DNA of 41,934 nucleotides from NCBI GenBank assembly GCA_008933615.1, contig WBUR01000037.1:1-41934 (forward strand), written 5' to 3'. The stretch comes from a bacterium. Its GTDB lineage: Bacteria > CLD3 > SB21. The position numbers and the translations under genes were made by a program. A model generated the notes under the pieces. That model was not told the origin of the DNA and did not search any database. It worked only from the letters and a program-made list of their open reading frames with translations. Position 1 is the first letter of the stretch; each line of letters starts with the position of its first letter. Shown here one piece after another: positions 1 to 41,934 of this stretch.

Positions 1-905
1 CGTTAAAAGATATCGGTGTCTGTATGATAGGGCAGACCGCCGAGATAGCGCCTGCAGACAAAAAATTGTATGCATTGAGAGATGTCACCGGAACGGTCGA
101 ATCCATACCATTAATTTCTGCCAGCATTATGAGCAAAAAATTGGCGGAAGGAATTGACGCTTTGGTACTGGACGTAAAAGTGGGCAACGGCGCTTTTATG
201 AAATCTTTTGAGCGTGCTGCCGAGCTTGCAAAAAATCTTATATCGATAGGGGAAAACTCCGGTAAGTCGGTAATAGCATTATTAACGAATATGGACGAAC
301 CTCTCGGCAAAGCGGTTGGTAATTGGATTGAAATGCGGGAATCGATCGAAACGCTGCGGGGCAATGGACCGGACGACCTTGTTGAATTGACAGCTGCGTT
401 TTCGGCTTATATGCTGATCTTGGCAAAGCCGGAGTTAACTTACGAAGAGGCATACATTAGATCTAAAGCGAATTTAAGGAATGGGCGCGCTTACGAAAAA
501 TTTTTACAAATAGTTCAGCGCCATGGAGGCGATACAAATATACTTACTGATCTTGATGGGTATCCCAAAACAAAACACGCCATCCCCATCACAGCAAAAA
601 GTGAAGGTTTTGTCCTGTCGATTAACTCCCTCGAGATCGGGATGGCGGGAGTTCTTATTGGAGCAGGGCGCCAGAAGAAAGAAGACAATATTGATTATTC
701 TTCCGGCATCATGATTCATAAGAAAGTGGGTGACAGGGTTAAAAAGGGAGAAGCTCTGGCGACAGTGTATGTCAGCCTTGACGAACAACTCGAACCTGCA
801 TGTCATAAAATTGAGCAAGCTTATGAGATTGGATTCAATGCACCCGATAAAAAACCGTTGATTTTAGCGGTTATGGACAAGGACGGCTTCCGTGAAATGG
901 ACTAG
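1..905 (+). CDS. Pyrimidine-nucleoside phosphorylase (thymidine phosphorylase family), C-terminal part
   Basis: The reading frame is open from base 3, so the true start lies left of the window; about 300 of roughly 430 residues are present. Family members split thymidine, uridine or deoxyuridine with phosphate into base and (deoxy)ribose-1-phosphate in the cytoplasm, for nucleoside salvage. The stretch IGQTAEIAPADKKLYALRD followed by VTGTVESIPLI and SIMSKKLAEG is the hallmark of the central domain, with LDVKVGNGAFM lining the phosphate/substrate cleft. The C-terminal PYNP_C-like domain follows (about residues 190-290 of the visible part: IGAGRQKKED, then VGDRVKKGE). Whether it prefers thymidine (DeoA) or is broad (Pdp) cannot be told without the N-terminus. 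A sigma factor gene follows after 51 bases on the same strand. Confidence 0.93.
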   Translation, partial: LKDIGVCMIGQTAEIAPADKKLYALRDVTGTVESIPLISASIMSKKLAEGIDALVLDVKVGNGAFMKSFERAAELAKNLISIGENSGKSVIALLTNMDEPLGKAVGNWIEMRESIETLRGNGPDDLVELTAAFSAYMLILAKPELTYEEAYIRSKANLRNGRAYEKFLQIVQRHGGDTNILTDLDGYPKTKHAIPITAKSEGFVLSINSLEIGMAGVLIGAGRQKKEDNIDYSSGIMIHKKVGDRVKKGEALATVYVSLDEQLEPACHKIEQAYEIGFNAPDKKPLILAVMDKDGFREMD

Positions 906-956
906 CAATATTGTGCTTGATGTGAAACAAAACCATAAACCATCACGTAACATAGA

Positions 957-1697
957 ATGTCAACTATGACAAAACGTTCCAGGAAGCCGGGAAATACGAA
1001 AAAGAAAACCGGCAAACGTTCTTTGAAAAAACGTGTGGTGAAAGCGGTTGGGAACCCTCTGGCTGCCGAAACACTTATGGATAGTCCAGAGAGAGTGCTG
1101 CTTGAAAAAAGAGAGAAGCAAAAAAAAGAAGATTTTGCGACCATATCCAGAGCGATAAATGGCGATCAAAAAGCGTATAAAGATCTCATGAGCCGTTACC
1201 AGTCGCAAATTTTCAGTTTGATGTACCGCATGGTCCGCTCTACGGCTGAGGCGGAGGATCTGGTGCAGGAAGCGTTTATGAAGGCTTTTACATCGATTCG
1301 AAACTTCAATTATGAATACGCATTTAGTACTTGGCTATATAAGATTGCAACAAACAACTGCATCGATCACTTAAGGAAAAAAAAATTGCAAACATTTTCG
1401 ATTGATGCGCCGATTGCCTATAAGGACTCTTCGTATACTATGGAGATCCCGGATTTGACGTATTATCCTGAAAAAGAAATGATGCGCAAAGAAAGGAATT
1501 CGATTATCAAAGTGGCCATTGACGAATTGCCGGAAAAATACAAAACGGTTATTTTTCTTCGCCACTCGGAAGAGCTTTCATATGAAGAGATTGCAGTTAT
1601 GTTAAAGATTCCGATTGGTACGGTAAAGGCAAGAATTTTCAGGGCGCGTGAAATGCTGAATAAATTTCTAAAAGGAAAAATTGACAAAGGATCGTGA
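957..1697 (+). CDS. ECF-type RNA polymerase sigma factor (sigma-70 family)
   Basis: This 246-residue protein has a sigma-70 region 2 at about residues 65-145 (AEDLVQEAFMKAF for core binding, then FSTWLYKIATNNCIDHLRKKK-type -10 recognition) and a region 4 helix-turn-helix at about 185-240 (LSYEEIAVMLKIPIGTVKAR). Regions 1 and 3 are absent, as in ECF factors. The first 60 residues are an unusual Lys/Arg-rich extension; a shorter start is possible, but no better ribosome binding site is evident. The stop codon overlaps the start of the next gene, so the sigma factor is translationally coupled to a secreted toast-rack protein. No zinc-finger anti-sigma factor is visible next to it. The regulon is unknown. 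Confidence 0.92.
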   Translation: MSTMTKRSRKPGNTKKKTGKRSLKKRVVKAVGNPLAAETLMDSPERVLLEKREKQKKEDFATISRAINGDQKAYKDLMSRYQSQIFSLMYRMVRSTAEAEDLVQEAFMKAFTSIRNFNYEYAFSTWLYKIATNNCIDHLRKKKLQTFSIDAPIAYKDSSYTMEIPDLTYYPEKEMMRKERNSIIKVAIDELPEKYKTVIFLRHSEELSYEEIAVMLKIPIGTVKARIFRAREMLNKFLKGKIDKGS

Positions 1698-2554
1698 TGA
1701 AGTTGAAAATTGAAAATAAAATAGTGTTTGTTATAGGCCTTTACTTTATCGGATTCCTCTCGCTCTCCGCGCAGTCGCGTGTACAGGAAATAAATCGAGA
1801 AGATGAAAAAGAGTTAAAAGTGAAGCTAGAATACGCCGCAGGAAAAATTTCGCTCGGAAAAATTTTTAATGATAAATTATGCCGTATTGCGGTAGAAGAA
1901 ACTAATAATGAGATAACGCCTAACGTTCGGTACGATAAGGACGGAACAACCGGGTATCTTGTTGTCGACATGAATGAAAATGAATCCGTCGGCGTTTTTG
2001 ATTTCGGCAATCAAAAGCTGGAGATGGAGTTTACGGACAAAATCCCGGTGTCTTTCAAATTGGAGATGGGAGCGTGCGAAGGAAAATTTGATTTTACCAA
2101 TTTAAGAGTCAAGGATTTAACGCTGTCCATGGGAGCCAGTTCAGCGGACATATTATTTAATTCAAAGAATAAAGATCGAATTAATAAACTTAAGATAGAG
2201 GCAGGAGTATCAAAACTGAACATGATTGGGCTTGCCAATGCCAATTTTGAGAAGATGGAGTTTGAAGGCGGCGTCGGATCGTATACTTTAGATTTTTCAG
2301 GCAATTTGAGCCAAAATTCCACCTGCAATATATCCTTGGGGCTTGGCCGATTGACCATCCGCGTTCCTAAAAATTTGAACGTAAAAATTCGAACGGAAGA
2401 TTCTTTTCTAGCGTCGATAAAAATCAGCGAAGAGTATTTTGTCAAAAAATTCGGCGGAACTTATTATTCAATCAATTACGATGATTCCGCTCCCGCACTT
2501 AATCTATTCATTGAAACAGGACTGGGCAATCTGAAAGTTCAAGCCATCGAATAA
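1697..2554 (+). CDS. Secreted toast-rack / LiaF-like beta-repeat protein
   Basis: The protein has an N-terminal signal peptide (hydrophobic VFVIGLYFIGFLSL followed by SAQS, a likely signal peptidase I site). The rest is a series of short beta repeats with alternating L/F and acidic residues (for example LEMGACEGKFDFTNL, LSMGASSADILF and the C-terminal GLGNLKVQ). This pattern fits the DUF2154/DUF4097 toast-rack type fold also found in the C-terminal part of LiaF-like envelope-stress proteins. The ATG at 1697 shares one base with the sigma factor stop (TGATG); a GTG one codon earlier is the alternative. Coupling to an ECF sigma factor suggests envelope sensing or an adhesive surface role, but that is inference. 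Family assignment is by pattern only. Confidence 0.75.
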   Translation: MKLKIENKIVFVIGLYFIGFLSLSAQSRVQEINREDEKELKVKLEYAAGKISLGKIFNDKLCRIAVEETNNEITPNVRYDKDGTTGYLVVDMNENESVGVFDFGNQKLEMEFTDKIPVSFKLEMGACEGKFDFTNLRVKDLTLSMGASSADILFNSKNKDRINKLKIEAGVSKLNMIGLANANFEKMEFEGGVGSYTLDFSGNLSQNSTCNISLGLGRLTIRVPKNLNVKIRTEDSFLASIKISEEYFVKKFGGTYYSINYDDSAPALNLFIETGLGNLKVQAIE

Positions 2555-2576
2555 GTTTACTTCAGGCGCACCTTTG

Positions 2577-4442
2577 ATGACATTTTTATCTCCAAATAAA
2601 TTCCACGAAGGAATGTATCTATTTATTTTCCTGTTTTTTGCTGTACTACCTGCCGTTTACTCTCAGACCAGTTCAAATCTACTCAATCTTGCAAAAAATT
2701 ATGAAGAGGACGGGCTTTATGAAAAGGCCGTTCCGATCTATGAAGAATTATACAAGAAAGACCTGACAAATATTGTCGTTTTAGACCGACTGAAGAATGT
2801 TTACCGAGTTCTGAGCAAACACGACGGTTTATTGCTGGTTCTCACAAATCAACTTAAGAAGGACTCAGCAAATATTGCCTTGTTATGTGAATTGGCCGAC
2901 GCCCTGTATAAATCAAAAAATATTCCCATAGCGCAAAACATAGTTCAAAAGATCATTGCACTTGATCCTGGTTCTGAGGGTACGTATCGCCTTGTCATCA
3001 CGGTTCTCATGGGTAATCGCAGGTTTGATGAGGTGGAACAAACCTACCGGACAGCGCGAAAGAACCTGGCAAACGATAAATTATTTATTTTAGAGATGGC
3101 AAGCCTTCTCGTGTACAAAAACGAGTATTATTTAGCAGCAAAAGAATTTCTTAGATATTATAACCTGAATCCAGGCAGTCAGGACTATGTCAAAACTCAG
3201 ATTCTCCAATTTCCAAATAATTCAAATGATAATCAGTTGGTGATAAAAGCAATCCGGGAGAATCTGGAATTCAATAAAGAAGATTATGCGCTGAATAAAT
3301 TTCTAATCGACGTTTTAATAAAAAACCAGAATTATGAGTCTGCGTTTGAACAAAGTAAATTAGTGGATACAAAACGCGGTAAGAATGGCGCCGAGATATT
3401 AAGTTTTGCAAACATGATGTTTGACAATAGACAGTTCGGCATCTCTCAGGAAGCTTATGCCTATTTTTTGACATTGTATCCCAATGCGCCGCAGGCGGAA
3501 ATGGGTATTGCCAAATGTTTTGAAAGTATGGGTTCAAATGATGTCCTTATTGTGGCCCAGTCGGACACCGCTTCATTCAAGCAGAAAATAAAAGAAAATA
3601 TTTCAGCCGATAGGGCCATTCAAACCTACCAAATGCTGATTGCTAAGTATCCAAATTCGGAGTGGAGCGCAGAAGCGTATTTTCATATCGGCGAAATTAA
3701 GTTACGAAAGTTTTTCGATGTGCAGGAAGCATTTGTGAATTTCTCAAAAGCCGTTGATTCTAAGAATCCATTTCGAATTGAATCGATGTTTCGTTTAGGC
3801 GAATGTTATCTTACAGAAGGGAGGTTGGACAGATCCTTGACTCAGTATACGATGATAAACGCAGAAACCAGGGATGCCGCCACTCGTGACAGAGCGCTTT
3901 TCCATGAAGCGGAAATATACTTTTTCATGGAAAAATTCGATTCTTGTCTTAGCCGGATGAAGTCGCTCAGCCGGAGTCAAAACGGGTTATATGTTAATGA
4001 TGCGCTATCGTACGTGCTTCTCATTCAGGAAAATCAAAAGGAAACCCATTTATTAACAATGTTTGCGAGAGCGAGTCTGTATTTTGTTCAGAAGAAATAC
4101 TCGGAAGCCCTCGCATTGCTGAGTGAAATCATACATGTGTCTCCAAACGCCGCCATCGTGGATGATGCGTTACTGAAAACCGCAGCTATTTATTCTATGA
4201 GCGGGAGATACGCTGAGGCCATCTCGGTATATAGAAATATTGTGGATAATTTAAAAAACAGTACATTGGGAGACCTGGCGCTAAAAAAAATCGGTGAGAC
4301 CTTTGAAGAGAAATTAGAGACTCCTGCTGAAGCTATTAAGGCGTACAGAGAACTCCTTTCTCGTTATCCAAAGAGCATTTATGTAAATCAAGTGAGAAAA
4401 CGCATGAGGGAACTGGAACAAACCGCCAAAAAATCTTCGTGA
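2577..4442 (+). CDS. Large periplasmic TPR-repeat protein
   Basis: This protein of about 621 residues has an N-terminal hydrophobic segment (MYLFIFLFFAVLPAVYSQT) that reads as a signal peptide, so the mature protein is probably periplasmic. It then carries many TPR-type helical pairs, such as AKNYEEDGLYEKAVPIYEE near the start and AIKAYRELLSRYPKSIYVN near the end. The pattern of repeats with YPxS turns (AKYPNSEWSAEAYFHIGEI) resembles YbgF/BamD-like outer-membrane assembly TPR proteins. The start could be ATG 2577 or an internal ATG at 2613 directly before the signal peptide; neither has a clear ribosome binding site. It follows the toast-rack gene by 22 bases and may share its transcript. Its stop codon directly abuts the stop of the convergent gene. 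Confidence 0.8.
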   Translation: MTFLSPNKFHEGMYLFIFLFFAVLPAVYSQTSSNLLNLAKNYEEDGLYEKAVPIYEELYKKDLTNIVVLDRLKNVYRVLSKHDGLLLVLTNQLKKDSANIALLCELADALYKSKNIPIAQNIVQKIIALDPGSEGTYRLVITVLMGNRRFDEVEQTYRTARKNLANDKLFILEMASLLVYKNEYYLAAKEFLRYYNLNPGSQDYVKTQILQFPNNSNDNQLVIKAIRENLEFNKEDYALNKFLIDVLIKNQNYESAFEQSKLVDTKRGKNGAEILSFANMMFDNRQFGISQEAYAYFLTLYPNAPQAEMGIAKCFESMGSNDVLIVAQSDTASFKQKIKENISADRAIQTYQMLIAKYPNSEWSAEAYFHIGEIKLRKFFDVQEAFVNFSKAVDSKNPFRIESMFRLGECYLTEGRLDRSLTQYTMINAETRDAATRDRALFHEAEIYFFMEKFDSCLSRMKSLSRSQNGLYVNDALSYVLLIQENQKETHLLTMFARASLYFVQKKYSEALALLSEIIHVSPNAAIVDDALLKTAAIYSMSGRYAEAISVYRNIVDNLKNSTLGDLALKKIGETFEEKLETPAEAIKAYRELLSRYPKSIYVNQVRKRMRELEQTAKKSS

Positions 4443-5318
4443 TTAATCACTCCAATACGGATACGTATCTATTGCGTCATTATCTGTAATATTTTTTAAG
4501 GTCTGTCCATTCTTTTTCATTGTGAAAATCTCCATATTGCCTGTTCGATTTGTAACGAAGGCAATGGTATTGCCGTCTGGAGAAAATACAGGGTATCCGT
4601 TAAAATGAAGCGAGTCGGTTGGCATCAGGTCAGCTATTGTTTTTGTGGCAATCGTAAGAATGGAGATATGGTTATTTCTGCTAAAAACGATTTGCGCGCC
4701 ATCCGGTGAAAAGGCTGGAAACAAGTTGTCGCCAATTCCATCCGTAAGATTTTGGACCGCTCCGCCTAAACCGGTCATTAAAAAGATGTCTGAATTACCG
4801 CCGTTGATATTACGGGTAAAAGTAAGCTTAGAGTCATCGTAAGAAAACGCGGGTGAGTAATTTACCGTATCGCCGCTATTGTAAGTCAACCGCGTGAGTC
4901 CCGTCCCGGATGAATTCATAACATAAAGATTATGGTTTCTTATAAAAACGGCTTTATCGCCTTTATGAGAGATTTGCAAGACGCTGTATTCTGAGTCATC
5001 AGAGGTTACTTTTGTTGAAACATTATTCTGATAAATATATATATTGGGAGTTCCTTCACGGTAGGACAAATATGCAATTTTATTTCCGTTGAGAGAAACG
5101 CTGGGGTAAATGTCGTCGGATTTATTGTCTGTTATATTTGTAATGCCTATGCCGGAGCTATTGGTAGCAAAAACTTCAAAATCGCCGGTCCGATTACTTT
5201 GAAAAACTAGTTTTCCGCTTAAATTTGATGTTATGACATCATCTCCGGTCGCATCGGAAGTATCGCGACAGGAAAAAAGAAGTCCGATGAATAAAATACA
5301 GAAGAGCGTTTTAATCAT
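4443..5318 (-). CDS. TolB-like beta-propeller lipoprotein
   Basis: The protein begins with a lipoprotein signal (MIKTLFCILFIGLLFSC) whose lipobox Cys is residue 17. The mature part consists of about six TolB/WD40-like PD40 blades, seen as repeated phrases: LVFQSNRTGDFEVF, SPAFSYDDSKLTFTRN, FPAFSPDGAQIVFSRN and YPVFSPDGNTIAFVTNRTG. PD40 propellers bind proteins or cell-wall components in the periplasm or on the surface. The gene starts inside the last codons of the upstream TPR gene (ATGA overlap, 5315-5318), so the two are translationally coupled and may act together in the envelope. True Pal-associated TolB is longer and has an extra N-terminal domain, so this is a TolB-like protein, not TolB itself. 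Confidence 0.85.
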   Translation of the reverse strand: MIKTLFCILFIGLLFSCRDTSDATGDDVITSNLSGKLVFQSNRTGDFEVFATNSSGIGITNITDNKSDDIYPSVSLNGNKIAYLSYREGTPNIYIYQNNVSTKVTSDDSEYSVLQISHKGDKAVFIRNHNLYVMNSSGTGLTRLTYNSGDTVNYSPAFSYDDSKLTFTRNINGGNSDIFLMTGLGGAVQNLTDGIGDNLFPAFSPDGAQIVFSRNNHISILTIATKTIADLMPTDSLHFNGYPVFSPDGNTIAFVTNRTGNMEIFTMKKNGQTLKNITDNDAIDTYPYWSD

Positions 5319-6394
5319 TTCTTTAAGGATTCATCCAATTTTTCTTTTGCCATAGTAAGCCGCCGTTGAACTTCGTCAGACGGGCTCATCTTCATCGACA
5401 TATTCAGGTATTTTACAGCGTTTGCATAATCTTTGTTTTTGAAATATCCCCATCCCAATATGTCTGCCGATTCGATGTTCCTTGGTTTCAATTCATCGGC
5501 GGCATGAGCCATTTTAATTCCCCATTCAATATCAATATCCTTATCTATAAGCGTCCATGCAACAGTATTATAATTTTTAAACTTGTTGCCTTCCGGCGAT
5601 TCAAGTATTTGATTGAATAATTCTTTAGCTTTTGTTTGATCTCCGCTCTTCCATAGGCTTGCCGCGTAATTTGCCTTAATGCTATTATCTTTTGAGTCAT
5701 ATTTCAGCAGTTCTCCGTAAAAGAATATGGCCTTTTGAAAATTCTCAACACCGAAAAATAATTCACCAAGATTATGCAGGGTCTTAATATCGGCCGGACG
5801 AAACTCAAGAGCCTTTTGGTATTGTTCAATGCATTTGGCGGTTTCTTCTTTTTCATTGTAAAGATATCCTAACATCGTGTGAAGATCAAACGAATGAACC
5901 CCTGCGGTTTCAGCCGTTTCGAGCTCACGCAATGCTTCGTCCAGATTGCCTTTTTCATAGGCGTGATATCCTAACGTCTGGTGGGCAAACCCGTTGTTCA
6001 AATCAATGACAAGCGCTTTGTTGACAAAAACCATAGACTGCTCCAACATGGCATTTTTCATTTCAGTGTTTTTCGCCGATTTGTGTTTCATTGCAGCCAT
6101 AAAATAGGCTTCGCCGATGCGCGCCTGAGCGTCAGCAAAAGTCTGATCCAATTCGGCCGCTTTAAGCAACGCACTTAATGCCTTTTCAGGATCGTTTTTT
6201 TCTAGCGCGGCAACGCCCAATTTGTATTCATCAATGGCGCGTTTGGGAATACCTGCATATTGATTGTTCGAAAAATATTTCATCCCGGCATAAACCACGC
6301 CGGCGATGCATACAACGGTAATGATAATAAACAGTTTGCTTTTCCAGAACGGTGCTCCCGGATTGGGGTTGGACTTTTTTGTTTTATCCGACAT
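5315..6394 (-). CDS. Membrane-anchored TPR-repeat protein
   Basis: The 359-residue protein has a short charged, proline-containing N-terminus (residues 1-18), a single membrane segment at about residues 19-38 (KLFIIITVVCIAGVVYAGM), and then a domain of roughly eight TPR units, for example YKLGVAALEKNDPEKALSAL and IKTLHNLGELFFGVENFQKA. Topology is N-in with the repeats outside the cytoplasmic membrane. There is no enzymatic motif; it is expected to be a protein-interaction scaffold. It overlaps the following TolB-like lipoprotein gene by four bases, and polA lies 49 bases upstream on the same strand. Partners are unknown. Confidence 0.83.
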   Translation of the reverse strand: MSDKTKKSNPNPGAPFWKSKLFIIITVVCIAGVVYAGMKYFSNNQYAGIPKRAIDEYKLGVAALEKNDPEKALSALLKAAELDQTFADAQARIGEAYFMAAMKHKSAKNTEMKNAMLEQSMVFVNKALVIDLNNGFAHQTLGYHAYEKGNLDEALRELETAETAGVHSFDLHTMLGYLYNEKEETAKCIEQYQKALEFRPADIKTLHNLGELFFGVENFQKAIFFYGELLKYDSKDNSIKANYAASLWKSGDQTKAKELFNQILESPEGNKFKNYNTVAWTLIDKDIDIEWGIKMAHAADELKPRNIESADILGWGYFKNKDYANAVKYLNMSMKMSPSDEVQRRLTMAKEKLDESLKK

Positions 6395-6443
6395 TCAATT
6401 TCTCCTATTGTTTATACATAATACGAAAAAAAACGAACATTTT

Positions 6444-9182
6444 TTATTTGGTCTCAAGCCAATTGTCTCCCACGCCAATATCCACCTTTAGTGGAGCCTT
6501 TATTTTTACAGCATTTTCCATTTTTTCCTTGACCAAGCTCTTCATAGTGCCGATCTCTTCTTGCATAACCTCAAATACCAATTCATCATGCACCTGCAGG
6601 ATCATCTTTGATTTTAATTTTTCTTTTCGTATGGCATGGTCAACATGGATCATGGCAATTTTAATTATTTCTGCAGCCGTTCCCTGGATGGGTGTGTTAA
6701 TAGCGGCTCGCTCGGCGACGTTACGCACCGTAAAGTTCTTGCTCTGCAGATCCGGCAGATAACGGCGTCTGCCAAACAATGTAGTGACAAAACCGGAAGA
6801 TTTACCCTGGTCCATAATTCTATCGATACACGCTTTTATGGTAGGATACTTTGCAAAGTAATTTTGTATAAAAGTTTTTGCCTCGCTTTGGCTCATACCA
6901 ATGCGGCTTGCGAGGCCAAACGGCGAAATACCGTACATGATTCCGAAATTAATATCTTTGGCCTTTCTTCGCAAATCCTTTGTCACCTTTTCCTTCGGAA
7001 TTTCAAAAACAAGAGATGCGGTTGTGGTATGAATATCTTCTCCATCTTTGAATGCCTGAATCAGATTCTCATCACCCGACATATGCGCCATTACCCGTAA
7101 TTCAATCTGCGAATAGTCTGCTGAAAGCAATACCCAGTTTTTGAGCTGCGGGGTAAATGCCGTCCGAATTTCGCGTCCCATATCGGTTCTGATCGGAATA
7201 TTCTGAAAATTAGGATTACTGGAAGATAATCGTCCCGTTGATGCGATTGTTTGGCTGAAAGTCGAATGAATACGGCCTGTTTTAGGATTAAGCAAGGGCG
7301 GCAGGCCGTCAATGTAAGTTGACTTCAATTTGGTCAATTGCCGATACGCAAGGATCGAATCAATGATGGGAAGGCTTTTATATAATTCAAGTATCCGAAC
7401 ATCGGTCGCATATTGTTTGGTTTTACCCGTACGCTTAGGTTTTTCTATACCGGCCAACTTTTGGATTTGTAGTTTTTCAAATAACACATCGCCGAGCTGT
7501 TGGGGAGAATTCAGATTAAAATGGATACCGGCCTCTTTAAAAATAGTCTTCTCCTGTTTTTTAATTTCTTTTGCAAATTCCAATGACATGTCTTTCAGAA
7601 TTTTCAGGTCAAGCCAAACGCCATGGTATTCCATATCTGCTAAGACAGAGGACAGCGGCATTTCGATATCATGGAAGATTCTGTCCGACTCGGTCTCTTT
7701 GAGTTTCTTGACCAAAACATGTTTTAATTGTTCCACGCAATCTGCATCTTCACATGCGTATTCAGCGATTATCTCGTGTGGAATATCCTGCATGTTGGTT
7801 TGATTTCGTCCGGAACCTATTAAATCTGAAGTAGGAATTTTTGTGTAGCCGAGGTATTCTTTCGCCAATGCGTCGATATTGACGTCTTTTTCTGAATTGA
7901 TCAGGTGTGCGGCTATCATTGTGTCAAAATTAATTCCTCGTACCTGTATGCCGCAGTTTTTGAGGACGAGAACATCGTACTTTGAGTTTTGTCCCGACTT
8001 CTTGATTTTTTCATTTTCAAGAACCGGTTTCAACTGCGACAGGACGGTTTCACGAGGCAATTCGCCGTTGACAGGGATATAAAAAGCCTCATGTTCTTGG
8101 AATGAAAAGGATAGCCCTACCAAATCGTCCTGCATGGGATCAATACCGGTCGTCTCAGTATCGAATGAAAAAGCATCGGTCTTCTCGAGTTGTTTAATGA
8201 GATTATTGAGATCTTTTAGTGATGCTACAAGGTGATATCGGTTGTTTCGCTTTTTCTGCGATTGCACCGTCTTTTCGGGATCGGTCAAACTGAGATCTGA
8301 AAACAGATCCTCTTCTTTTTTTGTAAATTTTTTAATGAGTGAAGTAAATTCGAGTTGCTTCAGCAGTATGATCAATTGTTCGTAATTCTTCCGGCCTGAT
8401 TTAAGTTTGTGAAAATCGATCTTAATCGGAACATTCGTATCAATAGTTGCCAATTCTTTTGACAAAAAAGCATTATCTCTGTATTCGATAAGGTTTTCTT
8501 TGACTTTTCCTTTGAGCTCATCAATATGTACATACAGATTTTCGATAGTTCCGTATTGGGTGATCAGTTTTGCTGCGGTCTTTTCTCCGATCCCTTTGAC
8601 GCCGGGAATATTATCCGCCGTATCTCCCATCAGGCCGAGCATGTCGGTGATATTGTGAGGCTCCACTCCAAATTTATCCTTGACGCCGGCGGCTTCGACA
8701 ATTTCGAGCGCGATGCCTTTTTTTAGCGGGTTATACATGACGATTTTATCATTGATCAGTTGCATAAAATCTTTATCGCCGGTGACCATGTACGCTTTGA
8801 TGTTCTCTTTGGCGGCTCGTACAGACAGAGTGCCAATAATATCATCAGCCTCGAAGCCCGCCAATTCGACCGCCGGAACACCCAATGCTTCAGATATTTG
8901 TTTAACCAGAGGAAGCTGCGGTGCCATATCTTCCGGCATTTTCTCACGTGTTGCTTTGTAGGGAGCGTATTTCTTGTGGCGAAACGTGGGTTCCGGCGTA
9001 TCAAAAACAACCGCGATATACTCCGGCTTTTCCTCGTCCAGTATTTTGATCAACGCATTTGTAAATCCGAATACTGCGCTCGTATTCTCACCTTTGGAGT
9101 TCTTGAGGGGATTGCTTATAAACGCAAAATAGGCGCGATAGGCGAGCGCCATCCCGTCCAACAAAAATAATCTCTCAAACAT
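6444..9182 (-). CDS. polA: DNA polymerase I
   Basis: Full-length 912-residue Pol I with all three domains. The 5'-nuclease occupies residues 1-290 (LFLLDGMALAYRAYFAF at the start, the metal-site motif GDTADNIPGVKGIG near 190). A 3'-5' exonuclease at about 320-500 is intact by eye: FDTETTG (ExoI), NSKYD (ExoII) and YACEDAD (ExoIII). The polymerase domain at about 520-912 carries the motif A stretch LSADYSQIELR, the O-helix RRKAKDINFGIMYG and motif C VHDELVFE. It therefore should proofread, unlike the Taq enzyme and many Gram-positive Pol I proteins. It fills gaps after Okazaki fragment processing and excision repair. It is transcribed away from the DUF2914 gene. Confidence 0.98.
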   Translation of the reverse strand: MFERLFLLDGMALAYRAYFAFISNPLKNSKGENTSAVFGFTNALIKILDEEKPEYIAVVFDTPEPTFRHKKYAPYKATREKMPEDMAPQLPLVKQISEALGVPAVELAGFEADDIIGTLSVRAAKENIKAYMVTGDKDFMQLINDKIVMYNPLKKGIALEIVEAAGVKDKFGVEPHNITDMLGLMGDTADNIPGVKGIGEKTAAKLITQYGTIENLYVHIDELKGKVKENLIEYRDNAFLSKELATIDTNVPIKIDFHKLKSGRKNYEQLIILLKQLEFTSLIKKFTKKEEDLFSDLSLTDPEKTVQSQKKRNNRYHLVASLKDLNNLIKQLEKTDAFSFDTETTGIDPMQDDLVGLSFSFQEHEAFYIPVNGELPRETVLSQLKPVLENEKIKKSGQNSKYDVLVLKNCGIQVRGINFDTMIAAHLINSEKDVNIDALAKEYLGYTKIPTSDLIGSGRNQTNMQDIPHEIIAEYACEDADCVEQLKHVLVKKLKETESDRIFHDIEMPLSSVLADMEYHGVWLDLKILKDMSLEFAKEIKKQEKTIFKEAGIHFNLNSPQQLGDVLFEKLQIQKLAGIEKPKRTGKTKQYATDVRILELYKSLPIIDSILAYRQLTKLKSTYIDGLPPLLNPKTGRIHSTFSQTIASTGRLSSSNPNFQNIPIRTDMGREIRTAFTPQLKNWVLLSADYSQIELRVMAHMSGDENLIQAFKDGEDIHTTTASLVFEIPKEKVTKDLRRKAKDINFGIMYGISPFGLASRIGMSQSEAKTFIQNYFAKYPTIKACIDRIMDQGKSSGFVTTLFGRRRYLPDLQSKNFTVRNVAERAAINTPIQGTAAEIIKIAMIHVDHAIRKEKLKSKMILQVHDELVFEVMQEEIGTMKSLVKEKMENAVKIKAPLKVDIGVGDNWLETK

Positions 9183-9215
9183 AATGAATTAATTGTGATG
9201 TAAAAATGCGGAAGT

Positions 9216-9244
9216 AAAATACAATCCAAACGCTTTAAAAACAA
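9216..9244 (-). promoter_or_regulatory. Possible sigma-70-type promoter of polA
   Basis: On the minus strand TTGTTT (9239-9244) and TATTTT (9216-9221) are separated by exactly 17 bases, 34 bases upstream of the polA start codon. Spacing is ideal but both hexamers are only partial matches in an AT-rich stretch, so this may be chance. Confidence 0.3.
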
Positions 9245-9390
9245 GATTTTTTAGGAACCGATCAGAATCGCTCAAAAAAAACAGTGGTATTCCGCCCGAA
9301 GATTTGCTATTATTTTATAACGTCCGGCGGGCGTATTAATCGCATGGCATGTTGATGAAAAATATAAAATTGAAGTAAGGAGGAGTACAC

Positions 9391-10116
9391 ATGGGTAAAT
9401 TAATAGTGGCAGTGATGATGGCTTTTACGATCACGTCCAATGTCATACGTGCACAAGTTGCCATCGAATCAATCAAATTCGGAACGGGTGTTGAAAAAAA
9501 CGATGTCGTTGGCGAAAGCACCTCGTTTTCGGCGGAAACTGATAAAGTTTATTGTTGGCTGAGGATTACCGGAGCCCAGGGAAAAACGGTAATGGTGAAG
9601 TGGTATCGGGACAATGTATTTTTGTCGGACGTTGCCCTTGAAATTACTTCTAATAATATGCGAACCTATGCCTATAAAACGATTTTCGGCAATGGAGGAA
9701 ACTACAAAGTCGAGATCGTCGACGACGGGGGAAATATAATACAAACCGGCGAATTCGTTGTGTCAGGAGGATCCGTTTCGGCTGCGTCGGCAACAGAGGG
9801 CGGACTAATTATTGAGGCTCTGAAATTCGGTACAGGTGTTGAAAAAAGTGAGATTGTGGGAGAAGCGACAACATTTTCCGCTTCGACGGACAAAGTGTAT
9901 TGCTGGGTCAAAGTTACTGGTGGAGACGGGAAGTCGATTACTTTAAAATGGTATTACAATAACACATTCATGAATGATGTATTACTTGAAATTAAATCCA
10001 ACTCAATGCGCACGTACGCGTATAAAACCATCGCTGGAAATCAAGGCGATTGGAGAGTTGAGATAGTAGGGTCTTCCGGTGCCGTGTTGCAGGCCGCCTC
10101 TTTTATTGTGAAATAG
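9391..10116 (+). CDS. Secreted protein with two tandem DUF2914-like domains
   Basis: After a signal peptide (MGKLIVAVMMAFTITSNVIRAQ) the mature protein is two copies of the same domain of about 100 residues, at about 25-125 and 140-240. Each has the shape IKFGTGVEKxxVVGExTxF, then DKVYCW, KWYxxNxF, LEI-SN-MRTYAYKTI and a final strand xVEIV-x-G-x-x-Q. This matches the DUF2914 pattern (VYC, WY, RTYSxK, GxWxVEV). A short Ser/Ala/Gly linker joins the copies. DUF2914 has no settled biochemical function; it often sits in envelope proteins. A strong ribosome binding site (GGAGGAG) precedes the ATG and an intrinsic terminator follows, so the gene is monocistronic. Confidence 0.8.
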   Translation: MGKLIVAVMMAFTITSNVIRAQVAIESIKFGTGVEKNDVVGESTSFSAETDKVYCWLRITGAQGKTVMVKWYRDNVFLSDVALEITSNNMRTYAYKTIFGNGGNYKVEIVDDGGNIIQTGEFVVSGGSVSAASATEGGLIIEALKFGTGVEKSEIVGEATTFSASTDKVYCWVKVTGGDGKSITLKWYYNNTFMNDVLLEIKSNSMRTYAYKTIAGNQGDWRVEIVGSSGAVLQAASFIVK

Positions 10117-10140
10117 ATTGATCGAAATCCTAAATAAATA

Positions 10141-10176
10141 ATGCAGAAAGGGAGCCTTCTTTTCTGCATTTTTTTT
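10141..10176 (+). terminator. Intrinsic terminator after the DUF2914 gene
   Basis: Perfect 9-bp stem ATGCAGAAA (10141-10149) with TTTCTGCAT (10161-10169), an 11-base loop, then an unbroken run of T through 10176. Confidence 0.9.
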
Positions 10177-10239
10177 GTAAGGTTTATTGTTCCGATTATT
10201 GATTCTTTAGTTTAGAAAAACTCTCAAGGGTAATGGTAT

Positions 10240-11517
10240 ATGAAATTGCATTCGAAGATTCTTTTGGGCTTAATCGTCGGCCTGATCGCCGGTATTATAA
10301 CGAATCAATATCTGGGATCCGGTGCGCAACCCGGCTTGGAGTTCTTTATTTCCAATATCACCGATCCTATCGGCCAGATATTTTTACGGCTTCTGTTCAT
10401 GATCGTGGTACCGCTGGTATTTGCATCATTAGCCCTCGGCGTTGCCAATTTGGGCGATATGGGAACTCTCGGAAAGATTGGGATACGTACCCTAATTTAT
10501 TTTCTCGTTTTAACGGTAATAGCGACATTCATTGGCCTTTTTTTAGTTCAGGTATTTCAGCCTGGCAAAAATTTCGATCCGGCCGTGCAAACCCGCTTAA
10601 TGGAACTATACGGGGAGGGATCATCCGAGGTGATTGGCCGCAGTAAAGAGATCGAATTTACCATAATGACTTTTGTTAATATGATATTGCCACGTAATAT
10701 CCTTCGAGCGATCGTAGATATGCAAATGCTGCCGATCATATTGTTATCGCTTCTTTTTGGAATCATGTTGACCAAAATGAAACCGCCTGAGGTGGATTCG
10801 ATGAAGAGAGGATTAACCGGGCTTAATGAATTTTCTATTCGAATTGTTGATATGACTATGGAAATTGCGCCATTTGCAGTTCCGTGTTTGATATTCGGAG
10901 TATCGGCCCGATTTGGCTTAGAAATTTTAAAGCCATTGGGTATGTATGTACTGCTGGTTTTTACTGGGTATTTAATCCATATGGCTGTAGTGTATTCAAT
11001 TTTATTGCGAACCGTTGCCGGCGTAAATCCTTGGAAATTTTTTAAAGCGATAAAGCCTATTATGATCACGGCATTTTCAACGAGTTCCAGTAACGCGACA
11101 CTTCCCACAACGATTCGAGTGTCAGAAGAAGACTTGCATATTGCGCCAAAAATTGCCGGCTTCGTATTACCGCTCGGTGCAACCTCCAATATGAACGGGA
11201 CTTCGCTCTATGAGGGTTTGACCGTTTTATTTATTGCACAAATCTTTGGGGTTGACCTCTCGTTAACCCAGCAGGCGATGGTCGTCGTCATGACTGTCTT
11301 AACGGCAATCGGTGCAGCGGGAATTCCAGGGGGTTCATTGCCGCTAATTGTCTTGGTGCTGCAAACGGTGGGCGTGCCGGCCGAAGGTATCGGTATTATA
11401 CTTGGAGTTGATCGTATTCTTGATATGGGCCGAACAGTTGTTAATGTTACTGGCGACGTGACAGCCGCCGCCTACATCGCAAAGACTCAAGGCGAACCTG
11501 CTCGATTTGATTCATGA
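10240..11517 (+). CDS. Dicarboxylate/amino acid:cation symporter (glutamate transporter family)
   Basis: This 425-residue polytopic inner-membrane protein belongs to the DctA/GltP/GltPh family, which imports C4-dicarboxylates or acidic amino acids with Na+ or H+. Visible family motifs are the HP1 serine-rich tip SSSNATLPTT, the TM7 motif GATSNMNGTSLYEG, HP2 GIPGGSLP and TM8 ILDMGRTVVNVTGD with the substrate-binding Asp and Arg. One oddity: the normally conserved NMDGT of TM7 reads NMNGT, so an Asp known to help bind a sodium ion in GltPh is Asn here. The start ATG has an AGGG ten bases upstream. It stands alone between a terminator and ccmE, so context does not tell the substrate. Confidence 0.95.
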   Translation: MKLHSKILLGLIVGLIAGIITNQYLGSGAQPGLEFFISNITDPIGQIFLRLLFMIVVPLVFASLALGVANLGDMGTLGKIGIRTLIYFLVLTVIATFIGLFLVQVFQPGKNFDPAVQTRLMELYGEGSSEVIGRSKEIEFTIMTFVNMILPRNILRAIVDMQMLPIILLSLLFGIMLTKMKPPEVDSMKRGLTGLNEFSIRIVDMTMEIAPFAVPCLIFGVSARFGLEILKPLGMYVLLVFTGYLIHMAVVYSILLRTVAGVNPWKFFKAIKPIMITAFSTSSSNATLPTTIRVSEEDLHIAPKIAGFVLPLGATSNMNGTSLYEGLTVLFIAQIFGVDLSLTQQAMVVVMTVLTAIGAAGIPGGSLPLIVLVLQTVGVPAEGIGIILGVDRILDMGRTVVNVTGDVTAAAYIAKTQGEPARFDS

Positions 11518-11575
11518 AGATTTTTTTGACTTTTTGACATATTTAGATTAGATTGAACCATTGAAAGGAATAATT

Positions 11576-11986
11576 ATGGAAAAAAAGAACATAAAGATCA
11601 TTGTTGGAGTTACTCTGGTTGTTTCCGTTCTGACTTTTTTAAGTGTCAGCGGATTTAATGAAGGCAAGTCGTATTATAAATTTGTTGACGAACTTGTTGC
11701 AATGGGGCCGGAAGCCTATAAGAAAAACTTGAAGGTACATGGCAACGTTGTAAGCGGTAGTATTAAGAAGGATGAACATAAACTCGAGTTCTTGCTGACA
11801 CGCAACGGCGCCACGATTCCAGTGAAATACATCGGGAAAGCGCCCGTTCCGGATACGTTTAAGGATGAATGTGAAGCGGTTATAGACGGCCGTTTCAAAG
11901 AAGACGGCACATTTGAAGGTACTCAGATCCAAGCCAAGTGCGCGTCAAAATATGAAGTGGATTATAAAGACCTCAAAGGCTCTTAA
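11576..11986 (+). CDS. ccmE: Cytochrome c maturation haem chaperone CcmE, CxxxY variant
   Basis: A 136-residue protein with an N-terminal membrane anchor (IIVGVTLVVSVLTFL) followed by the CcmE OB-fold (LKVHGNVVSGSI, LTRNGATIPVKYIG, PDTFKDECEAVIDGRF, EGTQIQAKCASKYE). Classical CcmE attaches haem b to a His in an HxxxY motif; here the equivalent site is C-A-S-K-Y (Cys122, Tyr126), the CxxxY form known from archaea and Desulfovibrio (System I*). Start ATG 11576 is chosen because AAAGGA lies 6 bases upstream; the in-frame TTG at 11561 is worse. No ccmA, B, C or F gene is adjacent. A strong terminator follows. Confidence 0.88.
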   Translation: MEKKNIKIIVGVTLVVSVLTFLSVSGFNEGKSYYKFVDELVAMGPEAYKKNLKVHGNVVSGSIKKDEHKLEFLLTRNGATIPVKYIGKAPVPDTFKDECEAVIDGRFKEDGTFEGTQIQAKCASKYEVDYKDLKGS

Positions 11987-12010
11987 GTAAGATAAATAAT
12001 TGATAAAACG

Positions 12011-12044
12011 AAAAGATCATTCCGGCTGTGAATGATCTTTTTTT
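12011..12044 (+). terminator. Intrinsic terminator after ccmE
   Basis: A perfect 12-bp stem AAAAGATCATTC (12011-12022) with GAATGATCTTTT (12030-12041), 7-base loop, continuing into T to 12044. The A-rich 5' arm makes it potentially bidirectional. Confidence 0.92.
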
Positions 12045-12058
12045 ATTTCAACGATCCT

Positions 12059-13342
12059 ATGTTATACAGATCACCATATATTTTTCCGTTTCTTGTCGTT
12101 ATTCTGCTCATTTTTGCAGGGTTCGTTGTGTATTCTTTTTCTAACGGCAAAAGCAATACATTATTAAAAACCTCCTTGTCTGTAGTGACCAGATCAACGG
12201 GAGTCGCCTCGGTATTTTACGAAGACGGCAAGGCGGCTGAATTTGTCGGACATCATTTCAACGGGTTAAAATATCCGAACGCTTTGTATCAGGGTTTTAT
12301 AGTCATTCATTTTGATGAAATGGATTCTGTATTGACAAAACACAGCGCCGTGGGCAGAACAAATGCAAGAAACAATCCCGGCGATAAGAACGGATTTAAA
12401 TGGTTACAAAGCCATTTATTTGAAAATTCTCAAACCTCTATTGACACTTCCTATTTTACCATTGATGAGGTTTCAACTCGTTTTACAGTAAGGCAAATTA
12501 TAGAAGCGAAAAAAGACAGCAGCCACGCCATTTTCGTTACTTATATTTTTGAATTTATTAAACCGCCGGGTGATACGGCCATATTTTCCAATACTAAATT
12601 ATTGTTTGGCTACGACGGGGACATCGGAAATTCACTCGGCGGATTTAGCGATGACAGCAGCGGGTACTACGAAGACGATTCATCTGCAGTGGTATATGTG
12701 TTTGACGATAGTCTGAAATTGTATTCAGGTGTGGGTTTAATCAATAAAAAAACTAATGCCGTTGCGGGGAATTATGCACTTATGCATCAATCTGCAAACC
12801 GTGCCGGCTCTAATAAAAAGGATCTTGACACGCTATTATTTAATTTGATGAGCCAGCCCGTATTTGTATCATCTTTACCTAAGACGGATATCAGTGTATT
12901 CTGGGCGATTGACTTGGGTACCATACTGCCGATAGATACCACTCGCGATACGATTCAATTTGTTTTGCTCAACGGGTCCGCCAAAAATACGCTTATTCAG
13001 GCAGCAAAAGGAAAAAACGCCATCGAAAACAAAGCGGATATTTATTCTATACGGAGAATTCCATCAAGCATCTTTCTTTATTCTAACTATCCAAACCCTT
13101 TTAATCCGGAGACAACGATTAAATATGACCTGGATCGGGAAACCGTTGTTTCACTAAAGATTTATAATCTTTTGGGCCAGGAAGTTCGTCATCTATTTCA
13201 TGGCAAACAAGGCGCAGGACAACAGAAGGTAGTGTGGGACGGCAGGGATGAACGGGGGAATGAGTTGGCGAGCGGAATTTATATTTATCGTCTTGATGCG
13301 GGGAAGGTATCGAAAACGAAAAAAATGATTCTGGTTAAATAA
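12059..13342 (+). CDS. Exported protein with C-terminal type IX secretion (Por) sorting domain
   Basis: The 427-residue protein has an N-terminal hydrophobic export segment (YIFPFLVVILLIFAGFVVY). The middle 300 residues match nothing I recognise. The last 90 residues form a type A sorting domain: NYPNPFNPETTIKYDL, VSLKIYNLLGQEVRHL, VVWDGRDERGNELASGIYIY and the terminal KKMILVK. In Bacteroidetes-group bacteria this domain sends cargo through the type IX system to the cell surface, where it is cleaved. ATG 12059 is chosen because the earlier ATG 12032 lies within the terminator hairpin; no ribosome binding site is evident for either, which is common in this group. No type IX machinery gene is in the window. 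Confidence 0.85.
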   Translation: MLYRSPYIFPFLVVILLIFAGFVVYSFSNGKSNTLLKTSLSVVTRSTGVASVFYEDGKAAEFVGHHFNGLKYPNALYQGFIVIHFDEMDSVLTKHSAVGRTNARNNPGDKNGFKWLQSHLFENSQTSIDTSYFTIDEVSTRFTVRQIIEAKKDSSHAIFVTYIFEFIKPPGDTAIFSNTKLLFGYDGDIGNSLGGFSDDSSGYYEDDSSAVVYVFDDSLKLYSGVGLINKKTNAVAGNYALMHQSANRAGSNKKDLDTLLFNLMSQPVFVSSLPKTDISVFWAIDLGTILPIDTTRDTIQFVLLNGSAKNTLIQAAKGKNAIENKADIYSIRRIPSSIFLYSNYPNPFNPETTIKYDLDRETVVSLKIYNLLGQEVRHLFHGKQGAGQQKVVWDGRDERGNELASGIYIYRLDAGKVSKTKKMILVK

Positions 13343-13430
13343 GGACATTTGTTCTAAAGTAAATAATCCAACTCGCAAAAGACTTTCTGAATAAATCTAA
13401 CGCCCGTCACTTGTTGTTGTGCGAGTCCGG

Positions 13431-13964
13431 CTAAGATTTAATCAATTCCGGATGCGCTTTTATGTATGCACTCCAGCTTTTGACAGATGCCCGCGGTGAC
13501 TTAACGCGATGGGCATGACAAATGGCAATGCCCAATGCGTCGGACTCATCGAAGGTCATTTCTTTTTTTATATCAAGAATTTTTTTCACCATAAAATGAA
13601 CTTGTTCTTTTGACGCATTTCCGTTGCCTACCACAGCCATCTTCATTTCTTTAGCAGAATACTCACTGATATGTATATCATGATGCAAAGCGCCGAGCAT
13701 CGCCGCTCCTCGAGCGTGACCAAGTTTCAGAGACGATTTCACATTCTTGCTAAAAAAAACATCTTCGATCGCGCATTCATTGGGATGATATGATTCAATA
13801 ATATCTACTATATTGTCGTAAATACGTTCGAGTTTTTGCGACAGGGAATAGTTCTCCGGAAGATTAATAATACCGCTACTGAGATACATTAGCTTATTTT
13901 TTTCATATCGCACTACCCCAAAGCCAGTTGTGTTAGTCCCAGGATCAATTCCGATAATGATCAT
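13431..13964 (-). CDS. ruvC: Holliday junction resolvase RuvC
   Basis: A 177-residue RNase H-fold resolvase of normal length. Acidic catalytic residues are visible: Asp7 in IIIGIDPGTNTTGFG, Glu67 in ECAIEDVFF, and Asp139 and Asp142 in FDESDALGIAICHAH. As a dimer it nicks four-way DNA junctions symmetrically after RuvAB branch migration. It is the third gene of a minus-strand unit; its ATG follows the stop of the lipoprotein gene by one base. ruvA and ruvB are not in the window. The downstream end (13343-13430) holds no obvious terminator. Confidence 0.97.
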   Translation of the reverse strand: MIIIGIDPGTNTTGFGVVRYEKNKLMYLSSGIINLPENYSLSQKLERIYDNIVDIIESYHPNECAIEDVFFSKNVKSSLKLGHARGAAMLGALHHDIHISEYSAKEMKMAVVGNGNASKEQVHFMVKKILDIKKEMTFDESDALGIAICHAHRVKSPRASVKSWSAYIKAHPELIKS

Positions 13965-13965
13965 A

Positions 13966-14370
13966 TCATGGCCTGACGTATGTCTGTGAAGTCGGCTGTC
14001 CGCTGTTGTCCGTAAAAGCCAAAACCAAAATAAAAGGAGTTAGCTCATTAATATTATAAACAAATTCACTCAGTACCTCATTGCCTTCCTTGAATAAAAT
14101 ATAAAGATCACCATCCTCGATTCTATAGTAGGCATCGTATTCGTGCGTACCCTCCACGTCAATGACTGCAATGTGTATGGTAAAATCGACATTAAATGTG
14201 AAAAAGATCTGTCCGGGTCTGGGCGGATCTGTACTTTGCAGGATCCATGATCCCTGAATCAGGGCTTCTTTGTTCTCATCAGCAGATGAAATCAATTGCT
14301 CCCTGCAGGAAAAGAAAAGCGGTATGATAATAATGAGGCTACAAATATAATTTATCGCAGAGTGTTTCAT
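13966..14370 (-). CDS. Small lipoprotein of unknown function
   Basis: The 134-residue product starts MKHSAINYICSLIIIIPLFFSC, a lipoprotein signal with the lipid-bearing Cys at residue 22. The mature region has a beta-rich pattern (GSWILQS, IFFTFNVDFTIHIAVID, YDAYYRIEDGDLYILF) reminiscent of lipocalin-like small lipoproteins that begin with a GxW motif, but I cannot assign a family. ATG at 14370 is preferred over an upstream in-frame start because it gives a proper signal peptide and a four-base ATGA overlap with the preceding gene. It is sandwiched tightly between that gene and ruvC. Confidence 0.78.
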   Translation of the reverse strand: MKHSAINYICSLIIIIPLFFSCREQLISSADENKEALIQGSWILQSTDPPRPGQIFFTFNVDFTIHIAVIDVEGTHEYDAYYRIEDGDLYILFKEGNEVLSEFVYNINELTPFILVLAFTDNSGQPTSQTYVRP

Positions 14371-15248
14371 TGTGGTTTCTTGTTGTTTTTTGCGATAAGG
14401 TAACAAACTTTGGTTAGCTCCCTATAAACATTTAGATATTTCTGGTTAGATTTTTTTAGGGCGTGAAGATGATTTTTTATAACTCTTATGTCGTTACGCT
14501 CCGCAGGCCCGGTCAGTGAAGCATCAACACCGTTAAGTGCGACATTCTTTAGCGTTTGAGCTATAATGGGCAGCAGAATATCAACGGATGTTTTCTTTTT
14601 CAGACCGATTTGAGCATATATGTTCTGTGAGATGTATAGCAATGCTACCAGAAAATTAGAACAAAAGACTCCGCCCAAATGGTACTGTGTTTTTTGTTCA
14701 TCAGTAATTTTGAGGCAACGTCCTCCAAGTTTAATAACTATTCTGGTCATAACAGAACTGGCAAAGGAGTCGCCTTCGATTCCAAAGTATATATTCTTGA
14801 AATGATTGTCCAATGTATTCTTAGTCCACTTCATTTTTCTTGGAAAGGTCTGCATCGGATGCATCGAAGCAATATGTATTTTGCTACTATCAGCCGCCTT
14901 CAGTTTGGCCAGAGACGCCGCCGCCCGCGTTCCCGATGTATGAATTACGATGACTTTTCGATCTTGAAAACAGACTCTTTGTAATTTGGTTACAACAGTC
15001 TGAATCTGAGAATCGGGGACAGTGATCAAAATCAAATTACATTCAGTTAGCAAGTTAAAATCAGAACCGGCCGCTGCACATTGAATTTTGGCGGCCAACT
15101 TTAGAGCAGTATGAGATGTTCTGCTGACAACGGCGTTAAAATTAAAACCCTTTTGACGTAACAGGAGAGCCAACGGGACTCCTACAGCGCCGACGCCAAC
15201 CAGGCCAATCTTGAGCGAATGCCGATATTTGGTCACCTTGTTTTTCAC
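14367..15248 (-). CDS. DUF2520-type NAD(P)-binding dehydrogenase-like protein
   Basis: The 293-residue protein opens with a Rossmann nucleotide-binding site (KIGLVGVGAVGVPLALLLR, GxGxxG pattern near residue 17). ILITVPDSQIQTVV and VIVIHTSGTRAA follow, then SMHPMQTFP, a phrase typical of the Rossmann-like plus DUF2520 pair related to P5C reductase and 6-phosphogluconate dehydrogenase folds. The C-terminal half is helical with GVFCSNFLVALLYISQ. The substrate is unknown for this family; it is often fused or adjacent to pantothenate or nucleotide genes, but here it leads a lipoprotein-ruvC unit. Divergent from the small gene at 15380. Confidence 0.85.
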   Translation of the reverse strand: MKNKVTKYRHSLKIGLVGVGAVGVPLALLLRQKGFNFNAVVSRTSHTALKLAAKIQCAAAGSDFNLLTECNLILITVPDSQIQTVVTKLQRVCFQDRKVIVIHTSGTRAAASLAKLKAADSSKIHIASMHPMQTFPRKMKWTKNTLDNHFKNIYFGIEGDSFASSVMTRIVIKLGGRCLKITDEQKTQYHLGGVFCSNFLVALLYISQNIYAQIGLKKKTSVDILLPIIAQTLKNVALNGVDASLTGPAERNDIRVIKNHLHALKKSNQKYLNVYRELTKVCYLIAKNNKKPQ

Positions 15249-15379
15249 TAAACAAGTTACAGGTTGTGTCGAATAAAGGCAAGTATTGAATCATTTGTAA
15301 GTGGCGGAAATTAATCTTGCATTTGAGAGCCCATATTTTTTACATTGTCATGTGATAGAACCCCTGAAGGAGCCTCTGA

Positions 15380-15613
15380 ATGAATTTTGATTCCTACATT
15401 CCAAGCAATGAAACTGAAAACAATGAATTTCGAAAAGTTGCGGAAGCATATTTCAACAATTATATTATCAATTGGTGCAATCGTAATCATATTGATGCAT
15501 CTTCTCGTGAACACATGATCCGCGTATTGTCGGATTATTCCGTATTCTTTTTTGACAGTCTGATGCATGATATCGCCGATGCGGAACCGCTTGATAACGA
15601 TCTAAAAAATTAA
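15380..15613 (+). CDS. Small acidic protein of unknown function
   Basis: A 77-residue soluble protein with no signal peptide and a predicted mainly helical make-up (FRKVAEAYFNNYIINWC, then SREHMIRVLSDYSVFFF). I do not recognise the family. The start is well supported by AAGGAG eight bases upstream, and the stop is one base from the start of the DUF2203 gene, which argues for a real coupled gene. Codon use resembles that of the neighbours. Confidence 0.7.
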   Translation: MNFDSYIPSNETENNEFRKVAEAYFNNYIINWCNRNHIDASSREHMIRVLSDYSVFFFDSLMHDIADAEPLDNDLKN

Positions 15614-15614
15614 A

Positions 15615-16010
15615 ATGTCCGCTTATTTTCATAAACGTCATTTTACACCTGAAGAAGCTAAAGAGTTATTACAGACGGTCCGGCCTCAATGTGAACGTTT
15701 GTTGAAATTGAAATCAACGCTGGATGAGTTGAATTACAATCTATATAAACATGAATATTTCGGAGGTCTTGGACCTAACGGGTCGAAGTTTCATCCTCCG
15801 GAATTGGAAGAGTTGGTACAGATCATGCGTTTCTTTGAAAAAGAGGGAGTCGTAGTAAAAAGTTTGCAGGACGGCCTGATCGATTTCCCAAGTTTGCGTC
15901 CAAATGGCGAAGAAGTCTACCTGTGCTGGAAAGCCGGCGAAGATGATATAGCATTTTGGCACACTATGGACGGCGGTTTTAGCGGCAGAAGATCCATGAT
16001 CGAATGGTGA
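15615..16010 (+). CDS. DUF2203 family protein
   Basis: 131 residues with the DUF2203 signature: HFTPEEAKELLQTVRPQ at the N-terminus, a helical middle, then GVVVKSLQDGLIDFPS and the C-terminal EEVYLCWKAGEDDIAFWH followed by GFSGRR. The family is a small cytoplasmic protein with no known biochemical role. It is coupled to the preceding small gene with a one-base gap and followed by 153 bases without a gene. Confidence 0.88.
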   Translation: MSAYFHKRHFTPEEAKELLQTVRPQCERLLKLKSTLDELNYNLYKHEYFGGLGPNGSKFHPPELEELVQIMRFFEKEGVVVKSLQDGLIDFPSLRPNGEEVYLCWKAGEDDIAFWHTMDGGFSGRRSMIEW

Positions 16011-16163
16011 TCTTATAATTTAATTTCCATCCTTTTATTAGTTCAAAAACTCAGCTCTTCTGATTCATTTCGTGATTTTCTAAATGGTGCATTGTGAATG
16101 AGTATTTGTTGTTATATGGCTTTCATTTGAAGTGCGACGGGGTTGTTTTTTAGGAACGAACGT

Positions 16164-16790
16164 ATGGCCGGACTTGTTCTTGAAGGCGTTGTCGGAAGCG
16201 GAAAAACATCGGTTATTCGTTATTTAAGAAAATATTTTATTGAAAAAGATTGTTCGACGCTCATTCTCACCGAACATGATACGGAAAGACCAATGGAACC
16301 TTTTCGTTTATCTAATCCGCTGGAAAGCATTTCTCATTTAAATCGCTTGCTCAGCATTATAGAAACTATCCATGAGACACCAAAACCAATTCATGCAGAC
16401 CCACTACATGAAATGTATTTTGTTTTCGAGAGATTTCACCTGAGCCATTGCCTTGATATTGCGGGATTAGAAAATTTTCATCTTTACAGCGATATCGACA
16501 GCCGGCTCCATGCGTTTTGTGCTAAGCTCGTCGTTCTTTCCGTTCCGGAAAACGCCATTGAGGAAAGAAGCGTCGTTTCAACAAAACAACATCGCAATGA
16601 AAAATGGGATCAGTATCTGGGCCAGATTGCGTCTACTGATGAAGGCGTGGCTCGCCATTATTTGGCGCAACAGGAAGACTTATTAAAATTATGTCAAAAA
16701 TCAAGAATTCCATCGATGGTCGTAGACACTACAAATTGCGACTGGCAAGATATTTCTAATCATATTATTGATTTTTTGAACAAGAAATAA
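16164..16790 (+). CDS. P-loop kinase-like protein (thymidylate/deoxynucleoside kinase fold)
   Basis: The 208-residue protein starts with a strand and a Walker A loop GVVGSGKT at residues 8-15, the layout of small nucleotide kinases. MYFVFERFHLSH at about 90 occupies the place of the D/E-R-(W/F/Y) motif of thymidylate and deoxynucleoside kinases. A C-terminal strand VVDTTN follows, also typical. There is no clear LID Arg cluster, so the substrate is unknown. ATG 16164 is chosen because AGGA lies 8 bases upstream. It is 20 bases ahead of the HD hydrolase gene and may be cotranscribed with it, which fits a nucleotide-metabolism pair, but that is inference. Confidence 0.7.
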   Translation: MAGLVLEGVVGSGKTSVIRYLRKYFIEKDCSTLILTEHDTERPMEPFRLSNPLESISHLNRLLSIIETIHETPKPIHADPLHEMYFVFERFHLSHCLDIAGLENFHLYSDIDSRLHAFCAKLVVLSVPENAIEERSVVSTKQHRNEKWDQYLGQIASTDEGVARHYLAQQEDLLKLCQKSRIPSMVVDTTNCDWQDISNHIIDFLNKK

Positions 16791-16810
16791 GCTGTTAACG
16801 GAGACGAAGC

Positions 16811-17473
16811 GTGGAATCAAAAGTGCGAAAGGGATCGAAAAAGTCTTTAGGAAGTCAAACGAGAAAAGACACGGAGTTTTTCGACAAATTCAATAATTTT
16901 GATTTTGTTGAAAACAGGTTTCATGCGTTTATGGCCCGGTACAAATTCCAAAAATCAGAAAAACTTATGATGCGTAAGGCTCTTGATTTTGCGAAACTAG
17001 CGCATAACGGGCAGAAACGGGATGAAGGCACGCCTTATATTATGCATCCGTTGCGGGTCGCTAACATTCTAATGGATGAGGTTGCGGCGATGAAATCCGA
17101 CATTATATGTACTGCGCTGCTGCACGATGTTATCGAAGACTGCGGAATCACACTAAAAGAATTGAAAAATAATTTTAACGAATCTATAGCGCAGATGGTT
17201 AAAATTCTCACCAAGGACCCTTCAATAGAAAATCACAAACGCGTCTATGTTGAAACCATTATGAATTCCAACGATCCGGTTAAACTCGTAAAAGTGTGCG
17301 ACAGACTGGATAATCTCCGGTCGCTTCGATTCAGCACGAACAAAGCAAAGATGCGGCGATATATCAACGAGACGGAAAAAAAATATATACCGATGGCTGA
17401 GATCACCAACAATTACATCTTTCGCGAATTGAAACATGAGCTTAGCGTGATAAGAAATCGTATGCGGAGGTAA
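16811..17473 (+). CDS. Stand-alone HD-domain hydrolase of the SpoT/MESH1 type
   Basis: The 220-residue protein begins at GTG with GGAG seven bases upstream. Residues 55-190 contain the metal-binding HD pattern of (p)ppGpp hydrolases: AKLAHNGQKRDEGTPYIMHP, ALLHDVIEDCG, and KLVKVCDRLDNLRSLRF. There is no synthetase, TGS or ACT domain, so it resembles small alarmone hydrolases or MESH1. The first 40 residues are a basic, low-complexity extension. It could clear (p)ppGpp or act on another pyrophosphorylated nucleotide; a P-loop kinase-like gene precedes it. The stop is followed by a GGAGGT ribosome binding site for the next small frame. Confidence 0.88.
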   Translation: MESKVRKGSKKSLGSQTRKDTEFFDKFNNFDFVENRFHAFMARYKFQKSEKLMMRKALDFAKLAHNGQKRDEGTPYIMHPLRVANILMDEVAAMKSDIICTALLHDVIEDCGITLKELKNNFNESIAQMVKILTKDPSIENHKRVYVETIMNSNDPVKLVKVCDRLDNLRSLRFSTNKAKMRRYINETEKKYIPMAEITNNYIFRELKHELSVIRNRMRR

Positions 17474-17476
17474 TAC

Positions 17477-17689
17477 ATGAAATCTGTCACGGGAGAAATA
17501 TCGGATTCGCTTTTTGCGGAGGAACGGACGGCGGAGCCTAGAGAACTATTTTGTATGGATTTTGATCTTGGCTGTTTCGACGTTCCGAGCGCGTTAACCT
17601 GCAAACGAGGAACATCCGCAATCATTTCTGAAGTGCGGTATTATACAATGGCCATCAAAAGTATTTGCCCTTTATGTGAACGCCTATAA
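17477..17689 (+). CDS. Possible small protein coupled to the molybdopterin oxidoreductase
   Basis: A 70-residue frame of unknown function. In favour: a very strong GGAGGT six bases before the ATG, and a stop (TAA, 17687-17689) that shares a base with the ATG of the oxidoreductase gene, a typical coupling arrangement. Against: the amino-acid make-up is ordinary, there is no recognisable motif apart from a Cys pair near the end (ICPLC), and codon use is not convincing. It may be a leader peptide whose translation delivers ribosomes to the next gene. Confidence 0.4.
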   Translation: MKSVTGEISDSLFAEERTAEPRELFCMDFDLGCFDVPSALTCKRGTSAIISEVRYYTMAIKSICPLCERL

Positions 17690-18669
17690 TGAAGTTTCTA
17701 AATCGCCGACATTTTTTAAGAATATCTATTGCCGGTATCGCTCCACTCATCCTGCCTTTCAAGAACTTCAGATTATTCTCATCAATTAATGTCCCGAAAC
17801 GAAAGATCATCCCATTTGACAAGATGAAGGTCTTGTCTGCAAAGGAATTTTACGTTCAGAGCATTGATGAAAAACCTCCTAAAATTGAATCTAAGAAATG
17901 GCGGCTGAGCCTGGACGGATTATTTAAGAATCCAATGACCTTGAATTATGATCAGATAATGGCAAGAGAATCTGTGACGCAAATGACTTCGCTGGCCTGC
18001 ATAGGAAATGAAGTTGGAGGCCAGCAGATCGGCAATGCCCGATGGACGGGTTTCCGATTGCGCGGTCTTTTAGAAGAAGCCGGATTGGGCGAAAATGCGA
18101 AGAAAATCATCTTTTACTGTGAAGATATCTATTCAACCGCCATCGAAATTCAATCGCTGTTGAATGACAACGTGATGCTGGCCTATGTGATGAATGAAAA
18201 GCCGCTCACGCGTGAGCATGGATTTCCCCTGCGGCTGATCATTCCTGGACGTTACGGGATGAAAAATCCGAAATGGCTCAGAAAATTAGTCGCAACGGAG
18301 GAAGACTACAGAGGCTATTGGGAAAATTTTGGTTGGTCGGATACGGCGGAACTACAAATCATCACTCGAATAGACCGCAAAGTTGAAAACCATATCGTAC
18401 AAGGCGTGGCCCTAAATGGTAAGAATAAAATAGACAAAATAGATGTCAGCCTCGACGGCGGACAAAGTTGGAACGAAGCGAATATTGAACAGACCGAAAG
18501 TTCTTATGTTTGGTCATTATGGAGTTTTGAAATCGGCGTAACAAAAGGTAAGATTGAGGTAGTTTGCCGGGCTACGAATGAACAAGGCGAGACACAAGAT
18601 GAAACCAAACGCCTTGCGTTCCCATCCGGCGCCTCAGCTCCGGATCGCCAGAAATTTCGTATTTTGTGA
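17689..18669 (+). CDS. Tat-exported molybdopterin-dependent oxidoreductase (sulfite oxidase family)
   Basis: The 326-residue protein has a twin-arginine signal (NRRHFLRISIAGIAPLIL, Arg6-Arg7), so it should be exported folded with its cofactor. The molybdopterin domain follows (WRLSLDGLF, then TSLACIGNEVGG with Cys104 as the expected Mo ligand, ARWTGFRLRGLLEEAG, HGFPLRLIIPGRYGMKNPKW). The C-terminal third is an Ig-like Mo-co dimerisation domain (IDKIDVSLDGGQSWNEA). This two-domain shape is closer to sulfite oxidase than to MsrP (YedY). No cytochrome partner gene is adjacent, and the electron acceptor and substrate are unknown. Confidence 0.9.
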   Translation: MKFLNRRHFLRISIAGIAPLILPFKNFRLFSSINVPKRKIIPFDKMKVLSAKEFYVQSIDEKPPKIESKKWRLSLDGLFKNPMTLNYDQIMARESVTQMTSLACIGNEVGGQQIGNARWTGFRLRGLLEEAGLGENAKKIIFYCEDIYSTAIEIQSLLNDNVMLAYVMNEKPLTREHGFPLRLIIPGRYGMKNPKWLRKLVATEEDYRGYWENFGWSDTAELQIITRIDRKVENHIVQGVALNGKNKIDKIDVSLDGGQSWNEANIEQTESSYVWSLWSFEIGVTKGKIEVVCRATNEQGETQDETKRLAFPSGASAPDRQKFRIL

Positions 18670-18698
18670 TTGAGCGTTACGGAATTTTTCACTATAAT
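18670..18698 (+). promoter_or_regulatory. Likely promoter of the thiol peroxidase gene
   Basis: TTGAGC (18670-18675) and a perfect TATAAT (18693-18698) are separated by 17 bases, giving an expected start near 18705 and a leader of about 40 bases before the tpx ATG. It begins right after the preceding gene's stop codon, so tpx is probably its own transcript. Confidence 0.65.
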
Positions 18699-18746
18699 TA
18701 TAAACCCAATTAACGAACATTCATTTATTTACATAGGAGAAAAGCT

Positions 18747-19271
18747 ATGACGGAAAGAACCGGTAAATTAACAATCAAAGGCAGCCCCTTGACGCTTTTA
18801 GGCGAAGAAATAAAAGTCGGTCAAAAGGCGCCTAATTTCACTGCGCGCACTGCCTTTGGGCCAGAAACCAAAGTTACTCTGGATAGTTCTAAAGGCAAAA
18901 TTCGTATCTTCAGCGTTTCCCCGTCTCTTGATACCAGCGTTTGCGAAACGCAGGCCATTCGTTTTAATCAAGAAGCGGGTAAGTTAGGTGATGTTGAAAT
19001 CTATCATATTACCGTAGATTTGCCTCCTGCGCAGGCACGTTTCTGCACTCATCAACTTGAAGGTTCAGCCAAAGTAAAAATGGTTTCTGATTATGCAGAA
19101 AAATCATTCGGCATGAATTACGGAATTATCATCAAAGAATGGCAGGTTCTTTCTCGCGGAATTTTTGTCATAGGCAAAGACGATACGGTAAAATATGTCG
19201 AATACCTTCCTGAAGTGGCGCAATTGCCGAATTTTGATAAAGCGCTCGAAGCGGTGAAGAGTCTCATGTAG
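18747..19271 (+). CDS. tpx: Thiol peroxidase (Tpx, atypical 2-Cys peroxiredoxin)
   Basis: The 174-residue protein has the usual Tpx length and landmarks: GEEIKVGQKAPNFTA at the N-terminus, the peroxidatic Cys66 in SPSLDTSVCETQ, and Cys100 in ARFC as the resolving Cys. It reduces lipid and hydrogen peroxides with thioredoxin as electron donor. AGGAG lies eight bases before the ATG; a consensus promoter precedes it and a hairpin terminator follows, so it is a single-gene unit. Confidence 0.97.
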   Translation: MTERTGKLTIKGSPLTLLGEEIKVGQKAPNFTARTAFGPETKVTLDSSKGKIRIFSVSPSLDTSVCETQAIRFNQEAGKLGDVEIYHITVDLPPAQARFCTHQLEGSAKVKMVSDYAEKSFGMNYGIIIKEWQVLSRGIFVIGKDDTVKYVEYLPEVAQLPNFDKALEAVKSLM

Positions 19272-19292
19272 CAAAACGAATAGAGTTCAAGT

Positions 19293-19323
19293 AAAAAAAG
19301 GGCGCCATGGGCGTCCTTTTTTG
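19293..19323. terminator. Bidirectional intrinsic terminator between tpx and the V4R-ParA unit
   Basis: GGGCGCC (19300-19306) pairs with GGCGTCC (19310-19316, one G-T pair) around a three-base loop, flanked by A7 on the left and T-rich sequence on the right, so it can stop transcripts from both converging units. Confidence 0.88.
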
Positions 19324-19333
19324 TTATACCTAA

Positions 19334-19669
19334 CTACGAACCAAGACGGTCTAAAAAATCGGTGAAGGTTTCTTCTTTTCTGCCAAAAAAACGATCGGCA
19401 TGTACGGCCTGTTTTTTTGCACGATGCACATTTGAGGCTATAAAATTTTGAACTGAGTTATCCTTGCCGCGCACGGCAGGGACGATAAGGACTTCACCTA
19501 TCGGCGCAAGAAAATCAGCGACGGTCAAAAAATCTTTGCTGAAAAAAGTGGTTGCGGCCTCGTTCGTGGAACGGGTGAATCGTTTCGCGGGTCTTCTGGA
19601 AAGCGAATTAAATTCCTGAAGTAAAGTTGCTGCTGCGGCCGTTTCCGTAAATTTCGTTTGGGATTCCAT
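19334..19669 (-). CDS. Small protein of unknown function, last gene of the V4R-ParA unit
   Basis: A 111-residue soluble protein, rich in Ala, Thr, Phe and basic residues, with no signal peptide or metal motif. A hydrophobic stretch (VADFLAPIGEVLIVPAV) lies in the middle, and the ends are basic or charged (SRRPAKRFTRS, then FFGRKEETFTDFLDRLGS). I do not recognise the family. Its ATG lies one base after the stop of the second V4R-like gene, so it is translationally coupled and very likely belongs to the same function. By position it could be an adaptor or cargo link for the ParA-like ATPase, as small partners are in other ParA systems, but no sequence feature proves this. Confidence 0.72.
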   Translation of the reverse strand: MESQTKFTETAAAATLLQEFNSLSRRPAKRFTRSTNEAATTFFSKDFLTVADFLAPIGEVLIVPAVRGKDNSVQNFIASNVHRAKKQAVHADRFFGRKEETFTDFLDRLGS

Positions 19670-19670
19670 A

Positions 19671-20345
19671 CTAGTCTTCTTCTATCTCTTTTTTGATTTT
19701 TTGAAACGCCTCGAGCGGTGAAAAATGTTGTTTCATATAATTGTTAACCAAACCGATTGTATCGTCGTTATCCAACAAGAATGAACACCATTCGTATCCT
19801 TCGGATTTGCAGGTGATCTCGACACAGGATAGGTTCATATTCGAAATGCGGCTGAAGATTCCGGCAAAAAAACCAGCGTACAATTCACACGCGGTTCTTG
19901 AATCGTCGCTCGCTGCATCGGGAATAATGTCATTAACCAGGATCGAGTTGTGTAAATCAACAAACAAAAAATTGTCGCGTCTTTTTAGCTCAAAGTTTCC
20001 CCACCCCAGCGCGGCTAAATAGTTGGTGAAAAGCTGATGAAACTGATCCATACTCAGGTCTTTGATTGAACGAACTTCGGGAAATGTCAGCAATGCAAGA
20101 CGCTCGATCTTTGAATAAACCTCGTCGCCCCATTGAAATCCGATTCGGTATAAAAGTTCTTTGTCATGATTAGGGAATCGGGTTTTAATAAAGTTTATAC
20201 AGCCGTTGAAAAAACTTTTATCTATCGCAAGGCCCCGCAGGGATTCATGGATGATGATTTCTGAACTTAATGGAAGGAATTGAACAAAATTATCGGGTAA
20301 AATAAATTCAGCGAATTTTTCAATAGAAACAGTTGAATTGGGCAT
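19671..20345 (-). CDS. V4R-like domain protein B (Cys pair retained)
   Basis: A 224-residue cytoplasmic protein. The C-terminal half has the V4R look: TACELYAGFFAGIFSRIS, then LSCVEITCKSEGYEWCSFLL with the paired cysteines typical of V4R ligand- or metal-binding domains. The middle carries LLYRIGFQWGDEVYSKIE and NYLAALGWGNFELKRRDNF. All of these align by eye with protein A two genes upstream, so the two are paralogues. V4R domains serve as small-molecule or metal sensors and as adaptors. It lies 26 bases after the ParA gene. The N-terminal 50 residues are less conserved. Confidence 0.72.
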   Translation of the reverse strand: MPNSTVSIEKFAEFILPDNFVQFLPLSSEIIIHESLRGLAIDKSFFNGCINFIKTRFPNHDKELLYRIGFQWGDEVYSKIERLALLTFPEVRSIKDLSMDQFHQLFTNYLAALGWGNFELKRRDNFLFVDLHNSILVNDIIPDAASDDSRTACELYAGFFAGIFSRISNMNLSCVEITCKSEGYEWCSFLLDNDDTIGLVNNYMKQHFSPLEAFQKIKKEIEED

Positions 20346-20371
20346 AGTAATTTCCGTAAGTAATAAATAAG

Positions 20372-21187
20372 TTAAAAGCTTTTTGCAATTAATTCGTTGG
20401 GAGATCGCGAAAAAAATTTGAAATTTATTTCTTCAGCAAGATTGTAATAGGCCTGCAACCCCTCGGAAGTAGATTCTAATTCAGCCAGGGCATCCGGTAA
20501 GTTTTTATTGCCCGTATACAAGAGGTTAAGAGATGTATCACGCGGAATGGAAGTTTCAAAAACAAGGTCTTCGGTAAAATAATTGCGAACTTCTTCGTGA
20601 ACGATTTGCGAAGCCATGCTATTATTATCGAACATCGTGAGTAGTACGCCTGCAATTTCAATACTGTGATTTGTATTCTTTTTGATGTCAATCAATTGAT
20701 GCAAAAGTTGCGGGAATGTTCTGAGACTGAGCGGTTCGCTTTGTAGCGGAATGATCGCATAATCTGAAGCGATTAGAGCCCCGGTAGAAATAAGGCCGAT
20801 ACCCGGCGGACAGTCGATGAGTATGAGATCGTAATACGGCGCAGCATTCAGAACGGATTCGCGAAATAATCCGGTAGCGCGGGTTGCGTCTTCAAAAGCC
20901 TTAATTTCAGAGTTAGAGTTTGGGATTCCGGAGTCCATTACAAATAGATTTTCTAATTCCGTTGGCTGTGCGCCGTCGAGAATCTCTGCTTCACCGCAAA
21001 AAACCTGGTACAGGCCGAACGGAGAATTCGGGTGTTTATTGAGGCTGTATACTATTCCGCCCTGAGGATCTGCGTCGATGATCAGAACTTTTCTGTTACT
21101 TCTTGCAAAAGCAACGCCGAGATTGAGCGCGGTAGTTGTTTTACCGACGCCTCCTTTCTGACTCGCTATGCTGAAAATCTGACCCAT
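20372..21187 (-). CDS. ParA/MinD-like ATPase
   Basis: The 271-residue protein has the deviant Walker A loop KGGVGKTTT at residues 10-18 with the signature Lys, switch I DADPQGG at about 40, and Walker B LILIDCPPGIG at about 120. There is no N-terminal helix-turn-helix and no C-terminal amphipathic MinD helix that I can see. It is therefore a small ParA/Soj-type ATPase that could bind DNA non-specifically and position something. No parB gene or parS-like repeats are adjacent. Instead it sits between two paralogous V4R-like genes (gaps of 6 and 26 bases), which makes it an orphan ParA of the cargo-positioning kind; the cargo is unknown. Confidence 0.92.
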   Translation of the reverse strand: MGQIFSIASQKGGVGKTTTALNLGVAFARSNRKVLIIDADPQGGIVYSLNKHPNSPFGLYQVFCGEAEILDGAQPTELENLFVMDSGIPNSNSEIKAFEDATRATGLFRESVLNAAPYYDLILIDCPPGIGLISTGALIASDYAIIPLQSEPLSLRTFPQLLHQLIDIKKNTNHSIEIAGVLLTMFDNNSMASQIVHEEVRNYFTEDLVFETSIPRDTSLNLLYTGNKNLPDALAELESTSEGLQAYYNLAEEINFKFFSRSPNELIAKSF

Positions 21188-21193
21188 GCAACC

Positions 21194-21853
21194 TTATTCC
21201 AAATGTTGATTACCGTATGCGGCCAAAATATCTTTTTCTGTCTTGCCGCTTTGAAGGTGTTGTTCTATTTCCTCGATGACATCTTCTGTACTTAATGCAA
21301 AACGATTTCGTTCGGGAGAGTGAGTATCCGTAAAACCGGTACAAGAAAGTCTTTTTCCTGAAATGGAGCTGAATAAAGCAGATAAGAAACCGGCAAGAAT
21401 GCGATTCATGTGATCGCCATCGGACTTCTCAAGAGCCCATTCAACTGAGTGTTTGAGTTCAATGACGTAAAACTTGTTCCCTTCGGTGATACGGAATTGG
21501 CCGATACCGGAGTAACTCAGGTAGTTATTTAGATATTCTATAAATTCGTCCTTAAGGTAATCCTGAGGCTTTCTAATGGATTCGCTCTTTATTTGTTGTA
21601 TGCGCTCATTTAAGTTTTTATAGAATTCAAAGCCCCAGCTTCTTCCGAATTCATAAAAAAACAGTTTAGGGTCAACTGCCTTGTCTTTGTTTTGTGCCCA
21701 TAGGAGGCTTTGTAATCTCGAAATAAACGGCATATCGACAATTCCAACGCGACGGGGTAGTTGGGTAAACGGATCGGTAAGGGATAGACTTCCCTTGGCA
21801 TAGTCGACTTTGACATTACTTAGAACGGCCGATTCGATTGGGTTTTTGCTCAT
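21194..21853 (-). CDS. V4R-like domain protein A (Cys pair lost)
   Basis: The 219-residue first gene of the unit. It shares with protein B the phrases FFYEFGRSWGFEFYKNLN, NYLSYSGIGQFRITEGNKF and ILAGFLSALFSSISGKRLSC. The following segment reads TGFTDTHSPERNRFAL, so the two cysteines that B keeps (ITC, WC) are absent here. This suggests the two paralogues have split roles: one still binding a metal or thiol ligand, the other structural. No membrane segment or DNA-binding motif is visible. It is transcribed divergently from the pterin enzyme gene across 190 bases of AT-rich sequence. Confidence 0.7.
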   Translation of the reverse strand: MSKNPIESAVLSNVKVDYAKGSLSLTDPFTQLPRRVGIVDMPFISRLQSLLWAQNKDKAVDPKLFFYEFGRSWGFEFYKNLNERIQQIKSESIRKPQDYLKDEFIEYLNNYLSYSGIGQFRITEGNKFYVIELKHSVEWALEKSDGDHMNRILAGFLSALFSSISGKRLSCTGFTDTHSPERNRFALSTEDVIEEIEQHLQSGKTEKDILAAYGNQHLE

Positions 21854-22044
21854 GATAGTCCGACGGGTATGTGATTGATAAAAATGCGAAACAAACTACA
21901 ATTTTCTTGCTTATAAATCAATGCAAAAATACAGATAGGCGTAAAAGAATATGAATGGATTGTAATTTTTAATTGGAATATTTAGTTAAATTTTTTAGCT
22001 TTGGGTTAATTTTGTTTAACTCAGCGTAGGGGAAATGCCGACGA

Positions 22045-22569
22045 ATGTCTAAATTCATAATACATATTTCCAAGGAATATCTAAAATTCAGTTCGGCGCA
22101 TTTTACAATTTTTGACGATAATGACGTTGAGCGCCTGCACGGGCACAATTACTACGTCGCGGTGGATATCGAATGCCGGGATAGCGAAAACGGGATCACA
22201 TTTGATTTCAAAGATCTCAAACGAATGATGCAGGCGCTTTGCGACCAACTCGACGAAAAAATTCTTCTTCCAACGGAGTCGAAATATCTAAAACTTTCAA
22301 AGAATCGCGACCAGTTTGAGGTGGTGTTTTCTGGCTCCGGATTTTCAAAAAATTACAGTTTCCCGTGCGAAGATGTGGAGATTTTACCGATTGCAAACGT
22401 TACCTCGGAATTGCTGGCAAAATATATCTGCGATGCTTTTTGCAGGAAATTAGAAACATCGTGGAACGAAAACAATCCGGACAAAGAGATCGTGAGTTTT
22501 GTTATCGCCGTCGCGGTGAAAGTAGAAGAAACCAAAGGACAGTCGGCAAGTTATGTCTGGGAATACTAG
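22045..22569 (+). CDS. 6-pyruvoyl-tetrahydropterin synthase family protein, PTPS-III-like
   Basis: The 174-residue protein has the zinc site of the QueD/PTPS fold: His19 in FSSAH and His32/His34 in ERLHGHNY. QueD and classic PTPS carry a catalytic Cys in C-x3-HGH; here that position is Val28, and instead Glu29 forms E-x-x-H-G-H. That motif marks PTPS-III proteins, which cleave the side chain of 7,8-dihydroneopterin triphosphate to give 6-hydroxymethyl-dihydropterin and replace FolB in folate synthesis. The protein is longer than typical QueD (about 120-140). A queG gene elsewhere in the window shows queuosine is also made, so a true QueD may exist elsewhere. Confidence 0.82.
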   Translation: MSKFIIHISKEYLKFSSAHFTIFDDNDVERLHGHNYYVAVDIECRDSENGITFDFKDLKRMMQALCDQLDEKILLPTESKYLKLSKNRDQFEVVFSGSGFSKNYSFPCEDVEILPIANVTSELLAKYICDAFCRKLETSWNENNPDKEIVSFVIAVAVKVEETKGQSASYVWEY

Positions 22570-22612
22570 GGATCAGAAGATAAGTGTATTGAATAAATAA
22601 ATGAAAGTTTAG

Positions 22613-23638
22613 ATGGCGGAATCCAAAGCGAATAGTAAAACAAAAGCAGCCGTGAAAAAAAAGGTCGAAATAGAAAGTAATCTTACTTCAGAAGATTATA
22701 TTCGAATGTACCGCCTGATGCGTTTGACGCGTGAATTTGATCAGGGTATTATCAGGTTATATCGTCAGAGCAAGATGATCGGCGGCGCGTATTCCGGTTG
22801 GGGAAATGAGGCGACGGCCGTCGGCAGTGCGTTTGCGCTGGAGCCGCAGGATTATTTATATCCGATGCACCGCGATATTGGCGCACATTTCACGCGCGGA
22901 CAGTCCGCGAAAGTTCTGATGCTCAATCATCTCGCCCGCGCCGACAGTCCCACGCGCGGTGTGGACGGAACGGGGCATTATTATGACAAGAAATTACGTA
23001 TCGTAGGAAATATCAGCCACCTTGCCGCGATGATCCCGCAAGCAGCGGGTACTGCGCTTGCCGCTGTAAAGAAAAAGGAAAATGCGGTCGTGCTTAATTA
23101 TATCGGTGATGGAGGAATGAACGTCGGAGAATATTACGAGGGGATGAATCTTGCGGCCGTTTGGAAATTGCCGTTTGTGCTTATCATTGAGAATAATCAA
23201 TATGCGTATTCGACACCGACGCATTTGCAATATGCCTGTGAGAGCCCTGTGGATCGCGCTATCGGCTACGGAATTCCTGGGGTTAAAATTGACGGGACGA
23301 AAATTCTGGAAGTATATGATGCCTGTAAAACGGCAGTGGATAGGGCGCGGTCGGGGAAAGGCCCAACGCTGATCGAATCGGTTACGATGCGCATGCGCGG
23401 ACATGCAGAACATGACGGGCATGAGTATTATCCCAAAGGGCTTTTGGAAAAGTGGCAGGCGAAAGACCCGATCGATCAATTCGAGAAATGCCTTCTTGAA
23501 AAAAAAGTTTTGACACAGAAATTGATCGAGAAAATTTCAGCTGACGTTAAGCATGAAATCGAAGAGGCGGTGGAATTTGCCGATAGGGCGCCCTGGCCCA
23601 ACGGCGCCGATGCAGAATTGGGCGTATACGCGGAGTAG
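22613..23638 (+). CDS. 2-oxoacid dehydrogenase E1 component, alpha subunit (copy 1)
   Basis: 341 residues of the thiamine-diphosphate-dependent E1-alpha family (pyruvate, branched-chain or acetoin dehydrogenases). The TPP/Mg motif is complete: YIGDGGMNVGEYYEGMN to IIENNQYAYSTP (GDG-N27-NN). The loop MRMRGHAEHDG is also typical. The N-terminal active-site loop reads HRDIGAHFTRG, lacking the His of the PDH-type RxHG, which is closer to branched-chain-type enzymes; the substrate is therefore open. The first 25 residues are a Lys-rich tail. It lies 44 bases after the pterin gene. The partner beta subunit is probably the gene at 32115, and no E2 or E3 is in the window. Confidence 0.92.
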   Translation: MAESKANSKTKAAVKKKVEIESNLTSEDYIRMYRLMRLTREFDQGIIRLYRQSKMIGGAYSGWGNEATAVGSAFALEPQDYLYPMHRDIGAHFTRGQSAKVLMLNHLARADSPTRGVDGTGHYYDKKLRIVGNISHLAAMIPQAAGTALAAVKKKENAVVLNYIGDGGMNVGEYYEGMNLAAVWKLPFVLIIENNQYAYSTPTHLQYACESPVDRAIGYGIPGVKIDGTKILEVYDACKTAVDRARSGKGPTLIESVTMRMRGHAEHDGHEYYPKGLLEKWQAKDPIDQFEKCLLEKKVLTQKLIEKISADVKHEIEEAVEFADRAPWPNGADAELGVYAE

Positions 23639-23647
23639 TCTTTTGCA

Positions 23648-23670
23648 GTCACTCAGAGCGAAGCGATGAA
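23648..23670 (+). repeat. Left arm of an imperfect inverted repeat flanking a GIY-YIG remnant
   Basis: GTCACTCAGAGCGAAGCGAT and the next 3 bases match the reverse complement of 23901-23923 at 18 of 23 positions. The pair frames the 23696-23833 remnant, suggesting the ends of a small mobile or repetitive unit. Confidence 0.55.
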
Positions 23671-23695
23671 TCTCATGCGAAATTGAGAACACGCC

Positions 23696-23833
23696 ATGCG
23701 ACAGTATTTTGTTTATATGATGTCGAATAAAAATAACAGGGTGCTGTATAGCGGTATTACAAATAATGTGATGAGAAGGGGATTTGAGCATTAGAATAAC
23801 CTTTACGTTTATAATGTTGAGAAATTAGAATAA
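23696..23833 (+). pseudogene. GIY-YIG endonuclease remnant
   Basis: From ATG 23696 the frame reads MRQYFVYMMSNKNNRVLYSG and continues ITNNVMRRGFEH before a TAG at 23792. This is the exact N-terminal pattern of the small GIY-YIG (UPF0213-like) nucleases that are multicopy in many FCB genomes. After the TAG the same frame continues NNLYVYNVEKLE to TAA 23831, resembling the next block of the family (YNVxKLV) with an internal deletion. The protein would need about 80-95 residues, so the copy is dead: a nonsense codon, a deletion and a lost C-terminus. It fills most of the 312-base gap between the two E1-alpha genes. Confidence 0.75.
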
Positions 23834-23900
23834 ATTTAAATACGATAAACCCGAAATGGCGGATCTCTATAATAATGAAATAGTACTTCCAATTAGGGAA

Positions 23901-23923
23901 CTCTTCGTTTCGCTCAGAGTAAC
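23901..23923 (-). repeat. Right arm of the inverted repeat flanking the GIY-YIG remnant
   Basis: Reads GTTACTCTGAGCGAAACGAA plus 3 bases on the minus strand, 18 of 23 identical to the left arm at 23648-23670. It ends 27 bases before the GTG start of the second E1-alpha gene. Confidence 0.55.
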
Positions 23924-23950
23924 TTTTACAAAAAACGGAATGGTAGTTAC

Positions 23951-25006
23951 GTGAACTCTAAAGATAAAAAAAAAGACCGCGTACAAAAGACAAAAAAAAA
24001 TCAAAAGCCCTTTCTAACTGCCGCCGAACTCGATCTTAAGAAATTCGAGCCAACCGATGCACAGAAGAAAGAATTGTATTATTTCATCATGCTCAATCGG
24101 GCATTTGATGATCGTGTGGCGAAACTTTATCGGCAGGGCAAAATAATCGGCGCCGCCTACGGCAGCCGCGGGCAGGAAGCTACCAGCGTCGGTTCTGCCT
24201 ACGCGCTTGAAAAAAACGACATCGTCGGCCCGATCATTCGTAATGCGGGCGCCATTATCGTTCGGGGATTACCGGTAAAGAATTTTTTGTCCAATTTCAT
24301 CGGCCGCTCAACGACTCCGACGGGAGGCCGTGACGGGAATTCGCATCTGGGCGATTTGAGCATCGGAGTTTTTGCGCCGATCTCCCATCTCGGAAGTTTG
24401 ATCATAAATCTGACCGGATGCGCGTTAGCGTTTAAACTCAAAAAGGAGCCGCGTGTGGCGCTGACGTATATCGGCGACGGCGGTACGTCCACGGCCGAAT
24501 TTCATGAAGGTATGAACATGGCCGCGGTATGGAAAGTGCCTTTTGTCTGCATCATAGAAAATAATAACTGGGCGTATTCTACGCCGACGGCGCATCAGTC
24601 TAATCTCAAAGATCTGGCGGTGAAAGGCAAAGCATACGGCATGGAAGCCGTGGTAATGGACGGCAATGACGTTTTTGAAGTGTACCGCGTTTCCAAGTAC
24701 GCAATTGAACAATGCCGCGCCGGCAATGGCCCGATTTTGATCGAGTCCAAAACCATGCGCATGAAAGGCCACGCGGAACATGATGACGCATTCTATGTTC
24801 CGAAGGAAATGTTTGCCGAATGGCAGAAAAAAGATCCCATCGCGCGCGCCGAAAAATATCTGCTCGATCATAAGGTCATCACACAGGCAGAAAATGAAGC
24901 TCTAAAGAAACGAGTCGCGAAAGACATGGAAGAGGCGGAGGAGTTTGCATTAAATGCACCGTTCCCGCTGGGTGAAGAAGCGGCCGAAGGCGTTTATGCG
25001 GAATAG
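23951..25006 (+). CDS. 2-oxoacid dehydrogenase E1 component, alpha subunit (copy 2)
   Basis: A 351-residue paralogue of the preceding E1-alpha. The TPP motif is intact (YIGDGGTSTAEFHEGMN to IIENNNWAYSTP), and MRMKGHAEHDD and the shared C-terminal EGVYAE show common descent. The active-site loop differs (IIRNAGAIIVRG), so the substrate may differ from copy 1. The start is GTG with only a weak ribosome binding site, directly after the GIY-YIG unit; its first 20 codons are Lys-rich and hold two A9 runs (23966-23974 and 23992-24000). It is followed at 34 bases by a hotdog-fold gene. Confidence 0.92.
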   Translation: MNSKDKKKDRVQKTKKNQKPFLTAAELDLKKFEPTDAQKKELYYFIMLNRAFDDRVAKLYRQGKIIGAAYGSRGQEATSVGSAYALEKNDIVGPIIRNAGAIIVRGLPVKNFLSNFIGRSTTPTGGRDGNSHLGDLSIGVFAPISHLGSLIINLTGCALAFKLKKEPRVALTYIGDGGTSTAEFHEGMNMAAVWKVPFVCIIENNNWAYSTPTAHQSNLKDLAVKGKAYGMEAVVMDGNDVFEVYRVSKYAIEQCRAGNGPILIESKTMRMKGHAEHDDAFYVPKEMFAEWQKKDPIARAEKYLLDHKVITQAENEALKKRVAKDMEEAEEFALNAPFPLGEEAAEGVYAE

Positions 25007-25039
25007 CGGCGTCAAACGATCCATTCCGGCAGTAGCCAA

Positions 25040-25510
25040 ATGACGTTGATAATACAAAAGATCAATGTGTTTCGCTGGATCAATTGGTATCCGCCGTTTC
25101 TCGGAGCAGGTATACGAGTGAAGGAAGTGGATCGTAAGGAAAAGATTATTGAAGTGGAAATGAAACTACGATTCTGGAATCGAAATTATGTCGGAACGCA
25201 TTACGGCGGGTCACTGTATTCTATGTGTGACCCTTTTTTTATGCTCATTCTGATGCGTAAACTCGGCAAAGATTATATTGTCTGGGACAAATCAGCGCAA
25301 ATCAAATTCGTCAAACCCGGCTCCGGTAAGGTTAAAGCCCGTTTTCATGTCCCTGATGAAAAGATTCAATCTATCAAAGAGGAATTGGAAGCGAAGAAAA
25401 AGGCGGATTATGAATTTGAAGTATCCGTCACAGATGAACAAAATAATATAGTGGCCGAAGTGAAGAAATTGATTTATGTGAGGAAGAGGGGTCAAAATGC
25501 AACTATTTAA
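25040..25510 (+). CDS. DUF4442 hotdog-fold thioesterase-like protein
   Basis: The 156-residue protein has the DUF4442 layout: FRWINWYPPFLGAGIRV, then RFWNRNYVGTHYGGSLYSM at about 50 (the hotdog helix where acyl-CoA thioesterases carry their active site), KSAQIKFVKPGSG at about 90 and VAEVKKLIYV at the end. Members are presumed acyl-CoA or related thioesterases of unknown substrate. The end of the gene overlaps the next gene by 14 bases in another frame. Confidence 0.85.
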   Translation: MTLIIQKINVFRWINWYPPFLGAGIRVKEVDRKEKIIEVEMKLRFWNRNYVGTHYGGSLYSMCDPFFMLILMRKLGKDYIVWDKSAQIKFVKPGSGKVKARFHVPDEKIQSIKEELEAKKKADYEFEVSVTDEQNNIVAEVKKLIYVRKRGQNATI

Positions 25511-26411
25511 ACAAAATGACAAAAAAATTGAGTTAGTTAAGGAAAATCCGTTTCGACTAGAAAAAGAGATGCAAGAACTGGTTCAGGGAAATATGGCGAC
25601 GCTTTTTAATCTGCAATTTGTGAGGTCCGAATTTCAATTGAATGGTCTAAGAATAGATTCTCTTGCCTTTGATAAGGATTCGTCTTCCTTTGTGATTATT
25701 GAATACAAAAAGGATCGAAATTTTTCTGTTATTGACCAAGGCATGAGTTACTTAAGCTTGATGTTGAATAACAAAGCAGAATTCATACTTGAATACAACG
25801 AAAAATGCAAGATGTCCTTAAAACGCGATGATATTGATTGGTCGCAGTCTCGAGTAATGTTTGTTTCGACATCCTTTACCCAATATCAAATTGAGGCGAT
25901 AAATTTCAAAGATTTGCCAATTGAATTATGGGAAATTCATAGATACTCTAATAATACCGTTTTGTTTGATCAACATATTCCTTCTTCTACACAAGCGAGT
26001 ATCAAGTCTGTATCTAAGAAGAATGAAAATGTAGATGTAATTAGCAAAGAAGTTAAGACCTATAGCGAGCAAGAACATCTTTCAATTGCCACAGCTGAAG
26101 TAAGTGAATTATACGAAAGGTTCAAAAATTTAGTTTTATCAATAAGCCCTGAAATAAAGGTTAAAGCAAAAAAATATTACATCGCATTTCAAATAAAGAG
26201 TAATATTACTGATGTTTGTATTCAAAAGAAGTCTATTAAAGTATTTATCAATCTTGAAAAGGGTAAACTTGATGATCCCAAAAAGTTAACTAGAGACATT
26301 TCAAAAATTGGTCATTGGGGGAATGGTGATTATGAATTGCAGATCAGTTCGGACGATGATTTAGAATATGTTATTTCATTGGTTCGACAATCGTATAAAT
26401 TAAATAGGTAG
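25497..26411 (+). CDS. Predicted nuclease-like protein with C-terminal DUF5655 domain
   Basis: The 304-residue protein has an N-terminal domain (1-160) resembling NucS/DUF91-type PD-(D/E)xK nucleases: an early Glu-rich helix (FRLEKEMQELVQGN), then LRIDSLAFDKDSSSFVIIEY followed by KKD, giving the D-x(n)-E-x-K arrangement with Tyr in the middle, and QGMSYLSLMLNNK. The C-terminal domain from about 205 (YERFKNLVLSI to IGHWGNGDYELQIS) fits DUF5655, found in DNA-end or restriction-linked proteins. The gene is visibly richer in A+T than its neighbours and overlaps the hotdog gene by 14 bases, hinting at later arrival. DNA repair or defence are both possible. Confidence 0.75.
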   Translation: MQLFKQNDKKIELVKENPFRLEKEMQELVQGNMATLFNLQFVRSEFQLNGLRIDSLAFDKDSSSFVIIEYKKDRNFSVIDQGMSYLSLMLNNKAEFILEYNEKCKMSLKRDDIDWSQSRVMFVSTSFTQYQIEAINFKDLPIELWEIHRYSNNTVLFDQHIPSSTQASIKSVSKKNENVDVISKEVKTYSEQEHLSIATAEVSELYERFKNLVLSISPEIKVKAKKYYIAFQIKSNITDVCIQKKSIKVFINLEKGKLDDPKKLTRDISKIGHWGNGDYELQISSDDDLEYVISLVRQSYKLNR

Positions 26412-26440
26412 CTAATGGATTTCACTTTAAGGAGGCTCTT

Positions 26441-27847
26441 ATGACAATCTTACTCATTTTTCTATCACTATTTGGTTTAGGAGGCCAAAACATGTTCGAT
26501 GATTATTTTACCGGACAGACTTTCCGTTTTGATTATTACCACAGCGGAACGGCGAAGGAAGAGCATATCAGCTTGGATGAAATCCGCCTCGAAGGCGTTT
26601 GGCCTGGGAGTAAAATCAATTTGATCGACGAATCGAATCTTGGGAAATACATGTTCGAGGTCGTGGATTTGAAATCAAACAAGGTCATTTATTCACGGGG
26701 CTTCGCCAGTATTTACGGCGAGTGGGAAACGACCGGCGAAGCTTCGAAGGTCTGGCGGACGTTGCACGAATCCCAGCGCTTTCCCGAACCGAAGAATAAA
26801 GTGCAGTTGGTTCTAAAGAAACGCCAGGACGATGGTTCATTCACACAAATATATGCTACGACGATTGATCCGTCGAGCCGGTTCGTCAATCGTTCTCCGC
26901 TCGTTCCTGCCGGCGAGGTTTGGAGCGTTTTTGAGAACGGCGATGCGGCAAAAAAAGTCGATATTCTGATATTAGCCGACGGTTATACGGCGAAGGAAAA
27001 AGATAAATTTCATAAAGACGTAACGCGATTAGTTGGCGTGATGTTCGAAACAGAACCCTTCAAATCACAAAAGAAAAACTTTAACGTACGCGCGATCGAT
27101 GTTTTTTCAGCTCAGTCGGGCATCAGCAATCCGCGTAAAGGCGTTTGGCGCAAATCGGCGCTGGGCCTGAGTTTTAATTCTTTCGATTCCGATCGTTACG
27201 TTTTGACCTATGAAAATAAGAGCTTGCGTGAAATTTCCGCCAATGCGCCGTACGACGCCATTATCATGATTGCCAATGACCGCAAATACGGCGGCGGCGG
27301 TATATTTAATTTATGGGCGACGGTGACTTCCGATACGGAACCGTCCGCGTATGTTTTCGTGCATGAATTCGGCCATTCGTTTGCAGGGCTGGGCGATGAA
27401 TATTATACATCGCCGGTATCGTATGAGAATTACGCATTGCCATCGGTAGAACCCTGGGAACCGAATGTGACGGGGCTTTTTGATCCCGCAAATCTTAAAT
27501 GGAAGCACCTGATGGAAGCCGGCACGCCTTTGCCGACGCCGTGGAATAAGGATGAGTATGACAAATACGAAGTCGAGCGTCAGAAAAAACGCGCTAAAAT
27601 GGTAGAAGAAAAAGCCACGGAAGAACAAATGGAGGCTTTGTTCAAAGAGGTAAAACAGGTTACAACGCCTATGCTGCAAAAGAATAAGTTCTTTGGAAAG
27701 GTCGGAGCATTTGAAGGCGCGGCGTATGAATCGAAAGGCCTTTATCGTCCGGAACTCGATTGTATCATGTTCACGCGTAACGATGTGCCGTTCTGCAAAG
27801 TGTGCACTGAGTCGATTTTAAAAGTTATTAAGATGTATTCTGAATAA
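26441..27847 (+). CDS. Secreted M64-family (IgA-protease-like) zinc peptidase
   Basis: The 468-residue protein has a signal peptide (ILLIFLSLFGLGGQ). An N-terminal beta domain (about 20-140) as in Peptidase_M64_N is followed by the catalytic domain: VDILILADGYTAKEKDKF, then the zinc motif HEFGHSFAGLGDEYY at about 308 with the HExxH variant typical of the clan and the third ligand Asp. The C-terminal ELDCIMF and FCKVC fit the family. The founding member cleaves IgA, but homologues are widespread in environmental bacteria and probably degrade exogenous protein. AAGGAG lies eight bases before the ATG. Confidence 0.93.
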   Translation: MTILLIFLSLFGLGGQNMFDDYFTGQTFRFDYYHSGTAKEEHISLDEIRLEGVWPGSKINLIDESNLGKYMFEVVDLKSNKVIYSRGFASIYGEWETTGEASKVWRTLHESQRFPEPKNKVQLVLKKRQDDGSFTQIYATTIDPSSRFVNRSPLVPAGEVWSVFENGDAAKKVDILILADGYTAKEKDKFHKDVTRLVGVMFETEPFKSQKKNFNVRAIDVFSAQSGISNPRKGVWRKSALGLSFNSFDSDRYVLTYENKSLREISANAPYDAIIMIANDRKYGGGGIFNLWATVTSDTEPSAYVFVHEFGHSFAGLGDEYYTSPVSYENYALPSVEPWEPNVTGLFDPANLKWKHLMEAGTPLPTPWNKDEYDKYEVERQKKRAKMVEEKATEEQMEALFKEVKQVTTPMLQKNKFFGKVGAFEGAAYESKGLYRPELDCIMFTRNDVPFCKVCTESILKVIKMYSE

Positions 27848-27901
27848 AAATTTAGTAGATAAATGTTTATCAGTTCTATTTGACATAAGAAGAAAGAGCC
27901 G

Positions 27902-28645
27902 ATGATTGTTACGCATCAGTATGTTGACCTTAGCGTGGATAATAGTACCATGCGGATGTTCGTTGCCGAACCGAAAGCGGATGGGAAATATCCGTCTGTA
28001 ATTTTTTATTCCGACATATTCCAGCTAACGCCGACGATGATCCGTGCGTGTATACGTTTGGCAGGCTATGGTTTCGTTGTAGCCGCGCCGGAAATTTATC
28101 ACCGTGTAGAACCGCCGGGAGCTTGGATCCCGTTTGACGACACGGGTCGTGACAGAGGAATGAATGATGCGGGGAGAACAAGCATTGCAGAATTTGATGC
28201 TGATTGCCGCGCTGTCCTGGATTATTTAAAACAGTATCCTAAGAATGCTTCCGGTAAATTAGGCGCCGCCGGGTTTTGTATTGGCGGGCATTTGGCTTTT
28301 CGCGCGTCGCTTCAGCCTGACGTCAAAGCGACGGTATGTTTCTACGGTACGGGCATTCACAATGGAAAGCTCGGCAAAGATGAAAATGCGGGTTCGCTTG
28401 AGCGGGCGAAAGAAATTCAAGGCAAGTTACTTATGATATTCGGATCGCTTGATCCTCATATTCCGGCGGAGGGAAGGACAAGTATTGAATCCGAATTAAA
28501 AAAAGCCAGAACAGATTTCTCAGTCAAATTGTTTCCAGCCGAGCATGCATTCATGCGTGATGAAGGCCCCCGATATGATCCTGAATCGACGGATTTGGCA
28601 TGGCAGGAGGCGGTTGGTTTTTTTAGAAAGGTATTCGGAACTTAG
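27902..28645 (+). CDS. Dienelactone hydrolase family alpha/beta hydrolase
   Basis: 247 residues of the DLH family with the Cys-Asp-His triad visible: Cys in GAAGFCIGGHLAF (about residue 124), Asp in FGSLDPHIP (about 183) and His in PAEHAFMRDEGPRYD (about 215). The N-terminal MRMFVAEP and YPSVIFYSDIF phrases are family-typical. Dienelactone hydrolase opens cis-dienelactone in aromatic degradation, but most homologues act on other esters or lactones, and no aromatic degradation genes are nearby. It is cytoplasmic, with no signal peptide. Confidence 0.92.
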   Translation: MIVTHQYVDLSVDNSTMRMFVAEPKADGKYPSVIFYSDIFQLTPTMIRACIRLAGYGFVVAAPEIYHRVEPPGAWIPFDDTGRDRGMNDAGRTSIAEFDADCRAVLDYLKQYPKNASGKLGAAGFCIGGHLAFRASLQPDVKATVCFYGTGIHNGKLGKDENAGSLERAKEIQGKLLMIFGSLDPHIPAEGRTSIESELKKARTDFSVKLFPAEHAFMRDEGPRYDPESTDLAWQEAVGFFRKVFGT

Positions 28646-28676
28646 CACAGAGAACACAGAGATAATTTTTTGAAAA

Positions 28677-29852
28677 TTACTGATTGTCGATAACGCTTTC
28701 AATTACGGCCTGAATAGACACAGGAACATTTGACAAGAAATTGTAACCGGTTGCCGCCTCAATCTGATCAACGGAAACGCGGTAATTTTTCCAATCGTCA
28801 TTGCGGATGCCGTTCACATTCGGCATGTCAATCGCAATAACCCTGGTAGTTGTGGTTATATCTGAAATTCCGGGTTCATTCATTACGACAATAACCTTCC
28901 ACGAGCGCGCAGGCACGGACACGTGTCTTGCGGCTACAGTTCCGTTCGACCCATAACCGCCCGATATAATAAAAAGTTCTTTTCCTTCGGCTGCCAGATC
29001 ACGGCAATAGTTTTCCAGATTGGCCCACGGTCCCTGATTATTATCCGGCGCTTGCGGGATCATATTGGTCATCAAAAATGTTTCTGAATTGTCAGCTTCC
29101 GTCGCTGTACGATCTCCCGAAGGACAAAGGTGCCCGCGATCATAACCGCTACCGGAGAAATCATTTTCATTCACATGATACCAGACTGAAGGAAGAGAAT
29201 CGTCAACGCGAAAATTATCCTGCCTTGGGACATCTCCGAGCCACGAACTATTCAAGTGCCACGATACCCAGTTAGGCCTACCGGTCGAGCTGTTGTAGGA
29301 AAGCGCGTATTGTGGCTTTTCCATCAGATAATTTTTTGTCGAGTCAATTACGGCGGCGGCGTTACTCGGATTGCCAAGCGCAAGGTATGGGCTTGAAAAA
29401 CCCGGAGCGCCGGTTGTGTCGGTTATGTAAACAGTCAAACGGTAGGGTTCGGTTGAAGTATAAGAAGCGTTCCCGCTGCTGACCCGGATATAATAGATTC
29501 CCGGCTGGGGCGTTGTATAACGAATTGATTCAATACCGCCGACACCGTTATTTTTGGAACCGTCTATCACCGATTCATCTGCGCGAAGAAGGTGTAGGTC
29601 GTAATTTTTTCCGACGGGTATGGATAGATCGACGCTGATGCGCTTATTCGCCAAAGTCTCGAGCTTATAAAAATCCTCATCCGTCGGATTATCAATATAT
29701 TCAGCCAACGTTGATGGAAATGAGGACAGGTTTGCGGCATCTGAAGGATCGTTGTTGTTATCGTTATTGATACTCGGTTCTTTCACCTGAGCACAGGAAT
29801 ACAAAAGCGCCATGAGGCTATACAGGGTAAGCGTTGATAGCGTTTTTAGCAT
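28677..29852 (-). CDS. DNA/RNA non-specific endonuclease lipoprotein with a pre-peptidase-like domain
   Basis: The 391-residue protein starts with a lipoprotein signal (LTLYSLMALLYSC, lipid Cys about 19). Residues 45-150 form a PPC-like beta domain (DEDFYKLETLANKRISVDLS, then PGIYYIRVSSG). The C-terminal 240 residues are a NUC1-type beta-beta-alpha-metal nuclease with the catalytic motif YDRGHLCPSGDRT and the metal-site Asn in MIPQAPDNNQGPW. Displayed on the outer membrane, it would digest extracellular DNA or RNA for nutrients or against foreign DNA. It is divergent from the phosphatase gene at 29966, a plausible pairing for phosphate and nucleotide scavenging. Confidence 0.92.
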   Translation of the reverse strand: MLKTLSTLTLYSLMALLYSCAQVKEPSINNDNNNDPSDAANLSSFPSTLAEYIDNPTDEDFYKLETLANKRISVDLSIPVGKNYDLHLLRADESVIDGSKNNGVGGIESIRYTTPQPGIYYIRVSSGNASYTSTEPYRLTVYITDTTGAPGFSSPYLALGNPSNAAAVIDSTKNYLMEKPQYALSYNSSTGRPNWVSWHLNSSWLGDVPRQDNFRVDDSLPSVWYHVNENDFSGSGYDRGHLCPSGDRTATEADNSETFLMTNMIPQAPDNNQGPWANLENYCRDLAAEGKELFIISGGYGSNGTVAARHVSVPARSWKVIVVMNEPGISDITTTTRVIAIDMPNVNGIRNDDWKNYRVSVDQIEAATGYNFLSNVPVSIQAVIESVIDNQ

Positions 29853-29965
29853 GGGGAATTTTAGTCATTTACCATAGCTTTGTCAATTGGTTTTCTTTTA
29901 CGAAAGGGCAATTTTGTCTTTTAATTTGCTAAAATATTTATTACTATGCACCGCGAAAAAGTGAA

Positions 29966-31651
29966 ATGACCTACATGAAAAATGTTTTATTTCTCACTCT
30001 GGTTATCTTGACCGGATGTTCTAAATCTGCAACGGATGCCAAGCTGCCTATACCACCGAAATTGATTGTCTTCATCAGCATCGACCAATTTCGCTATGAT
30101 TATTTGACTCGATTTGCTCCTTTCTTCGGCGCAGACGGATTTAATCATTTGATAAAAAAAGGAGCGAATTTTGTCAATTGTGAATACGAACATGCAACTA
30201 CAAAGACGTCAGTCGGCCATTCTGTGATGATGAGCGGAGCGTATCCTCGCACGACCGGTATCGTAGCAAACAACTGGTATGACCGTGATCTCCGAAGATT
30301 GACATACTCCGTAGAAGATACTCTGTCGCCGGTGCTAGGCCTTATCCAAAAATCAAACCGGGACGGGCGTTCACCTCGAAAATTTAACGGAACCAATCTC
30401 GGCGATGCCCTGAAACATCACAACGGAAATAAATCCAAAGTCTTTGCTGTTTCCTGCAAAGACGATGCGTCGATTCTTATGGCAGGACGATCGGCCAACG
30501 CAGCCTATTGGATGAACGATGCCGAGGGAGGTTTTTTTACGAGTTCGTATTATATGAAAGCCTTTCCTGAATGGGTTGAGACATTTAATCGGGAACATAG
30601 TTTTGATAAATGGTTCGGAGCGAAGTGGGACTTGCTTCTCGGCGAAAAAGACTATCCAATGATCGATATTTCAGCCTTGCGTTATTATGATTATCCAAAG
30701 AGCTGGAGCGGGACGTTGCCTTATCAAATCGGAATTAGTTTGGAAAAACCGGATGCCGATTATTACAACCTGCTTATTGAATCTCCCTTTTCCTCTGAAG
30801 CGTTATTGGATTTTACAGAGAGATTGACAGTTGAAGAAGAATTAGGCGCTGATGAATTTCCGGATATTCTATGTATCAGCTTTTCCGCAAACGATGAGAT
30901 AGGACACTGTTTCGGCCCAAATAGCCGCGAGGTGATGGATGTTACGATTCGGACGGACCGTTATTTGGAACGGCTATTCAAATTTATGGACAAGGCAGTC
31001 GGCGATGAACATATCTTGTACGTTCTCACGTCCGACCACGGAGTCGCTGTGATGCCGGAAGAACTGAAAAGGCTGGAAATTGAATCCGGCCGAGTCAAAC
31101 CGCCGGTTATTGAAAAGTTGGTTCAAGAAGCCATGACGAAGAAGTTCGGTAAATTAGACGTGGAAAGTTCCTATGTCGGACGGATGGCGAACCTTGATTT
31201 CTATTTTAACCGGAGCGCGTTAGACGAAAAAAAGATTGATAAAAAGGCCGCAGAAGATTATATTAGCCAGGTTTTGACTAAATCAATGCCTCAAATATTT
31301 CGCGTGTATACGGCAGAACATCTAATGCACGGTAATATTAGTCAGGACACGGTTTTGAGGCTCGTTCAAAATAATTATCACACTGAGAACAGTGGAGATT
31401 TAGTCATCATTCTGAAACCGAATTTTGTATGGGACAGAAATGAAGTTGGCACTGAACACGGTTCACCTTACTCGTATGACCGGCACGTTCCTCTTATCCT
31501 ATACGGTACTAACTGGATAAAACCGGGAAATTTCGGAACCCCCTGTTCTCCTGCCGACATTGCACCCACTTTGTCGACTATATTCGGAATCGATGCGCCG
31601 GTCGGTTTTGAAGGAAAAATATTAAAAGAAGTTATACGATTTTCAAAATAG
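29966..31651 (+). CDS. PafA-like alkaline phosphatase family lipoprotein
   Basis: The 561-residue protein has a lipobox (FLTLVILTGC, Cys about 18). Alkaline-phosphatase-superfamily metal ligands are visible: Asp in FISIDQFRYDYL, nucleophile Thr in TTKTSVGHSVMMSG, Asp/His in SFSANDEIGHCFGP, Asp-His in LTSDHGVAVMP and His in GTEHGSPYSYDRHVPL. These match PafA of Bacteroidetes, a broad phosphomonoesterase that is released from phosphate repression in some species. ATG 29966 or 29975 could start it; the second sits closer to the signal peptide. It is probably periplasmic or on the surface, supplying phosphate or freeing nucleosides. Confidence 0.9.
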   Translation: MTYMKNVLFLTLVILTGCSKSATDAKLPIPPKLIVFISIDQFRYDYLTRFAPFFGADGFNHLIKKGANFVNCEYEHATTKTSVGHSVMMSGAYPRTTGIVANNWYDRDLRRLTYSVEDTLSPVLGLIQKSNRDGRSPRKFNGTNLGDALKHHNGNKSKVFAVSCKDDASILMAGRSANAAYWMNDAEGGFFTSSYYMKAFPEWVETFNREHSFDKWFGAKWDLLLGEKDYPMIDISALRYYDYPKSWSGTLPYQIGISLEKPDADYYNLLIESPFSSEALLDFTERLTVEEELGADEFPDILCISFSANDEIGHCFGPNSREVMDVTIRTDRYLERLFKFMDKAVGDEHILYVLTSDHGVAVMPEELKRLEIESGRVKPPVIEKLVQEAMTKKFGKLDVESSYVGRMANLDFYFNRSALDEKKIDKKAAEDYISQVLTKSMPQIFRVYTAEHLMHGNISQDTVLRLVQNNYHTENSGDLVIILKPNFVWDRNEVGTEHGSPYSYDRHVPLILYGTNWIKPGNFGTPCSPADIAPTLSTIFGIDAPVGFEGKILKEVIRFSK

Positions 31652-31685
31652 CAACATTACCACAACCTAAGAAGGAGTTCACACA

Positions 31686-32051
31686 ATGTCCAGAATGATT
31701 ACCAACATTAAATATGTCTGTATCTATGCATCGGATTTCGACCGCTCACTCGCTTTCTACAAAGACGGCTTAGGTTTGGATGTAACGTATCATGAAGACG
31801 GTTTTGCGCAATTTAATACCGAAGGCACGATTCTCACGCTGGAAAAAGGAGGCGAAAAATCTGCGGAACCGAAAGATTACAAGAAGAACGGTGTATTGAT
31901 TCAGTTTGAAGTGGACGATATGGAAAGAACCGTGGGTACTTTGAAATCCAAGAATGTCAAATTCACGCAAGGTATTACGGAGCTGGAATTCGGCAAGATC
32001 GCTGTCGTGGTCGATCCGGACGGAAATCAATTGCAGTTGCTTGAACAGTAA
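31686..32051 (+). CDS. VOC (glyoxalase/bleomycin-resistance) superfamily protein
   Basis: A 121-residue single VOC protein with two beta-alpha-beta-beta-beta modules: IKYVCIYASDFDRSLAFYKD at the start, FAQFNTEGTILTLE, then VLIQFEVDDMERTVGTL and IAVVVDPDGNQLQLLEQ. Such proteins use a divalent metal for isomerase, dioxygenase or drug-binding roles; the function here is unknown. Start ATG has GAAGGAG nine bases upstream. Confidence 0.92.
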   Translation: MSRMITNIKYVCIYASDFDRSLAFYKDGLGLDVTYHEDGFAQFNTEGTILTLEKGGEKSAEPKDYKKNGVLIQFEVDDMERTVGTLKSKNVKFTQGITELEFGKIAVVVDPDGNQLQLLEQ

Positions 32052-32114
32052 TTTGCAGTTGCTTGTTCGTGGGTCGTGTGACAAACGAAAAATAATTTTT
32101 TTACAAAGGAAATA

Positions 32115-33092
32115 ATGGCGACTTTAACATATTTGGAAGCGATTTCGATGGGGATGCGCGAGGAAATGCGTCGCGATCCCAATGTCTTTCTGATCGGGGA
32201 GGATATCGGAGTATACGGCGGAGCTTTCAAAGTGACGAAAGGGTTCATCGAGGAATTCGGCGCAGAGCGCGTCATGGATACGCCTATTTCCGAAGCGGGT
32301 ATTATCGGCGTTTGTGTCGGATCGGCTTTGATGGGTTTGCGTCCCGTTGCAGAAATGCAGTTTGCAGATTTTATATCCTGCGGTTTTAATCAGTTGGTTA
32401 ATCAGGCCGCAAAAATTCATTATCGATGGCGTGAGGCCGTTCCCATGGTCGTACGTTGCCCGTCGGGCGGCGGCGTTCACGGCGGGCCGTTTCATTCACA
32501 AAATCCGGAAGCGTGGTTTTTTCATGTTCCGGGTTTAAAGATTGTATCTCCTTCGACTCCGTACGACGCTAAAGGTTTGATCAAATCAGCCATTCGAGAT
32601 AATAACCCCGTTTTATTTTTTGAGCACAAGTTTCTTTACCGCCGTATCAAGGGTGAAGTTCCGGAAGACGATTATATTGTGCCGATAGGGAAAGGCGATA
32701 TTAAGCGCGAAGGTAAAGACTTGACCGTCGTTGCATACAGTTCGGCTGTGCATTGGGCATTGGAAGCGGCAGAGCAAATCGAAAAAGAAGACGGAGTACG
32801 CGTCGAAGTTTTGGATATGCGCAGTATACTGCCGTACGACAAAGAACTCATATTACAGTCCGTGAAGAAAACTAACCGTGTGATAGTTGCGCATGAAGCG
32901 ACACTGACCGGCGGGGTTGGCGGTGATATCTCTGCCTTCATCACGGAAAATGCATTTGAACATCTCGATGCGCCTATTCGCCGCCTTGCGGCTATTGATA
33001 CGCCGGTTCCGTACAGTCCGCCGTTGGAAGCTCATTTTTTGCCCAACAAAGACAAAATGCTCAAGGTTATGCGGGAATTAGCAGCATATTAA
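32115..33092 (+). CDS. 2-oxoacid dehydrogenase E1 component, beta subunit
   Basis: 325 residues with the full E1-beta pattern: ATLTYLEAISMGMREEM, FLIGEDIGVYGGAFKVTKG, DTPISEAGIIGVCVGSAL, MQFADFISCGFNQLVNQAAK and, in the C-terminal domain, VEVLDMRSILPYD and VIVAHEATLTGGVGG. It pairs with E1-alpha as an alpha2-beta2 heterotetramer that decarboxylates a 2-oxoacid and passes the acyl group to E2. Two alpha genes lie 7-9 kb upstream; the beta gene is not in the same transcript. No second beta gene is in the window. Confidence 0.94.
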   Translation: MATLTYLEAISMGMREEMRRDPNVFLIGEDIGVYGGAFKVTKGFIEEFGAERVMDTPISEAGIIGVCVGSALMGLRPVAEMQFADFISCGFNQLVNQAAKIHYRWREAVPMVVRCPSGGGVHGGPFHSQNPEAWFFHVPGLKIVSPSTPYDAKGLIKSAIRDNNPVLFFEHKFLYRRIKGEVPEDDYIVPIGKGDIKREGKDLTVVAYSSAVHWALEAAEQIEKEDGVRVEVLDMRSILPYDKELILQSVKKTNRVIVAHEATLTGGVGGDISAFITENAFEHLDAPIRRLAAIDTPVPYSPPLEAHFLPNKDKMLKVMRELAAY

Positions 33093-33135
33093 ATTGAGAT
33101 ATGTTCTATAAGATTTATTAAACAGGAAAGAAAGA

Positions 33136-33816
33136 TTGATCGCTCGAGTTTTTAGTTTATTATTTGTTGTATGCGGTTTGCATGGCATTGCTTTCGAAGG
33201 CAACGGACGGCCGATAGAGGTTATATCCGGCGTTAACGAACGAAATTATATTGAGGACGCGTATAGGGATGCGTCGATTAATTATCCGGGTGTCATAGAT
33301 AAGGCGCCCACACAATGCGAGTTTATCCTGTACAAAGGGTTCTCAGCAGACCTGGATGGTGACGGTAATATAGAACTGATCGTATCGGGCAGTCTGAATG
33401 AAAAGTTGACGTATGTGATGGTGTATTACTTGGATGAAGGTAAATGGACATGCAATATAGTCAACAGTTGCGCCGGGGGAAGCGTTTTTGATATAAAGAT
33501 CGTTGATGTTGATAACGATGGATTTGCCGAGATCTATTCAGTGCTTCTTGATGAAGAACTTCGCCGTTTCTGCCGCATTGAAAAATTAATTGACCATAAA
33601 TTTACTTCACTTTTTAGTTTGGACACCAGGGGCGGCCTGTCGTTTTCATGCAACATATCCTTGACGCGCGCAGACGAGAAGCAGCGGTACCGCGTTCGAA
33701 TTGACGAGGTTGAATATCCGGAAAACGACGGAGGCGACGTCCGTCAAAGAACCTACTTTTACAAGTTCGAGAAGGATATTTTTGTACTGGAAAATGTCTA
33801 TTCCGGAAGACAATAG
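33136..33816 (+). CDS. Secreted VCBS/FG-GAP-like repeat protein
   Basis: The 226-residue protein starts at TTG (AGGAAAG just upstream) with a signal peptide (RVFSLLFVVCGLHGIAF). Two Ca-binding-loop-like D-x-D-x-D motifs are visible, FSADLDGDGNIELIVSG and IVDVDNDGFAEIYS, spaced as in FG-GAP/VCBS beta-propeller blades. The short length allows only two to three blades. The function is unknown; such proteins are usually surface-bound or secreted. Confidence 0.75.
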   Translation: MIARVFSLLFVVCGLHGIAFEGNGRPIEVISGVNERNYIEDAYRDASINYPGVIDKAPTQCEFILYKGFSADLDGDGNIELIVSGSLNEKLTYVMVYYLDEGKWTCNIVNSCAGGSVFDIKIVDVDNDGFAEIYSVLLDEELRRFCRIEKLIDHKFTSLFSLDTRGGLSFSCNISLTRADEKQRYRVRIDEVEYPENDGGDVRQRTYFYKFEKDIFVLENVYSGRQ

Positions 33817-33840
33817 GATTGATTCAAAAAGGAGATCGAT

Positions 33841-34038
33841 ATGCTTACATTATGGCTTTTAAAACTTTATTGGGTCTGGATCATTCTTGGTCTGGTCATA
33901 CTTATTCCGAATATTCCGCCTTTCGGATTTGGTATTTTTGGCATGATCATAGGCGGTGTTTTTACACTTTGGGGACTGGTGGCTAGAAAAGCGATGTCGA
34001 GCGAAAGTTTCCGCAACCGGATCGATCGTAATTTATAA
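33841..34038 (+). CDS. Small two-helix membrane protein
   Basis: A 65-residue protein with two membrane segments (about 6-24, LLKLYWVWIILGLVILI; about 30-49, FGIFGMIIGGVFTLWGLV) and a short basic tail (SFRNRIDRNL). The start is well supported by AAAGGAG eight bases upstream. The family is not recognised. It is 24 bases after the secreted repeat protein gene. Confidence 0.75.
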   Translation: MLTLWLLKLYWVWIILGLVILIPNIPPFGFGIFGMIIGGVFTLWGLVARKAMSSESFRNRIDRNL

Positions 34039-34093
34039 TGAAACTCCGGTTGGCTAATTATTCAAAACAAAAGTAAAGATTGAGGTACGGAAC

Positions 34094-35581
34094 ATGGCAC
34101 AGAAATTTCAAAATTTTATCAACGGCGAATGGAAAGATGCAAAGTCCGGCCAGACATTCGAGAACCGAAATCCGGCCAATTGGGATGAGGTGATCGGTAC
34201 CTTTCCGAAATCGGCTGAAGAAGATGTAAACGAGGCCGTCGGAGCAGCCAAAGCGGCATGGGAAGAATGGCGCCTGACGCCCGCTCCGAAACGAGGCGAT
34301 ATTTTGAAAAAAGTCGGCGATCTTATGGTAGAACGCAAAGAAGAACTCGCGCGCGAAATGACGCGTGAAATGGGAAAAGTTCTGACCGAAACGCGCGGCG
34401 ACGTTCAGGAGGGTATCGACACAGCCTATTATGCTGCGAGTGAAGGGCGCAGATTATTCAGTTATACCGCGCCGTCGGAACTGCCCAATAAATTTGCTAT
34501 GGCCATTCGGACGCCGATCGGAGTTGCCGGCATAGTCACGCCGTGGAATTTTCCGATGGCGATTCCGACCTGGAAAATTTTCCCTGCATTGGTGTGCGGT
34601 AATTGCGTCGTATTTAAACCGGCCTCCGACACGCCCAAAACGGCAACGAGTTTAGTTCAGATACTTCACGATGCCGGAGTTCCCAAAGGCGTGATCAATA
34701 TAGTTCACGGCGGCGGCGGAGCGGTAGGCATGAAAATCGTTGAACATCCGGACGTTGCATTAATTAGTTTTACCGGTTCGTCCGGCGTGGGAAAAACGAT
34801 AGCGCAATCCTGCGGAAAAACTCTGAAGCGGGTATCACTGGAATTAGGCGGCAAAAACGCACAGGTAGTTATGGACGACGCCAATCTTGAGCTGGCGCTT
34901 GACGGGGTGTTATGGGGCGCATTCGGAACGACGGGACAACGGTGTACCGCCACGAGCCGGTTGATCCTGCATGAAAAAATTCATGACAAGTTTGTTGATA
35001 TGTTGGTCAAGCGCACCGAGAAACTTCGGCTCGGCGATGGTCTCGAAAAAGGCGTGGAAGTCGGACCGTGCGTGAACGAAGACCAATTGAATACCGATCA
35101 CGAATATGTTGAAATAGGAAAAGCAGAAGGCGCAAAACTGATGTGCGGCGGTGAGCGTGCAACGGAAGGCGATCTGAAAAAAGGGTGGTTTTACAAACCG
35201 ACGATTTTCACCAATGTCAAGCCGGGCATGCGAATCGAACAGGAAGAGATTTTCGGGCCTGTCCTTTCCGTGATTAAAGTTAAAAACCTCGATGAAGCAA
35301 TTGAAGTATTGAACGACACGGTGTACGGGCTTTCATCCTCAGTATACACGCGTAATGTAAACGATTCGTTCAGAGCGATTCGGGATATCAAAGCAGGTAT
35401 CACTTATATCAACGCTCCGACCATCGGAGCCGAGGCGCATCTTCCTTTCGGCGGTGTTAAGGAAACCGGCAACGGGCATCGCGAAGGCGGCTGGGCTGTT
35501 TATGATTTCTTTAGTGAATTGAAAACAGTATACGTCGATTACAGTGATAAATTGCAGCGCGCGCAAATTGATAACTATTAA
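34094..35581 (+). CDS. Aldehyde dehydrogenase, probable aminoadipate-semialdehyde dehydrogenase
   Basis: 495 residues with the ALDH hallmarks: TPWNFPMAIPTWKIFPALVCG, the nucleotide-site SFTGSSGVGKTI, the general base in SLELGGKNAQVV and catalytic Cys in TTGQRCTATSR, then EEIFGPVLSVIKV. The gene directly precedes lysine 6-aminotransferase, so its likely substrate is 2-aminoadipate 6-semialdehyde (or its cyclic form), which it oxidises to 2-aminoadipate. Sequence alone would not separate it from other ALDH subfamilies; the assignment leans on the neighbour. A 234-base gap separates the two genes; it holds no support for another gene. Confidence 0.9.
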   Translation: MAQKFQNFINGEWKDAKSGQTFENRNPANWDEVIGTFPKSAEEDVNEAVGAAKAAWEEWRLTPAPKRGDILKKVGDLMVERKEELAREMTREMGKVLTETRGDVQEGIDTAYYAASEGRRLFSYTAPSELPNKFAMAIRTPIGVAGIVTPWNFPMAIPTWKIFPALVCGNCVVFKPASDTPKTATSLVQILHDAGVPKGVINIVHGGGGAVGMKIVEHPDVALISFTGSSGVGKTIAQSCGKTLKRVSLELGGKNAQVVMDDANLELALDGVLWGAFGTTGQRCTATSRLILHEKIHDKFVDMLVKRTEKLRLGDGLEKGVEVGPCVNEDQLNTDHEYVEIGKAEGAKLMCGGERATEGDLKKGWFYKPTIFTNVKPGMRIEQEEIFGPVLSVIKVKNLDEAIEVLNDTVYGLSSSVYTRNVNDSFRAIRDIKAGITYINAPTIGAEAHLPFGGVKETGNGHREGGWAVYDFFSELKTVYVDYSDKLQRAQIDNY

Positions 35582-35815
35582 TGTTAGATGATTCAGTTTT
35601 TTAGAAATATTTTTGAAATTCTTGTTGATCATTCTGCCGTCGACGACCAGATTTGTTTTTGGTGGATTGGTCAGCAAGAAGTTCTTATCGGGCGCAGAAA
35701 ATGTCTGCTCAAACCGGAATGGAGGATATGAGGCAGATTCTCCTTTTAATTAGATTTCCTCATTCTATAGTGAACGAGGACATTTTTATTATTATTTTCC
35801 CAAAGGAGAATCGTC

Positions 35816-37168
35816 ATGTTGAATATTCATCTCACAGCCGATCAGGTTCATGAAACCTTGCGCAAACACATGCAGGTTGACGGATTTGATATTGTGCTCG
35901 ATACAAAGAAAAGTTTAGGTTCCCGCCTTATCGATGTCAAAACAGGAAGATCTTTCTTAGATTTTTACTCATTCTTCGGTTCCGCGCCTGTCGGAATGAA
36001 TCACCCCCGCCTGCAGACACAAGAATTTAAGGACGGTCTCGTTGAAGCTGCGACCAATAATCCTGCCAACGCGGATGTCTATACAATCAAAATGGCGGAA
36101 TTTGTTGCCGCATTCGACAAAGTCGGCATTCCGGATTATCTGCCGCATTTATTCATGATTTCTGGCGGTGCGCTTGCCGTGGAGAATGCACTCAAAACCG
36201 CCTTTGACTGGAAAGTGCGTAAACAGTACCCGAACGGTTTCCAATCCGTCGAAACCGAAAATGAGTACGTGAATTCGCTGAAAGTGATTTATTTTAATGA
36301 AGCATTTCACGGCCGTTCGGGATACACGCTGACCATGACCAATACTTTTTACCGTCACAAAGTACAGTACTTCCCTAAATTTGACTGGATAAAGGCGCCA
36401 AACCCGAAGATCGTTTTCCCGCTGGATGAAAAGAATCTTGCGGAAGTGAAGAAACGAGAAGGGGAATCGTTACGGTACATACGCGAGCAAATTTCGGAAC
36501 ACAAAAAGCAGATTGCCTGTCTGATCATTGAACCGATACAAGCCGAAGGCGGTGACAATCATTTCAGAAAAGAGTTTCATGAAGAGCTTCGCAAGATTTG
36601 TGATGAGAACGAGATATTGATGATCTACGATGAAGTTCAGACCGGCGTAGGTTTGACCGGCGCCTTCTGGGCGCATCAGAAGATCGGCGTGAAACCGGAT
36701 ATACTTGCCTTCGGGAAAAAAATGCAAATCTGCGGGATACTTGCCGGTAAGCGTATTGATGAGACAAAAGGTAACGTTTTCGAATCCAGCGGGCGTATCA
36801 ATTCCACTTGGGGCGGCAATCTCACAGATATGTACCGTTCTACCTGGTATCTGAAGATCATTGCAGATGAAAAATTAGTTGAAAACGCCAGAGTACAAGG
36901 TGATTATCTTCTGGCAGCATTGCAGAAACTTCAAAGTGATTTTTCATTAGTATCGAATGTGCGCGGGTCCGGCCTCATGTGCGCTTTCGATCTGCCTGTG
37001 ACGGAATTGCGAGATACGCTGGTCAAAAAGGCTTATGCGGGGGGATTGCTAATTCTGAAATGCGGCGAAAATACGATCCGACTTAGGCCGGCGCTTAATA
37101 TTACAAAATCAGAAATTGATGAGGCTATAGGCCTGTTGAGAAATGCATTAAAGCAAATTGCAAAATAG
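35816..37168 (+). CDS. lat: L-lysine 6-aminotransferase (lysine epsilon-aminotransferase)
   Basis: 450 residues of fold-type I class III aminotransferase. Motifs particular to LAT are FLDFYSFFGSAPVGMNHPRL at about 47, FNEAFHGRSGYTLTMTN, and FGKKMQICGILAGKRIDE with the PLP lysine at about 301 (compare FGKKTQVCG of the Mycobacterium enzyme). It moves the epsilon-amino group of lysine to 2-oxoglutarate, giving 2-aminoadipate 6-semialdehyde and glutamate. Start ATG has AAAGGAG eight bases upstream. With the ALDH it forms a two-step lysine catabolic route. Confidence 0.95.
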   Translation: MLNIHLTADQVHETLRKHMQVDGFDIVLDTKKSLGSRLIDVKTGRSFLDFYSFFGSAPVGMNHPRLQTQEFKDGLVEAATNNPANADVYTIKMAEFVAAFDKVGIPDYLPHLFMISGGALAVENALKTAFDWKVRKQYPNGFQSVETENEYVNSLKVIYFNEAFHGRSGYTLTMTNTFYRHKVQYFPKFDWIKAPNPKIVFPLDEKNLAEVKKREGESLRYIREQISEHKKQIACLIIEPIQAEGGDNHFRKEFHEELRKICDENEILMIYDEVQTGVGLTGAFWAHQKIGVKPDILAFGKKMQICGILAGKRIDETKGNVFESSGRINSTWGGNLTDMYRSTWYLKIIADEKLVENARVQGDYLLAALQKLQSDFSLVSNVRGSGLMCAFDLPVTELRDTLVKKAYAGGLLILKCGENTIRLRPALNITKSEIDEAIGLLRNALKQIAK

Positions 37169-37180
37169 GCGATATACACC

Positions 37181-37209
37181 TTGACAATCGAACGTTGATT
37201 CTATATATT
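37181..37209 (+). promoter_or_regulatory. Promoter for the tRNA-Pro transcript
   Basis: TTGACA (37181-37186, perfect -35) and TATATT (37204-37209) are exactly 17 bases apart. Initiation near 37216 would give a precursor containing the interrupted tRNA-like segment (37229-37282) and then tRNA-Pro at 37332. Confidence 0.8.
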
Positions 37210-37228
37210 CGAGCCCGTTTAAATTACG

Positions 37229-37282
37229 TGTTCGTGGCGTAGTCCCGGCTTTCGTCGGGATAAACTCCGCTCGGTAGCGCCA
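37229..37282 (+). repeat. Interrupted duplicate of the 5' half of tRNA-Pro
   Basis: TGTTCGTGGCGTAG (37229-37242) matches TGTTCGGGGCGTAG at 37328-37341 with one mismatch, and GCTCGGTAGCGCC after position 37268 matches the D-arm of the same tRNA. Between the two pieces sit 26 bases beginning TCCCGGCTTTCGTCGGGA, a short palindrome of the kind found as a dispersed repeat. It cannot fold as a tRNA. Confidence 0.55.
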
Positions 37283-37331
37283 ATGTCAGAGACTTAGTTT
37301 AGAAACTGTTTGAAATAATTTGATATATGTT

Positions 37332-37405
37332 CGGGGCGTAGCGCAGCCCGGTAGCGCGCCTGTTTTGGGAGCAGGATGTCGGAGGTTCAAATCCTCTCGC
37401 CCCGA
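37332..37405 (+). tRNA. tRNA-Pro (anticodon TGG)
   Basis: Acceptor stem CGGGGCG (37332-37338) pairs with CGCCCCG (37398-37404), discriminator A at 37405; D-stem GCGC/GCGC; anticodon stem CCTGT/GCAGG with loop TTTGGGA placing TGG at 34-36; T-arm GGAGG-TTCAAAT-CCTCT. CCA is not encoded. This tRNA reads CCA and, by wobble, other proline codons. Confidence 0.95.
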
Positions 37406-37411
37406 CTCAAT

Positions 37412-37445
37412 AAGACCCTCTGAGTAATCAGAGGGTCTTTGATTT
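37412..37445 (+). terminator. Intrinsic terminator after tRNA-Pro
   Basis: A perfect 12-bp stem AAGACCCTCTGA (37412-37423) / TCAGAGGGTCTT (37428-37439) with a GTAA tetraloop, then TTGATTTT. It closes the tRNA transcript and separates it from queG. Confidence 0.88.
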
Positions 37446-37512
37446 TACTGCTAGTTTTGTATATTAATACATCACATAGTGCCCATCAAAAAATCAAACC
37501 CGTCTCAAAGAA

Positions 37513-38457
37513 ATGACTAAGACAGATCTTACCTATAGTATAAAATCCAAAGCGTTGGAAATCGGCTTTGATAAAGTGGGCATTGCCAAGGCAGATAAAG
37601 TTGCGTCGACGTCATTGCTTGAACGGTGGCTGACATCCGGCTTCCACGGCACGATGAAATGGATGGAAAATTATTTTGATAAAAGAGCGGATCCGAGGAA
37701 ACTTTTTCCAGGCGCGAAATCGGTTGTTTCCGTTGCACTCAATTATTATACACCGCAACCAATACCGAATGATCCCGAAATGGGAAAGATCTCACGATAT
37801 GCATGGGGTGACGATTATCATGATATTGTGAAAGAAAAGTTGCGCCAACTGCTTAACGAAATACAGTCACTATGTCCTGATGCAGAAGGAAAGAGTTGCG
37901 TTGATACCTCGCCCATGATGGATAAATACTGGGCAACTCAGGCCGGGATCGGATGGCAAGGCAAAAACAGCAATGTGATTACAAAGGAACTCGGATCATG
38001 GGTGTTTTTAGGAGAAATAATATTAAATGTGGAACTCGATTATGATGAGTCGATCAGCGATTTTTGCGGAACGTGCAACCGGTGTATTGATGCTTGTCCG
38101 ACACAGGCCATTACAGAGCCTTATGTTGTAGATTCGAATAAGTGTATTTCTTACCTAACCATCGAATACCGTGGCGAAGCCTTTCCGGAACAGGTGGCGC
38201 AGCCATTCAATAACTGGATTTACGGCTGTGATATATGCCAGGATGTTTGTCCATGGAACATTAAATTTGCTGAAACGACTGCAAATGAACAATTTTTCCC
38301 AAGGCAAAATAATTTAAACCGAAATGTAAAAGAGTGGGAATCGCTCAGTGAGGACGAGTTCAATAATCGATTTAAAAAAAGTCCCGTTAAGAGAACAAAA
38401 TACACCGGATTTGTCCGGAATGTGAAGCATGTATTGTCACAACTGACAAAACTTTGA
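37513..38457 (+). CDS. queG: Epoxyqueuosine reductase QueG
   Basis: The 314-residue protein has the QueG architecture: N-terminal cobalamin-binding domain (IGFDKVGIAKADKV, MKWMENYFDKRADP, AKSVVSVALNYYTP) and two 4Fe-4S clusters, CGTCNRCIDACPTQAI at about 200 and CDICQDVCPWN at about 243. It converts epoxyqueuosine at the wobble base of GUN-anticodon tRNAs to queuosine. The length is at the short end, lacking the HEAT extension of some relatives. It follows the tRNA-Pro terminator, and no other que gene is nearby apart from the PTPS paralogue at 22045. Confidence 0.96.
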   Translation: MTKTDLTYSIKSKALEIGFDKVGIAKADKVASTSLLERWLTSGFHGTMKWMENYFDKRADPRKLFPGAKSVVSVALNYYTPQPIPNDPEMGKISRYAWGDDYHDIVKEKLRQLLNEIQSLCPDAEGKSCVDTSPMMDKYWATQAGIGWQGKNSNVITKELGSWVFLGEIILNVELDYDESISDFCGTCNRCIDACPTQAITEPYVVDSNKCISYLTIEYRGEAFPEQVAQPFNNWIYGCDICQDVCPWNIKFAETTANEQFFPRQNNLNRNVKEWESLSEDEFNNRFKKSPVKRTKYTGFVRNVKHVLSQLTKL

Positions 38458-38579
38458 GCAAATGAAGGTATGATCCGCCTTGACTTTTACGCATAATTTT
38501 CGGAATTTTGGTCGTTCACACCAAGTTTGTTAATTCAGAAATTATTAAGAATTTTACTCACCGCAACACAGGAGGATCT

Positions 38580-39194
38580 ATGGCAAAGAAGTCAACAAAA
38601 AAAGCGGCTTCAAAGAAACCTGCGAAAAAGAAAGTTGTGAAGAAAAAAGTAGCAAAGGCAATTAAAAAGGCCGCACCGAAAAAAACCGTTAAAAAAAGCG
38701 GAAAAAAATCATCAAAGAAGGCGCCGGCGAAAAAAGTTGCGAAACTGACTTTGGAACAATTGAATTTAAAAGTTCAGAATAAAGTGGAAGGGTTTATTAA
38801 GCAATTATATAAAAAGAACTACGAACGACACGAAGACGGGCGGTTTTTGGTTTTTGAAGGCTCGACCGTTGTTCAGACCGTCATTCGCCCCTGGCACAGC
38901 AACGATGTGGTAGTAGAATCATTTTCATATGTCGTTCAGGACGCGCGCCTTGACGAAAATCTTATGAAATTTCTACTTAGGGAAAACGCCGTTCTGCATT
39001 TCGGTTCGTTTGGCATTACCTACGACGGAACAATTATATTCAGCCATTCACTCGCTGGGGCCAACTTGGATGAGAATGAGTTCAGCGCATCAATGAAATC
39101 CGTAGCCCGAATTGCAGATCATTACGATAACCAGATTGTTGAAATGGCCGGAGGTATGACCGCCCGGGAAGCTATGAAAAAAGGTATTATGTAA
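38580..39194 (+). CDS. Lysine-rich histone-H1-like tail fused to a YbjN/CesT-like domain
   Basis: The 204-residue protein starts at ATG 38580 (AGGAGG seven bases upstream; an upstream in-frame start lacks one). Residues 1-60 are almost only Lys, Ala, Ser, Pro and Val (AKKPAKKK-like repeats), as in bacterial H1-like or HU-tail proteins that bind DNA or RNA. Residues 62-204 (LTLEQLNLKVQNKVEGFIKQ, ERHEDGRFLVFEGSTVVQT, IRPWHSNDVVVESFSYV, ADHYDNQIVEM) look like a YbjN/type III chaperone-like alpha-beta fold, known to bind peptides. The fusion suggests a nucleic-acid-tethered chaperone. A strong terminator follows. Confidence 0.82.
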   Translation: MAKKSTKKAASKKPAKKKVVKKKVAKAIKKAAPKKTVKKSGKKSSKKAPAKKVAKLTLEQLNLKVQNKVEGFIKQLYKKNYERHEDGRFLVFEGSTVVQTVIRPWHSNDVVVESFSYVVQDARLDENLMKFLLRENAVLHFGSFGITYDGTIIFSHSLAGANLDENEFSASMKSVARIADHYDNQIVEMAGGMTAREAMKKGIM

Positions 39195-39216
39195 CGGTTG
39201 TTTAGAACTGAGTTTT

Positions 39217-39252
39217 GAAAACCAGCGTGGTTAACCGACGCTGGTTTTTTTA
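39217..39252 (+). terminator. Intrinsic terminator after the H1-like/YbjN gene
   Basis: An 11-bp stem AAAACCAGCGT (39218-39228) / ACGCTGGTTTT (39238-39248) with a nine-base loop, ending in a T run to 39251. Confidence 0.9.
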
Positions 39253-39333
39253 TGTTCGGTATTTTATTTTCCGGTCACCGGCCTTTAAGCTGATGTAAAT
39301 CGAAAAAACAGTCATTTTTTAATACAAGATTTC

Positions 39334-39362
39334 TTGACAAATAGGGTCAGATTGATTACTTT
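39334..39362 (+). promoter_or_regulatory. Promoter of the SRP RNA gene
   Basis: A perfect TTGACA (39334-39339) and TACTTT (39357-39362), 17-base spacing, about 42 bases upstream of the mature SRP RNA. Confidence 0.7.
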
Positions 39363-39404
39363 GGGCAACATTAAAAAGCACACAGTGAACTATTGTAACA
39401 TAAT

Positions 39405-39502
39405 AGCCCGAGCCTTACGCAATTTGAGACAGCTGAACCCCGCCAGGTCCGGAAGGAAGCAACGGTAGGCTATTCTTGGATGTGCTGTAACAAGCTTGGG
39501 CT
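39405..39502 (+). ncRNA. ffs: Signal recognition particle RNA, small bacterial (4.5S) type
   Basis: The invariant SRP core CCAGGTCCGGAAGGAAGCAA (39433-39452) carries the GGAA tetraloop and the Ffh-binding bulge. The outer arms AGCCCGAGC (39405-39413) and GCTTGGGCT (39494-39502) pair over nine bases, giving a hairpin RNA of about 98 nt. A T run after the 3' arm acts as terminator. Together with Ffh it targets nascent membrane proteins. It lies just before dnaX, an arrangement also known in other phyla. Confidence 0.96.
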
Positions 39503-39533
39503 TTTTTTCCATCCACTCTAAATCGAAATATTC

Positions 39534-41312
39534 ATGTCCTATCTCGTCATTGCCAGAAAATATCGCCCGATGCTGTTTGACGATGTAATCGGCCAGGAAC
39601 ATATTACAACCACGCTCAAAAACGCTATTGAATCCAATCGTATTGCCCATGCGTATATTTTTTCGGGGCCACGCGGAGTAGGCAAAACGACCACCGCCCG
39701 CATTTTCGCCAAAGCAATCAATTGCGAGAAAGGTGGCCCAACGATTATCCCATGCAACGAATGCCTCAGTTGTACAGAAATTACCGGCGGGCGCAGCCTT
39801 GATGTATTGGAGATTGATGGCGCATCCAACCGCGGTATTGATGAGATTAGAAGCCTGCGCGATAACGTTCGCTATATGCCGGTTCGCGGCGGATATAAGA
39901 TCTATATTATCGATGAATTTCACATGATTACTAAGGACGCTTTCAATGCGCTTCTGAAGACACTCGAAGAACCGCCGCCGCAGGTGATCTTTATTTTTGC
40001 TACAACCGAACCCAATAAAATATTACCCACCATATTATCTCGGTGCCAGCGTTTCGATTTTAAACGAGTTCCGATTGATAAAATCGTCGGACGCCTTCGC
40101 TACATTTGCAAAGAAGAAAAAATAACAATCGACGAGGAATCCCTTTTCGCTATGGCTCAGATGTCCGACGGCGGTATGCGCGACTCGCTGACGCTTCTGG
40201 ATCAGGTAATCAGTTTCTGCGGTATTAACATCAAGATCGATCAATTGCGTGATGCGCTGGGCATCATTAATGTAGATGTATATTTTGAACTGACAAATAT
40301 TATTCATGAAAAACAGACCGCGGAAGGTTTTAAATTTGCCGCAAAAATATTGGATGCCGGCTGGGATATAACGGAATTTTTACACGGGTTCTTAGAACAT
40401 ATTCGTAACATGCTCATGACGCGTGCCTGCGGGGCTCAAGCGCTGACGGAAGTATTTGAGGGATACCGAAAGCAGTATGAACATTCTGTTTCATATTTTT
40501 CAGAGCAGGACCTTTTGCGGATGATGAACTTGGTGTCCGAAACCGTCCAACGAGTGAAATGGAGCATCAAGCAAAAATTTATTTTTGAATTGATGCTGAT
40601 GAAACTGATTCAGATGGAAAATACGGTTCAGCTCAGCGATCTCATTAGGAAAATCGAATCGATGGAGCCTAACGAGAACAATAGCTCCGAGCCGGCATTA
40701 AAAAAAAAAGTTAATTCCGTAGCGACAACAGCCTATACGAACGCCTCTGTTCCGACTATTCAGAATATTACAACGCCAAATTTGAATCTTACGCAGGCGA
40801 AACCCTCATCAGGGTCTATGAATATTGAAGTCGGCATACCACAGGTCGAAAGCAAATGGGGCGCAATACTCAGCAAGGTCAAGCTGGAAAAAATTCGTGT
40901 CGGAGCTATATTGGAACATGCGTTTCCTGCAGAAATTATTCAGGATGTACTCCATGTGGGCTTTACACACAATGACTTCACCGGGTTTCACATTGAGATC
41001 ATTCACAAAGAAAGAGAATATCTGTCCAAAGTAATGAAGGAGTTTCTCGGGCAACGGCTGCACATTCAATGCGATTTAAAAAGAATAGCTGAAAAAGGCT
41101 ATCGGGAATCCATTCTGAGCGAAACGACGGAGGATCACTATCCCGTAGTGGAAAGCGTTAATCAAGCGACCCCTACATCTGATAATTCTCAAAAGGATAG
41201 AGTGGAATTATTTAAACATATTCGGGAACTCGAACAGAAGGATCCTTTGAAGCGTTTGATAGAAATCTTTGATTGTGAACTGATTGAAGTATCTCATAAA
41301 ACGAATACATAA
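39534..41312 (+). CDS. dnaX: DNA polymerase III subunit gamma/tau
   Basis: The 592-residue clamp-loader ATPase has the full DnaX head: YRPMLFDDVIGQEH, Walker A SGPRGVGKTTTARIFAK, four zinc-binding cysteines (NCEKGG.., CNECLSC), Walker B IYIIDEFHMI, and the sensor 1 region FIFATTEPNKILPTILSRCQ. Domain III ends near residue 370. A low-complexity linker follows with an A10 run at codons 389-392, and then a tau-type C-terminal region. It starts 31 bases after the SRP RNA with no clear ribosome binding site and heads the dnaX-ybaB-recR cluster. Confidence 0.97.
   Translation: MSYLVIARKYRPMLFDDVIGQEHITTTLKNAIESNRIAHAYIFSGPRGVGKTTTARIFAKAINCEKGGPTIIPCNECLSCTEITGGRSLDVLEIDGASNRGIDEIRSLRDNVRYMPVRGGYKIYIIDEFHMITKDAFNALLKTLEEPPPQVIFIFATTEPNKILPTILSRCQRFDFKRVPIDKIVGRLRYICKEEKITIDEESLFAMAQMSDGGMRDSLTLLDQVISFCGINIKIDQLRDALGIINVDVYFELTNIIHEKQTAEGFKFAAKILDAGWDITEFLHGFLEHIRNMLMTRACGAQALTEVFEGYRKQYEHSVSYFSEQDLLRMMNLVSETVQRVKWSIKQKFIFELMLMKLIQMENTVQLSDLIRKIESMEPNENNSSEPALKKKVNSVATTAYTNASVPTIQNITTPNLNLTQAKPSSGSMNIEVGIPQVESKWGAILSKVKLEKIRVGAILEHAFPAEIIQDVLHVGFTHNDFTGFHIEIIHKEREYLSKVMKEFLGQRLHIQCDLKRIAEKGYRESILSETTEDHYPVVESVNQATPTSDNSQKDRVELFKHIRELEQKDPLKRLIEIFDCELIEVSHKTNT
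40700..40710 (+). other. Candidate slippery site for gamma-form production in dnaX
   Basis: Ten consecutive A followed by G, in the reading TTA-AAA-AAA-AAA-GTT. A -1 shift reads AGT and then TAA at 40712-40714 (about 393 residues); a +1 shift or loss of one A meets TAG at 40720-40722. It sits just after domain III, where gamma ends in other bacteria. Confidence 0.55.
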
Positions 41313-41341
41313 ATCTACAACGAAAGGCAACGAATAAGAGC

Positions 41342-41671
41342 ATGATGAAAGGATTTGATATGAAGAGCCTCATGCGTGAGGCTGAAAAAATGCAAAAAGA
41401 GATAGAAAAGCAGCGGACGGAATTAGAACAGGTTCTTGTCGAGGGCTCGTCCGGCGGGGGTATGGTCAAAGTGAGCGTCAATGGCAATATGAAGATTCAA
41501 TCGATAAAAATTGACAAAGAAGCAGTTAATCCGGCTGAAGTCGACATACTGGAAGACATGATTTTGTCGGCGATCCATAATGCAGTTCAAAAGGCGGAGG
41601 AGATTTCGAATGCAGAAATGAGCAGGGTCACGGGCGGCTTATTGCCCAATATGAAATTACCGAACAAATAA
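41342..41671 (+). CDS. YbaB/EbfC nucleoid-associated protein
   Basis: 109 residues of the YbaB/EbfC family: a long N-terminal helix (SLMREAEKMQKEIEKQRTEL), then VEGSSGGGMVKVSVNGNMKI and the beta strands, ending with a Gly/Pro-rich tail. Homologues form tweezer-like dimers that bind DNA and affect gene expression or nucleoid shape. The position between dnaX and recR is conserved across bacteria. ATG 41342 is followed by a second ATG; AAAGG lies upstream. Confidence 0.95.
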   Translation: MMKGFDMKSLMREAEKMQKEIEKQRTELEQVLVEGSSGGGMVKVSVNGNMKIQSIKIDKEAVNPAEVDILEDMILSAIHNAVQKAEEISNAEMSRVTGGLLPNMKLPNK

Positions 41672-41686
41672 TACTTAGAAACTGTT

Positions 41687-41934
41687 ATGCAATATACATC
41701 GGAGTCATTAGAGCGGCTCATAAACGAATTTTCAAAACTTCCAAGCATTGGCCGCAAGACGGCTCAGCGGCTGGCGTTTCATTTGCTGAAGCAACCCAAA
41801 GAAGATGTGCTAGTTCTGTCGAAGGCGTTGATTGACATAAAAGAAAAGATCGGCCGTTGTTCTGTTTGTTTCAATGTAACCGAACAAGATCCCTGCGTTT
41901 TATGTACCAATCCAAAACGCGACCGGCATACGAT
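41687..41934 (+). CDS. recR: Recombination protein RecR, N-terminal part
   Basis: From ATG 41687 the frame reads MQYTSESLERLINEFSKLPS, then IGRKTAQRLAFHLL (the helix-hairpin-helix) and the start of the zinc finger CSVCFNVTEQDPCVLC. It runs off the window after 82 codons, so the Toprim domain is missing. With RecF/RecO it loads RecA on gapped DNA. It is the third gene of the dnaX-ybaB-recR cluster. Confidence 0.96.
   Translation, partial: MQYTSESLERLINEFSKLPSIGRKTAQRLAFHLLKQPKEDVLVLSKALIDIKEKIGRCSVCFNVTEQDPCVLCTNPKRDRHT

Follow-up and report, generated by a model that had tools for sequence, protein, structure and literature searches.

A conserved gene set of two V4R-fold paralogues, an orphan ParA-type ATPase and a short repeat-motif protein in an uncultured bacterial family: a possible intracellular scaffold

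The four genes A, ParA, B and C represent a small conserved gene set in an uncultured bacterial family. They are located on the minus strand of a 41,934-nucleotide stretch of DNA, which is called the window in the following, and encode a predicted V4R-fold paralogue without the V4R cysteine pair but with a 31-residue C-terminal extension (A, 21194..21853, 219 aa), an orphan ATPase of the ParA/MinD superfamily (ParA, 20372..21187, 271 aa), a V4R protein of the Pfam family PF02830 that carries Cys179 and Cys187 as well as a C-terminal extension (B, 19671..20345, 224 aa), and a short protein with three to four copies of the motif [ST]hxxF[FLI]xxh (C, 19334..19669, 111 aa). It appears quite possible, though somewhat short of an even chance, that this operon codes for a small intracellular scaffold, in which the V4R pair and a string of motifs are combined with a controlling ParA-type ATPase.

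The four co-directional genes are separated by gaps of 6, 26 and 1 base, exactly as described in the initial sequence-only reading of this DNA. The two-way terminator noted for the module was found as a bidirectional intrinsic-terminator hairpin (19295..19322) between the convergent genes C and tpx; it folds with -17.3 kcal/mol (z=-4.5), and 0 of 200 shuffled sequences were as good. A promoter scan of the locus revealed only matches at or below chance level. Elsewhere in the window, two tandem paralogous genes of the E1 dehydrogenase alpha type (22613-23638 and 23951-25006, approximately 48% identical) are situated before genes resembling the rest of a dehydrogenase complex. The same-genus genome G002 contains an additional 368-aa open reading frame between the PTPS and E1 genes (L022, 11706-12812), which is absent from the window.

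The sample of the family comprised six other genomes, five of which carry genes of the module; the exception (G003) is 85% complete. The complete order A-ParA-B-C occurs in G002, G004 and G005, the contig of G006 breaks off within ParA, and in G001 the genes A and C are found at the ends of different contigs. Collectively, the module spans three genera with the gene order kept, and in every genus the neighbour on the side of C is tpx, encoding thiol peroxidase. The proteins from the window are 52-54% (B), 45-46% (A), about 60% (ParA) and 30-45% (C) identical to those from other genera, and dN/dS values of 0.03-0.15 within genera indicate purifying selection on all four genes. The recurrence of the order at 45-60% identity in other genera together with these low dN/dS values indicates that the arrangement is not due to chance. 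Hence, the neighbourhood search also settled the concern that the gene order could be restricted to a single genome.

Outside the family, the order A-ParA-B-C was not detected among approximately 390 sampled genomes, mostly one per family, so that a wider occurrence is possible. The V4R genes of the module are absent from the sister family, no pairing of V4R with ParA was observed at 26 V4R loci outside the family (1.5 kb flanks), and none of the listed ParA and V4R places outside the family are within 5 kb of each other. One apparent case of V4R beside ParA (L058) was dismissed, because the gene encodes a response regulator whose C-terminal domain differs. A conserved cargo gene travelling with the module was not found. 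A phage or defence origin was likewise rejected, since B matched none of 50,697 phage records and the PADLOC and PHROG matches were meaningful only to generic ParA. No publications joining the term 'ParA family ATPase' with V4R were found, an absence that is weak evidence.

The ParA protein matches the family AAA_31 (6e-39). Its deviant Walker A motif KGGVGKTT, which had been noticed before, is intact, and the same is true for the A' (DxDPQG) and Walker B (LILIDCPPG) motifs. The protein was also rightly regarded as an orphan, because the canonical parA-parB pair of the genome is located on a separate contig (C40), no parB lies beside the module ParA, and the only parS match in the window, situated 18 kb away with three mismatches, is at chance level. 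In a phylogenetic tree the module ParAs form one clade (100/100 support) outside 20 parB-linked ParAs and six other orphans, and the closest ParA outside the family was found with 7e-57 compared to E<=1e-145 within the family. The residues R189 and R218 of Soj from B. subtilis are responsible for non-specific DNA binding (PMC3778016). The corresponding positions are basic in most ParAs of the parAB type, whereas no module ParA has Arg or Lys at either of them. Moreover, the parAB-type sequence PRNVRLxEAPS is replaced by PRDxxLxxLYxG in the module ParAs, and a 4-residue insertion follows the IPRD motif. A ParABS partition system was hence rejected given the missing parB and parS, the separate clade and the missing DNA-binding residues. 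A parB-less orphan ParA clade, also without PRNVRLxEAPS, was seen at the loci L049, L050, L053 and L054; its members share with the module ParA the sequence EPLSL[KR]TL or similar in place of the usual EYYALEGL. In an unrelated genome (L081, 8341-15326), an orphan ParA gene is placed between response-regulator and lytic-transglycosylase-like genes in a run that ends in an FtsZ-like gene with a long extension.

The lack of both basic residues in all module ParAs argues against plain nucleoid-gradient positioning and makes it less likely that this ParA positions cargo on the nucleoid. In such a system ParA would coat the nucleoid and C, or alternatively A and B, would act as an ATPase-stimulating adaptor similar to McdB or ParB. 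The intact ATPase motifs and the small coupled partner gene would fit this explanation; however, in addition to the missing residues, the basic character of the C N-terminus is not conserved among orthologues, and A, B and C have no match to a known adaptor in the profile libraries tried, such that we regard it as unlikely. The sequence rather argues that the module ParA has lost nucleoid binding via the canonical residues, while DNA contacts through a different surface are conceivable.

The two proteins flanking ParA are paralogues, as proposed initially. BLASTP aligned A and B with E=3e-14 over 145 aa, and HHalign gave 98% over 177 columns, i.e. nearly the full length. B exceeds the cut-off of the Pfam V4R family (41.6 versus 31 bits); no Pfam family was matched by A, which was assigned to V4R via its homology to B. 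The assignment of the cysteine pair to B only was also correct, because Cys179 and Cys187 are invariant in five B orthologues and both are absent from A. Moreover, B is the more conserved V4R partner. Sequence searches of the PDB yielded no meaningful match for A, B or C. AlphaFold2 yielded a model of moderate quality for A (mean pLDDT 67) and a poor one for B (mean pLDDT 54). The best PDB matches of the A model are the V4R-bearing sensor domains of DmpR, PoxR and MopR (E from 1.3e-4), followed by TRAPP subunits (Bet3), BcsD and the V4R protein MJ1460. The low-confidence B model matches BcsD, Bet3 and YslB, that is, the same fold class, at E>0.001. Hence, the postulated structural relation of both proteins to V4R is sustained by the HHalign homology and by the models, weakly in the case of B, and A is predicted to share the V4R/TRAPP fold class with B. 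Only one further V4R domain exists in this genome; it lies outside the module and makes up the N-terminal portion of a very large signalling protein of PAS/GAF-like type (L039, G000:C7:113640-113783).

The V4R domain of DmpR, PoxR and MopR serves as a phenol sensor. In this regard, the cysteine-bearing B, together with A, could detect a metal or a compound of aromatic or hydrophobic nature and switch the ATPase, which would then act on an unlinked target, for example in division or motility. The fold match of A to the phenol-sensing domains, the invariant cysteines of B and the conserved neighbour tpx are consistent with a ligand or redox sensor; however, the cysteine pair is missing in A, an output domain is lacking, and the repeated motifs of C would be left unexplained. 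Such a sensor function seems quite improbable. The asymmetric sensor or cargo adaptor suggested initially for the A/B pair is likewise a hypothesis.

The coupled partner of 111 residues was recognized in the sequence-only reading and indeed follows B after the 1-base gap, but the repeated motifs in C had been overlooked. The copies are LLQEFNSLS (residue 16), TVADFLAPI (49), SVQNFIASN (72) and TFTDFLDRL (101). The C orthologues display variable linkers between kept short blocks, with [ST]hxxF[FLI]xxh occurring 3-4 times and the last copy at the C-terminus. By the charge-hydropathy rule, C is not classified as disordered.

Similar combinations were found in cyanobacteria. When the B profile was applied to 386 genomes, only three genomes outside the family were detected at E<=1e-6. 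The best of them (G330) has two V4R genes close together in an operon of the slr0144 type, in the order V4R, short protein, phycobilisome-fold protein and V4R, with a 2Fe-2S ferredoxin gene and a second phycobilisome-fold gene upstream. An independent search with B against 72,556 named plasmid records returned Acaryochloris marina only, again within an slr0144-type operon. A phylogeny computed from 49 V4R proteins separates A, B and both cyanobacterial types from the remaining ones with 91/88 support, a value below the strict threshold. Furthermore, the V4R core is followed by 26-34 residues in A, B and the Slr0144- and Slr0147-types, in contrast to 1-6 residues in the other sampled V4R proteins, with one case of 18. 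According to these sequence comparisons, the V4R proteins outside the family that are most closely related to A and B are those of the slr0144/slr0147 pair type. A direct assignment of A to Slr0147 and of B to Slr0144 was tried as well, but AU values of 0.82 versus 0.21, obtained when an own duplication and a one-to-one correspondence were compared, do not settle it.

The gene of the cyanobacterial short protein immediately follows the first V4R gene and in most cases shares 4 bases with it; the protein itself contains between two and five SVxxFFxxx[NP]W motifs, with TLxDLSDLF or similar at its end. The Slr0145-like proteins at the loci L117-L128 and L130 (5561-5923) consist of SVxxFFxxx[NP]WxG motifs strung together in two to five copies and have a DLSDLF-like conserved C-terminal end, and the one from L040 matched no Pfam family. 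A weight matrix made from the cyanobacterial motifs only placed the C orthologues at ranks 1, 2, 5, 7 and 13 of 115 proteins (shuffle p 0.005-0.02), whereby the ranked proteins derive from the examined loci, the C orthologues are not independent of each other and some other window proteins score, too. The likeness of C to the cyanobacterial motifs is moderate evidence, because it was noticed before being tested and the match is short. Since the motif protein accompanies V4R proteins irrespective of whether a ParA is present, the most economical reading of these sequences would be that the motifs bind V4R rather than ParA.

The operon slr0144-slr0152 of Synechocystis has been linked to photosystem II assembly and stability, and it is openly acknowledged that the contribution of Slr0144 and Slr0147 to this assembly is not yet settled (PMC13174344). 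The module could accordingly encode an assembly factor, in which subunits or a hydrophobic cofactor are bound by A, B and C and passed on to a membrane complex, with ParA as a delivery ATPase in the style of Get3 or ApbC and not as a positioner. This analogy is favoured by the occurrence of the closest V4R pair with motif protein in the photosystem II-linked operon, by the view that V4R domains bind hydrophobic ligands (PMC2253512), and by the absence of the DNA-binding residues from ParA. However, neither the type II reaction centre family (PF00124) nor the phycobilisome family (PF00502) is present in this genome, the ferredoxin and phycobilisome-fold genes of the operon are missing, and a Cys metal site is not evident in the module ParA, such that an assembly factor represents a possible but rather unlikely explanation. 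The absence of both families from the genome also implies that the part shared with cyanobacteria, the V4R pair plus motif protein, is not photosystem-specific.

A gene set known from exopolysaccharide synthesis, BcsP-BcsD-BcsQ (PMC11470070), offers another comparison. A and B would then correspond to BcsD, C to BcsP or BcsH and ParA to BcsQ, which together would align a glycan synthase. The best fold hits obtained with A and B indeed include BcsD structures, one of which is the BcsH-BcsD string 7zzq, with E 0.003-0.01 for models of low to moderate confidence. On the other hand, the Pfam BcsD family (PF03500) is not matched and the fold match of B has E>0.001, ParA reaches 54.5 bits compared to the cut-off of 157.85 for the NCBIfam BcsQ equivalog, BcsB is absent from the genome, and the sole synthase-like GT2 is far below both synthase cut-offs and encoded on another contig. 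ParA passes the Pfam model CBP_BcsQ marginally (22.8 bits versus a generous cut-off of 21.3), and ParA models score much better. A BcsPDQ-like scaffold is thus very unlikely, and a cellulose scaffold proper was rejected for want of BcsB and a BcsD profile match.

The combination of an ATPase, a putative TRAPP-like oligomer and a putative stringing partner nevertheless resembles BcsQ-BcsD-BcsP, and because membership in the Bcs group fails, the V4R-pair/motif-string scaffold with a controlling ATPase is proposed here. In this scaffold, A and B would associate as a pair of V4R/TRAPP fold and, like the Bet3 paralogues, probably build a heterodimer or a higher oligomer. The motifs of C, joined by variable linkers, may dock on several V4R subunits at once, by which these subunits would become strung or clustered. 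The ParA-type ATPase might then cycle between ATP dimer and monomer and thereby control where and when the assembly forms or releases, presumably through a surface that differs from the patch by which true ParA proteins bind the nucleoid. Direct support exists for the gene order, the homology, the fold class of A, the loss of the DNA-binding residues, the shared extension and motif protein, and the selection. Some observations speak against the proposed scaffold, namely the shortness of the motif match and its dependence on related orthologues, the charge-hydropathy result for C, the poor B model, the sub-threshold support for the V4R grouping and the absence of a cargo gene accompanying the module. 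In a broader and clearly more tentative view, which we consider improbable though worth stating, cyanobacteria and this family might have a scaffold type in common that is similar to the BcsD-BcsP/BcsH string and the TRAPP core and is here coupled to its own nucleoid-independent ParA-type ATPase, thus making up an undescribed ATP-controlled scaffolding system.

Stand-alone V4R pairs are so far without known role. If such pairs dock the short motifs that recur in a partner dedicated to them, a testable biochemical function would become available for both the module and the cyanobacterial system. An ATPase possibly driving the V4R/motif assembly would then be at hand, and a ParA relative that keeps the ATPase but is devoid of nucleoid binding would be added to the superfamily.

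Compared with known systems, the module has the ParA ATPase core in common with ParABS but differs by the lack of parB and parS and by its separate clade, and a parAB pair of the genome's own is located at another site. With the orphan ParA/MinD positioners McdA, PomZ, ParC, FlhG and MipZ it shares the ParA-like fold, the Walker motifs, the absence of ParB and a coupled small partner; however, the canonical DNA-binding basic residues are missing, and its partners are V4R proteins that belong to no known adaptor family. The TRAPP core subunit Bet3 is considered to have its prokaryotic root in V4R (PMC2253512). The module resembles this V4R/TRAPP-Bet3 family insofar as B passes PF02830, the A model matches V4R and TRAPP structures, and the paralogue pairing is similar to Bet3-Trs33 of TRAPP, but A has neither the cysteine pair nor a Pfam match and the module proteins possess extra C-terminal helices. 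BcsP-BcsD-BcsQ likewise unites a ParA/MinD-type ATPase, an oligomer of TRAPP-like fold and a stringing partner, the latter two being putative in the module, but has one BcsD in place of two V4R paralogues, and the module lacks BcsD and BcsQ equivalog matches as well as BcsB. Finally, slr0144-slr0152 has no ParA, and it includes 2Fe-2S ferredoxin and phycobilisome-fold genes, which do not occur among the module neighbours, and in Synechocystis also TPR and kinase genes that are absent from the module; moreover, no photosystem is apparent in the present organism. Nonetheless, it contains two V4R paralogues with a C-terminal extension of approximately 30 residues like A and B, and its first V4R gene is immediately followed by one for a short protein in which [ST]VxxFFxxxxW motifs recur; C is alike to this protein by motif and not by full-length homology.
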